A stretch of 64,000 nucleotides of DNA from Acidobacterium sp. (GTDB taxonomy: Bacteria > Acidobacteriota > Terriglobia > Terriglobales > Acidobacteriaceae): positions 124,001 to 188,000 of the forward strand of contig PMUI01000113.1 in the NCBI GenBank assembly GCA_003166955.1, written 5' to 3'. The notes under the pieces were generated by a model that saw nothing but the letters and a program-made list of their open reading frames with translations, had not been told where the DNA came from and did not search any database. The position numbers and the translations under genes were made by a program. This document shows positions 1-64,000 of this stretch, piece by piece. The first letter of the stretch is position 1, and every line of letters starts with the position of its first letter.

Positions 1-477
1 CACAGCCAGACGCTGGTGTATTCGGACAAGACGCGGCAGGGAGATTTTCACGGGACGGTGGTGGCGGAGCAGAGTGACGAAGTGGTTCGCGCCGACGATG
101 CTCTGCTGTTCCTGAAGCCCGCGACGCCCGCGGCGAAATCCGGGCTGAATCCGCCGAAGCCGGCAGGCAATGCGGGCAACAACCCCGTCGCTGCGCCGGG
201 GGTGTCAAAACAAAATTCGCAACTGGATCACATGGTGGCGACGGGACACGTCGTCTTCACGCAGCCCGGGCGCAAAGGGAGCGGCGAGAAGCTGGTCTAC
301 ACGGCCGACGACGGGAAATACATGCTCACGGGGAGCGACTCGGTGCTGCCGCAGATGTGGGATCGCGTGCACGGAACAACGACCGGGGCTGCATTAATTT
401 TTAATAGCCAGGACGACAGCGTCGAGGTGAGTGGGGGAAAATCGAGCGCGCTGACGGATACGCGCGCGAAGAAATGA
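1..477 (+). CDS. lptA: LptA/OstA-family LPS-transport protein, C-terminal part (5' end outside window)
   Basis: The reading frame is open from base 1 and stops at TGA 475-477, so only the last 158 residues are present. The sequence has the repeated short beta-strand pattern of OstA/LptA proteins (for example GHVVFTQPGRKGSGEKLVY followed by YMLTG), which form a periplasmic beta-jellyroll bridge carrying lipopolysaccharide from the inner to the outer membrane. A Pro/Ala/Asn-rich linker at about residues 40-70 separates two such blocks. The C-terminus (SSALTDTRAKK) is polar. The assignment is strengthened by lptB starting 59 bp downstream on the same strand, a conserved arrangement in Gram-negative genomes. 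It could also be a fused LptC/LptA protein, since the N-terminus cannot be seen. Confidence 0.75.
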   Translation, partial: HSQTLVYSDKTRQGDFHGTVVAEQSDEVVRADDALLFLKPATPAAKSGLNPPKPAGNAGNNPVAAPGVSKQNSQLDHMVATGHVVFTQPGRKGSGEKLVYTADDGKYMLTGSDSVLPQMWDRVHGTTTGAALIFNSQDDSVEVSGGKSSALTDTRAKK

Positions 478-536
478 GAATCTGCGCGGGTTTTTTGCAA
501 GGAGCCGCGCCCCACCTATAAGCTAGTCAGAGATTC

Positions 537-1265
537 ATGCGGAAGCTGTCCACCGACGAGATCAACAAGTCCTACAAAGGGCGCCAGGTGGTTCATGGCG
601 TAAGCGTGCAGGTGACGGAGGGCGAAGTGGTCGGCCTGCTGGGTCCCAACGGCGCGGGCAAAACGACCGTTTTCTACATGATCGTGGGCCTGGTGCAGCC
701 TGATGGCGGGCGCGTCCTGCTGGATGACGAGCCGATTACGAACGTGCCCATGTATTTGCGGGCGCGTCAATACGGGATCAGTTACCTGCCGCAGGAGCCA
801 TCGGTCTTCCGTAAGCTGACCGTGGAGGAGAATATTCTCTCGGTTCTGGAGGTGCAACCGATCGCGCCGGAGATGCGGCGGGCGCGGGCGGAGAAGCTGA
901 TCGAGCAGCTGAATCTTGGGCATATCCGGAAAACGCGGGGGTATGCGCTGTCGGGCGGGGAGCGTCGGAGGGTGGAGATAGCGCGATGCCTGTGCATACA
1001 GCCGGTATTCATCCTGCTGGACGAGCCCTTTTCGGGAATCGATCCCATTGCGGTCCTGGACCTGCAGGAAATCATTTTCGACCTCAAGGCCAGCGGCATC
1101 GGGGTCCTGATTACGGACCATAATGTACGCGAGACGCTTTCGGTCACCGATCGCGCCTACATCATTAATGAGGGGCGGATCTTTCGGCACGGGACGCCGG
1201 AGCAACTGGGCAACGATCCGGAGGTCAGGCGCGTCTACCTGGGTGAGAGCTTCAGCCTGGGGTAA
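537..1265 (+). CDS. lptB: LPS export ABC transporter ATPase LptB
   Basis: This 242-residue protein is the cytoplasmic ATPase that, with LptF/LptG, powers extraction of lipopolysaccharide from the inner membrane. Walker [10 protein letters not shown] is at residues 36-44, the ABC signature is [15 protein letters not shown], Walker B is [13 protein letters not shown], and the H-loop reads [10 protein letters not shown], wording typical of LptB rather than of other ABC ATPases. Length matches the family (about 240). The ATG at 537 lacks a strong Shine-Dalgarno sequence. Its position between lptA and rpoN is the classic lptA-lptB-rpoN-hpf order. Confidence 0.95.
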
Positions 1266-1399
1266 CCACACGAACCGGCAATTACCTTTGGAACCATGAA
1301 GATACGATAACGGCAACGGAATTGCTATCCGGTGCCAGGCTAGCGGATGTAAACTCGGGGCGATGGGCAGTTTGTAAACGCATTCTTAGCAGAGGATCA

Positions 1400-3202
1400 A
1401 TGGTTTTTCTTCAGCCAAAACTCAGTCTCAAGGTCGCGCAGCGGCAGATTTTGACGCCGGGACTGATGCAGATGGTCAGCGTATTGGCGCTGAACAAGCT
1501 GGAGTTGAAGGAGATGATCCAGGCGGAGATCGCGGAGAATCCGGTTCTCGAGGAGCTGGAAGAGAACGTTCCGCTGCTGGACGACGTGGCTCGCGCGGAA
1601 GAGGATCGCGATCGGCCGGTCGAGACCCAGCCGGTGACGGAAGGGGAGAAAAAAGAGAAGGACCCCTTCGACGAAATCGACTTCGGATCGTACTTCCAGG
1701 ATTATCTCGATCCGGGCTTCCGCTCGCCTAACAATTACGAGGAAATCGAAAAGCCGTCGATTGAGAATTTTCTTTCCGCGCCGGCCACGCTGACCGATCA
1801 CCTCTTCTGGCAGCTGGGCGCTCTGAACCTGTCGCCGGCGGTGCGCGAGGCGGCGGAGTACATCATTGGCAATCTGAACGAAGACGGCTACATGACCGCG
1901 ACCGATGATGAGTTGCTGGCGGGTTATCTGCGCCAGCAGATGGAGCCGGATGCGGGCGACAAAAAAAATGCTTATGAGCGCGTGGCGGAGCTGCCTCCGG
2001 CGATGGCGGAGCGCGCGCGGGGTCATCTAACCGCCGCGCTGGACGTGGTGAGGCAGCTGGATCCGATCGGTGTGGGCACGCGCGACCTGCGGGAATGCCT
2101 GCTGGTGCAGGTAGAGGCGCAGAGGAAGGAATTCGAGCTGATCTTTGCCCGCACGGCTGGCGCTGAGAAGGCTGCAGCCCATGCCGCGGGCGGCAACGGG
2201 TCAACGGCCGCTGCCAGGAGCGCGGGTGCGGGGGCGCATCCGGCCGCGACTACGCATCACGCTCCGGAGCCGCATAACGGACACGCGGCGTTGAATGGAG
2301 GCGGCGCGGGCTACCCTACGCACCTGAGTCCGCACCCTGTGGCCAATGGCAACGGCGCGAAGCCGGAGCCGGCGCATGAGGAAGGAAACCGCCTGGAGAT
2401 TTTTGAGCTGGCGAAAGCGATCATCGATACGCATATGCTGCTTCTGCAGAAGCGCGACCCGCGGGAGCTGTCGAAGGTGGTGGGCAGGACGGTGGAAGAG
2501 ACGCAGCGGGCGATTGACTTTATCCGCACTCTCGATCCACGGCCAGGCCAGCGCTACAACCGCACCGAAGCGCGGCTGATCGAGCCGGATGTGGCTTTTG
2601 TGAAGCGCGGCGACGAATGGGTGGTCGCCATGAACGAAGAGGACCTGCCCACGCTGCGGCTGAACCAGGGATATCGGCGGCTGCTGACGCAGGATGGCGC
2701 GGAAAAGGACGTGAAGGATTACGTGAAGGAGCGCTACCGCTCCGCGCTGCAGTTGATGCGCAACATCGAACAGCGCAAGAACACGATTCTGCGGACCTGC
2801 GAGGCCATCGTGCGGCGCCAGGGGGACTTTCTGGAAAAAGGCGTCGACGCGCTGAAGCCGATGATGATCAAGGAAGTGGCGGAGGAGATCGGGGTGCACC
2901 CGTCGACGGTCAGCCGCGCGGTTTCGAGCAAATATGTGCACACGCCGCAGGGCGTCTACGAGCTGCGCTTCTTCTTCTCCGAGGGCGTGAACGGGCCGGA
3001 GGGCGCGGGCACTCCGCTGATGCTGCTCAAGCGCAAGGTGAAGAAGCTGATTGAAGACGAAGACGCGCGCAAGCCGCTCACCGACGATCAAATTGCCAGC
3101 ATGCTGCAGCAGCAGGGCATCGACGTAACGCGGCGCACCGTGGCAAAATACCGCGAAGACTTACGCATTCCCAGCACGCACCAGCGGCGCATCCGCGGCT
3201 AG
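1400..3202 (+). CDS. rpoN: RNA polymerase sigma-54 factor RpoN with a large low-complexity insert
   Basis: Sigma-54 directs RNA polymerase to -24/-12 promoters that need AAA+ activators. The start is set at ATG 1400 (MVFLQPKLSLKVAQRQ), preceded by AGAGGA; an upstream in-frame extension to 1322 is unlikely. The Gln/Leu-rich activator-binding region I opens the protein, an acidic region follows, the core-binding domain is split by an Ala/Gly/His/Pro-rich segment at about residues 250-328, the helix-turn-helix (EEIGVHPSTVSRAVSSKYV) lies near residues 494-512, and the RpoN box (TRRTVAKYRE) near 576-586. At about 600 residues it is longer than typical RpoN (450-500), and the insert explains most of the excess. 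Confidence 0.96.
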   Translation: MVFLQPKLSLKVAQRQILTPGLMQMVSVLALNKLELKEMIQAEIAENPVLEELEENVPLLDDVARAEEDRDRPVETQPVTEGEKKEKDPFDEIDFGSYFQDYLDPGFRSPNNYEEIEKPSIENFLSAPATLTDHLFWQLGALNLSPAVREAAEYIIGNLNEDGYMTATDDELLAGYLRQQMEPDAGDKKNAYERVAELPPAMAERARGHLTAALDVVRQLDPIGVGTRDLRECLLVQVEAQRKEFELIFARTAGAEKAAAHAAGGNGSTAAARSAGAGAHPAATTHHAPEPHNGHAALNGGGAGYPTHLSPHPVANGNGAKPEPAHEEGNRLEIFELAKAIIDTHMLLLQKRDPRELSKVVGRTVEETQRAIDFIRTLDPRPGQRYNRTEARLIEPDVAFVKRGDEWVVAMNEEDLPTLRLNQGYRRLLTQDGAEKDVKDYVKERYRSALQLMRNIEQRKNTILRTCEAIVRRQGDFLEKGVDALKPMMIKEVAEEIGVHPSTVSRAVSSKYVHTPQGVYELRFFFSEGVNGPEGAGTPLMLLKRKVKKLIEDEDARKPLTDDQIASMLQQQGIDVTRRTVAKYREDLRIPSTHQRRIRG

Positions 3203-3240
3203 GCCGGCCGCGGCATTTCCCCGGAGACAGGAGCTTTCCC

Positions 3241-3897
3241 ATGCAGGCTGAGTACACAGGCAGGCAGTTGAGCATTACTCCCGCGCTGCGACGGATGGGC
3301 GACGAGGCGATCGGGCGCATTGCGAAGCTGCTGCCGAAGGTGGTCGGCGTTCACATTGTGCTGACTTCGGAGAAGTATCGCAAGACCGCCGATGTTGCGG
3401 TGAAGATGCGCGCGGGCAAGATTGTCGGATTCGCCGAGTCGAACAATATGGAGACGGCGCTGCGGGAGGCGCTGGAGCGGGCCGAGACGCAGGCGATCCG
3501 TTATCGCAAGCGCCAGACCGCGATCAAGCGGCAGCCGAAGGATGAGAAGCTGCAACACGAAGTGCTGCCGGTGCGGGCGCGCAAGGCGAGCCGTACGCGG
3601 TCTGAGACGGCCGAGCCGGAGAACGGCGGCGCGCGTACGACGACGAATGGCAAGCGTCCGTCGAAAACAATGGTGCCGGTGACGGTGCATACCTTCCCGG
3701 CCACGCGGCCGATTGCAGAGCCACACATTGTTCGCTCGCTGGACTCGGTGGCGCTGCGGCCCATGACCATCGAAGAAGCGGTGAAGGAGGCGGAGTTTCG
3801 CGACCGCGAGGTTTTCGTCTTCCGCAATCCGGAGGGGACGCTGTGCGTTCTGCACCGTAAGCGCGACGGCAAGATGGAGCTGATCGAAGCGCCGTAG
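3241..3897 (+). CDS. hpf: Long-form ribosome hibernation promoting factor HPF
   Basis: The 218-residue protein has an N-terminal S30AE/HPF domain (about residues 1-105, starting MQAEYTGRQLSITPALRRM), a variable basic linker, and a C-terminal dimerisation domain (about 160-216, IEEAVKEAEFRDREVFVFRN). That two-domain build is the long HPF, which dimerises 70S ribosomes into inactive 100S particles in stationary phase or stress. An SD-like GGAG lies upstream of ATG 3241. It sits 38 bp after rpoN, the usual rpoN-hpf neighbourhood, and is followed by a heptamer repeat and a strong terminator, so it is probably the last gene of this transcript. Confidence 0.93.
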   Translation: MQAEYTGRQLSITPALRRMGDEAIGRIAKLLPKVVGVHIVLTSEKYRKTADVAVKMRAGKIVGFAESNNMETALREALERAETQAIRYRKRQTAIKRQPKDEKLQHEVLPVRARKASRTRSETAEPENGGARTTTNGKRPSKTMVPVTVHTFPATRPIAEPHIVRSLDSVALRPMTIEEAVKEAEFRDREVFVFRNPEGTLCVLHRKRDGKMELIEAP

Positions 3898-3900
3898 AAG

Positions 3901-3931
3901 CAGGGAATAGGCAGTAGGGAATAGGGAGTAG
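3901..3931. repeat. Heptanucleotide tandem microrepeat (4 units)
   Basis: Immediately after the hpf stop are four near-identical 7-nt units (cagggaa, taggcag, tagggaa, tagggag) plus a partial fifth. Two other heptamer arrays occur in this window, at 62987-63055 and inside the helicase gene at 60473-60493, suggesting a recurring repeat class in the genome. Confidence 0.6.
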
Positions 3932-3969
3932 AGCAAGGGGCTCGGAGATCCGAGCCCCTTGCTGTTTTT
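3932..3969 (+). terminator. Intrinsic terminator of the lptA-lptB-rpoN-hpf transcript
   Basis: A perfect 14-bp stem (3932-3945 pairing with 3950-3963, arm agcaaggggctcgg) closes a 4-nt loop and is followed by GTTTTTG. It lies between hpf and the convergent DUF4139 gene whose stop is at 3977. Confidence 0.9.
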
Positions 3970-3976
3970 GCGCAGA

Positions 3977-6175
3977 CTACACGTCTTCGTCCAGGTCCAG
4001 GTGGCGAATCGCGTCGTCCAGGGCCTGCTGCGCGGTCTTGCGTTGCTGTTCGAGGTCAGCCTGGTCTTTGCGCAGCGACTGGAGCTGATCTTCGTCGGTG
4101 TTCATCTCGCCTGCGTAGCGGCGGGCCAGCGCGCGTTCCTCCGGACTGTCCTTTAACCCGGCCAGGTTGTCGTGCAATCGCTTCTGGTCCTCGGCGAGGC
4201 GGTCGATGTCCTTTTGCTTCGCGTCGATCTGCGTGTCGAGGTCGTGCACTTTGGCACGCGCGGCGAGCACGGGCGCCAGCGCCTTTTCGACGGCGGCGCG
4301 GTTGCCTTGACCGGAGAGGATGACCTGCAACTGATCGTCGGGGAGATTCGTGAGCTGCCATCGCGATGCGCCGGTGTACGCTTCGCCGACGTGCAGCCGG
4401 ACGGTCTCTCCGGGCTGCGTGGCGACGCTGAAGCGGTAGAGCGAGGCCGTGGTCTCGACGGGTTTGACGTCGGAGGTGAGCTTCCAGCCATTCTGGACCG
4501 GATGCTCGACGAGGACGGTGCGCGCGTCGGTCGCGGCGTTGTGGACGACATACGTGACTTCGCGCAGCTCTTCGTTGCGCTCGATCAGGTAGCCGTCGTG
4601 CACGGTGATGTGGCGCAGGTGCGAGGAGTTGACGCGCCCCTCGGTGCTGACGTGCACCGCCTGGTCGACCGCATAGGAGAGCAGGCGCTTTTCGCCCGCG
4701 TGGATCGTGTCGGTGAGACCTTCGCCCGCAAACTCGCCGTGGTCGAAGATGGAGAAGCTGCCGCGGTCCAGCGTCGAATTGCCGGAGTTGGTGAGCCACA
4801 GCGCCCGCAGCGGCACGGGATTCGATGCGTTGTACAGAGTGACGCGCTCAGCCTGGACGTTGGTCTGGAGAACGGGGACGAGGGCGGACTCGTTCTTGTG
4901 GATGGTGACCGGCTGGGCGAGGGTGTACTCGAAGAAGTCGTCGAATTTGGCAGAGTTGGCGCTCGCGGTTTCGTCCTGGACGGCGTTGTGGTACGTACCT
5001 CCGCCGTAGCCTCCGCCGGAGCCGGAACCGACGCCGCGGCCGACGCCGGGAGACGATCTTGCGAATTGCTGGACGCGGTCAAATTGCCGCTGCTTTTCCT
5101 GCTGGGGCGAAGCCATCGCAGCGCCGTTGACCGTGACGGACTCGGTCGCAGACGCGACCGGCGGCGGCGGTGGCGGAGGAGCCTCGAGCGCCCCCTCATG
5201 CGTGACGGGCGCAATGTTCGCCGCTTCCGGCACGGGCACTTCAGGCCGCTGCGTATAGATCGGCTGCGAAAGCGGCTCGATGAAGCTCTGCGGCGCTCCT
5301 GCGACCAGCGAGAGCTGGACGTTGTTCCAGTCCGAGCCGACAGTGTTGTCGACGACCGCCCATCCCTGCAGAATCGCGGTTTCTGATCCCGACGCGGGGG
5401 TGCTCGATGGGCCGCTGTCGGGGAAGACGATGCGGTAGGTGCTCTTCCAGACCGGAACTTCGCTGATGTAGCTGACGCGGATGTCGCGCGTGCCGGTGCC
5501 CTGGGCCTGCAGCGTGAGGTGCCGCACCTGCTGGCTCTGCGTGGAGGCAAGCAGCGCGAGATACTCGTCGAGGTCGCGGCGCAGGCCGCCATCGAGAACG
5601 CGCACGCTGGTCGTCCCGGAGAGTTCGAAGGTGCGAACCGCGCCCGCATCGCTCACTATGGTGAGAAAAGCGCGCTCGACGGTGTCGCCAGCGGTCGTCT
5701 TTTGGGACCGCTTCTCGTAGCTCACGACGCGACCGGAAACCGTGGCCGCGCCGGCCCCGCTGACTTCGACGCGCGCGCCGCGCAGGGATCCATAGAGGTC
5801 TTCGGTCGAGGGCTGGTCGTCGAGCCCCAGCGGGATGTTCTTGAGTTGTTGTTCGAGCGGCGTGGTGGAGTTGTAGCCGACGCCGGCGATGCGGCCTCCG
5901 CCGAGGTCGAGCGCGGTGAGGGACTGGAGCGCGTCGTCGAGCTGCGAGGAGGTGAAGTCAATGGTGACGGCCTGATTGCCGGTGACGCGGCCCGCGTGCT
6001 CGAAGTAGCCGACGCCATTCTTGTAGAGAACGACGCGGCGGACGGGCAGCTCGCTGTTTTCGCGCGAGGCTGGCGGGGGCGCCGCAGCCTGTTCATGGGG
6101 TTTGGGTGTGGTTTGGGCAACGAGGAAGGCAGATGAGAAAAGCAGAGAAGCACAAACGAGCCGGCGTTGCAGCAC
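3977..6175 (-). CDS. Secreted DUF4139-domain protein
   Basis: The start is placed at GTG 6175 because AGGAGG lies 6-7 nt upstream and the resulting N-terminus (VLQRRLVCASLLFSSAFLVAQ) is a good signal peptide; upstream in-frame codons lack these signs. The 732-residue protein begins its mature part with VRRVVLYKNGVGYFEHAG, a pattern of the DUF4139/mucoidy-inhibitor-like family, and the C-terminal half contains the family core (SNPVPLRALWLTNSGNST through DTIHAGEKRLLSYAVD). A Gly-rich stretch (SGSGGGYGGG) sits mid-protein and a coiled coil with several Asp/Lys/Gln heptads ends it. The biochemical role is unknown; export to the periplasm is inferred. Confidence 0.8.
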   Translation of the reverse strand: MLQRRLVCASLLFSSAFLVAQTTPKPHEQAAAPPPASRENSELPVRRVVLYKNGVGYFEHAGRVTGNQAVTIDFTSSQLDDALQSLTALDLGGGRIAGVGYNSTTPLEQQLKNIPLGLDDQPSTEDLYGSLRGARVEVSGAGAATVSGRVVSYEKRSQKTTAGDTVERAFLTIVSDAGAVRTFELSGTTSVRVLDGGLRRDLDEYLALLASTQSQQVRHLTLQAQGTGTRDIRVSYISEVPVWKSTYRIVFPDSGPSSTPASGSETAILQGWAVVDNTVGSDWNNVQLSLVAGAPQSFIEPLSQPIYTQRPEVPVPEAANIAPVTHEGALEAPPPPPPPVASATESVTVNGAAMASPQQEKQRQFDRVQQFARSSPGVGRGVGSGSGGGYGGGTYHNAVQDETASANSAKFDDFFEYTLAQPVTIHKNESALVPVLQTNVQAERVTLYNASNPVPLRALWLTNSGNSTLDRGSFSIFDHGEFAGEGLTDTIHAGEKRLLSYAVDQAVHVSTEGRVNSSHLRHITVHDGYLIERNEELREVTYVVHNAATDARTVLVEHPVQNGWKLTSDVKPVETTASLYRFSVATQPGETVRLHVGEAYTGASRWQLTNLPDDQLQVILSGQGNRAAVEKALAPVLAARAKVHDLDTQIDAKQKDIDRLAEDQKRLHDNLAGLKDSPEERALARRYAGEMNTDEDQLQSLRKDQADLEQQRKTAQQALDDAIRHLDLDEDV

Positions 6176-6367
6176 GCGGGACCTCCTGTAGCTAACTACG
6201 ACGGAAGCTGTTGGGATAGACGCAGCAAGTTGGGAAATGTTCCCGGAAGCGTTGGTTGCGCGACCCGTTATGGCAGCGCTCCGAGCCGGCATTCGCACAC
6301 GGACTGGCATGCAATAGAACGGAGAGGGGCGCAAAACTTGCAATCCTGCACTGATTTTTGTTTCCCG

Positions 6368-7078
6368 CTACAAATATTCGTTCATCATGCGCGCCCAGGT
6401 TGGCCAGTCGTGGGCGTTATACGCGTCCCAGATGTAGAGGTGGTGCGGAATGCCCCTCTCGCCCATGATGCGCGAGAGGTTTTCATTCTGCCAGAGGCAA
6501 TGGTCGTCCCAGCCGGTCGCGAGGATGTAGGTGTTATTGCGATAGCGGTCGAAGAACCAGGGATCGCTGAGGTTCGGCAGATAGTGGGGCGGCATGTTGA
6601 AGTAAACATCCTGGTCGTAGTAGCCGCCGAGAAAATTGCTGAGGTCGAACGCGCCGCTCATAGTGAGGAATCCGGTGAAGCGGTCCGGATGCCTCAGCGC
6701 GATGTTGACCGCGTGGTAGCCGCCGAAGCTGGCGCCGAGCGCGATGAGGTGAGGGTCGAGATTCTTCAGGCGAATAAACGGCAGGACCTCTTCGATCAGG
6801 TAGTTTTCATACTGCACGTGGCGCGCGATGCGCCAGCGCGGTGGAACGTTGCGGTTGTACCAGCTCTCCGAGTCGACCGAGTCGACGCAGAACAGCTGAA
6901 TCTCGCCGCGGTCGAGCTTGTGCGCGATGGCATGGACCAGCCCGCGGTCCTCGAATTCAAAGAAACGCCCCTGCGAGGAGGGGAAGACGAGGACGGGGAC
7001 GCCGCCGTGTCCGAAGACGAGCAACTCCATATCGCGATCGAGACGCCAGGACCACCACTTGTGATATTCGCGGTTCAT
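6368..7078 (-). CDS. Esterase-family alpha/beta hydrolase
   Basis: The 236-residue protein matches the esterase D/antigen-85-like family. It has a strand then an aromatic-rich loop (VLVFPSSQGRFFEFED), the nucleophile elbow GASFGGY with the predicted catalytic Ser, and a late His in YNAHDWPTW that is a plausible triad member. There is no signal peptide, so it probably acts in the cytoplasm. It is divergent from a second esterase that starts about 100 bp away. The substrate cannot be deduced; the family includes S-formylglutathione hydrolases and enterochelin esterases. Confidence 0.82.
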   Translation of the reverse strand: MNREYHKWWSWRLDRDMELLVFGHGGVPVLVFPSSQGRFFEFEDRGLVHAIAHKLDRGEIQLFCVDSVDSESWYNRNVPPRWRIARHVQYENYLIEEVLPFIRLKNLDPHLIALGASFGGYHAVNIALRHPDRFTGFLTMSGAFDLSNFLGGYYDQDVYFNMPPHYLPNLSDPWFFDRYRNNTYILATGWDDHCLWQNENLSRIMGERGIPHHLYIWDAYNAHDWPTWARMMNEYL

Positions 7079-7183
7079 CGTTTGTTCACGCAGCCGTTAC
7101 GGTATCGTAAAGCATCGGAATCAGACAACGCGCGGAGGTTGACGCGACTGCGGCGGGATACGACCAGGAGAGAGCACGAGGAA

Positions 7184-8032
7184 TTGGCGACACAGATTCA
7201 GCCGCAGACGCAGGCCGTTCCTCCGCCGCGTGAGCCGCCGCATCCGCGGGTGCGCAAACATGCGAGGTTCACGAGCCGCTTCCTGCCGGGCGAGCGGGAC
7301 ATTAGCGTCTACATGCCGGCCGGGTACGACGAGGATCGCGGGCGGAGCTATCCGCTACTGATTTTGCAGGACGGGCAGAATCTCTTCGATCCGGAGACGT
7401 CGTTCATTCGCGGCAAAACCTGGCGCATTGCCGAACACGCTGACAACGCCATTGCCGCCGGAGAAGTGGAACCGCTGGTGATTGCGGGCGTGGCGAACGC
7501 GGGCGAGCGACGGCAGGCGGAATACACGCCTACGCGCGACATGAAGCTGGGCGGGGGCGAGGCCAACAAGTACGCGCTCATGGTGACGCGCGAGGTGCTG
7601 CCTTTTCTGCATGCGTACTATCGGCTGCGCTCAGGGCCTGAGGCCACCGGAATCGGCGGTTCGTCGCTGGGCGGTCTGGTGTCGCTGTGGATGGGGCTGC
7701 GGCATCCGGACATTTTCGGAAAGCTCGCGGTGCTGTCGCCCTCGGTGTGGTGGAATCACCGCTACATTCTTGCGTATCTGAACGACATTGGTCCCGAATT
7801 GCATCGGCGGCCGAGTATCTGGCTGGATGCGGGCGACCAGGAGGGCCGCCGCACCTTGACCGATGCGGATATGCTGCACGCGCGGCTCCGCAAGCAAGGC
7901 TGGCGCGACGAAGTGGATTTGCACTTTGAAACCATCGAGGGCGGCACGCATGACGAAGCATCGTGGGCCGAGCGCGTGCGTCCGATGCTGCGGTTTCTGT
8001 TTCCGGCGGATCGCATCGGGGAGTTGCGATGA
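7184..8032 (+). CDS. Alpha/beta hydrolase, putative esterase (Esterase_D-like)
   Basis: About 282 residues. The segment DISVYMPAGYDEDRGRSYPL followed by LILQDGQNLFD is typical of the esterase (PF00756-type) fold; the nucleophile motif is GGSSLGG and the region EGGTHDEASW holds the candidate catalytic His. The start is uncertain. TTG 7184 is chosen because AGGAGAG lies 11 nt upstream and GAGGA is adjacent, but TTG 7139 is possible. The frame stays open back to 6167, yet that part runs antisense through the divergent esterase and is not credible. The last codons overlap the next gene in an ATGA junction. Confidence 0.78.
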   Translation: MATQIQPQTQAVPPPREPPHPRVRKHARFTSRFLPGERDISVYMPAGYDEDRGRSYPLLILQDGQNLFDPETSFIRGKTWRIAEHADNAIAAGEVEPLVIAGVANAGERRQAEYTPTRDMKLGGGEANKYALMVTREVLPFLHAYYRLRSGPEATGIGGSSLGGLVSLWMGLRHPDIFGKLAVLSPSVWWNHRYILAYLNDIGPELHRRPSIWLDAGDQEGRRTLTDADMLHARLRKQGWRDEVDLHFETIEGGTHDEASWAERVRPMLRFLFPADRIGELR

Positions 8033-8235
8033 GCGGAACGCCGATGGATCTGATCCGCACGCTCGACGAGACCGCCATCGCGCTGCTGGAACTGGCTCGC
8101 CGGGTGCGTGCGGCGGCTCCGGACGTGGCGGACCTTGCTTTGCGCGAGGAAATGCTGGAGAGCGCGGCGGGCTGGGAGCGGAGAGCCGGCGAAATGTCGG
8201 AGGCGATCCTGCGGTGGAAGCGGGAGATCAACTGA
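8029..8235 (+). CDS. Small hypothetical helical protein
   Basis: A 68-residue ORF starting at an ATGA overlap with the upstream esterase, which argues for translational coupling. It is predicted to be helical and charged (ETAIALLELARRVRAAA, then EEMLESAAGWERRAGEM). No family is recognised and no Cys, signal peptide or membrane segment is seen. Confidence rests on the overlap and codon pattern rather than homology. Confidence 0.55.
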   Translation: MSGTPMDLIRTLDETAIALLELARRVRAAAPDVADLALREEMLESAAGWERRAGEMSEAILRWKREIN

Positions 8236-8472
8236 CGGCGGCGGATCCGCGGCATAAACTGGCGTGAGTGCGTTCGGTCTCCTGGCAACCTGCCGTTAAC
8301 AAACGCGGTATACTCACTCTTCAGAGGACGTTCCGGATGAGGAAGGCCCCAGCCGCCGCCCCAGCGCGATGTTTCGCGTGTCAGGGGGACGCGGTTGAAG
8401 GGTCTTTTTTGATTCCGAGACGACAGTCCGCGCTCTCCGGTGTTCCAATTGGCGGACCTCTCTGGAACCCAC

Positions 8473-10365
8473 ATGGGTAATTTACTCGACACGATCCATT
8501 CCCCTGCCGACTTAAGGAAATTGTCCATACCTCAGCTGGAAACTCTGGCGCAGGAGATCCGCGAGCGGCTGATCGTGACGCTGTCGAAGACCGGCGGGCA
8601 TCTCGGCCCAAACCTCGGGGTGGTGGAACTGACGCTGGCCCTGCATTACGTTTTCGAGACGCCCAAAGACAAGTTTGTTTTCGACGTGAGCCACCAGGCC
8701 TACGTGCACAAGATGCTGACCGGCCGCTGCGATCGCTTCGAGACGATGCGGCAGCCGGGTGGGCTGAATGGCTTCATGCTGCGCACCGAGAGCGAGCACG
8801 ACTGCTACGGCGCGGGTCACGCGGGCACGGCGTTATCGGCAGCGCTGGGGATGGCGGTCGCGCGCGATCTGGCCGGCGGTAAGGAGCACGTGATCGCGCT
8901 CGCGGGGGACGCGGCATTCACCAACGGCATTTCCTTCGAAGCGCTGAACAACATCGCCGACACGACGAAGCGGCTCATCGTGGTGCTGAACGACAATGAG
9001 TGGTCCATCGACCGCAACGTGGGCGCGATCGCGAAGTATCTGCACAAGATTGTCACGAACCAGCATGTGAGCCACCTGCACGAGAGCGCATCGCGGTTGC
9101 TGGCGAAGATCGGCGGCAAGGGGGCTCTGCAGGTGGTGCGCCGCGCCGAAGAAGCCGCGAAGGGCATGCTGTGGCCGTCGTTCCTTTTCGAGGAATTCGG
9201 GCTCACGTATTACGGCCCGGTGGATGGGCACAACATCGCCACGCTGATCGAGACGTTCCGCTTCCTCAAGCAGCAGGAGCGCCCGGTGATCCTGCACGCG
9301 ATAACGCAAAAGGGGCGCGGATTCCAGCCCGCGCTCGACAAGCAGAAAAAGTTCCACGGGCTGGGGCCGTACGATCCGGAGACGGGCAAGACGGAAGCGA
9401 CCGGGCAGCGGACCTATTCGGAGATTTTCGCGGAGACGCTGGTGCGGCTCGCGAACGAAAACGAGAAGATCGTTGCGATCACTGCGGCCATGCCCAACGG
9501 AACGGCGCTCGATCTGTTCCGGCCGCATCATCCGAAGAAGTACTTCGACGTCGGCATCGCCGAGGAACACGCGGTGATCTTCGCAGCGGGCATGGCGACG
9601 CAGGGATTCAAGCCGTATTGCGCCATTTACTCCACGTTCCTGCAACGGGCCTTCGATCCTGTGGTGCACGACGTTTGCCTGCAGAATCTTCCGGTGGTGT
9701 TCTGCATGGATCGGGCGGGTCTGAGCGGCGACGATGGTCCGACGCATCACGGGCTTTTCGACATTGCGTATCTGCGCGGGATTCCGAATATTGTGCAGAT
9801 GGCGCCGACCGATGAAGACGAGTTGGCGGACATGATGTACACGGCGATGCAGCACGAGGGGCCGAGCGCGATCCGCTATCCGCGCGGAACCGGTCCGGGC
9901 GCGAAGATGAAGCAGCACCCGGAGGCCCTGCCGATGGGCAAGGCGGAAGTGGTCCAGCACGGCGACGACTTCGCGATTCTTGGCCTGGGCGCGCTGCTGC
10001 CGATGGCGAAGGAACTGGCGCGCAACCTGGAGCATCAGGGTTACACCGCGGCTGTTATTAATCCGCGCTTCATCAAGCCACTCGACCGCGAGTTGATCGC
10101 AAGCTATGCGCGACGGGCGACGGCGCTGATCACGTTTGAAGATCATGTGCTGATGGGCGGCTTTGGCAGCGCGGTGATGGAAGCGCTGAGCGAGATGGGA
10201 ATCGAGACGCCGGTGGTCCGCATCGGCTGGCCGGATCGGTTCATCGAGCACGGCAAAGTCGACCAGCTCCGCGCACGCCACGGCGTGAGCGTGGAAGCGG
10301 CGCTGGAAAAGCTCGCTCCGTGGTTGACGCGAAGCGCCCCGCGATTAGTAGCGCAATCGTTGTAG
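8473..10365 (+). CDS. dxs: 1-deoxy-D-xylulose-5-phosphate synthase
   Basis: DXS condenses pyruvate and glyceraldehyde 3-phosphate to DXP using thiamine diphosphate, the first step of the MEP isoprenoid pathway. Start chosen at ATG 8473 (MGNLLDTIHSPADLRKLSI), giving 630 residues, normal for DXS. Visible motifs are GGHLGPNLGVVELTLALHYV, the ThDP/Mg segment GDAAFTNGISFEALNN through NDNEWSI, the catalytic-Glu block GIAEEHAVIFAAG, and DRAGLSGDDGPTHHGLFD. The usual GDG of the cofactor motif reads GDA and the usual DVGHQAYPHK reads DVSHQAYVHK, marking a divergent subgroup; it still looks complete. Other MEP genes are not nearby. Confidence 0.9.
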   Translation: MGNLLDTIHSPADLRKLSIPQLETLAQEIRERLIVTLSKTGGHLGPNLGVVELTLALHYVFETPKDKFVFDVSHQAYVHKMLTGRCDRFETMRQPGGLNGFMLRTESEHDCYGAGHAGTALSAALGMAVARDLAGGKEHVIALAGDAAFTNGISFEALNNIADTTKRLIVVLNDNEWSIDRNVGAIAKYLHKIVTNQHVSHLHESASRLLAKIGGKGALQVVRRAEEAAKGMLWPSFLFEEFGLTYYGPVDGHNIATLIETFRFLKQQERPVILHAITQKGRGFQPALDKQKKFHGLGPYDPETGKTEATGQRTYSEIFAETLVRLANENEKIVAITAAMPNGTALDLFRPHHPKKYFDVGIAEEHAVIFAAGMATQGFKPYCAIYSTFLQRAFDPVVHDVCLQNLPVVFCMDRAGLSGDDGPTHHGLFDIAYLRGIPNIVQMAPTDEDELADMMYTAMQHEGPSAIRYPRGTGPGAKMKQHPEALPMGKAEVVQHGDDFAILGLGALLPMAKELARNLEHQGYTAAVINPRFIKPLDRELIASYARRATALITFEDHVLMGGFGSAVMEALSEMGIETPVVRIGWPDRFIEHGKVDQLRARHGVSVEAALEKLAPWLTRSAPRLVAQSL

Positions 10366-10431
10366 CCGCGTCTCTGGCATGCATCGCACACGGTGTGGGA
10401 AGATGCGAAGAGGGTACCGCATTCTCACGCT

Positions 10432-10953
10432 ATGACCACCTCCTCCGTCCAGCTTCGCAACAGTCGGGTCCGATTGCCGCATGATCGGTGGATCATCGCG
10501 ATTGGCGTATTCAAGCTGCTGCAGGCGGTTTTGTTTGTGCTGCTGGGATTCGGCGCGATTCGTCTGCTGCACAGGGATCTGATGCATGAGGCCGAACATT
10601 TCATTCTCGCCATGCGATTCAATCCTGAAGGCCATTTCGTCAACCTGGTGCTGGAAAAGGTGGCGATGATCGACCCGCACCGGCTGAAGGAAATCAGCGC
10701 GGTGATTTTTGGCATCGCGGCGCTGGACATTGTCGAGGGCACGGGTCTGGTGCTGGAGCAGGTTTGGGCGGAGTTTGTGACGCTGATCCTGACCGCGTCG
10801 TTTTTGCCCTGGGAGTTCTTCGAGATGTTTCGCCGCGCGAACTGGATGCGCATCGGGCTGACCGTTATTAACCTCGCCGTTGTGATCTACCTGATCTACT
10901 ATGTTCAGGCCCGCATGCGGGAGCGCCGGTTGCGACATTCGGGGAGGACGTAA
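10432..10953 (+). CDS. DUF2127 family membrane protein
   Basis: The 173-residue protein has about four hydrophobic segments: IIAIGVFKLLQAVLFVLLG, ISAVIFGIAALDIVEG, FVTLILTASFLPWEFFE and IGLTVINLAVVIYLIYYV. The GTGLVLEQVWAEFVTLILTA region followed by LPWEFFEMF is characteristic of DUF2127 inner-membrane proteins of unknown function. ATG 10432 is preferred; an upstream GTG at 10393 would add 13 residues. Confidence 0.75.
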   Translation: MTTSSVQLRNSRVRLPHDRWIIAIGVFKLLQAVLFVLLGFGAIRLLHRDLMHEAEHFILAMRFNPEGHFVNLVLEKVAMIDPHRLKEISAVIFGIAALDIVEGTGLVLEQVWAEFVTLILTASFLPWEFFEMFRRANWMRIGLTVINLAVVIYLIYYVQARMRERRLRHSGRT

Positions 10954-11002
10954 TGCGATCGTCGCGCAAGTCGTGCGAGATTCCGCGGTTTGAGAAGAGA
11001 GA

Positions 11003-12412
11003 ATGCGCCCCGCGCGCGTAATCGGATCAGGTCCGAACGGCCTGGCGGCGGCCGTGGTGCTGGCGCGCGCAGGCCTGAAAGTGGACGTGTACGAGGCGGA
11101 GGCGATCCCCGGCGGCGGTGCGCGCACGATGGAACTGACGCTACCTGGATTCCGGCACGACTTCGGGTCGGCGGTGCATCCCCTGGGGGCGGGTTCGCCG
11201 TTCTTCTCGTCGCTGCCCCTGGCGGAGCACGGACTGCAGTGGATTCACGGGACCTCGCCGCTGGCGCATCCGCTGGACGACGGCACGGCGGTGACGCTGG
11301 AACACAGTTTGCAGGATCAGGAGAGAGAGCTGGGCGAGGACGGTCCCGCGTGGCGCGATCTAATCGAGCCGATAGCAACCAACTGGGCGGATTTCACAGT
11401 GGACGCGCTGGGTCCCGTCATGCGCATTCCCCGGCGGCCGCTGCTGATGGCAGGCTTCGCCCGCAAGGCTATGCAGTCGGCCACAACGCTGGCGAATCGG
11501 ACGTTTAAGGGGATGCGCGCGAAGGCTCTGTTTGCCGGGCTGGCGGCTCATTCGTTTCTGAGTTTCGATGAGCCGCTGAGTTCCGCGGTCGGTCTGGTGC
11601 TGGGGGCGGCGGCGCACGTGAGGGGATGGCCGGTGCCGCGCGGCGGATCGCAGGCGATTACGAACGCCCTGATCGCGTATCTCGAAAAGCTGGGCGGAAC
11701 GTTGCACACGGGCCGGCGCATCATGTCCCTCGATGAGGCCGATCCCACACAGGGACCCGTGATGTGCGATTTGACACCGCGACAGTTACTTTATGTTGCG
11801 GGAGAGCGCCTGCAGAAAACGTATCGCAAGGCGATGCTGGAGTTTCGCTACGGGCCGGGCATTTTCAAGATTGACTATGCGCTTTCGGCGCCCATTCCGT
11901 GGAAGGCACGGGAGTGTTTTCGGGCGATCACGGTACACCTCGGCGGGACTCTGGAGGAGATCGCGCGCTCCGAGCATGCGGCGACGCACGGCGCCGTCGC
12001 GGAGAAGCCGTTCGTGCTGGTGGCGCAGCCATCGCTGTTCGATGCAACGCGCGCTCCGGAGGGCAAGCACGTGGCGTGGATGTACTGCCATGTTCCGCAT
12101 GCATGTACTGCGGATATGACGAACCACATCGAGGCGCAGGTGGAGCGGTTTGCGCCCGGGTTCAAGGACTGCGTACTGGAGCGGCGGGTGTGGTCGCCCG
12201 CGGCACTGGAAGCAATGGATGCGAACCTGATCGGCGGCGACATCGGCGGCGGCGAGCTGTCGATGCGGCAATTCTTCTTCCGGCCGGCGCTGGGGAACTA
12301 CTACACCGGAACGCGGAACCTGTATCTGTGCTCGGCGTCGACTCCGCCGGGCGGCGGCGTGCATGGGATGTGCGGCTACCATGCCGCGCGGATGGCACTG
12401 CGGCGGCTATGA
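11003..12412 (+). CDS. FAD-dependent oxidoreductase, phytoene-desaturase-like
   Basis: The 469-residue protein starts with a Rossmann dinucleotide-binding motif (VIGSGPNGLAAAVVLARAG then VDVYEAEAIPGGGARTMEL), typical of the NAD(P)/FAD oxidoreductase family that includes CrtI-like desaturases. The C-terminus has the second FAD-contact region (CSASTPPGGGVHGMCGYHAA). Substrate is unknown and no carotenoid genes adjoin it, so a desaturase role is only a family label. Its stop overlaps the convergent ligD stop by a few bases. Confidence 0.8.
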   Translation: MRPARVIGSGPNGLAAAVVLARAGLKVDVYEAEAIPGGGARTMELTLPGFRHDFGSAVHPLGAGSPFFSSLPLAEHGLQWIHGTSPLAHPLDDGTAVTLEHSLQDQERELGEDGPAWRDLIEPIATNWADFTVDALGPVMRIPRRPLLMAGFARKAMQSATTLANRTFKGMRAKALFAGLAAHSFLSFDEPLSSAVGLVLGAAAHVRGWPVPRGGSQAITNALIAYLEKLGGTLHTGRRIMSLDEADPTQGPVMCDLTPRQLLYVAGERLQKTYRKAMLEFRYGPGIFKIDYALSAPIPWKARECFRAITVHLGGTLEEIARSEHAATHGAVAEKPFVLVAQPSLFDATRAPEGKHVAWMYCHVPHACTADMTNHIEAQVERFAPGFKDCVLERRVWSPAALEAMDANLIGGDIGGGELSMRQFFFRPALGNYYTGTRNLYLCSASTPPGGGVHGMCGYHAARMALRRL

Positions 12413-15235
12413 CTTTTCGCCCACGATCTCCGCGACAGCGGCGATGGCGCGATCGCTGAGCTGCTGCCGGACCTTGATCATGCTGAGCCACGGGTCCCGC
12501 TTCAGGCGTGCCTTCCACTCACCGAAATTCGCAACCGCAAACTGCTTTGGATCGGTGCGATCGAGCTCCGCCCAGGTAAGCGGCATGGCAACACGCGCGC
12601 CGGCACGGGCACGCGGCGAGTACGCGGCAACGGCTGTTGCGCCGCGCTCGTTGCGGAGATAGTCGAGGAAGATGCGTCCGGTGCGGGCGGACTTCGTCAT
12701 CTTCGTGAGGTAAAGCTTCGGGTTGGCGCGCTCCATCATCAGCACGAAATGGTGCGCGAACTCTTTGATCTCCGGCCATTCGCGCTTCGGATCGATGGGC
12801 GCGACAACGTGAATGCCCTTGCCTCCAGTGGATTTCACGAATGTCTCAAGGCCAAGGTGATTCATGAGGTCGCGCACTTCGACGGCGCTCGCGACCAGTT
12901 GCTTCCAGGGCAGGCTCGGATCGGGATCGAGGTCGATGATGATGCGGTCTGGTTTTTCCAGGGTTTTGTTGCTCGATCCCCAGGGATGCAGTTCGAGAAC
13001 GCCCATCTGCGCGAGGCCGACGAGCCCTTCGCGCTTTGACACCGTGACGTATTGTTCGCGTTCGTTTTTGCCGCCCTTTTTCACCATGACGGGCACGCTG
13101 TCGATTCCGCCCGGCATGCCTTTGCCGATTTGTTTCTGGAAGAAGCATGGTTTGCCGCTGCCTTCCGGGCAGCGCACGACGCTCAGCGGCCGTTCCGCGA
13201 TATGAGGCAGCAGGTGGTCCGCGACGGCGTCGTAATATTCGGCGAGCTGCAACTTGGTGAGCTTCGATTCTTCGTCGAGAATCTTGTCGGGATGGCTGAT
13301 CGAAACGCCGGCGACGATAGCGCGGCCGGTGCGTGACTTCGGCGTGGTGGGAGTTTCGACTTTAGCGGCGGTCGCTGTGGGCGTCGCGTGTTTGGCCGCG
13401 TTCGCCGGGGCGTGTAATTCGGACTTCGCGGCCGCCTTGTGCTCCTGCCGTCGAGCTGACTTCGGAATGTGTTCCGCAGTTTCGCGCACCACTTCCTTCG
13501 GGTCCTTATCCTCGCGCAGTCCGAGGAACGCAGCCTGGCGAACGAGATTGTCGCTGGTCCAGTTGGCGAAGCGCACTTCAACAACCATCGAAGGCTTCAC
13601 CCAGATCGCGTCCTTCTTCGCCTCATTCGGCAGGCTGTGAAACGCGGTCTTCGTTTGGCGCAGCGCATCCAGGCGGTCGCGGAGGATCTGGTGCGTCTTT
13701 TGATTGAACCCGGTTCCGGTGCGGCCCGCGTAAATCAGATCGCCGTCTTTGTAGTAGCCAAGCAGCAGCGAGCCGATGCCGTGGCTGCCGGTGGAGAGCG
13801 GTGTGAATCCGCCCACAACGAATTCCTGTTGGAGCACGCACTTCGATTTGAGCCACAGGCGCGAGCGCTCCGCGCGATACGTTGACGTGGCGAGTTTCGA
13901 GACAATTCCCTCGGCGCCCATCTGGCAGGCGCGGCGAAACATCTCGCCCCCATGGGCGCGTATGTGGCTGCTGTAACGGAGGCCATCCTCGCCATGCTCC
14001 TGGATCAGGCCTTCGAGAATCGTCTTGCGCTGCTCCAGCGGCAGGTTGCGCAGGTTGTGTCCGTCGAGATGCAGGAGGTCGAAGGCGTAATACGTGAGCG
14101 CGTGGGGCGCGCCCTCGTCAAATGCCGCCTGCAGATCGGCGAAGCTCGTCGCTCCCTTCTCATTCAGGACGACGACCTCGCCATCGAGAATGGCGCTGTG
14201 CACCGGCAGTTGCGCGGCGGTTTCCGCTAAATCGCGAATGCGATGCGTCCAGTCGAGGCCCTTGCGTGTAAACAGCCGCGCGCGGCGCTCGCCGTCTTTC
14301 TCGTCGACGTGGATCTGAATGCGATAGCCGTCGAGCTTCAGTTCGTGCAGCCACTCGTCGCCCTCGGGCGGCTGATCGGTCGACGAGGCGAGTTCGGGCG
14401 AGAGAAAGCCCGGCATCTTCTCGCGCGGCGTGTCGTGCAGCAGGCTTTCGCGATCCGGCGCGCCTGCCTTTTTCGCCAAGCCGGGCACGGGCTGCGCAGG
14501 TTTTGACGCCAACCCTCTGCGCGTTAAGACCGACCGATTCGCCGGCGGTTTCTTCTCCGGCACGTGCGAATTCCAGACGTGATCCTCGGCTGCGGCGATC
14601 TGCTCGATACTGCGGCCGGTGACCGCGCTGTCCGGAGCCTCATCGGTGATGGCGGGATCATCCGCCGTCCGCTCGTACTCGTCGTGGTCCTTGATGAGCA
14701 GCCAGTTGTTCTTGCCCTTCTCGCCGAAGCGGTCGCCCTTCATGCGAATGAGCGCCCAGTGTCCGTGCAGCTTCTGTCCGTGCAGGATGAATTTGAGCTG
14801 CCCTATGCGGAAGCCTTCGTCGACATCCGTGACTGGCTCCCACGTGCCCTGGTCCCAGATCATCACGGTGCCGCCACCGTACTGGCCCTTCGGGATGGTG
14901 CCCTCGAAGCCGCCGTACTTGATCGGGTGGTCCTCCACTTCAACGGCGAGGCGCTTGTCGGCGACCACGTAGCTGGGGCCTTTCGTGACCGCCCAGCTCT
15001 TGAGCACGCCGCGCCATCCGAGGCGGAAATCGTAATGGAGCCGGGTGGCTGCATGCTTCTGAATGACGAACGGCAGGCCCACTGCGGTCTTTGATTTTGT
15101 CTTCGCGCTGGAAGAGCCGCTCGGCTCCGCCGTCATCGCGAAGTCGCGCATCGCGCGGTAGCGAGCCAGTTGCTGGTCGACAGCTTCGGCAGGCGTCTCT
15201 GATTTTGCAGTGCGTTTGGCGGCTCTCTTCGGCAT
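12407..15235 (-). CDS. ligD: Multifunctional ATP-dependent DNA ligase LigD (PE-LIG-POL)
   Basis: The 942-residue protein carries the three LigD modules in Pseudomonas-type order. The 3'-phosphoesterase domain (about 45-200) includes HAATRLHYDFRL and EDHPIKYGGFEGTIPKG. The ATP-dependent ligase domain (about 260-560) has the nucleotidyl-transfer motif ELKLDGYR with Lys near residue 300. The primase-polymerase domain (about 635-940) contains SVVRCPEGSGKPCFFQKQ, IDLDPDP and STGGKGIHVV. LigD with Ku repairs double-strand breaks by non-homologous end joining. No Ku gene is in this window. The linker before POL is rich in Ala/Lys/Thr/Pro. Confidence 0.95.
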   Translation of the reverse strand: MPKRAAKRTAKSETPAEAVDQQLARYRAMRDFAMTAEPSGSSSAKTKSKTAVGLPFVIQKHAATRLHYDFRLGWRGVLKSWAVTKGPSYVVADKRLAVEVEDHPIKYGGFEGTIPKGQYGGGTVMIWDQGTWEPVTDVDEGFRIGQLKFILHGQKLHGHWALIRMKGDRFGEKGKNNWLLIKDHDEYERTADDPAITDEAPDSAVTGRSIEQIAAAEDHVWNSHVPEKKPPANRSVLTRRGLASKPAQPVPGLAKKAGAPDRESLLHDTPREKMPGFLSPELASSTDQPPEGDEWLHELKLDGYRIQIHVDEKDGERRARLFTRKGLDWTHRIRDLAETAAQLPVHSAILDGEVVVLNEKGATSFADLQAAFDEGAPHALTYYAFDLLHLDGHNLRNLPLEQRKTILEGLIQEHGEDGLRYSSHIRAHGGEMFRRACQMGAEGIVSKLATSTYRAERSRLWLKSKCVLQQEFVVGGFTPLSTGSHGIGSLLLGYYKDGDLIYAGRTGTGFNQKTHQILRDRLDALRQTKTAFHSLPNEAKKDAIWVKPSMVVEVRFANWTSDNLVRQAAFLGLREDKDPKEVVRETAEHIPKSARRQEHKAAAKSELHAPANAAKHATPTATAAKVETPTTPKSRTGRAIVAGVSISHPDKILDEESKLTKLQLAEYYDAVADHLLPHIAERPLSVVRCPEGSGKPCFFQKQIGKGMPGGIDSVPVMVKKGGKNEREQYVTVSKREGLVGLAQMGVLELHPWGSSNKTLEKPDRIIIDLDPDPSLPWKQLVASAVEVRDLMNHLGLETFVKSTGGKGIHVVAPIDPKREWPEIKEFAHHFVLMMERANPKLYLTKMTKSARTGRIFLDYLRNERGATAVAAYSPRARAGARVAMPLTWAELDRTDPKQFAVANFGEWKARLKRDPWLSMIKVRQQLSDRAIAAVAEIVGEKS

Positions 15236-15274
15236 CTGAGAATTCGGATTCGCGTGCGGCGCGGCGGGCTGCCT

Positions 15275-15676
15275 TCAGCCCACTTGCAGCACCCCGGTCA
15301 TTTGCAGATCCTGTTCCAGCACCACCGACTCGCTGGGCTTGTCGTCGCGATAGCGTACCTGAATGCTGTGGCCGCGAATGGCCTCGGCAAAGGCCACGGC
15401 TGCGGCTTTGCGGGCGAAATGCCGCCGGTACTTGCCGTAGCGATACTCCTGCTGCGCGTAGTAGCGGTAGGAGACTTCGACCCAGCTTCCGTACTGCTGT
15501 TTCTTCACGGTCGCGGTTTGCACCTGGCCGTCGGCGCTGGGCCACATGGCGGCCCGATTCTCGCGGACGCGCTGCATATATTTGCGGACGGCGAGCACGG
15601 CCGCGCCAATGATCAGCGCATAGAAATGCTGGAAAAACGGAGCAAAGGTTCGAAAATAATGCAGAAATTCCTTCAT
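15275..15676 (-). CDS. DUF3592-like single-pass membrane protein
   Basis: The 133-residue protein has an N-terminal membrane segment (FYALIIGAAVLAV) and then a small beta-rich domain (ADGQVQTATVKKQQYGSW, VEVSYRYYAQQEYRYGKYRR, IQVRYRDDKPSESVV). That pattern, YYAQQEYRYG then VRYRDDKP, resembles DUF3592 proteins of unknown function. It lies 39 bp downstream of ligD's start region on the same strand as ligD and probably has its own promoter. Confidence 0.6.
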   Translation of the reverse strand: MKEFLHYFRTFAPFFQHFYALIIGAAVLAVRKYMQRVRENRAAMWPSADGQVQTATVKKQQYGSWVEVSYRYYAQQEYRYGKYRRHFARKAAAVAFAEAIRGHSIQVRYRDDKPSESVVLEQDLQMTGVLQVG

Positions 15677-15902
15677 GATCCGATCGCGCCCCGGTTGTGG
15701 GCTCGCGGAATCAGGTTACTACGGCAGGGACGAAACGCTGTCGACGGCGCGTGGTTGCCACGTTTGGGCCATGGTTTGTCCCGCGAATTCTGCATCTCAT
15801 GACTGGCGAAGTCTGTTGACCTCGGTATATCGTAATGCTCGCTGTGTGCTGCGGGAGGCGTTCCCGGCACCCGGCACCGCAAACCCCAGGAGCTGTGCTG
15901 CT

Positions 15903-17027
15903 ATGGCCACTGCGCTGCAATCGGAAGTAGCCACACAAAAAGATTTTCTGCCTTTGAACGGGACCGACCACGTGGAGTTCTGGGTGGGCAACGCCCGCCA
16001 GGCTGCCTACTTTTACCGGCTTGCCTTCGGTCTGAAACTGGTTGCCTATGCGGGACCCGAAACCGGTGTTCGCGACCGCGCCTCGTACGTGCTGGAACAG
16101 GGAAAAGTGCGATTCGTTCTGACCACGCCGCTGCGCCCTGACGGCGACATCGCGGAGCACGTGCGCGTTCACGGAGACGGCGTGCGCGACGTGGCGCTGT
16201 GGGTCGACGACGCCCACCAGGCCTGGAAGGAAACCACGAAGCGCGGCGCGCGCAGCGTGCATGAGCCCTTCGAGTTGAAGGACGCGCACGGCATGGTCAG
16301 GATCGCTTCGATCGCCGCTTATGGCGACACGATCCACTCCTTCGTGGAGCGCAGCGGGTACACGGGCGCGTTCCTGCCTGGCTATCGCGCGGAGGCCGAG
16401 GATCCGCTTGCGCGACCCACGGGTCTGATCCACATCGACCACATGGTGGGCAACGTGGGCTGGAACGAGATGAATCGCTGGGTGGATTTCTACGCGCAGA
16501 CCATGGGCTTCTCGCTCTACCAGCACTTCGACGACAAGGACATTTCGACGGAGTATTCGGCGCTAATGTCGAAAGTGATGGCGAATGGCAACGGGCGCGT
16601 AAAGTTCCCCATCAACGAGCCGGCCGAGGGGAAGAAGAAGTCGCAGATCGAGGAGTATCTGGAGTACTACCACGGGCCGGGCGTGCAGCATATCGCGCTA
16701 GCGACCAACGACATCCTGCAAACTGTGGCGAAGCTGCAGGCACAGGGAATCGCCTTCCTCACAGTGCCGCACACGTACTACTCGGAGCTGGAAGGACGCG
16801 TGGGCAAGATCGACGAGCCGATCGCCGAACTCGAGAAGCTGGGCATTCTGGTGGATCGCGACGACGAGGGGTACATGCTGCAGATCTTCACGAAGCCGGT
16901 TGAGGATCGGCCGACGCTGTTCTTCGAGATCATTCAGCGCAAAGGGAGCCGCAGCTTCGGCAAGGGGAACTTCAAGGCGCTGTTCGAGGCCATCGAGCGC
17001 GAGCAAGCGGCGCGGGGGAATTTGTAA
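15903..17027 (+). CDS. hppD: 4-hydroxyphenylpyruvate dioxygenase
   Basis: HPPD converts 4-hydroxyphenylpyruvate to homogentisate in tyrosine catabolism, using Fe(II). ATG 15903 follows AGGAG at 15888-15892 and gives 374 residues, normal for the family. Two vicinal-oxygen-chelate domains are visible, from residue 20 (DHVEFWVGNARQAAYFYRLA) and residue 175 (HIDHMVGNVGWNEMNRWVDF). Iron ligands are predicted as His in HIDHMVGN, His in GVQHIALATND (about 261) and Glu in FFEIIQRKG (about 340). The open frame extends upstream to 15675 but that portion overlaps antisense sequence and lacks an RBS. No hmgA or fahA neighbour is present. Confidence 0.93.
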   Translation: MATALQSEVATQKDFLPLNGTDHVEFWVGNARQAAYFYRLAFGLKLVAYAGPETGVRDRASYVLEQGKVRFVLTTPLRPDGDIAEHVRVHGDGVRDVALWVDDAHQAWKETTKRGARSVHEPFELKDAHGMVRIASIAAYGDTIHSFVERSGYTGAFLPGYRAEAEDPLARPTGLIHIDHMVGNVGWNEMNRWVDFYAQTMGFSLYQHFDDKDISTEYSALMSKVMANGNGRVKFPINEPAEGKKKSQIEEYLEYYHGPGVQHIALATNDILQTVAKLQAQGIAFLTVPHTYYSELEGRVGKIDEPIAELEKLGILVDRDDEGYMLQIFTKPVEDRPTLFFEIIQRKGSRSFGKGNFKALFEAIEREQAARGNL

Positions 17028-17039
17028 CAGAGACTGTTG

Positions 17040-17195
17040 CTAGAGACGCCGCCGATGACGCCCCACGGGCGGCGTTGTTGTGTTGCGTCGAGGCCTGGTC
17101 TCAAGCAGAAGATGGAACAGAGACCAAAGCAGAAATGCGATGCCCAGCGCGGTAATTGTTGCTAAGACATAGAGAGCGATCTGGTTGGAGTGCAC
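17040..17195 (-). CDS. Small single-pass membrane protein (51 aa)
   Basis: A short ORF from GTG 17195 to TAG 17040-17042. It is preceded by GGAGG at 17206-17210, a 10-nt spacing. The product starts MHSNQIALYV, then has one hydrophobic helix (ALYVLATITALGIAFLLWSL) followed by an Arg-rich tail (ETRPRRN and GRHRRRL), a positive-inside arrangement placing the tail in the cytoplasm. No family is recognised. The 3' part overlaps a hairpin downstream of hppD, so the ORF could be fortuitous, but the SD plus a clean membrane helix is suggestive. Confidence 0.5.
   Translation of the reverse strand: MHSNQIALYVLATITALGIAFLLWSLFHLLLETRPRRNTTTPPVGRHRRRL
17046..17080 (+). terminator. Possible terminator hairpin after hppD
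   Basis: An 8-bp stem (acgccgcc at 17046-17053 with ggcggcgt at 17068-17075) closes a 14-nt loop 18 bp after the hppD stop. Only a weak T-rich tail (TGTTGTG) follows, so termination is uncertain. Confidence 0.35.
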
Positions 17196-17276
17196 AATGC
17201 GTGTTCCTCCAGCTTGATTGCATAAGAAACATCCGAAATCTTTTGCAAGGAATTCGTGGGGATTTTGTAACGGTGG

Positions 17277-17990
17277 TCAGTCGGCGACCATCACTTCGCC
17301 CGGCAGGATGGGCCGCGTGCGCGGCACCACGCCGTACGCAGCAAGCGCGCCCATCGCGATGAGCACAGCGCAATAGACCGCCAGCTTCACGATGTCCGTG
17401 GTGTGATTTTTGGGCAGCGTCTTCCACAGAACGAGCAGGATGGTCTGCGCGGCAGTGACCGACCAAACCGTTCCATAGAAGTAGCGGCGCTCCGAGCCTT
17501 CTCCCTGCGTGGAGCGGCGAACGCGCGGCAGGATTCCGAAGGCACCCAGCAGAAGAATCACGATGAGCACTGGTGTGTATCCGTGGGCGTAAATCTGCTT
17601 CATTCGCCACTGGCCGGTCGCCGCGGCCCAGGCGAGTCCGGCGAGATTCAGCGCGGCGAAGTTGAGCAGCGCATTCCACGCGAAGGTGTAGCAGATGCGG
17701 CGATAACGCGGGTTGGGGCGGTCCTCAGTGAAGCGCAGGATGTACGGCGCGGGCTCAGCGCCCGGGAGCTTGCCGAAGAGCGCGGCGGTGCCGGTACCCA
17801 CCAGCACCAGACTCAGCCAGGCGAGATTGCGCGCGCTTCCACCGCGTTCGAACAGATCGAACGTCAGAGGTCCGGGCGCGAGAAAGAAGACCCAGATCCA
17901 GATGGGCCAGTGTGCGGCGCGATAGCCCGCGGTGTTGCGCGTCCGCAATTTGCGCTGATCGGCGTATTCCACTCGAACGGAGAGAGCCAT
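17277..17990 (-). CDS. Polytopic membrane protein of unknown function
   Basis: The frame is open much further upstream, but that part runs antisense to the HAD gene; ATG 17990 (MALSVRVEYADQRKL) is the sensible start, giving 237 residues. At least five hydrophobic segments are visible: WPIWIWVFFLAPGPLTF, NLAWLSLVLVGTGTAALF, LLNFAALNLAGLAWAAA, YTPVLIVILLLGAFGIL, and a C-terminal pair around VTAAQTILLVLW and AVYCAVLIAMGALAAYGVV. No domain is recognised. It lies downstream of the HAD gene on the same strand. Confidence 0.65.
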   Translation of the reverse strand: MALSVRVEYADQRKLRTRNTAGYRAAHWPIWIWVFFLAPGPLTFDLFERGGSARNLAWLSLVLVGTGTAALFGKLPGAEPAPYILRFTEDRPNPRYRRICYTFAWNALLNFAALNLAGLAWAAATGQWRMKQIYAHGYTPVLIVILLLGAFGILPRVRRSTQGEGSERRYFYGTVWSVTAAQTILLVLWKTLPKNHTTDIVKLAVYCAVLIAMGALAAYGVVPRTRPILPGEVMVAD

Positions 17991-18004
17991 GGCAGTTCGG
18001 AAAA

Positions 18005-18709
18005 TTATATGCGCGCCGCGTTGGCCTCGCGCTCGATCGGCGTGAATCGAACTTCGAGCGCGTCGCCAGCGACCTGCACATGAACGTCGTCGAGAGAGTG
18101 CACGATCCAGTCTGCGTCCTGGAGGCTGGCGAGCGAATGAGAGTAGAGCGTCGCGAGGACCGTGCATCCGGCGGCATGACCTGCTTGCGCACCGGAAGCG
18201 GAGTCCTCGATGACGAGGCATTCCACCGGAGGCAGGCCGAGCAGCTCAGCGCCCTTGAGGTAGGGTTCCGGATGCGGCTTCCCCTGCGCGACCATATCGG
18301 CGGAGACGATGCGCGCGGGCACGCGAATGCCGCCATGTTCCATGCGGCTGCGCGCGAGGCGATCCGTCGCGGAGGTCACGACGGTCCAGTATTTCTCCGG
18401 CAGATTCTCCAAAATGCGCTCAACGCCGGCCAGCATTTCGAGACCAACGTTGTCGGCGATCTCCATCTGCTCCAGCCAGTGAAGCTCTTCCATATCGTTC
18501 AGGTCGGGGCGCAGCAGGCGCACCGTCTCAATCGCGCGGCGTCCATGCGCGGTTTTCACGGCGAGCGCGGGATCGATCCCGCGCGCTCTCGCCCAGGTCT
18601 CCCAGGTGCGCTCTACGGAGCCGAGGGAGCTGACGAGCACACCATCCATGTCAAAAAGAATGCCGCGCGGATGCAGCGTCACGACGCCTGCGGCGGGGGA
18701 TACATCCAT
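18005..18709 (-). CDS. HAD-superfamily hydrolase, sugar-phosphatase/beta-phosphoglucomutase-like
   Basis: The 234-residue protein shows HAD motif I FDMDGVLVSS (nucleophile Asp20, acid/base Asp22), motif II in VVTSATDR, the motif III Lys in GKPHPEPYLKGAELL, and motif IV VIEDSASGAQAGHAAG. This is subfamily IA with an alpha-helical cap, as in sugar phosphatases and beta-phosphoglucomutase. The most likely activity is dephosphorylation of a small phosphosugar, but the substrate cannot be read from sequence. It follows the small Cys-containing gene on the same strand. Confidence 0.87.
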   Translation of the reverse strand: MDVSPAAGVVTLHPRGILFDMDGVLVSSLGSVERTWETWARARGIDPALAVKTAHGRRAIETVRLLRPDLNDMEELHWLEQMEIADNVGLEMLAGVERILENLPEKYWTVVTSATDRLARSRMEHGGIRVPARIVSADMVAQGKPHPEPYLKGAELLGLPPVECLVIEDSASGAQAGHAAGCTVLATLYSHSLASLQDADWIVHSLDDVHVQVAGDALEVRFTPIEREANAARI

Positions 18710-18781
18710 AGTTCAAGACTAGCAGGGCTGGCCAAGGGCCACGCGCACGAAGACGCCGAGCCGGGCAGTGTGAAGTGCGAG

Positions 18782-19000
18782 CTATTCCTCGCGTTGTTCG
18801 TAGCACGCGCGCCCCGGCATGCATCGCGCCAGATGCACGTAGTGATCGTCGGGGCCGGCCGGGCCCATCGTGCGCAGGCACCAGTAGCTCGTGGCCATGT
18901 GAATCCCCGGCAGCCACGAATCGGCATTCTGCGGCGTGGCGCCGTAGGGATTCTTGGTGCGGAGGCACTGGCAAGGTTGCTTCGTAGTCGTTGTGCTCAT
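18782..19000 (-). CDS. Small Cys-containing hypothetical protein (72 aa)
   Basis: ATG 19000 is preceded by GGAGG about 6 nt upstream, a strong RBS. The 72-residue product starts MSTTTTKQPCQCLRTKNPYG and has five Cys (10, 12, 41, 60, 66), including a CQC pair, plus several His/Trp, hinting at metal binding. No signal peptide or known family is seen. It begins 12 bp after the PaoB-like gene stop on the same strand, so it is probably the last gene of the molybdoenzyme operon. Confidence 0.6.
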   Translation of the reverse strand: MSTTTTKQPCQCLRTKNPYGATPQNADSWLPGIHMATSYWCLRTMGPAGPDDHYVHLARCMPGRACYEQREE

Positions 19001-19012
19001 GGTTGACCTCCG

Positions 19013-20014
19013 TTATCCTGCCGCGCTGGGATCGCGATCTCTCTGCCCCGCGGCGAGCAGGATGGTGCGATAGACCGCGACCGGGAAGAGATCGAGTTTG
19101 TAGGCGTTCATCGAGAGCGGCGTCGCGCCCTCGACAGCGACTTTCCCCGCAGCACGCGCGGTTTCTTCATTGATGGTTTTGCCTGCGAGGGCTGCCTCCG
19201 CCTGAGGGGAGCGCCGCACGACGGGCGATGCTGCGCCCATGACGATGACGGCGCGCCGGCAAATGTCGCCGTCCATTTCGAGCACCACGCCCGCGTCCGC
19301 GATGGCCCAGTCGAAGCTCTCTTTCTCACCATATTTCTGGTAAGCGGATCGCGTGCCCGGCGCCGGTTTCGGAATGACAATCGCCGTGATCAGTTCGTCC
19401 GGCTCGATCACCGTGAATTTTGTTGGGTTCGCATCGGGCACGACATAAAGTTCTTTGATGCCTACGGTCCGCTTGCCGCGCTTCGCCGAACTCAGCTCAA
19501 CGCTGCCGTTCAGGCCAAGCAGCGCGACCGCTGCCGACGACGGCGCGACCGACGGACACGTCGCGTATTCCATGATGGCGTGGTACTGATTTAGTCCGTC
19601 GAAAGCGAAACACAGGTCCTTGCCTTTGCGGATGCACTGGAAATCCGCGGAACGGTAGTACCAGCACTGCACGCGCTGCAGCAGATTGCCGCCGACGGTG
19701 GCCATGTTGCGGATGTGCGGCGTGGCGGCGTGGCCGCATGCGTCGGAGAGAATCTGATACTGCGCGCGAATCAGCGGATGATCGCTGATCTCGGCCAGCG
19801 TGGTCAGCGGGCCGATGGTCAGCCCGTGATCGGTCTCGCGGATTCCGCGAAGCTCGGCGACATTGCGAATATTCACCAGCCGCGTTGGCTCTTCGATCCC
19901 GTCTTTCATCCGGTCGAGGAGATCGACGCCACCCGCCTTCACGACGGCGCCGTCCTTCAGTTGCGACAGGGCCGCGTCCACAGTGGTGCAGTCGGCCATC
20001 GAGAAGCGGTTCAT
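19013..20014 (-). CDS. paoB: FAD-binding (subunit M) component of a PaoABC-type aldehyde/xanthine dehydrogenase
   Basis: The 333-residue protein is a CoxM/XdhB-type FAD subunit: AVVKAGGVDLLDRMKDG and TVGGNLLQRVQCWYYRSADF are its FAD-binding loops. After GGNLLQR come Cys residues in QCWYYRSADFQC, KDLCFAF and YATCPSV, a pattern resembling the extra loop of E. coli PaoB that binds a [4Fe-4S] cluster. It transfers electrons from the molybdenum and 2Fe-2S subunits. Its start overlaps the end of the large-subunit gene by 4 bp (ATGA), indicating coupled translation. Confidence 0.85.
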   Translation of the reverse strand: MNRFSMADCTTVDAALSQLKDGAVVKAGGVDLLDRMKDGIEEPTRLVNIRNVAELRGIRETDHGLTIGPLTTLAEISDHPLIRAQYQILSDACGHAATPHIRNMATVGGNLLQRVQCWYYRSADFQCIRKGKDLCFAFDGLNQYHAIMEYATCPSVAPSSAAVALLGLNGSVELSSAKRGKRTVGIKELYVVPDANPTKFTVIEPDELITAIVIPKPAPGTRSAYQKYGEKESFDWAIADAGVVLEMDGDICRRAVIVMGAASPVVRRSPQAEAALAGKTINEETARAAGKVAVEGATPLSMNAYKLDLFPVAVYRTILLAAGQRDRDPSAAG

Positions 20015-22404
20015 GCCAGCTCCTTTCCCTGCGCGGGCGCGTGCAGCGCAGCCAGCACCACGGCGGGCGTCATCGGTGTTCGACGGATGCGGACCCCGGT
20101 GGCGTTGTAGACGGCGTTGCCGATGGCCGCGCCGATGGAGACGACGCCGGCGGCTTCGCCAATGCCCGAGGCGTCGGTGGAGCTTTGACCGATGTAGGTT
20201 TCGACGAGCCGCACATCGATGTCAGGGATTTCGCGCGAGCCGATGATCTTGTATTGCTCGAGGTCCGGGTTCACCATCAACCCGTACACCGGGTCGAGCA
20301 GTCGATTCTCCAGCAGCGTGTAGGAGATTCCCTGAATGATGCCGCCGTTGATCTGGCTGATGGTTTGCACGGGATTCATCGGGCGTCCGCAGTCGTGCAC
20401 GGAAAGGACGCGCCGCACATGGATGCGTCCGAGTTCCGTATCGACCTCGACTTCCGCAACATCGACGCCGCCATAGGTCAGATACTTCTTCGGGTCGTAG
20501 TCGGGAACACGCTTCGCCTGCACAGAGATTTGCGATGACGTCATCTTCGAAGCCGCGCGTTTGAAGCTGAGCGGCTCTATCTTTCCCGAGAGGCTGCGCA
20601 CTTCGCCGTCAACAAGTACCAGGTCTCCGGCAGTGGCGCCCAGGGCAGGCGCAATCTCCGCCAGAAATTTCTGCGATGCCTGCCAGGCTGCATCGCGCAC
20701 TGCGGGCGTGAGTGAGAGCGTGGTGACGCTGCCACCGGATTGAGGGCCTTCGGCGTAATTGGTATCGCCGACTTTGACTGCAATCTGCGACGGCGGAACA
20801 CCGAACTGCTCCGCCAGAATCTGCGCCATCACGGTCTTGATGCCGGAGCCGATGTCCTGAACGCCGGACATAACTTCCAGCGAGCCGTCTTTGTGAATGC
20901 GAACCTCGGCCGAGGAGCCCATGCTGACGAAGCGGTACCAGACCGACTGTGCGAACCCGACGCCGCGCTTGACGGGACCGCGGTCCGCGGCGGCAACAGG
21001 GTTCCGCGATTTCCAGAGTTCGCTCTCGCGGACGATCTGCCGCTCGACGCGACGCACCGGATGCTCATCGGTCTTGTCACGCAGGTCGAGGGGTTCCATG
21101 TTGAGTTTCACCGCGAGATCGTCCATCGTCTGCTCGAGGGCGAAGGCGCCCTGCGGATGTCCCGGCGCGCGCATCGCCGTCCCAGGTCCGGCGTTGATGA
21201 AGACGTCGCTCTCCTCGGTATGCAGAGAAGCGCTCTTGTAGAGATTCGACGCGGGGCCCGAACATCCTGCACCGGTGCCGCATCCCGCGGTGCCGTAGGC
21301 GACGAGATGAATCGCCGTGATGGTGCCGTCCTTCTTTGCTCCGATACGCAGCAGCTGATCGGAACTGGGCCGATTGCCGACGGAGAGGTGCTCTTCTTCG
21401 CGATCGAGCATCAGCCGCACCGGCGCTCCCGTCTTCCGCGAGAGCGCGGCCGCGACCACGCCGGGATTGCCGGCCCCAAATTTCGCGCCGAAGCCGCCGC
21501 CCATGAACTCTGTGATCACGCGCACCTGGGTCAGCGGAATTTTGTAGAAGCCGGCGAGTTCCTCACGCACGCCCGCAGTGCCCTGCGTCGATGCGTACAC
21601 GGTCAGCATCTCCGGCTTCCAGTCCGCAACCACGCCATGCGTCTCGAGCGCGGAGTGTGTCTGCACCTGCGTGACAAAGTGGCCTTCGACAATCACGTCG
21701 GCGTCTTTGAAGCCCTGCTCCGTCTCCCCGCGCTTGTGGATGGACGGACCGTGGATGTTCCCAGTCTGCTTCACGTCGCTGGGACCGCCTCCGCCGCCGG
21801 CGCTGGCCGCTTCGTCCGCGGGTCCAGGAAAGACTGCAGGAGCATCGGGCTCGCGCGCTTTCGCCGGATCCACGACGAACGGAATGGTCTCGTACTTCAC
21901 CTTCACCAGCGCAGCCGCCTCTTCCGCCGCAGCGGGAGTGGTTGCCGCGACGGCAGCCAGCGGCTGGCCGGCATAGCGGACCACCGGATATTTCACCGGG
22001 TCCAGCGCCGGATTGCGCAGGACCGCGTTGCCCAGCACGTGCTGGATGACATGCACGCCGCGCACGCCAGGATATTTCTCCGCATCGGTCGTATCGATGG
22101 AGATGACCTTCGCGTGTGGGACGTTCGCGTTCACGAACTTCGCGTACAGCATCCCCGGCAGTTGCACGTCCGAGGTGTAGCGTGCGCGCCCGGCAGCCTT
22201 CGCCATGCCGTCGTAGCGCTGGACCGATTGCCCAACGTACTTCAGGTCCTTGTTGATCGGCCACACCGGCGGCTCGCTCGCAGGAATCTCGCGCGCCTCA
22301 TCCGCCAGCGTGTAGCCCGGGACGCCGACCGGCATCTGCACGGTCTTCTTCGGGGGAGCGGCAGCCTGCGCTGTGAATGCGTCCTCAACCGGAATCTTTG
22401 TCAT
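20011..22404 (-). CDS. paoC: Molybdopterin-binding large subunit of PaoABC-type aldehyde/xanthine dehydrogenase
   Basis: The 797-residue protein has the a/b hammerhead domain (DGMAKAAGRARYTSDVQLPG) and the molybdopterin cytosine dinucleotide-binding domain with TEFMGGGFGAKFGAG, APGHPQGAFALEQTMDDLAV and the C-terminal GIGEAAGVVSIGAAIGNAV, where the Glu of GxGE is the expected catalytic base. It oxidises aldehydes or N-heterocycles at a Mo centre. Length is typical of PaoC-like subunits (700-800). No signal peptide is seen, consistent with folded export together with the Tat-bearing PaoA-like partner. Confidence 0.9.
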   Translation of the reverse strand: MTKIPVEDAFTAQAAAPPKKTVQMPVGVPGYTLADEAREIPASEPPVWPINKDLKYVGQSVQRYDGMAKAAGRARYTSDVQLPGMLYAKFVNANVPHAKVISIDTTDAEKYPGVRGVHVIQHVLGNAVLRNPALDPVKYPVVRYAGQPLAAVAATTPAAAEEAAALVKVKYETIPFVVDPAKAREPDAPAVFPGPADEAASAGGGGGPSDVKQTGNIHGPSIHKRGETEQGFKDADVIVEGHFVTQVQTHSALETHGVVADWKPEMLTVYASTQGTAGVREELAGFYKIPLTQVRVITEFMGGGFGAKFGAGNPGVVAAALSRKTGAPVRLMLDREEEHLSVGNRPSSDQLLRIGAKKDGTITAIHLVAYGTAGCGTGAGCSGPASNLYKSASLHTEESDVFINAGPGTAMRAPGHPQGAFALEQTMDDLAVKLNMEPLDLRDKTDEHPVRRVERQIVRESELWKSRNPVAAADRGPVKRGVGFAQSVWYRFVSMGSSAEVRIHKDGSLEVMSGVQDIGSGIKTVMAQILAEQFGVPPSQIAVKVGDTNYAEGPQSGGSVTTLSLTPAVRDAAWQASQKFLAEIAPALGATAGDLVLVDGEVRSLSGKIEPLSFKRAASKMTSSQISVQAKRVPDYDPKKYLTYGGVDVAEVEVDTELGRIHVRRVLSVHDCGRPMNPVQTISQINGGIIQGISYTLLENRLLDPVYGLMVNPDLEQYKIIGSREIPDIDVRLVETYIGQSSTDASGIGEAAGVVSIGAAIGNAVYNATGVRIRRTPMTPAVVLAALHAPAQGKELA

Positions 22405-22416
22405 CGTTGTCCTCCG

Positions 22417-23103
22417 CTATGCAGTGCGCGTGGTGCCGGCCGCGTCGAGCGTGGCGGCGAAAATTTTCGGGTAGGTGCCGCAGCGGCACAGATTGCCTGA
22501 CACAGCATGCCGTACATCGTGCTCCGACGGGTTCGGATTGCGCTCCAGTAGAGCCGCGCAGCTCATCACCATGCCCGGCGTGCAGAATCCGCACTGCAGG
22601 GCGTCGTGCTTCACGAACGCGGCCTGCAGCGGATGCATTCTGTCGCTGGAAGAGAGGCCTTCGATGGTCGTGACATTATGGCCGACTGCGTCGATGGCGA
22701 GCGTCATGCAGCTGTTGACCGGCATCTTGTCCAGCCACACCGTGCAGCCGGAACAGACGCCACGGTCGCAAGCAATCTTGGTGCCGGTCATGCCCAGGTG
22801 CATCCTGAGCGCCTCAGCCAGTGTTGTTCGCGGCTCGATCTCCACAGTGTGCTCGACGCCGTTCACGTGCAGCTTCACCTGGACCGGTCCAGGGCCGAGT
22901 TCGGTAACGCCATGCGTCGTCTCGGCGGCGGCTTCGCGGGTGAATCCCTGCACGCCGTCGAGCAATGCGGTTCCCGCAGCGGTCAGGCCCGCACCCTTCA
23001 AAAAGCCGCGGCGCGAGATACCACTTCGTCCGGACCCCGCCGGTGCCGTTGTTTTCGGGTCGATCTCCGTAGAAGAGGGAATCGATTCCCTTGAATCCGA
23101 CAT
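22417..23103 (-). CDS. paoA: Tat-exported [2Fe-2S] subunit of PaoABC-type dehydrogenase
   Basis: The 228-residue protein carries a twin-arginine signal (SRRGFLKGAGLTAAGTALL, from residue 30) before a ferredoxin-like domain with CDRGVCSGC plus a later Cys for the first 2Fe-2S cluster and CGFCTPG with CRCG for the second. As in E. coli PaoA, this is the only subunit with a signal, so it probably carries the assembled three-subunit enzyme to the periplasm. It is the first gene of the minus-strand operon, 12 bp before paoC. The reaction specificity is unknown. Confidence 0.92.
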   Translation of the reverse strand: MSDSRESIPSSTEIDPKTTAPAGSGRSGISRRGFLKGAGLTAAGTALLDGVQGFTREAAAETTHGVTELGPGPVQVKLHVNGVEHTVEIEPRTTLAEALRMHLGMTGTKIACDRGVCSGCTVWLDKMPVNSCMTLAIDAVGHNVTTIEGLSSSDRMHPLQAAFVKHDALQCGFCTPGMVMSCAALLERNPNPSEHDVRHAVSGNLCRCGTYPKIFAATLDAAGTTRTA

Positions 23104-23516
23104 GGGTGCTGCTCCTTAAGCGCGGCCGTTTCTCGACAGCCGGACGCTGAATGTGCCGATGAAGAACTATAGCTCTGGCGGCATGACAACGTAAACCCAC
23201 GGGCCGGACGCGAGCCCCGACACGAGTCCACTTGCGTCGTATGAGGACTCGTCCCTAGCTTCCCGCAGCTCGACCCTCACCTTCCGTGCCTGGTCCCACA
23301 CGCGACATCGCAGCGCGTTGATAACGCAAAGAAGTTTTCTTTATGAGCTGTTGTCTGCGGCGCCGTTTTTGGCGATTCCCCTTGAACTTGTAACCGTCAT
23401 GCCCCAAAATGATTACCTCAACAGGCCCTTCCCTCAATTCGCCACAAAATCAAGAAACAAAAATATTCAGAGTGTGCCGATCCACGAGGCACCAGCAAGC
23501 ATTTTTTGGAGGAAAC
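23104..23516. other. Divergent intergenic region between paoA and the TonB receptor
   Basis: No convincing gene is visible on either strand in these 413 bp. It should hold both divergent promoters. The only clear structure is the inverted repeat at 23222-23252; the 100 bp before the receptor are A/T-richer than the surroundings. Confidence 0.5.
23222..23252. repeat. Inverted repeat, possible operator
   Basis: The 8-mer acgagtcc (23222-23229) is repeated in inverted orientation as ggactcgt (23245-23252) with a 15-nt spacer, about 120 bp upstream of the paoA start. This spacing suits a dimeric regulator or a transcript hairpin. No regulator gene adjoins it. Confidence 0.35.
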
Positions 23517-26500
23517 GTGACCAGACGCTGTTTCTCAGTTACTGCGCTCGTATTCTTGTTCTTGCTGATTCTTGCCGGAACCAGCAATGCCCAGATCGCT
23601 ACTACCTCACTGCGCGGAGTGGTCAAAGACCCGAGCGGCGCCGTGGTTCCCAACGCCAAAATCACCATCACCAACGCGGCCACCGGCCAAACGCGCAGCA
23701 CCGTATCGAATGAGACCGGCGAATACTCCTTCACGCAGCTTTCTCCGGCCGGATACACAATCGATGTCACGGCTGCCGGCTTCGGTGAGCAAAAGAAGAC
23801 GGCGGAACTGATCGTGGATCAGCCCGCCAGCATTGACTTTGCGATGACCCTGAAGTCCCAGGCCGAAATCGTGAATGTCAGCGCGGAGGCGCAGACGTTG
23901 AACACGAGCGACGCCTCACTCGGCGGCTCGATGAACAATGCGCTCATCCAGGCGCTGCCCAGCGAAACCCGTAACGTGCCCGATCTTCTGTCGCTCGAGC
24001 CCGGCGTGCTTTATCTGCCAACGCTCGGCGCGTCGGAATCGAACCCTGGCGGCGATAGCCGGAGTGGCGCCGTGAACGGCATTCGTTCCGACCAGGGCAA
24101 CGTGACCGTCGATGGCGTCGACGACAACGACCAGGTCTTCGGCTACGCGTTTACCGGCGTTCTGCGCGAGACTCAGGATTCCATTGAGGAGTTCCGCGTA
24201 GCGACCGCCAATACTAACTCCGACGAAGGACGCTCCGCCGGCGCGCAGGTGAGCCTCATCACCAAGTCCGGCACGAACAAATTCCATGGTGGAGCCTACG
24301 AATACAACCGCCCGACCATAACGGTCTCGAACAACTGGTTCGTGAAGCAGGCAGAACTGAACAGCGGCGATCCGAACATTCCGCCCAAGCTCATCCGCAA
24401 CATCTTCGGCGGCGCCGTGGGTGGCCCAATCATCAAAGACAAGCTGTTCTTCTTCGGTAACTACGAGGGCAACCGGCAGGCCGAGGATCAGGTCGTCACT
24501 CAGACGGTTCCCACCGCTTCTTATCAGGCTGGCACTATCACCTTTCCCGGCGGAAGCTTTAGTCCGGCCCAGGTGACCAGTTTGGACGCACCTTGCGCCG
24601 CACCCGGAGGAGCGTGCAACACCGCGCAATATCCGCATGGACCGGGTCCCAATCCGAACGCTCTCGCCTACTTCAAGTCCATGCCGGCGGCCAACGGCAG
24701 CACGGCCGGCGATGGCCTGAACACCGGCTCCTTTACCTTCGCCTCGCCGCATCCGATCACCCTCAACACCAGCATCGGGCGCATCGACTGGACCCCCAAC
24801 GAGAAACAGCGCATCTTTGTGCGCGGGGGCCTGCAAAAAGACACCCAGGGCTATGCGGAGCAGTTTCCGGGTCAGCCGCCCTCGCAGAACTTCGAGGACA
24901 ACACCAAGGGCGTCATTGCCGGCGATACCTGGTCTATCTCGCCGAACATGGTGAACGATATTCGCTTCGGCTATATCCGCCAGGCGAACAGCCTGAGTGG
25001 CCTGGGGAAAACCGACTTCGTGGACTTCCGCTTCATGGCATCGCCAACCGCTGAGACGAGAACCACGATCCAGTCGGTGCCGGTAACGAATCTCATCGAC
25101 AACTTCAGCTGGACCAAAGGCAGGCACACCTGGCAGGTGGGCGGCAACTGGCGTCTCGTACATCAGAACCGCGAGTCCGACGCCAATTCGTACAGCAACG
25201 CCTCAACGAATCCGTACTGGCTGGGTGGGAATCCTCCAGGACTAGCCGCGAGCGGCTTCGGTAATTCTTATGTGATTGCCTACAACAACCTTGTCGGCAA
25301 CGTTCCCTCGGTCACCGATCAGTTCAATTACAAGGTTGCCAGTGCGAGCAGTGCCAGCCTCCTGGCCGATGGCGCTCCGATCAGCCGTCATTTCAAATCC
25401 AACGAGTATGAGTGGTATATCCAGGACGCGTGGAGAGTCACTCCCAAGCTGATCCTTACCCTCGGACTCCGCCAGAGCCTGCTGCAAACTCCATGGGAGA
25501 CCAGCGGCCAGCAGGTGGCGCCGACGATTGACACGCACACCTGGTTCCAGCAGCGGGAGAGTGCGGCTCTAACCGGGCAGATCTACGAGCCGACCCTTTA
25601 CTTTGCCCCGACCGGCCCGTTCTACGGCAAGCCCGGGTTCTGGGCGAAGGCGAAGGACAACTTTGCTCCTCGCCTTGCTCTGGCCTACACGCTCAACGAC
25701 AAAACCACGATTCGCCTGGGTGCGGGCATTTATTACGACCACTACGGCGAATCGCTGGTGAATTCTTTCGACCAGCACGGCGCATATGGCATCAGCAGCT
25801 CCATCGGCAACCCCGCTGGACAAACCAACTCGGAGAACGCGCCGCGCTTTGTCAGCCGAAGCACGCTTCCGTTCGTGGCCGGCACTGCACCGCAAACCGC
25901 GACCTTCCCCTATGCGCCTCCGACCGGCGGCTTTGCGATCACCTGGGGTCTGGACAGCAAGTTGAAGACCCCGTATATCGAAGCCTTCAACCTCTCCGTC
26001 CAGCATCAGTTCGCCAGGGGCTGGACGCTTGAAGCGGATTACGTCGGCAACATGGGACGCCATCTGTTGCAGAGCCTCGACCTCACCGAACCGGTCGACT
26101 ACGTCGATCCAGGTGGCGCTGGCGACTACTACACGGCCGGCAGCGCGCTGTCGCGCCTCGTCGATCAGCACGGTGGCGATCCCACAGCTTCCGTGCAGCC
26201 TATCAAGTACTTTGAGGACCTGTTCCCCTGGATGGCGAATTTCGACGGCCCCGGTGAAAGCGCAACCCAGGCCATCTATTCCGATGAGTGGGCGCCGTTC
26301 CGCTCGAACCTCGGCGCTACCACCGCTCTGTCCGATCTGGACTTCTTCTGCTTCAGCGGGTCGGAAGGCGTCAACTATCCCTGCCCCGCGAACTTCCAGT
26401 CCCGCTTCTGGCAGGGCCAATTCTCCTCGCTTTACGCGCTGTCCAGCATCGGCATGAGCTACTACAACGCCGCGCAGTTGGTCCTGCGTCATCCCTTCTC

Positions 26501-27287
26501 GCACGGGCTCCAGCTCGACGCTGCCTGGACGCTCTCCAAGTCCATTGACTATGGATCGGACGCCGAGCGCAGCACCGAGTTCACCACCAGCGGATCGGGT
26601 GGCTCGTTCAGCGACATCCTGAATACCTGGAAGCCCTACCTCAACAGGGGTGTCTCGGACTTCGACACGCACCAGCTGCTCACCGTCGATGCGGTCTACC
26701 AGATGCCCTTCGGCAAAGGGAGGACGTTCCTGAGCGACGCGCACGGCATCTCGAATGTGCTCGTTGGCGGATGGGATCTGTCCGGCATCAACCGTACCAC
26801 CAGCGCCCTGCCCTTCTCGCTCTTCGAGCCGGGCTGGACCACCGACTGGCAGATCGAGAGCTACGGCGTGGTGACCGCTCCGGTGAAGATGCGGCGCCAC
26901 TTCGATTGCAATGGCAACCCCCAGTTCTTTGCTATCCCGGGTGATATCTGCGATGCGCCCGGGTCAGGCATCAACGGTGGCATCGCCACCGGTTCGCCAG
27001 TTCGCCTCCCTTACCCGGGTGAGGCTGGCGAACGGAACAACTTCCGCGGCGATGGCTTCTTCGACATCGATACGGGTCTGGACAAAACCTTCCAGATTCG
27101 CGAGTACGGAACGTTGAAGTTCGCCTGGGAAACTTACAACGCCACCAACACGGTGCGCTTCGATCCAGCTGCCATCGGCTCGGGACTGACGAGCGGTACT
27201 CTCGGCATCGCCAGCCCCGGCACCAACAATCCGGGCCTGCTGGTGGAACCCCGCCGCATGCAGTTCTCCCTGCGGTACGACTTCTAA
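23517..27287 (+). CDS. TonB-dependent receptor/Oar-like outer-membrane protein with carboxypeptidase-regulatory-like domain
   Basis: GTG 23517 is chosen because GGAGG lies just upstream and the N-terminus then becomes a clean signal peptide (LVFLFLLILAGTSNA before QIA). Residues about 30-115 form a CarboxypepD_reg domain (LRGVVKDPSGAVVPNAKITI), followed by a plug-like region (VNGIRSDQGNVTVDGVDDND) and a long beta-barrel ending in an aromatic residue (MQFSLRYDF). At 1256 residues it fits the large receptor expansion of Acidobacteria, usually linked to uptake of polymers or peptides. The ligand is unknown. The downstream M14 peptidase could act on its substrates. Confidence 0.9.
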   Translation: MTRRCFSVTALVFLFLLILAGTSNAQIATTSLRGVVKDPSGAVVPNAKITITNAATGQTRSTVSNETGEYSFTQLSPAGYTIDVTAAGFGEQKKTAELIVDQPASIDFAMTLKSQAEIVNVSAEAQTLNTSDASLGGSMNNALIQALPSETRNVPDLLSLEPGVLYLPTLGASESNPGGDSRSGAVNGIRSDQGNVTVDGVDDNDQVFGYAFTGVLRETQDSIEEFRVATANTNSDEGRSAGAQVSLITKSGTNKFHGGAYEYNRPTITVSNNWFVKQAELNSGDPNIPPKLIRNIFGGAVGGPIIKDKLFFFGNYEGNRQAEDQVVTQTVPTASYQAGTITFPGGSFSPAQVTSLDAPCAAPGGACNTAQYPHGPGPNPNALAYFKSMPAANGSTAGDGLNTGSFTFASPHPITLNTSIGRIDWTPNEKQRIFVRGGLQKDTQGYAEQFPGQPPSQNFEDNTKGVIAGDTWSISPNMVNDIRFGYIRQANSLSGLGKTDFVDFRFMASPTAETRTTIQSVPVTNLIDNFSWTKGRHTWQVGGNWRLVHQNRESDANSYSNASTNPYWLGGNPPGLAASGFGNSYVIAYNNLVGNVPSVTDQFNYKVASASSASLLADGAPISRHFKSNEYEWYIQDAWRVTPKLILTLGLRQSLLQTPWETSGQQVAPTIDTHTWFQQRESAALTGQIYEPTLYFAPTGPFYGKPGFWAKAKDNFAPRLALAYTLNDKTTIRLGAGIYYDHYGESLVNSFDQHGAYGISSSIGNPAGQTNSENAPRFVSRSTLPFVAGTAPQTATFPYAPPTGGFAITWGLDSKLKTPYIEAFNLSVQHQFARGWTLEADYVGNMGRHLLQSLDLTEPVDYVDPGGAGDYYTAGSALSRLVDQHGGDPTASVQPIKYFEDLFPWMANFDGPGESATQAIYSDEWAPFRSNLGATTALSDLDFFCFSGSEGVNYPCPANFQSRFWQGQFSSLYALSSIGMSYYNAAQLVLRHPFSHGLQLDAAWTLSKSIDYGSDAERSTEFTTSGSGGSFSDILNTWKPYLNRGVSDFDTHQLLTVDAVYQMPFGKGRTFLSDAHGISNVLVGGWDLSGINRTTSALPFSLFEPGWTTDWQIESYGVVTAPVKMRRHFDCNGNPQFFAIPGDICDAPGSGINGGIATGSPVRLPYPGEAGERNNFRGDGFFDIDTGLDKTFQIREYGTLKFAWETYNATNTVRFDPAAIGSGLTSGTLGIASPGTNNPGLLVEPRRMQFSLRYDF

Positions 27288-27301
27288 GTCACCAGCTAAC
27301 G

Positions 27302-27333
27302 AGCGCCGGGGATTCGTCTCCGGCGCTTTTTTC
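27302..27333 (+). terminator. Intrinsic terminator of the TonB receptor gene
   Basis: An 8-bp perfect stem (agcgccgg at 27302-27309 with ccggcgct at 27320-27327) with a 10-nt loop is followed directly by TTTTTTC, 15 bp past the receptor stop. Confidence 0.9.
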
Positions 27334-27465
27334 TTGTGCTCGCACAGCCGAGCCTCTCCGACTGCTTTTGTGCCGCTGGAATTGTGATTACACTACTCCT
27401 TCATTTCAAAACCAGGCCGGATGAGCCTGTTTCCTCGCTCTCCTCAAAGCTCAGAAAGGGAACTC

Positions 27466-30084
27466 ATGCATTCACGCAGCATGCGCCTGTTGGTTCTTGC
27501 GTCCGCCTGCCTCCTCACCGCGATGGCTCTGCAGGCGCAGGCGCCGACGCCGGTTTCGGTGCTGGGACATACGCCCGGCGACGACTACTACCTCGCTAAC
27601 TACGAAGAGGAGATTCACTACTTCCACGAGCTCGCCGCCCACTCCGACCGGGTGAAGATGTTCACTGTCGGCAAATCGACCGAGGGCCGCGACATCGAAG
27701 TGGCCGTTATCTCCTCGCCGCAGAATCTGGCACGCCTCGACGAGTACAAATCCATCGCCCGGAAGCTGGCGACCGCGCAGGGACTCGACGACGCGCAGGC
27801 CAAAGAGCTGGCGCACACCTCGAAGGTCATCGTGCACATCGACGGCGGCCTGCACTCCATCGAAGTCGCCGGCGGGCAGCACTCGATCGCGCTGGCATAC
27901 AAGCTGGCCTCGGCGCAGGGCGATCCTGAAGTCGACACGATTCTCGACAACGTGATCCTGGTCCTGTGGCCTACGCTCAATCCCGACGGGCAGGACATGG
28001 TGGTTTCCTGGTATCGCAAGAACCTGGGCACGCGCTTCGAAGTGAGTCCGATGCCGTGGCTCTTCCAGGACTACGTCGGGCACGACAATAATCGCGACGG
28101 CTACATGCTCAACATGAAGGAGTCGCAGATCGTCACGAAGGCTGAGATCGAATACTCGCCGGTTATCTTCTATTGTCAGCACCAGACTGCGCCCTTTCCC
28201 GCGCGCATCTGGATTCCGCCCTTCTCCGATCCCATCTCCTCAAACATCAGCCCATACGTGCGCAGCTGGTTCAACGTCATCGGCACGAACATGGCCGCGT
28301 ATCTTGACGAGCATCAGATGCCGGGCGCCATCAGCGAATCGCAGTTCGATAACTGGTATCCGGGCTTCGTCGATTATGCCGGGTCGTTTCGCAATGAGAT
28401 TTCCTTCTTCACCGAGACGGCGCTCTATCGCTACGCCACGCCGCGCTTCTATACGGTCGACGAATTCCCGAAGGACATGCAGGATCTGAAGGCGCTGACC
28501 ATGTACACCACGCCGTGGCAGGGCGGCTGGTGGCGATTGAAAGACGCGGTGGATTACATGGTGGCGGGGTCGATGTCCGTGCTCGACACAGCGGCGCGAT
28601 ATCGCGAGCAGCTGCTCTATAACCGCTACCAGGCCGCGCGCGACAACATCAAACGCTTTGCGGACGCGCCGCCCTTCGCCTATGTCATCCCCAGCGTGCA
28701 GGCCGACGCGCCTGAAGCCGAGCAACTGGCGCACATCATGCAGGAAAACGGGATCGAGGTTCGCGAATCGCAGGCGGGATTCCGCGCCAACGGCCGCGAT
28801 TATCCCGCCGGCTCCTGGGTCATTCTGATGAATCAGCCGTACACATCGCTGGCGAAGGAGCTGTTCGAAGTGCAGCGCTACCCGGCGGCACTGTTCACTG
28901 AAAGCCAGAAGCCGGTCGACCTGCCTTATGACGTCACGGGATGGACGCTGCCCATGCAGATGGGCGTGCGCGTCGATCCCGTCACCGACCCCATCGCCGA
29001 CGAGCAACTCGCCCACCTGAAAGCCGTGAGCGACCTTGATCCACCGCCGGCGGAAGTACAGGGAACTGGCGGCACCTTCGTTCTGAGTCACCAGTCCAAT
29101 GCGAGTTTCCGCGTCATCAACGATGTTCTCGCTGCGGGCGGCTCGATCAGTTTTGCGCAGGATGAGGTGAAAACTCCCGAGGGTATGGAGAAAGGCGCGA
29201 TTGTTGCTAGTGGAGTCAGCCGCGCGGCTATCGGTGACTTATCGAAGAGATATGCGGTGTCTATCTTAGCCACGGACAAAGTACCCGAGCATGTTATCGC
29301 CGTCCACAAGGCCCGTGTTGGGTTGTATCGTCCCTGGGATGCTTCGATTGACGAAGGCTGGACGCGCTGGATTCTGGAGCAGTACGGCTACGCGCCGACC
29401 AGTTTGTACAACGCCGATATGCGGTCGGGCGGCCTGCGCGATCGCGTCGACGTGCTGATCCTGCCGGATATGCGGCGCCAGCAGTTGATGGAAGGCTTCC
29501 GCGACGGCATCGTGCCTGGACAGTACGCTGGCGGCCTGGGCGAAGAGGGCCTCGATAATTTGCGGGATTTTGTTCGGCGCGGAGGGACGCTCATCGCGTT
29601 CAACCAGACCGCGACGACGCTGATTCCCCTGCTGTCGCTGCCGGTGAAAGACGCGCTGGATGGTCTCAAGAGCGACAAGTTCTTCTGCTCCGGCGCGCTG
29701 CTCCGCGTCGAACTGGGATCGGGCGACCGTCCCGTCACGTACGGCCTGCCCAGCGAACCCATCGTAATGTTCGAGCAGGGTCCGGCATTTACCGTACAGC
29801 CTGGATTCCACGGCGCGATATTGGCGCGCTATCCAAAGGACAGCAATCCTCTGGAGAGCGGGCTGTTGCTGCATCCAGAAGCCATCGAGGACAAAATCGC
29901 CGCGCTCGAAGTGCCCTATGGCAGCGGCCGCATTTTTCTTTACGGATTCAAGCCGCAGTGGCGCGGGCAGTCTCACGGTACCTACAAATTCTTCATGAAT
30001 GCGCTCTACAAATATGATCAGCCGCCATTCCCAAAGCCCGAGCCTGCGGAGCCGAAGGATCAGAAGGAGAAGGCGGCCGAGTAG
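27466..30084 (+). CDS. Secreted M14-family zinc carboxypeptidase
   Basis: ATG 27466 is preferred to an in-frame ATG 45 bp upstream because AAAGGGAA precedes it and it opens directly into a signal peptide ([20 protein letters not shown]). The 872-residue protein has an N-terminal M14-type peptidase domain with HSIE as the first zinc ligands, [15 protein letters not shown], and a later His in [10 protein letters not shown] as probable third ligand. The C-terminal half contains a glutamine-amidotransferase/ThuA-like region (VDVLILPD and [10 protein letters not shown]). This build is common among acidobacterial secreted peptidases. It lies 178 bp after the receptor, separated by a terminator. Confidence 0.85.
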
Positions 30085-30143
30085 CTGCGGCATTTGCGTC
30101 GCGTCCGCGAACCGACGAGAATGGCCTGTTCAAGAGGACCTCG

Positions 30144-31802
30144 ATGAATCAGCCTCAGCCTGTTATTCGCGCGCCGCGGGGCAACACTCGCACCGCGCGT
30201 GGCTGGATTCAGGAAGCCGCGAAGCGGATGCTGATGAACAATCTCGATCCTGAAGTGGCTGAGAAGCCCGCGGAGCTGATCGTCTACGGCGGACGCGGCA
30301 AGGCGGCGCGCAACTGGGAGTGCTTTCACAAGATCGTCGAAACGCTGGATCGCCTTGAGAACAACCAGACGCTGCTCATCCAGTCGGGAAAGCCGGTCGC
30401 CGTGTTCGAGACGCAGCGTCTCGCGCCGCGCGTTCTGATCGCCAACTCCAACCTGGTGCCGCACTGGGCCACGTGGGAGCACTTCGACAAACTGGATCAG
30501 GCGGGGCTGATGATGTACGGCCAGATGACCGCCGGCTCCTGGATCTATATCGGCACGCAGGGCATTCTGCAGGGAACCTACGAGACCTTTCAGGGTGCAG
30601 CGCAGCGCCACTTCAACAACACGCTCGCGGGAACCATCACCGTCACCGCTGGCCTTGGCGGGATGGGCGGCGCGCAGCCGCTGGCCGTGAAGCTCGCAGG
30701 CGGCGTCAGTATCTGCGTCGAAGTCGATGCGAGCCGCATCCAGCGCCGCCTCGAAACGCGCTACCTTGACAAGGCGACCAACTCGCTCGACGAGGCCATC
30801 GCGATGGCCCGCGAAGCAAAAGCCGCGCGCCGAGCCGTCTCCATTGGGCTGATGGGCAACGCCGCCGAAGTTCTGCCGAAGATGGTCGAGATCGGCTTCA
30901 CACCCGATCTTGTCACGGACCAGACCAGCGCGCACGATCCTCTTTGGGGATACTTGCCGATTGCCCGCGCCGACGAGGACCTGAACACCGTCCGCGCAAA
31001 GCAGCAGGACATATATATGGAGCGTGTACGGGCTTCCATCGCTGCGCACGTGCGCGCCATCCTCACCATGCAGCAGCGCGGCGCCGTCGCCTTCGACTAC
31101 GGCAACAATCTTCGCACGCAGGCCCAGCTCGCCGGTGTGACCGACGCGTTCTCGTATCCAGGCTTCGTCCCCGCCTTCATCCGCGATTCGTTCTGCGAAG
31201 GGCGAGGGCCCTTTCGCTGGGTGGCGCTCTCGGGCGATCCCGCCGACATCGCGAAGACGGATCAGGCGCTGCTCCAGCTCTTCCCCGACGACCAGCGTCT
31301 GACGCAGTGGCTCACCTACGCGGCCGATCAAATCGCCTTCCAGGGATTGCCGGCGCGCATCTGCTGGCTTGGCTACGGGCAGCGCGATCGCGCGGGGCTG
31401 CTCTTCAACCAGATGGTGCGCGACGGACGTCTGAGCGCGCCGATCGTGATCGGCCGCGACCATCTCGATGCGGGTTCGGTCGCCAGCCCCTTCCGCGAAA
31501 CCGAGGCGATGCGCGACGGCTCCGATGCCGTCTCCGACTGGCCGCTGCTGAATTTCGCCACCGGCATTGCCAGCGGCGCGTCGTGGATGAGCTTCCATCA
31601 CGGCGGCGGCGTGGGCATGGGTTATAGCCAGCACGCCGGACTGGTGGCGGTGGCCGACGGCAGCGACGAAGCCGAAGAGCGACTGCGCCTGTGCCTGAGG
31701 AATGATCCTGCGCTGGGCGTTGTGCGCCATGCCGATGCGGGCTACGAACGGGCGATCGGCATAGCGCGCGACCGCGGTGTAGATATGCCGAGCCTCCGAT
31801 GA
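30144..31802 (+). CDS. hutU: Urocanate hydratase
   Basis: HutU converts urocanate to 4-imidazolone-5-propionate with tightly bound NAD+, the second step of histidine degradation. The 552-residue length is typical. Diagnostic stretches are [38 protein letters not shown] (NAD-binding) and [17 protein letters not shown], which contains the conserved active-site Cys. It overlaps hutI by 4 bp (ATGA), and the four hut-cluster genes form one translationally coupled unit. Confidence 0.97.
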
Positions 31803-33049
31803 AAGCCGACCTGCTCATCCGCGGGATCTCGCAGCTGGTAACGGCGGAAAGCCCCGGACCGAAACATGGCGCTGCGATGCGCCAGCTGAGGATCATCGAG
31901 CACGCCTCGCTGGCTGTGTCCGACGGCAAAATTCTGTGGGCTGGACCGGAATCGGATTGGTCCGGAGACGCTGCAGCCGTCGTCGATGTCGGACGGCGCG
32001 CCGTCGTTCCAGGATTGGTTGACCCGCACACGCACGCAGTCTGGGCTGGCGACCGTCTGGCGGATTTCGATGCGCGCATTTCCGGGGTGCCTTATGAACG
32101 CATCCTGGCTTCGGGCGGCGGCATCTGGAGCACGATTCGCGCGACGGCGTCGGCACCGGCAGACGAATTGATCCGGCTGGCGAAGCCGCGGATCGACGCA
32201 CTGCTCCGTTCCGGCGCAACGACGATCGAGGTCAAGTCCGGTTATGGATTCTCGTTAGACGCGGAGATCGCCATGCTGCAGGTCATTCGCGCTTTGTCCG
32301 ACGCGAGCCCGGCGCGCATTGTTCCGACGCTGCTCATTCACGTGCCTCCAAAGAGCGCGGCAGACAGAGCCGCCTGCGTGTCCGACGTGTGTCAGACATT
32401 AGTCCCAGAAGTCGCGCGGCAGAAGCTTGCCGCTGCGGTCGATGTTTTTATCGAGAAAGAAGCCTGGAGCGCAGCCGAGGCCGAGCCGATTCTTGCGAGC
32501 GCGCGGCAGCACGGCCTGGCCATCAAGCTGCACACGGAGCAGTTCCACCGCGTTGGTGGCCTCGAACTCGGCTTGCGGATGGGCGCTCTCAGCGTTGATC
32601 ATCTGGAGGCGTGCGTTGCCGAGCAGGTCGCGCTGATCGCCTGCAGCAAAACCGTGGCCACAATTCTGCCCGGCGTCTCGCTGCATCTCGGTCTGCCGCC
32701 GGCCCCGGGCCGGGCTTTGATCGACGCAGGAGCAGCGGTCGCTGTGGGCACCGACCTCAATCCGGGATCGAGCCCGCTATTCTCCACTGCTACGGCGTTG
32801 GCGCTCTCGATTCGTCTCAATGGCCTCACGGCACAGGAGGCTCTCGTTGCCGGAACGGTGAACGCCGCGTGTGCCCTCGGACTCGACGACGCCGGTCGCC
32901 TTGAGCCGGGACTCCCGGCAGACTTCCTGGTCCTGGACGGGTCCGACTGGCGCGAGCTGGTCTACACGCTTGGCGCCAATCCAGTCCGCGAGGTCTGGAT
33001 TCGCGGCGTGAGTATCCCGTCGTGTACCGCGGAGGGTTCGGGCCGATGA
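31799..33049 (+). CDS. hutI: Imidazolonepropionase
   Basis: HutI hydrolyses imidazolonepropionate to N-formimino-L-glutamate. The 416-residue protein is an amidohydrolase with the metal motif [13 protein letters not shown], the substrate region [23 protein letters not shown], a later metal/catalytic His in [11 protein letters not shown], and the C-terminal [11 protein letters not shown]. It starts in an ATGA overlap with hutU and ends in an ATGA overlap with hutF. Confidence 0.96.
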
Positions 33050-34455
33050 GCACCCTGTATCGCCCCGAGCTTCTCTTCGCCGGCGGCCGCTTCATCGCGC
33101 AGGCCGGTCTTTTGGTCGACGATGACGGCCGGTGCCAAAACGTCACCGCGTCAGACACAACGTCAGACAAGGCGTCCGACACGATCATCGACCTGCCGGG
33201 CAAGGCGCTGCTTCCGGGATTCGTCAATGTGCACTCGCACGCCTTTCAGCGCCTCATCCGCGGTAAATCGGAATCGCGCGCCGTCGCCGGCAAGGACTTC
33301 TGGTCCTGGCGCAGGACGATGTATCACGCGGCGGCTAACCTCGATCCGCAGCAGGTCTACGACGTCGCGCGCATGGCGTTTCTTGAGATGGCGCTCGCCG
33401 GGACGACAACGGTGGGCGAGTTCCACTACCTGCACACATCGCCCGATGGCCGTCCCTATGACGATCCGAATTTGCTCAGCAAGCAGGTGATCGCGGCGGC
33501 GCAGTCCGTCGGCATCCGCATCGTTTTGCTGCGATGCGCATATCTGCGATCGGGCTACCAACTGCAGCGCGATCCCGGTCAGACACGCTTCTTCGAGACT
33601 GCGCCGGAGTTTCTGGCCAATATGGATGCGCTGGTGGGTGAGTATCTAGGCGGCTCGGCAGAAGTCTGCCTCGGCGTCGCACCGCACAGCATTCGCGCCG
33701 TGCCGTTCGACGATCTGTGCCAAATTGTCACCTGGGCACGTGACAAAAGTCTGCCACTGCACATGCATATGGCGGAACAGGTCGCGGAGAACGAAGCCTG
33801 CATGCGCGAATACGGCGCCACCCCGGTTGCGCTGCTTGGCAGGTCCGGACTGTTGGGCCCGGACTGGACCGCTGTGCACGCGATTCACATCGCCGCCGAA
33901 GAAACGAGGATGCTGGCCGATGCGGGTGCGACCATTTGTTCGTGTCCGACAACCGAGCGCAACCTGGGCGACGGGATTCTCGCGGCTGACCAGGCGATGC
34001 AGGCCGGAGTTCGCGTGGCGTTTGGATCTGATAGCCAGGCGCAGATCGATCCGCTGGAGGATGCGCGCGAGCTGGACTATCACCTGCGTCTGACGCACCA
34101 GCAGCGCGCCATCCTCGACCAGATTGGCGGTCAGAATCTCGCGGCGCGTCTCTTCGACTGCGCAACGGTGAACGGCGCGCGCAGCCTCGCGGTTCCGACC
34201 GGAACGTTGGCCACGGGCTCGTTCGCGGATTTCTTCACCGTCGATCTTCGCGACATCTCGATCGCCGGCCATTCTGCCGACGATTTGCTCCCGCTAATTG
34301 TTTTTGGGATGAACCGCACCGCGATCCGCGACGTCGCCGTGAACGGCAAGCTGATCGTTCGCGATGGCGGGTACGCACTCCGCGACGAAATCGTCTCGCG
34401 GTACGAAGAAGTGCACGCGAAAGTGTGGCGCGACGCGGCAGGTGCAGTCCGATGA
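33046..34455 (+). CDS. hutF: Formimidoylglutamate deiminase
   Basis: HutF deaminates N-formimino-L-glutamate to N-formyl-L-glutamate and ammonia, defining the five-step branch of histidine use. Start set at ATG 33046, which overlaps the hutI stop; a GTG at 33022 is less likely. The 469-residue amidohydrolase has PGFVNVHSHAFQRLIRG (metal His pair), the long helix region WSWRRTMYHAAANLDPQQ, HMHMAEQVAENEAC, and FGSDSQAQIDPLEDARELDY, all typical of HutF. The product should be handled by a formylglutamate-cleaving enzyme; the next gene is the candidate. Confidence 0.95.
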   Translation: MSTLYRPELLFAGGRFIAQAGLLVDDDGRCQNVTASDTTSDKASDTIIDLPGKALLPGFVNVHSHAFQRLIRGKSESRAVAGKDFWSWRRTMYHAAANLDPQQVYDVARMAFLEMALAGTTTVGEFHYLHTSPDGRPYDDPNLLSKQVIAAAQSVGIRIVLLRCAYLRSGYQLQRDPGQTRFFETAPEFLANMDALVGEYLGGSAEVCLGVAPHSIRAVPFDDLCQIVTWARDKSLPLHMHMAEQVAENEACMREYGATPVALLGRSGLLGPDWTAVHAIHIAAEETRMLADAGATICSCPTTERNLGDGILAADQAMQAGVRVAFGSDSQAQIDPLEDARELDYHLRLTHQQRAILDQIGGQNLAARLFDCATVNGARSLAVPTGTLATGSFADFFTVDLRDISIAGHSADDLLPLIVFGMNRTAIRDVAVNGKLIVRDGGYALRDEIVSRYEEVHAKVWRDAAGAVR

Positions 34456-35582
34456 AGACGGTCGTCGAACTACTGTCCGACCTGATTCGCATTCCTTCGA
34501 ATTCCGCGGTCTCGAATCGCGGCGTCATCGACTACGCAACCCGTGTGCTCCACAACGCGGGCTGGTCGTCGCGCGAGCTGCCGTATCGCGACCCGGCCAG
34601 CGTTGAGAAGGTGAACCTCATCGCCGCGCCGCCTGGCCAAAACAAGGACGCCCGCGACGTGGACCTCGTCTTCATGTGTCACACCGACACCGTTCCCTAC
34701 GCCGCGGATTGGACAAATGCCGTCGATCCGATCCTGAAAGACGGCAACCTGCATGGTTGTGGGGCGTGCGACGTGAAGGGATTTCTCGCCTGCCTCCTCG
34801 CAGTCATCTCGCAAACGCAGACAAAGAACTGGCCCGATGGCCTGCGCCTCGTGCTCACTGCCGACGAGGAAATTGGCTGCATCGGAGCCTCCCATCTCAC
34901 GGCGAACAATGTGCTGAGGCCTCGACGCATGATCATCGGCGAGCCGACGTCGCTGCATCCTGCCTGCGCGGGCAAAGGCTATTGCCTGGCAGAAGTCATC
35001 GTCCATGGAAAGGAGGCGCACAGCGCGCATCCGCAACAGGGAAAGTCCGCGATCTACGAGGCTGCGCGCCTCATCGCTCGAATCGGAGAATTGTCCGCGC
35101 AGCTTGCCGCGAAGACGAATAGCTTCTTCGAGCCCGGCTTCACGACCATCAACGTTGGCACCATCCAGGGCGGAACGGCGAAGAACATCGTGCCGGGCTT
35201 GTGCCGGTTTCATCTGGAGTGGAGGCCGATTCCCGGCGAGCCAGCTAACCGGGTCTTAGAAGCGGTTGCTGCGATCGTCGAACGTCTTCGTCACGCGGAC
35301 CCCGGATTTCACGCCGAGATGAAACCGCTCCGCCGGCAACCCGGGTTCGAAACCAGCGCCGACGCGCCGCTGGTGCGCTCGGTCGAGGCCCTCACCCACA
35401 GGCCCGCAGCGTCGATCCCATTCGGCTCAGAAGCGAGCCTCTTCGCCCCGCTTGCCGAGGAGGTGATTGTCTTCGGTCCGGGCGATATGCGCACCGCGCA
35501 CAGCAGCCGCGAGTGCGTCGCGGTCGCGGAGCTCGACGAAGCCGTGGCGTGCCTGCGTTCCCTGATGGCCGCGGGGGGATAA
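34452..35582 (+). CDS. M20-family deacylase (ArgE-like) in the hut operon, possible N-formylglutamate hydrolase
   Basis: The 376-residue protein begins at an ATGA overlap with hutF. It is an ArgE/DapE-type di-zinc amidohydrolase: FMCHTDTVP (first metal His), GCGACDVKGF (bridging Asp), ADEEIGCIG (catalytic Glu-Glu), IGEPTSLHPA (metal Glu) and a late His in TAHSSRECV. ArgE deacetylates acetylornithine, but this gene is coupled to hutF and no arginine genes are nearby. Since no HutG-type deformylase is seen in the operon, it is a plausible substitute cleaving N-formylglutamate to glutamate and formate. That role is inference from context. Confidence 0.85.
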   Translation: MKTVVELLSDLIRIPSNSAVSNRGVIDYATRVLHNAGWSSRELPYRDPASVEKVNLIAAPPGQNKDARDVDLVFMCHTDTVPYAADWTNAVDPILKDGNLHGCGACDVKGFLACLLAVISQTQTKNWPDGLRLVLTADEEIGCIGASHLTANNVLRPRRMIIGEPTSLHPACAGKGYCLAEVIVHGKEAHSAHPQQGKSAIYEAARLIARIGELSAQLAAKTNSFFEPGFTTINVGTIQGGTAKNIVPGLCRFHLEWRPIPGEPANRVLEAVAAIVERLRHADPGFHAEMKPLRRQPGFETSADAPLVRSVEALTHRPAASIPFGSEASLFAPLAEEVIVFGPGDMRTAHSSRECVAVAELDEAVACLRSLMAAGG

Positions 35583-35605
35583 GAGGCAAGGCCAGCTTTG
35601 CGGTG

Positions 35606-38600
35606 CTAATTGTCAGTGTTGATCATCGGTCCGGGCATGGTGCGAAAGCGCGATCCGGCATTGGGCTGGGGGCGCGCTTCAAAGCTCGCGCAATTCCGCC
35701 CGGAATTCTTGGCGACATAGAGTGCTGTATCCGCGCGGCAAAGCACTTCGCGAATCGAGGGGGAATCCACTTCAGGGCGGAAGGTCGCCACGCCAATGCT
35801 GCACGTGAGCCGGATGGTGCTTTCGCCAACCTCGAAGGGTCGCGCCCGGATGGAATCGAGCAGATCGTTGACGCGGCCGGGAGCGACAGCGAAATCCCAG
35901 CCTGGAAACAGGATGAGGAATTCTTCTCCGCCATAGCGCCCCACGATGTCATATCCGCGCATGGCGGAGCGGAAGCGGGCGGCGGATTCGCGGATCACGT
36001 CGTCGCCACAAAGGTGACCGTAGTTGTCATTGAGGCTCTTGAAATGATCGAGGTCGGCGATGAGCACGCCCAGCGGAGTCCGGTCGCGCGTCGCTCTGGA
36101 GATTTCGCGCTGCAGATGTTCCAGCATGGCCGCGCGGTTGAAGATCCCGGTAAGTGAATCGTGCGTAGCCTGAATATGCAGCTCGCGGCGCGTCGCCTCC
36201 AGCGCCGCCTTCTCCGCCTCCAGCTGTGCGGTGCGTTCCGCGACGGTGCGCGTCAATTCCTGCTGGCGCAGTGTGAGGGCGCGGGTGCGGAAGGCAACCA
36301 CGGCCCACGCGATCAGCAGTGCGATCATCACGTAGCATGTGTAGGCCACAGGCGTGCGGCTCAGCGGCGGCCGCAGCGAAAAGCTGAACGAGGCTCCCGT
36401 CTTATTCCAGACGCCGTCGTTATTCTCCGCCTGCACGGTGAAGGTGTAGTACCCCGGCGGCAGGTTGGTATACCACGCGCCGCGACGACCTCCGGAGTAG
36501 TTCCAGTCAGGATCGAAGCCGATGAGCCGATAGCGAAAGCGTTCGCGCTGCGGCGCTACAAAGCTGGGAGCGCTGAACGATACTTCGAGATTGCCGGAGC
36601 CGGGGCCGAGCCGGACATTATTTTCCAGAGGAATGTTGCGGGACCCGAGCTTCACGCGCTCGATCCATACCGGAGGCACGACTGTGTTGAGGGAAATGTG
36701 CGCCGGATCGACGACCGCGACGCCCTGGATTGTCCCGAACCAGAGCCGGCCGTCGCGGCTCTTCCACGCACACGGCATGCTGCCGTAGAGCGTCTCGCGA
36801 GAACGAAGGCCGTCGGCGGTGCCGTAGAGCACGGGATGCACGGTGGTGGCGGGCTGGCTGAGTTCACTCTTCGCAATGCGGAAGATCCCGGTGTCGCCGC
36901 CGAACCACAGGCTGCCATGGTCGTCGCCGACGATGGCGCCGATAGAGGTGTCGGGCATATCCTGGTCGGGCGTCCAGGTCGTCACCTTGCCGTCACGAAT
37001 ATGGCTGAGGCCGCCGCCCTGGGTACCGGCCCACATACTGCCGTCCGGATCGGCGTACAGGCTCATCACGTGGTCGCTGTGAAGGCCATTGGCCATCGTG
37101 AAGCTGGTCGTGATGCCCTGGTAGAGGCGTTGGGCGCCGTCTCCGTCGAGGGCAATCCACAAGGCGCCGTCGGTCGATTCGGCGAGACCCGCGATACGAC
37201 CCGTCTCGGTAACATGGCGAATCGCGCCGCGATCGAAGCGAGCGAGCCCGCTGCCCTCGAATCCGATCCACAGAGTCCCGTCGCGATCCTCGAGAAGCGA
37301 ATTCACTGAAGAATCGCCCGCGTGAGGGTCGTGGAAAATCGAAATTTGCCCGCGGTGAATCCGTGCCAGAGTCGCGTGCCGATAGCCTACCCAAAGATCG
37401 CCGTCGCGCGTCTGCCCCATGGAATAAACCGCCTGGTTCGGCAGACCGTTGCGCTGACCCCACACTTCAACACGGCCGTCAGCGAGCAGGTGATCGAGGC
37501 CCTTGTCGTCGGCTCCGATCCACATGGTGCCGTCCTGCGCCTGCAGCACGTTGCCGGTGTAGTTGCCGGAAAGGCCTTCCGGCGTGCCGAAGACGGTGAA
37601 CTTACCGTTGCGGAGTTGCGCCACGCCCGCATCCAGAGAGCCAACCCAGAGGCTTCCTTCGCGGTCCTCAAAAAGCGCATGGGCGCAGCGATCGCTGGGC
37701 AGGCCGCGAGATGCATCGTAGAAATTCAGCTTGCCGCGATACAACCGCGCGATGCCGTGGCGGTCAAAGGCGATCCACAGAGCGCCGTCGTGGTCGGAAA
37801 CCAACGCGGCAATCTCGTTCCAGGGCAGACGCTGTGGGAACGCCGCGATGTGGCCATTGCGGATCTGCGCCAAACCTCCGTCCTGGGTTCCCACCCACAT
37901 CGAGTCATCCTGGCCGCGGGCGAGCGCAACGATGGCATCGCCAGGCAGGCCGTCGCGCGTGGTCAGGGTTCTGAAGCGGCCGTGCTCGAAACGGGCCAGG
38001 CCCTTTGCCGTTCCCACCCACAGAGTCCCGCCCGCGTCGATGGCGATCGCGCTGATGGAAAGATCGGCGAGGCCATTGCCGATCGTCCAGCTTTGTACGC
38101 GGCCATCGACGATGCGATTGAGCCCTCGGCCCGTGCCCACCCACAGACCGCCTTCGCGGTCCTCGCAGAGCGCCACGATGCTGTTTCCGGAAAGTCCATC
38201 CCTGGTCGTCAGGGTGGTGAACACACCATCGGGGGCCGTGGAAGTCGCAGGCCGATAGCGGCTCAGCCCACTGTCCGTGCCGATCCAGAGGCTGCCGTCG
38301 ATGCCGGCGGCCAGCGCCTGCACGAAGCTCGACGCCAGCCCATTCGCATTATGCCGCGTATATGTTGTGAAATGCGCGCCGTCGAAACGGGTCAGGCCCT
38401 CCTGCGTTCCGAACCACAGATAGCCATCCGCGGTCTGCGCCATGGCCTGGACGGAATTCTGCGGCAGACCGGACTCGCTGGTCCACGAAGTCTGCATGTA
38501 CTGGGTGATGGCCTTGCCCGGATCGAGCGCGAACGCCATCTGCGCCGCCAGAGTCATCGCCGCAAAAATCGCACACGCCGCAGCGGACCATCCGCTTTGG

Positions 38601-38695
38601 GCTCGGCGAACACACCTCCCTGCGTTCGTATGCTGCGCAATCGCGGTCGCGCCCTGCGCACACCGTTGATGTCGAGTTGGAATGATCAGGCCCAT
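35606..38695 (-). CDS. Propeller-sensor diguanylate cyclase (Reg_prop/Y_Y_Y/GGDEF)
   Basis: The 1029-residue protein has an N-terminal hydrophobic export signal (about residues 36-55), then many two-component-propeller repeats of the type LWVGTGRGLNRI (about 60-700), a Y_Y_Y domain (about 715-780), one membrane helix (VAYTCYVMIALLIAWAVVAF), a coiled coil, and a GGDEF domain. The active loop is GGEEF near residue 920, preceded five residues upstream by RGYD, matching the RxxD product-inhibition I-site. It should make cyclic di-GMP in the cytoplasm in response to a periplasmic ligand. Its start lies 13 bp after the stop of the GGDEF-EAL gene, indicating an operon. Confidence 0.9.
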   Translation of the reverse strand: MGLIIPTRHQRCAQGATAIAQHTNAGRCVRRAQSGWSAAACAIFAAMTLAAQMAFALDPGKAITQYMQTSWTSESGLPQNSVQAMAQTADGYLWFGTQEGLTRFDGAHFTTYTRHNANGLASSFVQALAAGIDGSLWIGTDSGLSRYRPATSTAPDGVFTTLTTRDGLSGNSIVALCEDREGGLWVGTGRGLNRIVDGRVQSWTIGNGLADLSISAIAIDAGGTLWVGTAKGLARFEHGRFRTLTTRDGLPGDAIVALARGQDDSMWVGTQDGGLAQIRNGHIAAFPQRLPWNEIAALVSDHDGALWIAFDRHGIARLYRGKLNFYDASRGLPSDRCAHALFEDREGSLWVGSLDAGVAQLRNGKFTVFGTPEGLSGNYTGNVLQAQDGTMWIGADDKGLDHLLADGRVEVWGQRNGLPNQAVYSMGQTRDGDLWVGYRHATLARIHRGQISIFHDPHAGDSSVNSLLEDRDGTLWIGFEGSGLARFDRGAIRHVTETGRIAGLAESTDGALWIALDGDGAQRLYQGITTSFTMANGLHSDHVMSLYADPDGSMWAGTQGGGLSHIRDGKVTTWTPDQDMPDTSIGAIVGDDHGSLWFGGDTGIFRIAKSELSQPATTVHPVLYGTADGLRSRETLYGSMPCAWKSRDGRLWFGTIQGVAVVDPAHISLNTVVPPVWIERVKLGSRNIPLENNVRLGPGSGNLEVSFSAPSFVAPQRERFRYRLIGFDPDWNYSGGRRGAWYTNLPPGYYTFTVQAENNDGVWNKTGASFSFSLRPPLSRTPVAYTCYVMIALLIAWAVVAFRTRALTLRQQELTRTVAERTAQLEAEKAALEATRRELHIQATHDSLTGIFNRAAMLEHLQREISRATRDRTPLGVLIADLDHFKSLNDNYGHLCGDDVIRESAARFRSAMRGYDIVGRYGGEEFLILFPGWDFAVAPGRVNDLLDSIRARPFEVGESTIRLTCSIGVATFRPEVDSPSIREVLCRADTALYVAKNSGRNCASFEARPQPNAGSRFRTMPGPMINTDN

Positions 38696-38708
38696 ATCGT
38701 TCAGGGTC

Positions 38709-41700
38709 CTACGAGACAGCCTCCAGGTGTTGCGCGCCCCTGGAAATGTCGGCGCCCCAGGCGAGCTGCTCCAGCGGATTGGGAGAGGGCCTGCCGAGCA
38801 GGAACCCCTGCGCTTCGTCCGTGCCTAACGCTTTCATCAGTTCCAGTTGTTCTTTGGTTTCGATTCCTTCGACAATCACCTTCATGTGCAGGTTGTGAGC
38901 CATCATCAGAATCGACTGCACAAATGCCCGCGTATCCGGCCGCACCACCAGCTCGTTCACGAACGAGCGATCGAGCTTCAGCGCATCGAAGGAGAGTTTC
39001 GGCAGATAGCTCAGGCAGGAGTAACCGGTCCCGAAGTCGTCCATGGCGACGCTGATGCCTTTACTTTTGAGGCGGCGCATCATATTGGCGGCGCGCTCCA
39101 CGCCGCCCAGCGTGGCGGATTCGGTGAGTTCCAGCTGCAGCAAACTCGGCTTGAGACCGGTGCGCTCAAGGATCTCGTCCACTTCTTCAAGGAACGTGTC
39201 GCGGGCAAACTGCACGCTCGACACGTTGACCGCAACCTGAATCGGCCGCTTCGCCCTGCTCTGCCAGACCACCGCGTCCACACATGCCCGCTCCATCACA
39301 TACGCGCCGAGCTGCACAATCAGCCCGCTTTCTTCGGCGATGGGGATGAAGCTGAGCGGCGGAATCGCTCCCAGTTTCGGGTGTGTCCAGCGGGCGAGGG
39401 CCTCGAAGCGCACGATGGTATTCGTGGCCAGATCGAATTCAGGCTGATAATGCACAGCGATCTCGCCGGACTCGATCGCGTGCCGCAGCTCACGCTCCAG
39501 GGTTATGCGTTCGCGCGCCGCATTCCCCAGATCGTCGCCGAACAGCACAACCCGGTTCTTTCCCTTCTTTTTGGCTGCGTACATTGCCCAGTCCGCCTGC
39601 TGCAGAAGCTGCCCGCCTTCCTTGCCATGGTCCGGGAAAATGCTGATGCCGATGCTGGCGGTAATCTGGATCGTGTGTCCTTCGATCTCAAACGGCGCCC
39701 TGAGCACATCCAGAACGCCCTCCGCTGCACTGTCCGCTTCGCCGCGCGACTGAACGTGATCGAGGATCAGCGTGAACTCGTCGCTGCCGATACGCGCCAG
39801 CGTGTCGGATTGTCGGAAGCGGGATTGCAGGCGCTGCGCCACCTGACCCAGCAGCGCATCTCCGATGCTGTGGCCCAGGCTGTCATTGACGAGCTTGAAT
39901 CCATCCAGATCGATGTAAAGCAGCGCAACTGTCCGGTTCTCGCGCCGCGCCTTGGCCAGGTTTTGCGACAGGCGATCCGACAGCAGCCGGCGATTCGGCA
40001 AGCCGGTCAGATCGTCGACCAGGGCCATGTGCTGCAGCCTCGCCTCAGCGTCTTTCCTGGCGCGATCGCGCTGGTGCAACTCCGATAACATCGAGTTGAA
40101 CCCAACCACGAGTTGCGCAATTTCCTCGCTGCCCTGCACAGAAACCTGGGTCTCAAACTGCCGGTCGCTCGAAACCTGCTGCATTGCGGTGGAAAGATCC
40201 CGGATAGCCTGTGCGGTTTCCTCGGCCTTGAGGAGCTTTGCCGTCTGCGTGCGCACCCTGTGGCGCAGCGCATTTACCCACGCGAGAATCGCAAAGATCA
40301 TCAGAGACAGCGCGGCCAGCAGCGCAAAGGTCGCGCGCATCGTCCAGAACGGCGCCGGCCGGATGACCGTCAGATCACGCGGCGAGCGCAGCAGGATCTG
40401 GAAGCTGGCCGGGTCCTCTTCGAGGATCCGGTACAACTTCTCCGGATCCACCTGCGTCGATGAAACGCCGGTCAGCCGCACCACGCTTCCTTCTCGCAGC
40501 TGCCAGGGGTTCATTCCCAGGTCGGCTGCGTCCAGCTGCGCCGTGAAGGTGCGCACGCCCGACTGCAGCACGAGGCTCCTGCTCGCCGGCCCGTCCAGAG
40601 CCACCAGCAGGCGGCCCTCCAGCGTGACCAGCGTTGAATCCTCATGACCCCGCAGCAACGACTCCGCCGTGACATCGCGCGGAGTGACGACACCGGTGCG
40701 GCCAACAGGCCCAAACACCGCGTCGGTCATCACCGGCGAATATCGGCCGACCAGCGTCGGGTAGCCGACGGCATCCACCACGTTCCCCACATGGAGAGAA
40801 CGCGTGTCGCCGCGCACTTCAACGCCGTCGGTTGCGTCCTGCAGGTAGAGGTGGTCCGGCGCGACCAGCGTGACCGTTCCCTCCACCTTCACGCGATGAC
40901 CGAAGCGGGCGTTCGGCGAATAGTGCAGCAGCGATCCAATCGCCGTCGCATCCATGCCGAACGGATCGGCCACGGCGGGCTCGATCACGTCGATGTCGGA
41001 GCGGTTCTCCACCACCAGCTGGTATCCCACCAGCTGGCGGCGCGAGTTGAAGACCGTTCCAAAGACGCCGCGGATCCGCACCCTCGCGTCTTCCAGGCTC
41101 CGGGACCGATCGAGGCCTGGAAAATAAGGCGAGGTGTAAACGTGAACCTGCCCAACCGGCGTCAGCAGTTCAAAGGTCAACGAGGAATGGGTGGATTCCT
41201 CTCCGAACTTCATTGGGTGGACGATTCCCTCGATGCTCACGTACTGCGCATCCAGCGCCCCGGCTGCGGCCTTTTCCAGGGTCACCGGCACCGCCGCCGG
41301 CAATGCGGCTACGCCGGCTGCGAGAAACTTCGGGGCAACCACGACCGGGGCAAAATCGCCGGCATTCGTGATCCCGGTCATGATCGTGCGCGAGCCCACC
41401 GCCAGTTCCGGGTGATCGCCCGAGTACTTCACGTAAATCCCGCCAGTGGAATCCTGAAAGAACAACTGCCGCCACTGCGGATCGATATACGTGATGACGC
41501 CGGTGGCGCGGACCGGCAGCGCCTGCGCGGCCTGGGACGCGGGAAGGTCGCGAATCGCGCGAACTGTCTCCAGAGGCGAAGCATCCTGTTCCGGCTCGCT
41601 GCCGTCGTCGATCTGCGCGGCGGGCAGAGCCGTGGTTGCAGCGTGAAACAACTCGATGCGCAACCCGTCACGGCTGGGGAATCCTTCAACTTCAACCGCC

Positions 41701-42578
41701 GACCCTGTCTTCACCAGATGCGCGATTGCCAGGTGGCATTCCGTTGCTCCCCAGCGATCCTCGAGGAGAATCGAATCGGGGGTCGCCGCCGCGACCCGGC
41801 CACGAATCCGGATGCGATGGCCGCGGCCCGCAAACTTATCGCGGTACAGCGAACGCACCGAGTACAGCGGAGCCTGCGCCGGGGCAGCCTCTTCGATCTG
41901 GAGATCATGGTCCGAGGGAACCCACATCTCGTTCACGACCACCGCTCCCTGCGGCGTTCGCACCTGCTCGGGAAGACCGACGATCCGAATCCTGCTGTCG
42001 ATCAGGTTGGTGTAATCGCTGTCGGGCTTCGCGATCACGGCCTCGACTTCCCGCCCGCCATCCGCGATCGAGAAGTGAGCGCGTCCGTTCGCGTCGAGGG
42101 CAGCATCGCGCACCACGGCCGTCGTCTGGACCCGAATTCCGTTCTTCTCCACTGTGGGGAAATTCGCCAGCGCCACCGGGAACGGCTCCGGCAGTTTCAC
42201 GCGCGCCGTTGTCGGCTGAATCCTGATCCGTTGCAGCTCGACGCTGACCGGGCCTTGCAACCGCTCGTAGCGCGCCGTTTTCGTGGCGTCGATGGAGACG
42301 TTCTCTCCCACGCGAACGCCGGCCTGAACCGGATCCACAGAGATCGGTATCGCACCGGTTTCATCCTCAATCCAGAAGCGCCGTCCCGGCTCATCGATGT
42401 AAGTCACAGCGCCGATCAGCCGCACCGGGGAATTCACCGGTAAGTCCTGCAGCTCCTGGATTGGGTTGTGCCTCGATAAGGCAGACCACTGCCACAGGGC
42501 GGAGCAGAGGAGCCCCGCGCCCAGCACGAGTCCCAGGACGGGGGCGACCCTCATCCGTGTGACACCGATGCGGCTCAT
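38709..42578 (-). CDS. Membrane-bound GGDEF-EAL protein with periplasmic OB-fold-like repeats
   Basis: About 1289 residues. A signal-anchor helix (VLGLVLGAGLLCSALWQW) is followed by some 700 periplasmic residues with several repeats of a motif such as VRLIGAVTYIDEPGRRFWI or VRATGVITYIDPQWRQLFF leading into QDSTGGIYV, an OB-fold-like pattern. A second helix (LLAALSLMIFAILAWV, near 745-765) leads to GGDEF (IGSDEF, near 929) and EAL (RFEALARW, near 1058, with DDFGTGYSCLSYL). The EAL residues look intact; GSDEF departs from GGDEF, so cyclase activity is uncertain and phosphodiesterase activity is more likely. ATG 42578 is preferred; a TTG at 42599 directly abuts GGAGGGG. Confidence 0.88.
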   Translation of the reverse strand: MSRIGVTRMRVAPVLGLVLGAGLLCSALWQWSALSRHNPIQELQDLPVNSPVRLIGAVTYIDEPGRRFWIEDETGAIPISVDPVQAGVRVGENVSIDATKTARYERLQGPVSVELQRIRIQPTTARVKLPEPFPVALANFPTVEKNGIRVQTTAVVRDAALDANGRAHFSIADGGREVEAVIAKPDSDYTNLIDSRIRIVGLPEQVRTPQGAVVVNEMWVPSDHDLQIEEAAPAQAPLYSVRSLYRDKFAGRGHRIRIRGRVAAATPDSILLEDRWGATECHLAIAHLVKTGSAVEVEGFPSRDGLRIELFHAATTALPAAQIDDGSEPEQDASPLETVRAIRDLPASQAAQALPVRATGVITYIDPQWRQLFFQDSTGGIYVKYSGDHPELAVGSRTIMTGITNAGDFAPVVVAPKFLAAGVAALPAAVPVTLEKAAAGALDAQYVSIEGIVHPMKFGEESTHSSLTFELLTPVGQVHVYTSPYFPGLDRSRSLEDARVRIRGVFGTVFNSRRQLVGYQLVVENRSDIDVIEPAVADPFGMDATAIGSLLHYSPNARFGHRVKVEGTVTLVAPDHLYLQDATDGVEVRGDTRSLHVGNVVDAVGYPTLVGRYSPVMTDAVFGPVGRTGVVTPRDVTAESLLRGHEDSTLVTLEGRLLVALDGPASRSLVLQSGVRTFTAQLDAADLGMNPWQLREGSVVRLTGVSSTQVDPEKLYRILEEDPASFQILLRSPRDLTVIRPAPFWTMRATFALLAALSLMIFAILAWVNALRHRVRTQTAKLLKAEETAQAIRDLSTAMQQVSSDRQFETQVSVQGSEEIAQLVVGFNSMLSELHQRDRARKDAEARLQHMALVDDLTGLPNRRLLSDRLSQNLAKARRENRTVALLYIDLDGFKLVNDSLGHSIGDALLGQVAQRLQSRFRQSDTLARIGSDEFTLILDHVQSRGEADSAAEGVLDVLRAPFEIEGHTIQITASIGISIFPDHGKEGGQLLQQADWAMYAAKKKGKNRVVLFGDDLGNAARERITLERELRHAIESGEIAVHYQPEFDLATNTIVRFEALARWTHPKLGAIPPLSFIPIAEESGLIVQLGAYVMERACVDAVVWQSRAKRPIQVAVNVSSVQFARDTFLEEVDEILERTGLKPSLLQLELTESATLGGVERAANMMRRLKSKGISVAMDDFGTGYSCLSYLPKLSFDALKLDRSFVNELVVRPDTRAFVQSILMMAHNLHMKVIVEGIETKEQLELMKALGTDEAQGFLLGRPSPNPLEQLAWGADISRGAQHLEAVS

Positions 42579-42874
42579 TAGAACATAATGATTTGCCAAC
42601 CCCTCCCCGGGCCATACAACTTTGGCTTTGGAACCTACCCTAATGGAATTAGACGGCTTACAAGGAGCTTACCAGGTACATAGATAGTTACCCAGAAGAT
42701 AGATTCAGAGCACGCCCTAAACCGCCGGAAACGGCATCCGCCGGCGCTTGCGGCGCGTCAAGAACCTCCCTCGCGTCCTGGATCCGCACTCCCCTGCGGC
42801 GCGTCGATATAGCCAGCCTGCGCCTCGTTGTCCTCTCCTGGACCCCGGCGGCAACTCGATGTATTTTAGGCACC

Positions 42875-44785
42875 ATGCCGAATCTCTACGCGCTCGTCGT
42901 TGGCATCGATAACTATCCCCCCAACATTCGGAGCCTGCAGGGATGTGTCAACGACGCCGGCGCTTTCCGCCGCGTTCTCCTGGAGCGGTATAACGTTCCG
43001 CCCGATCAGGTGCTGAGTCTCCTCGATGGCGACGCCACGCGCGATGCCGTCATCCGCGGTTTTCGCGAGCATCTCAGCAAGGCGAAAGCCGGCGACATCG
43101 CCGTCTTCTTCTATGCCGGTCACGGCTCCCAGGAACCCACCGGCAGCCTGTTTCTCGCCATCGAGCCCGACGGCAGGAACGAGACCATCGTGTGCTACGA
43201 CAGCCGAAAGGCCGGAGGCTACGATCTGGTCGACAAGGATGTGGCGACGCTGATCCAGGAAGTGGCCGCCAGCGGGGCGCGCCTCACGCTCGTTCTCGAT
43301 AGCTGCCACTCCGGTTCGGCGGACCGCGGGCTCGACGACGTCGATACCGGAATCCCTGCAGGCGTTCGCAGACTGCCCGATCGCAAAGACTCGCAACCCG
43401 AGTCGATGTACTTGCGCCGTCCCGCCGAGATCATTGCCTTGCAGCGCAATATGGATGCTGCGTCGACTACTCCCGGAACCAGCCAGGCGTTGGGCTTCGT
43501 TCAGGGCGCGGCCGGAGCGCACGTGCTGTTTGCGGCGTGCAGCGACAGTCAGAACGCCAACGAATATCCGCAGGGCAATGCATTCCATGGCGCGTTCACG
43601 TATTGCCTCCTGCAGGTGCTGCAGGACGGCAAGCCGCTCGGCAACGAAGAGCTGTATACGCGCACCCGCGATTTGCTGCGGCCCCTGTATCCGATGCAGC
43701 TGCCGCATCTGGTGGTGGTGGGTGAGGACGAACTGCGCGCCAGTCAGTTTCTGGGACTCACGCCCTCGCCGCGCGGCAATTTCTTCATGACGTGGTGCGA
43801 GCAGGGCACCTGGAAGATGGATGGCGGCCGCCTGCACAACCTCGGCGCCAGGGATGCCGTGGCGCTCTATCCGGCGAATACCTCAACGGACGACCTGGCC
43901 GACAGGGCGAAGGCTCTGACCACCGCGACGCTGACAGCGGCTGGCCCTTCTGAGAGCACCATTACCATCGCCGATGCGTCCCGGCTCGATGCGGAGCAGC
44001 AGTACAAAGCTGTCGTGACGTCGCGGGCGGGCCGCATCGGCATTCTGCTCGACGGCGACGCCGCCGCGCTGGCCGTGCTGCGTTCTGCGCTGGCTTCCTC
44101 GGTCTACGTGCAGGAGGGAACCTCGCCGCGCTTTGTCGTCCACGCCGGCGCCGATGGCTACCGCATTGAGATTCCGGATGCGAAACGATCCGTTCCCGGC
44201 CCATTCGATGCAACGCCGGATGGGGTCCAGCGCACAGTCACCGCCCTGGAGCACATGACGCAGTGGACTATGCGCGTCGAGCTCAGCAACGAATCGTCCA
44301 AAATTGCCGTCGGCGATGTGGACCTCGCGGTCAGCTACTACGATGTGAAGAACAAATTCCATGGGCAATTTGTTCCGCCGCTCGACACGCTGAACCTGCA
44401 GTACAAGGGCGATCAGGCGCCCAGCTTCCGCATGAGAGTCACGAACCGCAGTGCGGGGCCGCTCTATTTCGCCTTGCTCGCCTGCAACGGGGACTGGGGC
44501 ATCGTGACCAATTTCCTGGCCCAGGAATGCACTACGCTGGAGACAACCGAGGAGTTTTTCGCGCGTGACGGCAATCCCGTTACCATGACGCTGAAGCCGG
44601 GCGCGACCGAGACGCACGATCATATTGTGCTGGTGATCAGCCCGGACTGGTTCGACGCCTCCGGCTTCGGTTTACCGAACCTGACCGGCGCAACCAGCCG
44701 GGACTTTGCAGACACGCCGCCGCCCGCGCCGCCGCCTACGGGCGATTTCGCGACCCGGCATCTTGAGATTGTCACTCGGCGTTAG
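42875..44785 (+). CDS. Caspase-family (C14) protease
   Basis: The 636-residue protein opens with a caspase/metacaspase fold: LYALVVGIDNYPPNIRSLQG, the catalytic His in FFYAGHGSQ (His83) and the catalytic Cys in LVLDSCHSG (Cys144). The C-terminal half contains a beta-rich region with VTNRSAGPLYFALLACNGDW, resembling the DUF4384-type domains often attached to bacterial caspases, and a Pro-rich end (PPPAPPPTG). No signal peptide is seen. Bacterial caspase homologues act in signalling, regulated death and anti-phage defence. It sits convergent to the repeat protein and TPR-kinase, about 4.2 kb from the CHAT-STAND gene. Confidence 0.9.
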   Translation: MPNLYALVVGIDNYPPNIRSLQGCVNDAGAFRRVLLERYNVPPDQVLSLLDGDATRDAVIRGFREHLSKAKAGDIAVFFYAGHGSQEPTGSLFLAIEPDGRNETIVCYDSRKAGGYDLVDKDVATLIQEVAASGARLTLVLDSCHSGSADRGLDDVDTGIPAGVRRLPDRKDSQPESMYLRRPAEIIALQRNMDAASTTPGTSQALGFVQGAAGAHVLFAACSDSQNANEYPQGNAFHGAFTYCLLQVLQDGKPLGNEELYTRTRDLLRPLYPMQLPHLVVVGEDELRASQFLGLTPSPRGNFFMTWCEQGTWKMDGGRLHNLGARDAVALYPANTSTDDLADRAKALTTATLTAAGPSESTITIADASRLDAEQQYKAVVTSRAGRIGILLDGDAAALAVLRSALASSVYVQEGTSPRFVVHAGADGYRIEIPDAKRSVPGPFDATPDGVQRTVTALEHMTQWTMRVELSNESSKIAVGDVDLAVSYYDVKNKFHGQFVPPLDTLNLQYKGDQAPSFRMRVTNRSAGPLYFALLACNGDWGIVTNFLAQECTTLETTEEFFARDGNPVTMTLKPGATETHDHIVLVISPDWFDASGFGLPNLTGATSRDFADTPPPAPPPTGDFATRHLEIVTRR

Positions 44786-44789
44786 GCAG

Positions 44790-45017
44790 CTATTCGTCTT
44801 TGGGGTCGAGCCCGCGCCCAGTGCGATCATCCACGCCGCGGCCCGTGCGGTCATCTACGCCGCGACCCGTGCGGTCATCCACACCGCGACCGGTGCGGTC
44901 ATCCACGCCCCGACCGGTGCGGTCATCCACGCCGCGACCGGTGCGGTCATCCACGCCTCGGCCGGTGCGGTCGTCCACTCCCCGCGTGCCGTCGTCTGTC
45001 TGCTTCTCGTCGCTCAT
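44790..45017 (-). CDS. Octapeptide-repeat protein (RTGRGVDD)n
   Basis: A 75-residue ORF starting MSDEKQTDDG and then consisting almost wholly of RTGRGVDD repeats (six complete, flanked by partial copies), ending LDPKDE. It is strongly charged and probably disordered. An AAGGGA-type RBS precedes ATG 45017, and it starts 29 bp after the kinase stop on the same strand, so co-transcription is plausible. Because the DNA unit is 24 bp, all frames are open here, so the coding call depends on the RBS and operon position. Confidence 0.5.
   Translation of the reverse strand: MSDEKQTDDGTRGVDDRTGRGVDDRTGRGVDDRTGRGVDDRTGRGVDDRTGRGVDDRTGRGVDDRTGRGLDPKDE
44821..44988. repeat. 24-bp tandem repeat, 7 units
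   Basis: Seven consecutive 24-nt units start at 44821, 44845, 44869, 44893, 44917, 44941 and 44965, each beginning gtgcg and differing at a few positions. Copies vary most at the ends. The period is a multiple of three, so copy-number change would keep the octapeptide frame. Confidence 0.95.
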
Positions 45018-45046
45018 AAGGAATCCCTTCTGGAAGTGGCGCTTCG

Positions 45047-47605
45047 CTAATTGCGAATGGATTCAGGGGCCCGGGGATCGTCGCGGAGAGCCTTCAATTC
45101 CGGGTCCTTTTTAACATAATCGGGGGACAGCCCGAACTGCAGGGCCTGCCTCATCAGGTTGAGCGCATCGGTTCGCTCGCCCAAATACTCGTACGACTCG
45201 GCGTTGCATCCCAGAACGTCGGGATCATGCGGAGCCAGTACGAGAGACTTGCGAATCAGAGGCAGCGCCTGCTCCGGCTCGTGCAGCTCTGCATAGTACT
45301 GCCCGAGTTTCGCAACGAGAAACGGGTCGTTCGGCGTGGTCTTCATTTGTCCTTGCCCCGCCTCAACCGCTTTGAGCAACGCCGCCCGTGTGTTTTGCGC
45401 ATCGCCATGGCTCCACAGCAGCGCAGAAGCGAGGTTCCCCCACGCAAACCAGTCCGACGGGTCGGCGCGCACCGCCCGCTGATACATATCTGTCGCCTCG
45501 GGCATCTTCCCCTCGAGCAACAGAACGTTGCCCAGCGAAAGCATCGTGTCTTCCTGCGGGTTCAGTTGCAGCGACTGCTCATACGTCTTTTGCGCCTCGG
45601 CCAGCCGATTCTCTTTCCGATACGTGATGCCAAGGTTGCGCAGCACCGTCGCGTTGTCCGGCGTCTTTTGGAGCGCGATCTTAAAGTCCGACTCAGCATC
45701 CTTGAAATCGCCGCCGTCCAGCTCCAGCGCGCCCCTCAGGTATGGCCAGCGCCACTCGTCCGGGGCCAGGTCGATAGCCGTCTGAAACTCCTTCTTCGCG
45801 TCACCCATGCGCCCCTGCACGCGGTAAGCATCGGCCATCGACGCATGCGCATCCGCGCTCATCGGATCAAGCTGCGCCGCCTGCTGCAGCTCCTGCATGC
45901 CCAGGCCGGTGTGGCCCTGCGCGATGTTGAGATTCCCCAGCGTCACCTGCACCGCAGCGAGATTAGGATTCATCTTCTCTGCGCTCGCCGCCGCCTCGTT
46001 CGCCTGATCCGCCCACTGCTTGTCGGCAGTGTTGCGATACATCCGCCAGTCGGCGCGCGCCAGTCCGGACTCCGCCATCGCGAACCCCGGCGAGCGCCCG
46101 AGCACGCTCTTGAACAGCGCGATGGCCTTCTCCGTGTTGCCAGGCTTGTCGTAGCGGTCCAGCGCCGTCTCCGCCGCCAGATAATCCTGGTACGACGCCG
46201 GTGTGGTCCCAGCGGCTTTGGCGCGTACGCGCTCGCGCAGGGCGGGAAACAAAATCAGGCTGCCCGCGATCAATACAGCGGCGCCCAGTCCCAACCACCA
46301 CCAGCGCCGGACATGAGTACGCAGACCCGCACCGGCAGCCGCGCTCGACAGTTCCGCCTGAGCCATCTTCAGCGCTTCACCCAGTCGCGCTGCGCTCACC
46401 CACCGCTGCGCCGGATCGCGCTCGATGGCTTTTTGAATCACCTTCTCCAGCGGCGCTGGAACTGTCGTCGCTGCGGAACCAGTCCCGGCCTTCGGCGCAG
46501 ACGGATACGCACCGGTGCAGAGGTACCACAGCAAAATCCCAAGCGCATAAATGTCGGTCTGCACCGACGGCGCACCGCCCGCCAGCAGCTCGGGCGCCAT
46601 GTAGTTCGGCGTTCCAGCAAATCCGCCCGCCTGCCGCAACTCCTGGCTCAGCCCGAAATCCATCAGCAGCACGCGGCCGTTTTCGTCGCGCATGCAGTTG
46701 CTGGCCTTGATGTCGCGATGCAGCAACCCCGCGCTGTGCACCGCCGCCAGCGCATCGCACACCGCGATCCCCACTACGGTGGTATCTTCCGCCCGCAGCG
46801 GCCCCTCTGTTTCGACGATCCGCTGCAGCGTGCGCCCGCGCACGAAGTCGCTCCAGAAACCGACGCGCCCCTCATGGCGATCGACCCCATACGCCGAAAC
46901 CACGCTCGGATGCCGGACCCGCGCGATGGCGCGCGCCTCAGCCACTATCTCCGCAAACTGCTGCTCCGCATTCAAGTCGCGCGGCAGCAGCAGCTTCAGC
47001 GCCACCTCGCGCTCCAGCAGCGGGTCCCACGCGCGATACACCTCGCCGAACGCGCCCTTGCCGATCCGCTGCAGCAGCTGGAACGGCCCCCATTTCCCGG
47101 CCGGCCCCGGCGCACCGGCCTGCGCAGGAACCACCGCCAGCGTCGGGTCGCTCACCGCAAGCCCAATCTTCTGCATCGCCCCGGCAATCGAAGGCCGCCG
47201 CGCCGGATCCGGATCCAGACAATCAGCGATCGCCGCGTCCCACTCCGGCGCCGCTTGCCCGCTCTCTCTCAGGGACGAGCACATCTCGTGCAGCAAAGTC
47301 CCGAACGCGAAGACGTCCGCAGCCTCGCCCGGCTCTGTTATCGCGCGGCCCCGCACATCCGCAAGCCGCGGTCCCACCCCCTGTGTGTCCTTTGAAAGTC
47401 CGAGCAGCGTGACCCGCAGCCTGCCCTGTTCTTTGTGAATCAGAACATCGGCGCTGGTCAGCGTCCCACAAGCTCGCCCCACCGCATGCGCCGCCGCGAC
47501 TTCATCGCCGATCTGGCCGGCGATCCGCGCCACCGCATCGCGATCCAGACTCGACGAGCGAAGGTGAGCGGCTAGCGAGATCGCCGTTGTGGCTGGCTCA
47601 GCCAT
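45047..47605 (-). CDS. Ser/Thr protein kinase with TPR sensor region and an extra degenerate kinase C-lobe
   Basis: ATG 47605 has GAGGAG just upstream; the product is 852 residues. Residues about 1-145 look like a degenerate kinase C-lobe (GTLTSADVLI, VTLLGLSKD, EAADVFAFGTLLHEM, CLDPDPARRPS) lacking HRD and DFG. A complete kinase follows: IGKGAFGEVYRAWD (about 181), VALKLL, HRDIKASN (about 294), MDFGLS (about 313), YMAPEL. One membrane helix (WLGLGAAVLIAGSLILF, about 435-452) leads to at least six TPR units to the C-terminus, probably periplasmic. It is divergent from the CHAT-STAND operon. Confidence 0.9.
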   Translation of the reverse strand: MAEPATTAISLAAHLRSSSLDRDAVARIAGQIGDEVAAAHAVGRACGTLTSADVLIHKEQGRLRVTLLGLSKDTQGVGPRLADVRGRAITEPGEAADVFAFGTLLHEMCSSLRESGQAAPEWDAAIADCLDPDPARRPSIAGAMQKIGLAVSDPTLAVVPAQAGAPGPAGKWGPFQLLQRIGKGAFGEVYRAWDPLLEREVALKLLLPRDLNAEQQFAEIVAEARAIARVRHPSVVSAYGVDRHEGRVGFWSDFVRGRTLQRIVETEGPLRAEDTTVVGIAVCDALAAVHSAGLLHRDIKASNCMRDENGRVLLMDFGLSQELRQAGGFAGTPNYMAPELLAGGAPSVQTDIYALGILLWYLCTGAYPSAPKAGTGSAATTVPAPLEKVIQKAIERDPAQRWVSAARLGEALKMAQAELSSAAAGAGLRTHVRRWWWLGLGAAVLIAGSLILFPALRERVRAKAAGTTPASYQDYLAAETALDRYDKPGNTEKAIALFKSVLGRSPGFAMAESGLARADWRMYRNTADKQWADQANEAAASAEKMNPNLAAVQVTLGNLNIAQGHTGLGMQELQQAAQLDPMSADAHASMADAYRVQGRMGDAKKEFQTAIDLAPDEWRWPYLRGALELDGGDFKDAESDFKIALQKTPDNATVLRNLGITYRKENRLAEAQKTYEQSLQLNPQEDTMLSLGNVLLLEGKMPEATDMYQRAVRADPSDWFAWGNLASALLWSHGDAQNTRAALLKAVEAGQGQMKTTPNDPFLVAKLGQYYAELHEPEQALPLIRKSLVLAPHDPDVLGCNAESYEYLGERTDALNLMRQALQFGLSPDYVKKDPELKALRDDPRAPESIRN

Positions 47606-47832
47606 TCTGCTCCTCAATCATTCGGAGTCCGGCGCGATCATTGGCGGTTGACGGCGTGCCTCCATGATAGGGCAAAGCGCGAACCGGTTCCCAACCGGCA
47701 ACACCTCATCCATCCACGATGCTCGTCGCCATTCGCGCGTACACTGGACGACACCAGCACCGTCGCATCATCGCATTCGGGCCCCCTCTGCAGCATGATT
47801 CATGGATTCCCCACCACGCCGGGAGAACGTGC

Positions 47833-48951
47833 ATGACTTTTCTTTCCGATCTTTGGGCCACCGTGACTTCCTCGTCCGCCGATGCTCTCGATCGGATGTA
47901 CCACACTCCCGCGAAGCAGTGGGTCGCGCAGTTCGCGCCGCCGGCATCGGCGTCGGGACTCGCCGCCGCGCAACAGACGCCGATCCTGCCCATGAAGCAC
48001 TACATCAGCGTCACCGCGCAGAAGATCGCAGTGCCCAATGCGCGGGTTCTGTTCACCACGTTTTATCCCGCCGTGCACTCCACGGTGCTGGTTCGCGACG
48101 ACTCGGGGCAGGTCCGCAGCCTCTCCACCTTTTCCGTTCTCGACCCCGATCTGATCTCCATCGACCCGCACGCTCCCGAGAAGGTGGTGCAGGGTCCGCG
48201 CACCCTCCTCGAATTCGCGCCGTTCCTCGGCTCCCAGTTCGTCTCCACGTTCGCGCTGCTCTCGGTGAAAGCCGTGGACTATGCCCGGCCATTTCTTTCC
48301 ACGCTGGAGAAGCTCTCCAGCCTCGCCGGCGTCAGCTTTTTCTCCGCGGCCGCGCCGCTCGCCGAGCCGCTGCTCACCGGCATCCAGGCGCTCACGCAGC
48401 TTTCCGGCGGATCGGGCACGCAGATCGTCTACGCAGGCAATCTCCCGCTGCATACGGGAATCTTCCTCGTCGCTGCAACGGATACCGGAGGGTTCAGCTG
48501 GGCCGACTACACCTTCGGGCCCGACTACACGCTCCTCAGCAACGGAGCGCCGGTCGCTGATTTTCCTTACATGGTGCTCACTGTGGAGTCGTCGGAGTCC
48601 CGGCCCAACTGGAAGCAGATTCCTGCGATTCAGGCCGCCGAGGAAACGCTGGATCAGGCCGTGAAAGCAGCAGGACGCAAGATCGCTGTCGAAGGTTCTG
48701 ACGAGCGGAACAAAGTGGACGACGCGCTCTTCGCGTTTCGATGGGCTTGCCTCAACTGCGAAGACCTGTGCCCGGACGATGGCGAACGCGTGGCCGATCT
48801 CGCCAAGGCCCGGGTGGACGCGCTGCTCGCGGGTGGCGTAGTCAGACCGTCCGGTATTCGCGGCCTCGAAGATTTTGGCGGAGTCCTCTCCGTGGAAGCC
48901 CCGGCTGGTTTTTCGCTGGACGAAATTCCTCTGTTCCCCCGGCCTCGTTGA
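47833..48951 (+). CDS. Unrecognised protein encoded just upstream of the CHAT-STAND gene
   Basis: ATG 47833 follows GGGAGA; the product is 372 residues. I recognise no family. It contains hydrophobic but not clearly membrane-spanning stretches (QFVSTFALLSVKAVDYARPF, IFLVAATDTGGFSWADYTFG), a single CLNCEDLC cluster near residue 315 that could bind metal, and an Ala-rich C-terminal part. There is no signal peptide. Only 25 bp separate it from the CHAT-STAND-WD40 gene, so the two are very likely co-expressed and may function together as regulator, substrate or effector partner. Confidence 0.75.
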   Translation: MTFLSDLWATVTSSSADALDRMYHTPAKQWVAQFAPPASASGLAAAQQTPILPMKHYISVTAQKIAVPNARVLFTTFYPAVHSTVLVRDDSGQVRSLSTFSVLDPDLISIDPHAPEKVVQGPRTLLEFAPFLGSQFVSTFALLSVKAVDYARPFLSTLEKLSSLAGVSFFSAAAPLAEPLLTGIQALTQLSGGSGTQIVYAGNLPLHTGIFLVAATDTGGFSWADYTFGPDYTLLSNGAPVADFPYMVLTVESSESRPNWKQIPAIQAAEETLDQAVKAAGRKIAVEGSDERNKVDDALFAFRWACLNCEDLCPDDGERVADLAKARVDALLAGGVVRPSGIRGLEDFGGVLSVEAPAGFSLDEIPLFPRPR

Positions 48952-48976
48952 TGCTGTTCGACTGCGATAGACGCCC

Positions 48977-51900
48977 ATGCCCGCGCCGCTGAAGCCGATC
49001 ATCTACATCGCCTTTGCCAACGACCGCGTCCACGCCGAAAAAGAGCTGGGCCTCGCGCAGGAGCGGGACAACATCACAGCGGCGATCAAGGGGAACCCCG
49101 AAACCACCGGCCAGCGCGACCGTCTCGCCGATCTCCTCAATAGCTGGGACCTGATCGCGACCGACAACCTCACGCCGCGATCCCTCACCGAGCCCTTCTA
49201 CACGAATCGCGTCGCAATCTTCCACTATGGCGGCCATGCGAATCCCGCGGCCCTGCTACTGGAGACCGAAGACGGCAAAAACATCGGCACCAGTTCGGAC
49301 AGCATCGTTCCTTTTCTCGAAGATCAGAGGAGCCTCAGGCTGATTTTCCTGAACGCGTGCAGCACAAAGCAGTGGGCCACCGCGCTCGCCGAGAGCACGA
49401 AAGGCGCGCTCTGCATCATCGCTACCTCCTGCCCGGTGCTCGATCCCATCGCGCTGCAGTTCTCCCACGACTTCTACAACAGCCTCGCCGCGGAAGCCAC
49501 CATTGAGGAGGCATTCCAGGCCGCCGTCGACGGCATGAACGTCAAGCTCACCGGCAGCGCGCGCGATTTCGGCGACCTCGAGCATGAAACCAACGGCCTT
49601 CCCTGGGCGCTTTATCCCGAAGGCCCCTGCGGCGCGAAAACCTGGAAACTTAGCAGCGCGTTCAGAAATCCGCTGCTTGGAATTCCCGCGCTCAGGCCTG
49701 ATGAGTACCCGATTCCGGACAGCCCGTACGTCTCCATCCGCGGCCACCAAAAAGAGGACGCGCAAATCTTTTTCGGCAGGAACGCGGAAATCCGCCAGAT
49801 CTACGACTGGGCCGTCCACGATACGCAATCGCCGATCATGCTGCTCTACGGGCAATCGGGCAGCGGCAAGTCTTCGCTGCTGCGCGCCGGCGTCTGGCCG
49901 CGCCTCGACGAGCCTCACGCCGACGGCCTCGAGCCTCGCGCCGACGTCGGCTACTTCCGCCGTGAAGAAAACCTGGTCGACGATCTCAACCTGGGCCTCT
50001 CGTACACCACGCACATCGCCGACCCTGCGCAGGCCGCCGACGCATGGCTGCGCAGAGAAAAGCCCATCGTCATCCTTCTGGACCAAATCGAGGAAGCCAT
50101 CACGCACCGCGTCCTCCGGAAAAACGCCAAAGACCCCAAAGCAGCGACGGACCCCAACACGGAGCTGGCAGAGTTTTTCGATCGCATCGTCGCAATCTTC
50201 ACCGACCCGCAAACCGGGCAGCCGCGCGTCCCCAAAACCAAAGCCCGCCTGATCCTCTCGTTTCGCAAGGAATTCCTCGCAGAAATTCGCAACCCCCTCG
50301 TCGATGGCATCCCGGCGCTTGTCCAGGATCTCTGGCTCGAGCGTCTCAGCGAGCAAAACATCGTCGATATCGTCGAGGGCCCAGTGCTGCGGGACGACCT
50401 GCGCGCAAAGTACAAAATCGCCCTCGAGCAAAAGAGCGATTCGGAAAAGGGCGGCTTTGCCCAATATCTCGCCGACCGCCTCTACGATCCTTATTCGCCC
50501 GTCGCCACCATCCTGCAGCTCGAACTGAATCGCCTCTGGGACTTCTGGCACTCCACCGATCCCGCCGACCAGCAGGCGCTCCAGGACCCTGCCGGTCTGC
50601 CCCAACACGAACTGCACGACTGCCGCGGCCAGAAAGATCCTCTGGGCCGCGATCAAAGCGACGCCGAGCTCTGCTATTCACGCCGGCTCTACGACAAAAT
50701 CTCTTCCGGCGATGCGCTCCGGCAGTTTCTCCTCGATCAAACCCAGACCTTCGATGACCCAGCGCTCAATAAAGGCATCGAGCTCGACCTGCTCTACGAG
50801 CACACCTCCAGTCTCGCAACTTCGCAGCGCCGCGGCCTGAGTGAGCTGAGGAAGAACTACGAAAACAGAATCTCCGCCGCAGACCTCGATCGCCTCCTCG
50901 CGCGCAACAAAGAGCTGCATCTGTTGGCCGATCTCTCCGCCGACCCCGACACACAAACCTCCGTCGGCGCGGAGCCCGTGCAGCCGGCCAGCCCCGGCCA
51001 GGAAACCGCAACGGTACTCGCGCACGACACGCTGGCGCCCGTCGTCCGCCGCGAATTCGATCTCTCTCATAACCCCGGCCAGATCGCGCGCCGCATCCTC
51101 GAAGATCGCGCTCGCGGCTGGACTGGCAATAAGAAAGGTGACTGCCTCGACGCCGCCGATCTCCGCCTCGTCCGCAGGGGCCGGCGTTACATGCGCGCCA
51201 CCACCCCCGACGAGAAGCGCCTGCTCCACGCCAGCCAATGGCGCCACCGCAGAAATATCGCCGCTCTCGTTTTCCTCCTCCTTGCGGTCGCGTACATCTT
51301 CGGCTACTACGCCTGGCACGAAGAAAAAATCGGAGATTCAGTCCGTCTCGCCAACGACGCCACTTACGATATCTTCGCCGACCGCTACGATCAGGCCGTC
51401 CTCCTCAGCGCCGCCGCCTGGCAACGGGCGCCCACGCCGGATGCGCGCGACGCCATCATCTCTGTCTTCGAAGCGCAGCCCGACGCCATCGCCTGGCTCT
51501 ATCCCGATCGCCCCGCGAATGGAACCGTCGCCTTTACTCCCGACAGCCAACAGCTCGCGATCACCGACGGCAACAGCGTCGAGCTCTGGGACGTCGCCAC
51601 AGGGAAGCGCCTGTGGGAAGCCTCCGCTGCTCTCTCCGGTCCGCATCCCGCGATCGATATCGCGGCCTTCAGTGCCGACGACAAATTGAACGGCAAGCTG
51701 CTGGCCCTTGCCAGCGCCGATGGACTGCAGCTGTGGCAGACCGCCGATCGCAAAGTCATCAGCGCGGCTCTTCCCAATGCGCCGATGCCCCTCCATGCGC
51801 TCGCGTTCAGTTCCACCGGTCCGGCTCTGCTCGCAGCTGAGGGAGGTTGCGGTCAGGTACAAGTTTGGACCCTCCCTGACCTGCACCCTCTCCGCCCCGT

Positions 51901-53587
51901 GCCCCAGCCCGCACCGGCCTGCTCCAACTCATCCATCGAAGGCCTTGCCTTCGATCCGGCAGATTCCAGCGTCCTTGCCCGATCCCAGATCAACGGACTC
52001 GTCTGGCTGGAAAACGCACAGACCGGCGCGCCCATCGCGCAGGTTCGCCCGTCCGACGACCAACGCAACGGCCCTGCTCCCAGTGGCACGCCGCCGCAAC
52101 AGCCCGCCGGCGTCCCACGCCTCGCTTTCAGCGCAAACGGCGCCCGCCTCGCCGCAGCCAACACTTCTGGAGCCATCGATCTGGTCGCCGTCGCATTCCA
52201 TCCCGCCGCCGACACTTCATATAAAGGAACCATCGATCCCGGCGGAGGGCTCGACACCTTCGCCCTTAATGCCGACGGCTCAAAGCTGGCCGTCGCAAGG
52301 AAGGACGGGTCCATCGGCGTCTTCGACACGGCTACGCATCTGCAGATAAAAGTCTTCGCCGACGCTCTTGGTTCCGTTGGACACACCACCGCGTTCTCGC
52401 CGGACTTCAAAATTGCCGCCGTGAAGACTCACCGAGCAAACGTCGCACTCCTCGATGTCTCTCGTTCCTGGAATCCGATTGCGTTGCTCGGTCCCTCAGG
52501 GGGGCCCGTGGTGGTGAAAGTCGCCTACAGCCCCAATGGCCATTGGGTCGCCACCGGAGGTTCCCTCGGCAGCGTCGCTCTCTGGAACACCGCTTCCAAA
52601 ACCGAAGCATACGGTTTCGTCGGCGGAGTGGATGATCGTCTCACCACCCCCGTAACCGCGCTCGCCTTCACTCCCGACAACAAAATCCCCGACAGTGAAA
52701 TCCTCCTCTTCTCGAAGGAAGGAAGCCTCGCCCTCCACCGCGTTGACATCGCCCACGCTCACTCATTCGATAATCGATCCCTGCTTCCGGACCTGACCGC
52801 CGCGCCTGACAAGGGCGAGACGAGTATCGAAGCCGCCGCCGTCGCTCCCGATGGTCAGGTCTTCACCCTCAGCGACCAGGGAACGATTCGCATCTGGACT
52901 TCCGCTGCTCAGACGACTCCGCCCACCGTGATTCGCGGAGTTGCCGGTGCTCAAAAGCCGTCCGCCCTCGCCATCAGTCCCGATGGCAAATTCCTCGCCG
53001 TTCCGGGCCCGCAGGGCAACGGCATCGTCGTGCTCGATGCGCACACCCATCAGGTCTTCCGACGCTTCGCCGCCGATAACCTCTCGGCCCAGGCCATTGC
53101 CTTCAGCCGACCAGCGCAGAACGCACCTCCGCTCCTCGCCGCCGGCGGTCCCGGAGGCCTTTATGTCTGGAACGTCACCACCGGTGAACAAATTTCCAAT
53201 GCGGAGCAGACCCCCGCCAGCCTCGCCTTCAGTCCCGATGGCAGTCTGCTTCTCCTCGGTCTCGCGGACGGGACCCTCGGCCTGTGGGACGCTGTCTCGG
53301 CCAAGTTACCAGGGCAGCCTCTGCGCTACCCGTGGCCCGGCCCTCCACCGGCTCCCGGGGGAGTAGCCTTCAGCCCGGACGGCATGCATCTCGTCGCGGG
53401 CCTCCCAGGCACAGGATTCAGCGTGTGGGATTGGGATCTCGACCTCGACACCTGGCCAGCACGCGCCTGCGCCATCGCCAACCGTCCCCTGACCAGAGCA
53501 GAGTGGAACAAGCTGATGGAGCCCTTCACGCCTTTTCAGGATCCCTGCGCGAATCTGACCCCGCGCGCAGCCCCAGCCGCGAAGTAA
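48977..53587 (+). CDS. CHAT protease-STAND NTPase-WD40 signalling protein
   Basis: The 1536-residue protein combines an N-terminal CHAT domain (caspase-like; His in FHYGGHANP at about 83-87 and Cys128 in FLNACSTKQ), an nSTAND1-like NTPase (SIRGHQKEDAQIFFGRNAEI, Walker A GQSGSGKS at 292-299, Walker B VILLDQIEE near 366-374), a membrane helix (NIAALVFLLLAVAYIFGYYA, about 762-781), and a WD40-like propeller (about 815-1510, repeats such as LAFSPDGSLLLLGLADGTL). STAND proteins usually oligomerise on ligand binding and activate an attached effector, here a protease. The helix between NTPase and propeller suggests a membrane-anchored, outward-facing sensor. Substrate and trigger are unknown. Confidence 0.9.
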   Translation: MPAPLKPIIYIAFANDRVHAEKELGLAQERDNITAAIKGNPETTGQRDRLADLLNSWDLIATDNLTPRSLTEPFYTNRVAIFHYGGHANPAALLLETEDGKNIGTSSDSIVPFLEDQRSLRLIFLNACSTKQWATALAESTKGALCIIATSCPVLDPIALQFSHDFYNSLAAEATIEEAFQAAVDGMNVKLTGSARDFGDLEHETNGLPWALYPEGPCGAKTWKLSSAFRNPLLGIPALRPDEYPIPDSPYVSIRGHQKEDAQIFFGRNAEIRQIYDWAVHDTQSPIMLLYGQSGSGKSSLLRAGVWPRLDEPHADGLEPRADVGYFRREENLVDDLNLGLSYTTHIADPAQAADAWLRREKPIVILLDQIEEAITHRVLRKNAKDPKAATDPNTELAEFFDRIVAIFTDPQTGQPRVPKTKARLILSFRKEFLAEIRNPLVDGIPALVQDLWLERLSEQNIVDIVEGPVLRDDLRAKYKIALEQKSDSEKGGFAQYLADRLYDPYSPVATILQLELNRLWDFWHSTDPADQQALQDPAGLPQHELHDCRGQKDPLGRDQSDAELCYSRRLYDKISSGDALRQFLLDQTQTFDDPALNKGIELDLLYEHTSSLATSQRRGLSELRKNYENRISAADLDRLLARNKELHLLADLSADPDTQTSVGAEPVQPASPGQETATVLAHDTLAPVVRREFDLSHNPGQIARRILEDRARGWTGNKKGDCLDAADLRLVRRGRRYMRATTPDEKRLLHASQWRHRRNIAALVFLLLAVAYIFGYYAWHEEKIGDSVRLANDATYDIFADRYDQAVLLSAAAWQRAPTPDARDAIISVFEAQPDAIAWLYPDRPANGTVAFTPDSQQLAITDGNSVELWDVATGKRLWEASAALSGPHPAIDIAAFSADDKLNGKLLALASADGLQLWQTADRKVISAALPNAPMPLHALAFSSTGPALLAAEGGCGQVQVWTLPDLHPLRPVPQPAPACSNSSIEGLAFDPADSSVLARSQINGLVWLENAQTGAPIAQVRPSDDQRNGPAPSGTPPQQPAGVPRLAFSANGARLAAANTSGAIDLVAVAFHPAADTSYKGTIDPGGGLDTFALNADGSKLAVARKDGSIGVFDTATHLQIKVFADALGSVGHTTAFSPDFKIAAVKTHRANVALLDVSRSWNPIALLGPSGGPVVVKVAYSPNGHWVATGGSLGSVALWNTASKTEAYGFVGGVDDRLTTPVTALAFTPDNKIPDSEILLFSKEGSLALHRVDIAHAHSFDNRSLLPDLTAAPDKGETSIEAAAVAPDGQVFTLSDQGTIRIWTSAAQTTPPTVIRGVAGAQKPSALAISPDGKFLAVPGPQGNGIVVLDAHTHQVFRRFAADNLSAQAIAFSRPAQNAPPLLAAGGPGGLYVWNVTTGEQISNAEQTPASLAFSPDGSLLLLGLADGTLGLWDAVSAKLPGQPLRYPWPGPPPAPGGVAFSPDGMHLVAGLPGTGFSVWDWDLDLDTWPARACAIANRPLTRAEWNKLMEPFTPFQDPCANLTPRAAPAAK

Positions 53588-53714
53588 TTGTGACACGGCA
53601 AAGAACCAGCAAGTTATATCGAATCCTTCTTCCTCAAGGGCAATCCAAAGCAGCATAGGCCCCGACTGCGCTTCGCGCCCAGCGCTGGGCCGCCCGAAGC
53701 CGAAACGAAGACCC

Positions 53715-54359
53715 ATGTCCCACAACTTTGGATCGTTGGTGTTCACGCCGGCCGTTCAAGCCTTGCAAGAGCGATACGGCAGCCGTCGGCAATACGCAAG
53801 GGTTGAGGGATCCGGCCCGTCCCCGGCTCGCCTTGGTCCGCAGGAGTCGGAGTTCATCGGCGAGCGCGACACCTTCTATGTGGCGACGCTGGGCTCGACC
53901 GGTTGGCCTTACGTTCAGCACCGAGGCGGCCCGAAAGGCTTTCTGAAAGTGATCGGCGAAACAACCATCGCTTTCGCCGACTTTCGTGGGAATAAGCAAT
54001 ACATCAGTACCGGCAACCTGATGACCGACAACCGGGTAGCGCTCATCCTGGTCGACTATCCGAGACAGCTACGTCTCAAAATCCTGGGTCGCGTCGAGAT
54101 ATTCGAGGGAGAGCAAGCGCGAGAGTGGATCGAGAAGGTTCGCGACCCCGAGTACAAGGCATTGACCGAGAGAGTCTATGTGATCCGGATCGAAGCCTTC
54201 GACTGGAATTGCCAACAACACATTGTGCCTCGTTACACCGCGGAAGAGATTCGAGAGGCGGTTGCTCCCGCAGAAAACAGAATACGCGAGTTAGAGCAGG
54301 AGAACGTGAAACTCAGGGAAAAGCTCTTGCAACTAAGCAGGAAAAACGGAAATCTCTAA
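53715..54359 (+). CDS. Pyridoxamine-5'-phosphate-oxidase-like FMN-binding protein
   Basis: The 214-residue protein has the split-barrel flavin fold seen in PNPOx-like proteins: [41 protein letters not shown], and [19 protein letters not shown]. The C-terminus is a short coiled coil ([18 protein letters not shown]). It most likely binds FMN or F420, but true PNPOx activity is unlikely because family catalytic features are not evident. It is followed 28 bp later by the alpha/beta hydrolase gene on the same strand. Confidence 0.85.
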
Positions 54360-54387
54360 CTCAAATCACATCAAAGGAGAAGATGTT

Positions 54388-55230
54388 ATGCCTACAATCA
54401 CGACGAAAGACGGGGCACAAATCTTCTACAAGGACTGGGGAACGGGCCAGCCCATCGTGTTCAGTCATGGCTGGCCGCTTACTGCCGACGACTGGGACGC
54501 ACAGATGATGTTCTTCGGCGAGCGCGGCTTCCGAGTTATCGCTGCTGACCGGCGAGGTCACGGCCGTTCCACCCAGACTTGGGATGGCAACGATATGGAC
54601 ACCTATGCCGACGATCTCGCAGCCCTCACCGACAAGCTCGATCTGAAGAACGCGATTCACATCGGGCATTCCACCGGCGGCGGAGAAGTCGCCAGATACA
54701 TCGGGCGCCACGGATCGAAGCGCGTCGCTATGGCTGTGCTCATCAGCTCCGTACCACCGCTGATGTTGAAGACGGACAAGAATCCTGCGGGCGCGCCGAT
54801 GGAGGTGTTCGACGACCTGCGAGCCCAATATACGAAAAATCGGCCGCAGTTTTACAAGGACATCACCCTGCCGTTCTACGGCTACAACCGGCCGGGCGCC
54901 AAAATATCGGAAGGCATCCGGGAGAAGTGGTGGCTGCAGGCGATGATGGGCGGGGTGAAGGCGGGGTACGACTGCATCAAGGCTTTCTCCGAGACGGACT
55001 TCACCGAAGATCTCAAGAAATTCGACGTGCCGACTCTCATTCTTCACGGCGACGACGACCAGATCGTGCCCATCGGCGCTTCGGCCCTGCAGTCTTCGAA
55101 GCTGGTGAAGGGTGCGACCCTGAAGGTGTATCCAGGTTTTCCGCACGGAATGCCTACCACCAACGCTGATCAGATCAATGCCGACCTGCTCGCGTTCGTC
55201 AAGCAAAGCAAGCAATCAGCGGCCGCATGA
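54388..55230 (+). CDS. Alpha/beta hydrolase, non-heme chloroperoxidase-like
   Basis: The 280-residue protein matches the cofactor-free haloperoxidase/esterase group: [13 protein letters not shown] (oxyanion loop), DRRGHGRS, nucleophile elbow GHSTGGG with Ser95, Asp in [11 protein letters not shown] and His in [11 protein letters not shown] form the expected triad. ATG 54388 is preceded by AAAGGAGAAG. Despite the family name, these enzymes act as esterases in vivo; the substrate is unknown. It is paired with the FMN-barrel gene, suggesting a small detoxification operon. Confidence 0.88.
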
Positions 55231-55324
55231 TTCAGACCGGGCCCGTACGTTTGGTTCCAGCCTCACGTACCGGCACCTTCTCATGTAAGAAGCATCCTGG
55301 GGATCGCGCAGATCGTTGCGTTAT

Positions 55325-55348
55325 TGAAGCACCGGGAGGGAATTGAAC
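55325..55348 (-). other. Fragment resembling the 3' end of tRNA-Cys
   Basis: Twenty-two of 24 bases match the 3' end (CCA, acceptor and T-arm) of the intact tRNA-Cys at 55450-55473, in the same orientation, 125 bp away. Beyond this the match stops. Such a truncated 3' copy is what an integrative element leaves at a tRNA attachment site, or it may be a decayed tandem tRNA; no integrase is present. Confidence 0.6.
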
Positions 55349-55449
55349 TTGAGCCGTTTGGCGGGCGTCCGAGCCCGCCGGCGAAATCCTGACCCTGAGC
55401 GAAACGAACGGGGAAGGACCTCGTCGCCAGAATCTCTTCACCAATTCTA

Positions 55450-55525
55450 TGGAGCACCGGGCGGGAATTGAACCCGCGAATACTGGTTTTGCAGACCAGC
55501 GCGTTAGCCACTTCGCCACCGGTGC
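55450..55525 (-). tRNA. tRNA-Cys (anticodon GCA), CCA encoded
   Basis: The 76-nt sequence folds with acceptor stem GCACCGG/CCGGTGC, discriminator U73, encoded CCA, a D-arm closed by GCG/CGC, anticodon stem CTGGT/ACCAG with loop CTGCAAA, and T-arm GCGGG-TTCAATT-CCCGC. Anticodon GCA and U73 identify cysteine. It lies 74 bp downstream of the peroxiredoxin gene on the same strand. Confidence 0.96.
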
Positions 55526-55561
55526 TCTTCGTCCGCCGCGCCCCATCGACGCGTCGGGTTC

Positions 55562-55592
55562 AAATCCAAAAGCCCGGCCTCTGACCGCCGGG
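55562..55592 (-). terminator. Weak possible terminator between peroxiredoxin and tRNA-Cys
   Basis: On the minus strand a 6-bp GC stem (55587-55592 with 55573-55578, loop 8 nt) is followed by CTTTTGGATTT. It could terminate or only partly terminate transcription from the peroxiredoxin gene before the tRNA. Confidence 0.4.
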
Positions 55593-55599
55593 TCGCCGC

Positions 55600-56256
55600 T
55601 TACTGCGGCTGCGCTGTCGTGCGCAGATACGGCTTTACCGTCTTGTAACCCGGGAAGATCCTATCTGCCTCTTCATTCGTCACGGCGCCCGTGATGATGA
55701 CATCCTCGCCCTGCTTCCAGTTCGCGGGCGTCGCCACCTTGTGCTTCGCCGTCAGCTGGATCGAGTCGAGCACGCGCAGAATCTCATCGAAGTTGCGCCC
55801 CGTCGTCATCGGATACGCCAGCGTCAGCTTGATCCGCTTGTCCGGCCCGATCACGAACACCGTCCGCACCGGGGCATTCTGGGCCGGCGTGCGGCCGTCC
55901 GACGTCTCGCCCGCGTCCGCCGCCAGCATGTCATAGAGCTTCGCGATCTTCAATTCCGGGTCGCCGATCAGCGGATACTTTACGTCGTAGCCGCCAACCT
56001 CCTTGATGTCCGCCGCCCACTTATCGTGGTTCGTCACCGGATCGACGCTCAGGCCAATCACCTTCGCTCCGCGCTGGGCGAACTGGCTCTCGAGGCTGGC
56101 GACCGCGCCCAGCTCCGTCGTGCACACCGGTGTAAAGTCCTTGGGGTGCGAAAACAGCACAGCCCAGTTATCGCCGATCCACTCGTGAAAGCGGATCACC
56201 CCGTGGGTCGTCTCGGCGGTGAAATCGGGAGCAATATCGTTGATGCGCAGTGTCAT
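55600..56256 (-). CDS. 1-Cys-type peroxiredoxin (Prx6 group)
   Basis: The 218-residue protein reduces H2O2 and organic peroxides through the peroxidatic Cys45 in the motif HPKDFTPVCTTELG. The C-terminal extension (LTLAYPMTTGRNFDEILRVLDS through ITGAVTNEEADRIFPGYK) is that of the Prx6/1-Cys subgroup. ATG 56256 has GGAGGAAAG just upstream. The 5' region between a promoter-like element (56469-56498) and this start contains a poly-cysteine leader ORF and a terminator hairpin, so expression is probably controlled by attenuation. tRNA-Cys lies 74 bp downstream. Confidence 0.94.
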   Translation of the reverse strand: MTLRINDIAPDFTAETTHGVIRFHEWIGDNWAVLFSHPKDFTPVCTTELGAVASLESQFAQRGAKVIGLSVDPVTNHDKWAADIKEVGGYDVKYPLIGDPELKIAKLYDMLAADAGETSDGRTPAQNAPVRTVFVIGPDKRIKLTLAYPMTTGRNFDEILRVLDSIQLTAKHKVATPANWKQGEDVIITGAVTNEEADRIFPGYKTVKPYLRTTAQPQ

Positions 56257-56313
56257 GGCCTTTCCTCCTGGGACTTCCTGTTTTCCGTGTGAGGGGCAAA
56301 ATCAAAACCCGGG

Positions 56314-56354
56314 CAAAATCAAAACCCACCCGGCCATCTGGCAGCGGGTGGGTT
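56314..56354 (-). terminator. Attenuator-type terminator hairpin before the peroxiredoxin gene
   Basis: On the minus strand aacccacccg (56354-56345) pairs perfectly over 10 bp with cgggtgggtt (56332-56323), loop 12 nt, followed by a U-rich tail (TTGATTTTG). It lies 30 nt past the stop of the poly-Cys leader and 58 nt before the peroxiredoxin start. Seven bases of its 5' arm (56350-56344, CACCCGC) are also complementary to GCGGGTG at 56399-56393 inside the leader, giving a mutually exclusive alternative structure. It could also serve as a plain terminator for the upstream secreted-protein gene. Confidence 0.7.
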
Positions 56355-56383
56355 CTGAGCGATTCTGAAACTTTTTGCTTCTC

Positions 56384-56458
56384 TCAGACACACACCCGCA
56401 TGGTGCAGCCGCAACAGCAGCAGCACATACACATGCAGGTTGGAGAGAAAGCATTCAT
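56384..56458 (-). CDS. Poly-cysteine leader peptide (24 aa), probable attenuator uORF
   Basis: ATG 56458 to TGA 56384-56386 encodes 24 residues starting MNAFSPT; residues 8-18 read CMCMCCCCCGC and Cys recurs at 23. Nine of 24 codons are Cys, five of them consecutive, and three further residues are Met, so translation would be very sensitive to charged tRNA-Cys. No Shine-Dalgarno is seen; the promoter-like element places the transcript start within a few bases of the ATG, so the mRNA may be leaderless. The peptide itself probably has no function beyond ribosome stalling, though metal binding cannot be excluded. Confidence 0.65.
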   Translation of the reverse strand: MNAFSPTCMCMCCCCCGCTMRVCV

Positions 56459-56468
56459 TACTAAGTAC

Positions 56469-56498
56469 AGCCTAGGGCCTGGCGCGCGCGGCTGTCAA
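56469..56498 (-). promoter_or_regulatory. Sigma-70-like promoter for leader/peroxiredoxin transcript
   Basis: On the minus strand TTGACA (56498-56493, perfect -35) is followed after 18 nt by TAGGCT (56474-56469), a moderate -10. Initiation about 7 nt further would fall near 56462, 4 nt before the leader ATG. Confidence 0.55.
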
Positions 56499-56539
56499 CC
56501 ACGCCACGCGCCTCCGCCCCAAACCGCAGGTCGCGTAAC

Positions 56540-57058
56540 TCAATTCGCCGGAGTCTGCCCCAGCGTCTGATAGTTGTGTGCGACCTGGAACGTCATTGCG
56601 CCTACATAGACGTATTGCGAAACCCGCGCCAGCGAGCGCATATTGTGGCGCACCAGCAGCCGATACGCCTCGTAGTTCACCACCACCGTGCCCGCCTGGA
56701 ACGCGGCAAACGCCGGCTTGTTCTCCACCAGCGCCTTGGGCAGCACCGCCTCGTGATAATACTGCGGCTCGCTCAGCGCTTTCTCTGTGCTGGTGTAGTC
56801 CAGCGCGCGCAGCGCCGCCGACGCGCCCAGCATGCTCCAGTCCAGCCAGTGCAGCCCCGGCCCCTTTTCTTTGACCTGCGGCTGCTGCACCGGATAGACG
56901 CCCATCGCGGAACTGCTGTAAGGATCGCCAGGTTGCGTGGTTGCTGTTGCCTCAGACGGTACGGGCGCATCCACCAGCATCGCGCTTTGTGCGGAACAAC
57001 GGGCTGTGGTCGACAACGAGAGAACCGGCAGCAGCAGAACAGCAGAAAGGAACTTCAT
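56540..57058 (-). CDS. Secreted protein of unknown function
   Basis: ATG 57058 has GAGGACT upstream and opens a signal peptide (MKFLSAVLLLPVLSLSTTA, cleavage probably near CSAQ); a longer frame to 57262 has no such support. The mature part of the 172-residue protein begins with a Pro/Ser/Thr-rich stretch (VPSEATATTQPGDPYSS), then contains a helical domain (HWLDWSMLGASAALRALDYT, AGTVVVNYEAYRLLVRHN, VSQYVYVGAMTFQVAHNY) that may include short membrane helices. No family is recognised. Confidence 0.7.
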   Translation of the reverse strand: MKFLSAVLLLPVLSLSTTARCSAQSAMLVDAPVPSEATATTQPGDPYSSSAMGVYPVQQPQVKEKGPGLHWLDWSMLGASAALRALDYTSTEKALSEPQYYHEAVLPKALVENKPAFAAFQAGTVVVNYEAYRLLVRHNMRSLARVSQYVYVGAMTFQVAHNYQTLGQTPAN

Positions 57059-57573
57059 AGAGTCCTCATCGGCTTGAACGGCTACAGGTCTGTGACGTGA
57101 TCGACTAAGGCACAAACGCTGCAAGCCGTGCAATGAGTTTGGCCCGGATGATGCGGTTTGGGGGTCCATGGCGTCGAGCCTGTGCGCCACCACCGCAATC
57201 GTTCTTGACGATGAGTGAGTGTGGCACAGAAACCGTATCGTTGTGCACTTATCTTGAGTCACTGCAATAAGTTACGGGAGGGGGAGGTTTTCATGGCTCT
57301 TCGGTGAACGGCAGATGTGACTGCCCCGTCCAAAACCGATTACTGATGCGCGTAACGACATTGGCGCGATGGTTACTGATACGCGCGATACCTTCCCGAT
57401 ACGGTCCCACAAACCGCAGAAAAGGCGGCACCATCCGCCACAGACGGGGTAACCACCGCTTTGCGCGCGCAGCAGCACGCGCATCCGGCGCGGAAATCCT
57501 CAACTCGAACTCCTCGCGAAGCCGGTTCGGCACCCAATTTATTATGAAGTGAGCCCGGCGGGTGAATGAAGAG
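57059..57573. other. Intergenic region without a supported gene
   Basis: These 515 bp lie between the secreted-protein gene and the permease gene on the minus strand. Open frames exist but none has a convincing start with an RBS or a recognisable product. The region presumably contains the promoter of the secreted protein and the 3' end of the permease transcript. Confidence 0.5.
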
Positions 57574-59178
57574 CTAGCTGGCGCGATTCCCGCGCCCAAA
57601 TTCGCTGCGATGACGGCTGTAGCAGAAGTAAATCACCAGCCCGATCGCGAGCCACACAAAGAAGCGGATCCAGGTCATCACTTCAAGCCCCATCATCAGC
57701 ACCACGCAGAAAATAATGCTGAGCACCGGGAACACCGGCCCCAGCGGTGCGCGGAATCCCCTCCGCCGATTTGGCTCACGATAGCGGAGGATCAGTACAC
57801 CGGCTGAAACCAGCACAAACGCGAACAGCGTGCCGATATTCGACAAATTCGAGACCGTGCCAATGTCGAACAGCCCCGACGGAATCCCCACCACAAACCC
57901 CGCCACCCACGTCGCAACCACCGGAGTCCGATATTTCGGATGCACATGCGAGAAGACCGCCGGCAGCAGCCGATCCCGCGACATCGAAAACCACACCCGC
58001 GCCTGCCCCAGCTGGAACACCAGGATCGACGAGATCATCCCCGTCAGCGCGCCCAGCACCACAAACAGCCGAATCCAGTGCAGCCGATGCCCGCCCGGCA
58101 GCAGCGACAGCCTCTTCAGCGCGTTCACCACCGGCGCCGCGTCGCCCATCATGCTCTTCCACGGCACCAGGCCGGTCAGCACCACCGCGACCCCGATATA
58201 CAAAATGGTGCAGATGAAAAGCGTCGCGAGAATTCCGATCGGCACATCGCGCTGCGGGTTCTTGCACTCCTCCGCCGCTGTCGAAACCGAGTCGAAACCG
58301 ATATACGTGAAGAAAATGATCGAGCCGCCCGTCAGGATCCCCGACCAGCCGTTCGGCGAGAATGGATGGTAGTACTTCGGCTGAATAAAGCTGGCGCCGA
58401 AGGACACGAAGATCAAAATCGCCGCGATCTTGACCAGCACCATGATGTTGTTGGTCTCGGCCGACTCGCGAATGCCGCGCACCAGCACCACCGTCAGCAG
58501 CAGCACGATCAGGAACGCAGGAATGTTGAACCCAAAATGCCACCCTGGCGGATACAAATCGTTCCCCGCCAAATCCTGCAGCCCCTCCGGCAAATACGCC
58601 GGAGAAATCCATTTGAGCGGCGGATGAATATTGAACCAGTCCAGCAAATCGACCACGTGCGCCGCGAACCCCACGCTCACCGACATGTTCGAGAACGCAT
58701 ATTCGAGGATCAGGTCCCACCCGATGATCCACGCGATCAGCTCGCCCATGGTCGCGTACGTGTAGGTGTACGCCGACCCCGCAATCGGGATCATCGACGC
58801 CAGCTCCGCGTAGCAAAGACCGGTGAACGCGCACACAATCGCCACCAGCACCAGTGACAAAGCCAGCGCTGGCCCCGATCCCGGGCGCCCTACCATCGCT
58901 GTGTGCCGGATGAAATAGTCGATCAGCGGAGTGTTTTCAATCGACGCGACGGGGAACTGCTGTCCCGCGATCGCCGTGCCGATCACCGTGAAAATCCCCG
59001 ATCCGATGACTGCGCCGATGCCGAGCGCGGTTAGCGAAACTGGCCCCAGCGTCTTCTTCAGCGCATGATCGGGATGCTCGGAATCCGTGATGAGCTTGTC
59101 GATCGATTTGCGCGCGAAAAGCTGCGACCGAGCCTGGGTCTCTTCGGGTCGAGATGGAACCACGGGCTGATCCGGCAA
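57574..59178 (-). CDS. APC-superfamily amino-acid permease
   Basis: The 534-residue protein has about 12 or more membrane segments and the APC signature at its first helix (LTALGIGAVIGSGIFTVIGT). Other hallmarks are TGLCYAELASMIPIAGSAYT, IIFFTYIGFDSVSTAAEECK and NPQRDVPIGILATL, closest to the cationic amino acid transporter (CAT) group that moves basic amino acids or broader substrates. Start at TTG 59178 is supported by AGGAG six bases upstream. The N-terminal about 45 residues are cytoplasmic and polar. Confidence 0.92.
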   Translation of the reverse strand: MPDQPVVPSRPEETQARSQLFARKSIDKLITDSEHPDHALKKTLGPVSLTALGIGAVIGSGIFTVIGTAIAGQQFPVASIENTPLIDYFIRHTAMVGRPGSGPALALSLVLVAIVCAFTGLCYAELASMIPIAGSAYTYTYATMGELIAWIIGWDLILEYAFSNMSVSVGFAAHVVDLLDWFNIHPPLKWISPAYLPEGLQDLAGNDLYPPGWHFGFNIPAFLIVLLLTVVLVRGIRESAETNNIMVLVKIAAILIFVSFGASFIQPKYYHPFSPNGWSGILTGGSIIFFTYIGFDSVSTAAEECKNPQRDVPIGILATLFICTILYIGVAVVLTGLVPWKSMMGDAAPVVNALKRLSLLPGGHRLHWIRLFVVLGALTGMISSILVFQLGQARVWFSMSRDRLLPAVFSHVHPKYRTPVVATWVAGFVVGIPSGLFDIGTVSNLSNIGTLFAFVLVSAGVLILRYREPNRRRGFRAPLGPVFPVLSIIFCVVLMMGLEVMTWIRFFVWLAIGLVIYFCYSRHRSEFGRGNRAS

Positions 59179-59278
59179 CGACAGCTCCTGCGGGGAGGAG
59201 TGAGATTGAGTGAGTGTAGCGATTTTCCGGGGCTGACGAAAGCGAATTCGCCAGCCCCGATTGCTTAGGCAGCGGCCG

Positions 59279-59434
59279 TTAGCGCTTCGACTGGCCGCGC
59301 ACCAGCTTCCTGACTTTCTTCTTTTGCGAGCCGCGTGGTGTGGTCCGCTTTGCTTTGGGGGCAGCCTTCTTGCGGGCCGCGCGTTTCAGCTTCTTGCGTG
59401 CTTCCTTGTCTTCGGTCGATTTTGTGTTTGCCAT
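59279..59434 (-). CDS. Small Lys/Arg-rich basic protein (51 aa)
   Basis: ATG 59434 is preceded by AAGGA; TAA is at 59279-59281. The product starts MANTKSTEDKEARKKLKRAA and continues with KKAAPKAKRTTPRGSQKKK, ending VRGQSKR. About 40 percent of residues are Lys or Arg, with no acidic block after residue 11, as in small nucleic-acid-binding or histone-H1-like tails. Function unknown; nucleoid or RNA binding is a guess. It lies 31 bp downstream of the helicase stop on the same strand. Confidence 0.65.
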   Translation of the reverse strand: MANTKSTEDKEARKKLKRAARKKAAPKAKRTTPRGSQKKKVRKLVRGQSKR

Positions 59435-59465
59435 GGAATCCTTATCTGGAGCGGGTTTGCGGCCC

Positions 59466-62165
59466 TTACAGCCGCTCGAGCTGCGCGAATTTCTCCACCA
59501 GCTTTTTCACTCCGAATCCTGAAAATTGTACCGTAATCTTCGCATCTTCTCCGTCGCCCTCGCGCCGGAACACGACCCCCTCGCCATATTTCGGATGCCG
59601 CACCCGCTGCCCGCTCCGGAATCCCTTCGCGCCGGTCGGCGCCGGAACGTCGAGCTTCGGCCGCGCAGACTTCGCCGGCACGCCCCGCCCCGCACCTCCC
59701 CGACCTGAGAAAAACCGTGCGATGTTGTCGATTGCATCCGCCGGACGCCCGCTGCGCCCAGGCGGGCTCGTCCCGCCCGGCCGGCCCTGCGAAGCGCTCT
59801 GGTCCTCATCCTCGTAGCTGTAGTGCCGCGTGCTGAAATCGTCACCGCTGCTGTGACCAAATCGCGAAGTTGTCTCGGTGTAGTTCGCTGCGTATCCTCC
59901 CCAACTCGTCGCGCGCGTCCGCCCTCCGCTCAGGTCTTCCAGCAGATGCTGCGGAATCTCCTCCAGAAACCGCGACGGAATCGTCGCCTCCGGCATGTCG
60001 TTGCCGTAGCGCCGCCGATAGCGCGCCCGCGTCAGCACCAGCGAATCCATCGCCCGCGTCAGCCCGACATAGCACAGCCGCCGCTCCTCCTCCATCTGCG
60101 GCGGATCGTTCAGCGTCCGCGAATGCGGGAACAACCCCTCCTCCAGCCCCGCCAGCACCACCAGCGGAAACTCCAGCCCCTTCGCCGAGTGCAGCGTCAT
60201 CAGCGTCACCCGCGCCTCAGGATCGTACTGGTCCGCATCGCTCACCAGCGCCGCGTGATCCAGAAACTCCGCCAGCGTCTCGCCACGCTCCTGCGCATCC
60301 TGCGCCGCGTTGGCCAGTTCCTTCAGATTCTCAATCCGCGAGAACGCCTCCGGCGTGCCTTCCTCTTCGAGCGACCGAATATACCCCGTCCGATCGATGA
60401 TGAATTTGATCAGCTCCGGCAGCGTTGCCGCGTCGCCCGGCTTGCGAAATCCCGGAACCGCCTCCTGAGCCGAGCCCGGAGCCCGGAGCCCGGTGCCCTG
60501 TTCTTGCGCTGCCGCATGCGGAACCACCGGTTCCTCATCCGCTGCACCAAAAATCGCCGGACTGAAATCCTCCGTCCCCTTCGAAACAAAATCGTCGCCA
60601 TCGTGCGTTAGCGCCAGCCGCCCCTGCGTCGCCGCCCCAAAATCGAAGCTCGTATCAGGATCCGCAACCGCCTCCGCAGCACCCGCAGCAACATCCGCCG
60701 TCAGCTTCTCCGCAAATCCAGGCCCCAGCATCGCCCGCGCATCCTGAATAATCCGCTGAAACCCATCCAGCGCCGCCAGCGACCGCTGCGGCAGCAACCG
60801 CGCGTCCAGAGCCCGATCGATGGCCGTCCACACACTCGACCCCGTCTCCAGCGCGATCCGCTCCAGCGTCTCCATCGTCGTCTTCCCGATCCCGCGCGCC
60901 GGCGTGTTCACCACCCGCTGCAGCGCAATCGAGTCATGCGGATTCTGCACCAGCTTCAGATAACTCAGCAGGTCCTTGATCTCCGCGCGCTCGTAGAACG
61001 AGAACCCGCCCACCATCGTGTACGGAATGTTGTACCTCCGCATCGCCTCTTCCACCAGCCGCGACTGCGAATTCGTCCGGTACAGCACCGCGCATTTCGG
61101 ATCGGCCTGCTCCTCGCCCGCCTTGCGTAAATATTTCTGGATGTAATCCGCGACGAACAGCGCCTCGTTCTCCCCATCGGGAGCCTCGTAGTACCCGATA
61201 AGAGCGCCGCCCTCGCGCGACGTCCACAGCTTCTTGCCTTTGCGTTGCGCATTCCGCGCCACTACCGCCGACGCCGCCTCCAGAATGATCTGCGTCGACC
61301 GGTAATTCTGCTCCAGCCGCACCGTCTTGGCGCCCGGAAAATCCTTCTCAAACTCCAGAATGTTGCGAATATCCGCTCCGCGCCATGAGTAAATACTCTG
61401 ATCCTCATCGCCCACCACGCAGACGTTCTTGTCCTCGCCGGCCAGCAGCTTCATCAGCTCGTACTGCGGACGATTCGTGTCCTGATACTCGTCGATCAGC
61501 AGCCACCGGTAGCGCCGGTTATACCTCTCCCGCGTCTCCGGCGATACTTTCAGCACTCGCACCGCCTCCAGCAGCAGATCGTCGAAGTCCAGCGCGTTCG
61601 CCTTGCGCAGCTCGCTGCGATAGCCCTCGAAAATATGCGCCACCCGCTCGCTCAGCGGGTCCGCCGACTGCAGGTAGTACTCCTGCGGATCGATCATGTG
61701 GTTCTTCGCCCACGAAATCTTCCCCAGCACCACGCGCGGCGTCAGCTGCTTATCGTCCAGCCCCATCCGCCGCATCACGGCCTTCACCACCGCCTGCTGA
61801 TCGACCTCGTCGTAAATCGCAAAGGTCTTTGTCAGCCCTTCGTTGTTCACCCGCAGCGCTTCAATGTCGCGCCGCAGCAGCCGCACACAGAAAGAGTGAA
61901 ACGTCGAAACCACCGGCTTCGCCAGGGACGAATGCCCGATCAGCTTCTCCACCCGCCCCACCATCTCGCCCGCGGCTTTGTTCGTGAACGTCACCGCCAG
62001 AATCGAATCCGGCGCCGCGCCCAGCTGCTCGATCAGGTACGCAATCCGATGCGTGATCACGCGCGTCTTTCCCGACCCCGCGCCGGCGAGAATCAACACA
62101 GGCCCATCGATGGCTTCGACGGCTTCACGCTGTTGCGGATTGAGGTGCTGGAGGAGATGCTGCAA
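59466..62165 (-). CDS. pcrA: UvrD/PcrA-type DNA helicase
   Basis: The 899-residue SF1A helicase shows motif Q in LNPQQREAV, Walker A AGAGSGKTR (Lys33), TFTNKAAGEM, Walker B IDEYQDTN, GDEDQSIYSWRGAD, QNYRSTQIIL, LMTLHSAKGLEFP and VGLTRAMDSLVLTRA. It acts in nucleotide-excision repair, mismatch repair and replication restart. It is longer than the usual 720-750 residues because of an insert near residues 500-590, part of which is encoded by a heptamer repeat (60473-60493), and a Gly/Pro-rich linker before the C-terminal Tudor-like region (GQRVRHPKYGEGVV). The start is TTG 62165, with no better ATG. Confidence 0.94.
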   Translation of the reverse strand: MQHLLQHLNPQQREAVEAIDGPVLILAGAGSGKTRVITHRIAYLIEQLGAAPDSILAVTFTNKAAGEMVGRVEKLIGHSSLAKPVVSTFHSFCVRLLRRDIEALRVNNEGLTKTFAIYDEVDQQAVVKAVMRRMGLDDKQLTPRVVLGKISWAKNHMIDPQEYYLQSADPLSERVAHIFEGYRSELRKANALDFDDLLLEAVRVLKVSPETRERYNRRYRWLLIDEYQDTNRPQYELMKLLAGEDKNVCVVGDEDQSIYSWRGADIRNILEFEKDFPGAKTVRLEQNYRSTQIILEAASAVVARNAQRKGKKLWTSREGGALIGYYEAPDGENEALFVADYIQKYLRKAGEEQADPKCAVLYRTNSQSRLVEEAMRRYNIPYTMVGGFSFYERAEIKDLLSYLKLVQNPHDSIALQRVVNTPARGIGKTTMETLERIALETGSSVWTAIDRALDARLLPQRSLAALDGFQRIIQDARAMLGPGFAEKLTADVAAGAAEAVADPDTSFDFGAATQGRLALTHDGDDFVSKGTEDFSPAIFGAADEEPVVPHAAAQEQGTGLRAPGSAQEAVPGFRKPGDAATLPELIKFIIDRTGYIRSLEEEGTPEAFSRIENLKELANAAQDAQERGETLAEFLDHAALVSDADQYDPEARVTLMTLHSAKGLEFPLVVLAGLEEGLFPHSRTLNDPPQMEEERRLCYVGLTRAMDSLVLTRARYRRRYGNDMPEATIPSRFLEEIPQHLLEDLSGGRTRATSWGGYAANYTETTSRFGHSSGDDFSTRHYSYEDEDQSASQGRPGGTSPPGRSGRPADAIDNIARFFSGRGGAGRGVPAKSARPKLDVPAPTGAKGFRSGQRVRHPKYGEGVVFRREGDGEDAKITVQFSGFGVKKLVEKFAQLERL
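60473..60493. repeat. In-frame heptanucleotide repeat inside the helicase gene (3 units)
   Basis: Three exact copies of agcccgg occupy 60473-60493, with partial degenerate copies on both sides. On the coding strand they translate to part of the Gly/Ala/Pro segment TGLRAPGSAQ, within a non-conserved insert of PcrA. Three 7-nt units make 21 nt, so the frame is kept. Confidence 0.7.
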
Positions 62166-62221
62166 GGGGATCGGCTCTCTTCTATTTTAATCGTTCAGTC
62201 ACCCTGTTAGTTTCTAGAGAC

Positions 62222-62989
62222 ATGCCTCTCCTGGTCGCGCGCGACCTCACGAAAATCTACCCCGGCAAAACCGCCGCGCCCGTCGTCGACGGTGTATCCT
62301 TCTCTATCGAACGCGGAGAAACCCTCGGCCTCGTCGGCGAATCCGGCTCCGGCAAAAGCACCATCGCCCGCATCGTTCTCGGCCTTCTCGCGCCCACGTC
62401 AGGCACCGTCACCTTCGACGCCAAGCCCGTCACCGGCGTCCCCCAGCACCAACTCCGCCCGCTGCGCCGCCGCATGCAGCCCGTCTTTCAGGACCCCTAC
62501 GCCGCGCTCAATCCCCGCATGCGCGTCGAGCAAATCGTCACCGAGCCCCTCGTCATCCACGAAAAGCACAGCCGCGCTGAACGCCGCCGCCGCTGTCAGG
62601 AACTCCTCCGCCAGGTTGGCCTCGACAACTCCGCCATGCCGCGCTACCCGCACGAATTCTCCGGCGGACAGCGCCAGCGCATCAACATCGCCCGCGCCCT
62701 CTCCCTCCGCCCCGAGCTCCTCGTCCTCGACGAGCCCGTCTCCGCTCTCGACGTCAGCGTCGGCGCGCAAATCGTCAACCTGCTGCGCGACCTGCAGCGC
62801 GACTTCTCCCTCACTTACCTCTTCATCTCGCACTCCATGCCGCTCGTCCGCTATCTGTCGACGAACATCGCCGTCCTCCGCGCCGGCAAGCTCGTCGAAT
62901 TCGGCAGCCGCGATCAGGTCTGCGAAACCCCGCGCGACGACTACACCCGCCAGCTCGTCGCCGCAACCCCCGAAATCGAAACGCGGTAA
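62222..62989 (+). CDS. ABC transporter ATP-binding protein, oligopeptide (OppF/DppF) type
   Basis: The 255-residue ATPase has Walker A GESGSGKST (Lys45), the Q-loop sequence QPVFQDPYAALNPRM typical of Opp/Dpp ATPases, signature EFSGGQRQRINIARAL, and Walker B LLVLDEPVSALDVSVGAQ. It lacks the C-terminal oligopeptide-transporter extension found in full OppF. No permease or binding-protein gene is adjacent, so it may be an orphan ATPase or partner a distant system. Its stop codon lies in the first unit of a heptamer array. Confidence 0.88.
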   Translation: MPLLVARDLTKIYPGKTAAPVVDGVSFSIERGETLGLVGESGSGKSTIARIVLGLLAPTSGTVTFDAKPVTGVPQHQLRPLRRRMQPVFQDPYAALNPRMRVEQIVTEPLVIHEKHSRAERRRRCQELLRQVGLDNSAMPRYPHEFSGGQRQRINIARALSLRPELLVLDEPVSALDVSVGAQIVNLLRDLQRDFSLTYLFISHSMPLVRYLSTNIAVLRAGKLVEFGSRDQVCETPRDDYTRQLVAATPEIETR

Positions 62990-63055
62990 CCCGTAACCTG
63001 CAACCTGTAACCTGTCTGTCGTTCCTGCACCCTGCACCCTGTACCCTGTACCCTG
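62987..63055. repeat. Degenerate heptanucleotide tandem array (about 10 units)
   Basis: Units are taacccg, taacctg, caacctg, taacctg, a 6-nt unit, gttcctg, then two caccctg and two taccctg. The first unit includes the ABC-transporter stop codon and the array ends 7 bp before the next gene's start, so it fills the whole intergenic space. Confidence 0.9.
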
Positions 63056-63062
63056 TAAAACA

Positions 63063-63857
63063 GTGCACCCCACCGTCCTCCACTACATCTTCCTGGCCTT
63101 CGCCGCCGGACTCGGCGGCCTCGTCAACTCCGTCGCGGGCGGCGGCGGATTCCTCGTCTTCCCCTCGCTGTTGAAGGCCGGTCTGCTCCCCATTCAGGCG
63201 AACGCCACCGGAACCGTCGCGCTGTGGCCTGGCCAGTTCACCTCCATCGCCGGCTATCGCGAAGAAATAAAGAAGAACATCCGCCTCGTCATCCCCGTCA
63301 TTGTCGTCGCCCTCATTGGCGGACTCACCGGCGCGCTCACGCTCCTGCACGGCAGTCAGGATTCCTTCCTCCGCCTCGTCCCGTACCTCTTCCTGCTCGG
63401 ATCGGTCACCTTCGCGTTCAGTGGCCCGCTCTCGCGCATGGTGCGCCGCCGCGCCGAAGACCACGCCATCCATCCCGAGCATCGCACGCGCGTCTACGTC
63501 GTTCCCATGCTCGCCTCGCAACTCGTCATCAGCTACTACATCGGCTACTTCGGTGCCGGCGCCGGCCTGCTCACCCTCGCCGCCCTCGCGCTCTGCGGCG
63601 TCGACCGCATCGCCGAAATGAACGCCCTCAAAGTCGTCCTCACCACCACCGCCAACGGCGTCGCCGTCATCACCTTCATCATCGCCGGCGCGGTCGAGTG
63701 GCGCTTCTGCTGGCTCATGATGATCGCCTGCGCCATCGGCGGCTATGCCGGCGCGCGCAATTCCCGCCGCATCAGCGACCGCATCCTGCGCCCCATCATC
63801 ATCGTCCTCGGCTTCGTTATCGCCGTCTATTTCTTCATGCACAGGAAGGCCATGTGA
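63063..63857 (+). CDS. TauE/SafE family anion permease
   Basis: GTG 63063 begins a 264-residue protein with about eight membrane segments. The family signatures are visible at both inverted halves: FAAGLGGLVNSVAGGGGFLV near the N-terminus and YYIGYFGAGAGLLTLAALAL in the second half. TauE/SafE proteins export sulfite, sulfoacetate or related organic anions. No RBS is apparent since a heptamer array abuts the start. It overlaps the next gene by 4 bp. Confidence 0.88.
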   Translation: MHPTVLHYIFLAFAAGLGGLVNSVAGGGGFLVFPSLLKAGLLPIQANATGTVALWPGQFTSIAGYREEIKKNIRLVIPVIVVALIGGLTGALTLLHGSQDSFLRLVPYLFLLGSVTFAFSGPLSRMVRRRAEDHAIHPEHRTRVYVVPMLASQLVISYYIGYFGAGAGLLTLAALALCGVDRIAEMNALKVVLTTTANGVAVITFIIAGAVEWRFCWLMMIACAIGGYAGARNSRRISDRILRPIIIVLGFVIAVYFFMHRKAM

Positions 63858-64000
63858 GCACGATCAGCCCCGCCGTCAACGCCATCGGACTCGCCGCCGC
63901 CGTCTGCACCACCATCTCCTTCGTCCCGCAGCTCATCCGCGTCTGGCGTCTGCGCAGCGCCCGCGAAATCTCGCTCATCATGTTCCTGGTCTTCTCGCTC
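63854..64000 (+). CDS. SemiSWEET/MtN3-like sugar transporter, N-terminal part (runs off window)
   Basis: GTG 63854 overlaps the end of the TauE/SafE gene (ATGTGA) and AGGAAGG lies just upstream. The 49 visible residues contain a first membrane helix and the PQ-loop motif SFVPQLIRVWRLRSAREIS, characteristic of SemiSWEET sugar uniporters (usually about 85-100 residues, three helices). Coupled translation with TauE/SafE suggests co-expression. Confidence 0.85.
   Translation, partial: MSTISPAVNAIGLAAAVCTTISFVPQLIRVWRLRSAREISLIMFLVFSL

Follow-up and report, generated by a model that had tools for sequence, protein, structure and literature searches.

Ribosome-mediated attenuators are a textbook means of controlling amino acid biosynthesis and tRNA synthetase genes. 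Among the literature matches listed, the closest known system is uORFC-8-2 of the Rhodobacterales, located 5' of cysS, for which the available text of the source proposes that ribosome stalling at low Cys-tRNA-Cys leads to readthrough (PMC8632094). Like the locus described here, it combines a short uORF, tandem Cys codons and an intrinsic terminator; unlike it, uORFC-8-2 has two tandem Cys codons, targets a cysteinyl-tRNA synthetase gene and occurs in alphaproteobacteria (PMC8632094). The acidobacterial leaders mostly carry runs of 3 to 8 Cys codons, and their targets are a peroxiredoxin gene (prx) and tRNA-Cys; lying 5' of prx or tRNA-Cys in Acidobacteria, they fall outside the uORFC-8-2 class. 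Mycobacteria have leaderless poly-Cys sORFs (Canestrari et al. 2020, cited by PMC9094748 and PMC13236596), which also place a poly-Cys short ORF at or near the transcript start, a predicted start in our case, and mediate cysteine-responsive attenuation of downstream genes. According to the passages available from the citing papers, however, they act on cysteine biosynthetic genes by translation attenuation, whereas an intrinsic terminator and a putative prx-tRNA operon are found here. Leader ORFs with Cys runs also precede the cys and cbs operons of Actinobacteria, for which the authors, in the part of the report available, found no terminator hairpin (PMC1262725); the run of Cys codons before an operon is common to both, whereas the terminator and the alternative pairing are found here only. 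PBC-28-3 is likewise a cis element 5' of peroxiredoxin genes, of the AhpC type, but it is a long stem by the start codon, for which its authors suggest possible translation control, and the available part of its description does not give it as a uORF (PMC8632094). A genome-wide attenuator screen contains predictions in Acidobacteria, almost none with an associated function in the text available (PMC2965389). No Cys attenuator on a peroxiredoxin or on a tRNA gene was among the literature matches listed, which mostly leave out subscription papers. Cys attenuators are already known in kind; judged from sequence, the one described here looks real and conserved, and its targets, a tRNA gene and a peroxiredoxin, would be new.

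The window, i.e. the whole stretch of 64,000 nucleotides analysed here, comes from an Acidobacterium sp. and contains a locus that is quite probably a ribosome-mediated transcription attenuator of the trp type, reading Cys codons and controlling a prx-tRNA-Cys operon. The basis of this reading is the parts of the locus, their conservation, the gene order and the computed stall-dependent pairing. The features are as follows:

56493..56498, minus strand: -35-like hexamer TTGACA, read from the sequence
56469..56474, minus strand: -10-like hexamer TAGGCT, after an 18-nt spacer from TTGACA; the leader ATG (56458) follows 10 nt on
56384..56458, minus strand: leader ORF of 24 codons, MNAFSPTCMCMCCCCCGCTMRVCV, with stop codon TGA, called from sequence and conservation
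56432..56440, minus strand: segment 1, ACCTGCATG, which in the minimum-energy fold pairs with CATGCGGGT to form the 1:2 hairpin enclosing the Cys run
56411..56425, minus strand: run of five Cys codons, the putative regulatory codons, called from sequence; the genus counterparts also have Cys runs
56393..56399, minus strand: segment 2, GCGGGTG, 5' side of the antiterminator, from sequence
56383..56387, minus strand: CTGAG spanning the stop codon, predicted to extend the antiterminator by pairing with CTCAG at 56355-56359
56344..56350, minus strand: segment 3, CACCCGC, common to antiterminator and terminator, from sequence
56315..56354, minus strand: intrinsic terminator predicted from sequence, AACCCACCCG-CTGCCAGATGGC-CGGGTGGGTT-TTGATTTT, with a U-rich tail
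55600..56256, minus strand: gene for a 1-Cys peroxiredoxin (Prx6 type) of 218 aa, with AhpC-TSA and 1-cysPrx_C in Pfam and Prx6 structures among its best matches
55573..55592, minus strand: weak terminator-like hairpin CCCGGC..GCCGGG with tail CTTTTGGA between prx and the tRNA gene, from sequence
55450..55525, minus strand: tRNA-Cys (gca), a second isogene, 74 bp past the prx stop and probably the final gene of the operon, from a tRNA call

Nine of the 24 leader codons encode Cys, five of them consecutively, and three internal codons encode Met. The leader is thus rich in one regulatory codon, as trp-type attenuators are, and this richness is conserved. A preliminary description of the locus had reported the TTGACA-N18-TAGGCT element, its spacing from the ATG and the 24-codon ORF with nine Cys codons, and its coordinates agree with the sequence. 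TAGGCT is identical to TATAAT at 3 of 6 positions, and a generic promoter scan listed no sigma-70-like site at the locus; the promoter call therefore rests on comparison among leaders. When the compiled leaders were scanned for promoters, TTGAC was the opening of the best-scoring -35-like hexamer in 29 of 51, and the distance from the -10-like hexamer to the start codon had a median of 8 nt and was at most 10 nt in 35 of the 44 leaders with a start codon after the -10. The same scan returned poor hexamers for most g23 leaders. If the predicted -10 is used, the transcript would be near-leaderless, which would resemble the poly-Cys sORFs of mycobacteria. By eye, an AAGGA-like site was seen 5' of the ATG in many g9 leaders. 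Reading the leader stop as a selenocysteine codon was considered and dropped, as leaders linked to tRNA-Sec end in TAG (L015, L017, L081) or TAA (L143).

A predicted intrinsic terminator lies between the leader ORF and the first gene, which is the arrangement of trp-type attenuators. The hairpin itself (56354-56323) has a stem of 10 bp and a loop of 12 nt, and GCGGGTG (56399-56393) is fully complementary to CACCCGC (56350-56344). Hairpin and complementarity had both been noticed before and are borne out base for base. The region 56250-56470 folds with a z-score of -4.9 relative to shuffled sequence. At the gathering score, Rfam matches in the window were to tRNA only, with every family, T-box and riboswitches included, taken into account.

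The window peroxiredoxin has one Cys only, within PVCTTE, and this peroxidatic motif together with the 1-cysPrx_C domain places it among the 1-Cys peroxiredoxins (Prx6). All 42 orthologues compared (>60% identity) have PVCTTE; 20 of them have one Cys per chain, 21 have two and one has three. As far as the available text goes, the 1-Cys peroxiredoxin gene lsfA is upregulated more than 45-fold in sulfur-starved Pseudomonas aeruginosa, where it is among the most induced antioxidant genes, and the reason for antioxidant induction under sulfur starvation is a question posed in print (PMC12581299). By analogy, we infer that a low-Cys peroxidase, with one or two Cys in each chain, would fit this pattern if scarcity of charged tRNA-Cys induced it. 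The link between prx, as an attenuator target, and cysteine is made through sulfur starvation alone in the available part of that source (PMC12581299).

The tRNA-Cys(gca) gene at 55450-55525 lies 74 bp 3' of prx on the same strand, as the preliminary description had it. The idea that it is the sole tRNA-Cys of the genome was rejected: a clearly different tRNA-Cys is present beside tRNA-Gly on another contig, and the window tRNA is therefore a second isogene. Full-length copies of the housekeeping type of tRNA-Cys were found in 11 of the 12 genomes of the genus and in 19 of the 20 other family genomes searched. Across 43 loci (near-duplicates included), the gap between prx and the tRNA measures 19-178 nt, with a median of 56. 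A U-tailed terminator in this gap is absent from 42 of these 43 loci, near-duplicates again included, and the window is the exception; 3' of the tRNA, such a terminator is found in 7 of 43 (L012, L013, L014, L086, L090, L124, L133).

Conservation was followed by searching prx in 41 genomes. Leader, terminator, prx and tRNA-Cys(gca) occur in this order at all 12 genus loci (own included), where the leaders contain Cys runs of 4 to 8 and the prx stop is separated from tRNA-Cys by 19 to 91 nt, the 19 nt being those of L014. Homologues with neither a Cys run nor the alternative pairing had been named beforehand as what would speak against the attenuator. That is not what the homologous loci look like: a Cys run of at least four, the terminator and tRNA-Cys are found in 12 of 12 genus loci, and the mean stall-dependent pairing computed below exceeds that of shuffled sequences in four clades.

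A covariance model built from 25 leaders was used to search 396 phylum genomes. At E <= 5e-8 it matched 28 loci, all in the same family; some of these are close relatives of one another, and two (L071, L095) had been used to build the model. These strong matches lie 5' of prx in 26 cases, while L094 and L098 lie 5' of tRNA-Cys without an intervening prx, with 140 nt and 272 nt, respectively, from leader stop to tRNA. The tRNA that follows is tRNA-Cys in 26 of the 28, which links the target to the amino acid being read, as in trp-type attenuators, and tRNA-Sec in two (L081; L095, about 640 nt past prx). In 24 of the 28 loci tRNA-Cys falls within the fetched stretch; in L212 and L213 a prxA-prxB pair precedes it. 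Real cases are missed by the model, since L116, L121 and L124 also consist of leader, terminator, prx and tRNA-Cys. Two of the weaker matches, L099 (E 6e-7) and L100 (E 8e-6), were discarded, both being without a Cys run, and the relaxed cutoff of E 0.1, which takes in 221 of the 396 genomes, was not used for the counts.

A second family has a short Cys ORF and a terminator at 9 of 9 fetched prx loci, L021 with merely two consecutive Cys. No tRNA was found near prx in four genomes of this family (10-14 kb viewed), and in a fifth tRNA-Leu only. The prx relatives L016, L018, L019, L020 and L027 are without the leader, L018 and L027 having tRNA-Sec downstream. The leader-plus-terminator unit is also absent at five family prx genes that are not followed by a tRNA (L123, L125, L128, L129, L130), although L125 and L130 show a short ORF containing Cys. 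The best 80 named prx loci listed were split by title into 17 with Acidobacteria and 63 others; leader and terminator were present in four of the former (L131, L133, L134, which is Terriglobus albidus DSM 26559, and L143) and in none of the latter, one of which is an unclassified bacterium.

A form with the tRNA alone was found in genus g9. Of its 40 genomes (centre G208), 39 match the leader-tRNA region of L094, many of them through the housekeeping tRNA or a short repeat only. In 11 of 25 fetched g9 loci (L225-L230, L234, L236, L240, L244, L247), tRNA-Cys follows a Cys-rich leader and terminator immediately, without prx in between, and 90 to 176 nt separate the leader stop from the tRNA. In L230 and L236 the Cys codons form two pairs, and in the other leaders there are at least three in succession. 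L237 (two consecutive Cys) and L232 (leader end 328 nt 5') are weaker cases, and L235 retains the order leader-prxB-tRNA-Cys. The remaining fetched g9 loci have no such leader by the tRNA, are cut by the contig end, or hold the housekeeping tRNA. In G208, no prx relative was detected at E 1e-30. The divergent upstream gene, which by eye we take to be PhzF-like, is common to loci with prx and the prx-less G208 locus, and this shared neighbour suggests that prx was lost from the orthologous locus in G208. L098 represents the reverse case: prx is gone, the Cys run has decayed to one Cys, and tRNA-Cys is retained. In L229, L237, L244 and L247, what looks like a protein-coding start lies within about 160 nt 3' of the tRNA, which may thus not be the final gene at these loci. 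By strict criteria, no terminator was found 3' of the tRNA in 12 of 13 g9 loci; by eye, a GC-rich hairpin with a bulge and a short U tail can be seen at this position in several g9 loci. That tRNA-Cys might close a feedback loop had been suggested from the window alone. This idea gains strength, because in g9 the same leader directly precedes tRNA-Cys; for the window, the weak hairpin before the tRNA qualifies it.

The dependence of folding on the ribosome was computed for 51 loci, a set that excludes L132 (without such a terminator, the finder requiring at least four T near the stem end as a T-rich tail) and the near-duplicates L133, L124 and L074. In the equilibrium fold of the full leader with the ribosome masked, the mean terminator probability was 0.92 for the free leader, 0.82 with the ribosome at the first Cys and 0.92 with the ribosome at the stop codon; the window locus gave 0.94 with a stalled ribosome and 0.96 at the stop. 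With a margin of >0.05, the terminator was higher at the stop than at the first Cys in 14 of 51 loci and lower in 6 of 51. The equilibrium fold was rejected as a switch test, as it hardly discriminates and the terminator is dominant in all states in most loci. Because the terminator wins at equilibrium despite a stalled ribosome, switching must be kinetic. The earlier claim that the two structures exclude each other therefore needs a distinction: as kinetic competition in the co-transcriptional fold it is supported, at equilibrium it is not.

In an attenuator the choice falls before the 3' arm exists, and for this reason the RNA was folded up to the terminator loop (3' arm unmade), with the ribosome footprint masked and E. 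coli trpL as positive control. Pairing of the 5' arm with the leader was 0.62 stalled and 0.03 at the stop in trpL, and 0.87 stalled and 0.45 at the stop in the window. The stalled value exceeded the stop value by >0.2 in 41 of 51 leaders; ten failed, one of them being reversed. The mean difference between stall and stop over the 51 loci was 0.431, whereas 40 shuffle sets averaged 0.137 (sd 0.033). Since close relatives remain among the 51, 16 groups were also tested through 17 representatives, two of them from g27; their mean was 0.418, and the 100 shuffle sets had a mean of 0.133 (sd 0.053) and a maximum of 0.287. The loci that passed comprised 12 of 12 in the genus (g1), 15 of 17 in g23 and 5 of 9 in the second family. 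For g9, 10 of 13 passed and one was reversed, with a mean of 0.429 versus 0.171 (sd 0.070, largest 0.319). The second family has a mean of 0.304, above the largest shuffle mean of 0.285, but by the number of passing loci it is not distinct, as shuffles reach 6. Taken alone, each of the four clades has a mean stall-dependent pairing above all 100 shuffle sets. The co-transcriptional computation thus predicts an antiterminator at the stall and not at the stop, as in trp-type attenuators; covariation is weak on this point, and the full-leader equilibrium speaks against it. The E. coli trp attenuator is likewise laid out in four segments and shows the same type of computed difference between stall and stop; it differs in its Trp codons, its biosynthetic operon and a target that is not a tRNA gene.

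Covariation of the two stems, proposed as a check in the preliminary description, yielded one compensated case, and the counts were not significant for either stem. L010 has GCAGGTG in its leader and CACCTGC in its arm, which are again complementary. The base beside GGGTG/CACCC is paired in 19 of the 31 loci of the 51 that have both motifs (P 0.063, not significant). In the genus alignment, the antiterminator shows one double change, which 39 of 500 shuffles equal (not significant), and the 1:2 hairpin has 82% of cells paired in A1, with covariation nothing beyond chance. With its CTGAG/CTCAG extension, the antiterminator has 93.8% of cells paired, compared with at most 53.5% when slid, a control that favours the antiterminator because the structure had been read from these same sequences. 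Own arms have a modestly better pairing energy than swapped arms (z -2.5, reached by 156 of 20000 permutations), individually at p 0.05 in 18 of 51 loci, and an upstream control segment showed no excess pairing energy.

Together, the conserved order of leader, terminator, prx and tRNA-Cys and a stall-dependent pairing above that of shuffles support the attenuator as initially proposed. RNA polymerase would start just 5' of the leader ORF, with a ribosome trailing behind. When Cys-tRNA-Cys is ample, the ribosome at the stop codon would cover segment 2, and the terminator (3:4) would end transcription. Under a shortage of charged tRNA-Cys, the ribosome would instead stall in the Cys run, so that segment 2 could pair with segment 3 while segment 4 is still to be transcribed. 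Through this antitermination, the polymerase would read on into prx and, presumably on the same transcript, the second tRNA-Cys gene. The likely use is that, when cysteine or charged tRNA-Cys is in short supply, the cell would make a Cys-poor peroxidase and replenish tRNA-Cys. We lean slightly towards the further proposal that a tRNA gene is here attenuated at codons read by the same tRNA, such that a shortage would raise the second tRNA-Cys in an autoregulatory supply loop during cysteine or sulfur stress, alone behind the leader in one genus and jointly with the 1-Cys peroxiredoxin in the others. Control of a tRNA by codons that it reads itself appears clearest outside the window, in g9, and would be the natural reading of the window tRNA-Cys.

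That the leader is a chance ORF 5' of an ordinary terminator has practically no probability left. GC-rich genomes do bear TGC runs in other frames, and this genome has 17 (TGY)5 places, some of them overlapping. However, the window holds one ORF of 15-40 aa with at least five consecutive Cys, compared with a mean of 0 in 60 dinucleotide-preserving shuffled windows, and it is the sole one of the 17 places with a short ORF followed by a U-tailed terminator with a perfect stem. Conservation across genera and two families refutes the chance reading; from sequence comparison, the leader-terminator arrangement is not chance. The same 16 other places, without a short ORF and such a terminator, led us to reject a wider (TGY)5-attenuator regulon in this genome. 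A hairpin acting on prx translation rather than transcription, in mycobacterial style, is very improbable. The available text of PMC13236596 cites such regulation for cysteine biosynthetic genes in M. smegmatis, but the compiled leaders are followed by hairpins with T-rich tails (at least four T being required by the finder), and the next gene in g9 is a tRNA. Control by translation alone has no hold on a tRNA, which is itself untranslated, though a coding start seems to follow in four of the loci.

Quite improbable, too, is a poly-Cys peptide that itself acts as the sensor, with metal, thiol or redox state rather than tRNA charging arresting the ribosome. Metal binding or oxidation of a Cys-rich nascent chain is conceivable, and peroxiredoxin is a redox enzyme. 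Against this, the leader peptides are, from their likely starts, mostly shorter than 30 residues with the Cys run in mid-chain, and a run midway in such a peptide should remain inside the ribosome tunnel; the number of Cys and the flanking residues vary widely, and the placement of the run relative to segment 2 supports codon reading. Finally, the attenuator may be real with prx as its only target and tRNA-Cys as a neighbour with its own promoter, which we regard as unlikely. The second-family loci, with leader and prx but no tRNA, and the weak terminator-like hairpin 5' of the window tRNA would agree with this. On the other hand, tRNA-Cys or tRNA-Sec follows 28 of 28 strong family matches, the gap between prx and tRNA goes down to 19 nt (L014), and the leader is retained directly 5' of tRNA-Cys in the prx-less g9 loci.

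With the prx-tRNA-Cys attenuator, Acidobacteria would gain a worked attenuator case. An attenuator 5' of a tRNA gene for the amino acid that it reads would, if true, amount to direct feedback on tRNA supply, and one 5' of a peroxiredoxin gene bears on why sulfur starvation induces antioxidants, as raised in the available text of PMC12581299. Soil Acidobacteria appear to use a run of Cys codons as a gauge of charged tRNA-Cys, switching on a peroxiredoxin and a spare tRNA-Cys.

The tail of the proposed Cys-codon attenuator and one further coding region of the window are laid out as follows.

56294-56333, minus strand: U-rich tail of the attenuator, with two copies of GGGTTTTGATTTTGCCC as an apparent tandem repeat
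48977-53587, plus strand: 1536-aa protein, layout judged by eye

As seen in the sequence, the apparent repeat allows a second terminator-like hairpin that is built with the 3' arm of the first. Judged by eye, the N-terminal region of the 1536-aa protein appears caspase/CHAT-like, and a putative P-loop NTPase as well as WD40 repeats seem to be present.

The spacer between the peroxiredoxin gene (prx) and the tRNA gene was found to contain a GC-rich hairpin of the type CCGCCGCG..CGCGGCGG in loci L004-L008. It lacks a U tail, often lies immediately 5' of tRNA-Cys, and is possibly a processing site.

Elsewhere in the source genome (G000), a 40-bp stretch exactly matches the window's tRNA-Cys (L002, G000:C4:36311-36350), and ARAGORN detected no tRNA in this remnant. 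Perhaps it is a scar left by an element integrating in tRNA-Cys. At the end of another contig (L033, G000:C97:1-4000), 27 tRNA genes are densely clustered; many of them have anticodons that also occur at other places in the genome, and tRNA-Cys is not among the 27.

A degenerate version of the leader-prx-tRNA-Cys locus is present in genome G387 (L098). Here prx is missing, the leader contains an Arg run and a single remaining Cys, and the terminator and tRNA-Cys are retained. Upstream of the leader, a divergent PhzF-like gene (assigned by eye) was observed in several genera (L212, L213, L219, L220, L223 and L224), even at loci without prx.

In other genera of the Acidobacteriaceae, tRNA-Sec replaces tRNA-Cys downstream of prx on the same strand. 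The leader is absent at two of these loci (L018, L027) and present at three (L015, L017, L081). The distance from prx to tRNA-Sec amounts to several hundred nt in L017 and L027. At a further locus, L222, both tRNA genes follow prx, in the order tRNA-Cys, tRNA-Sec.
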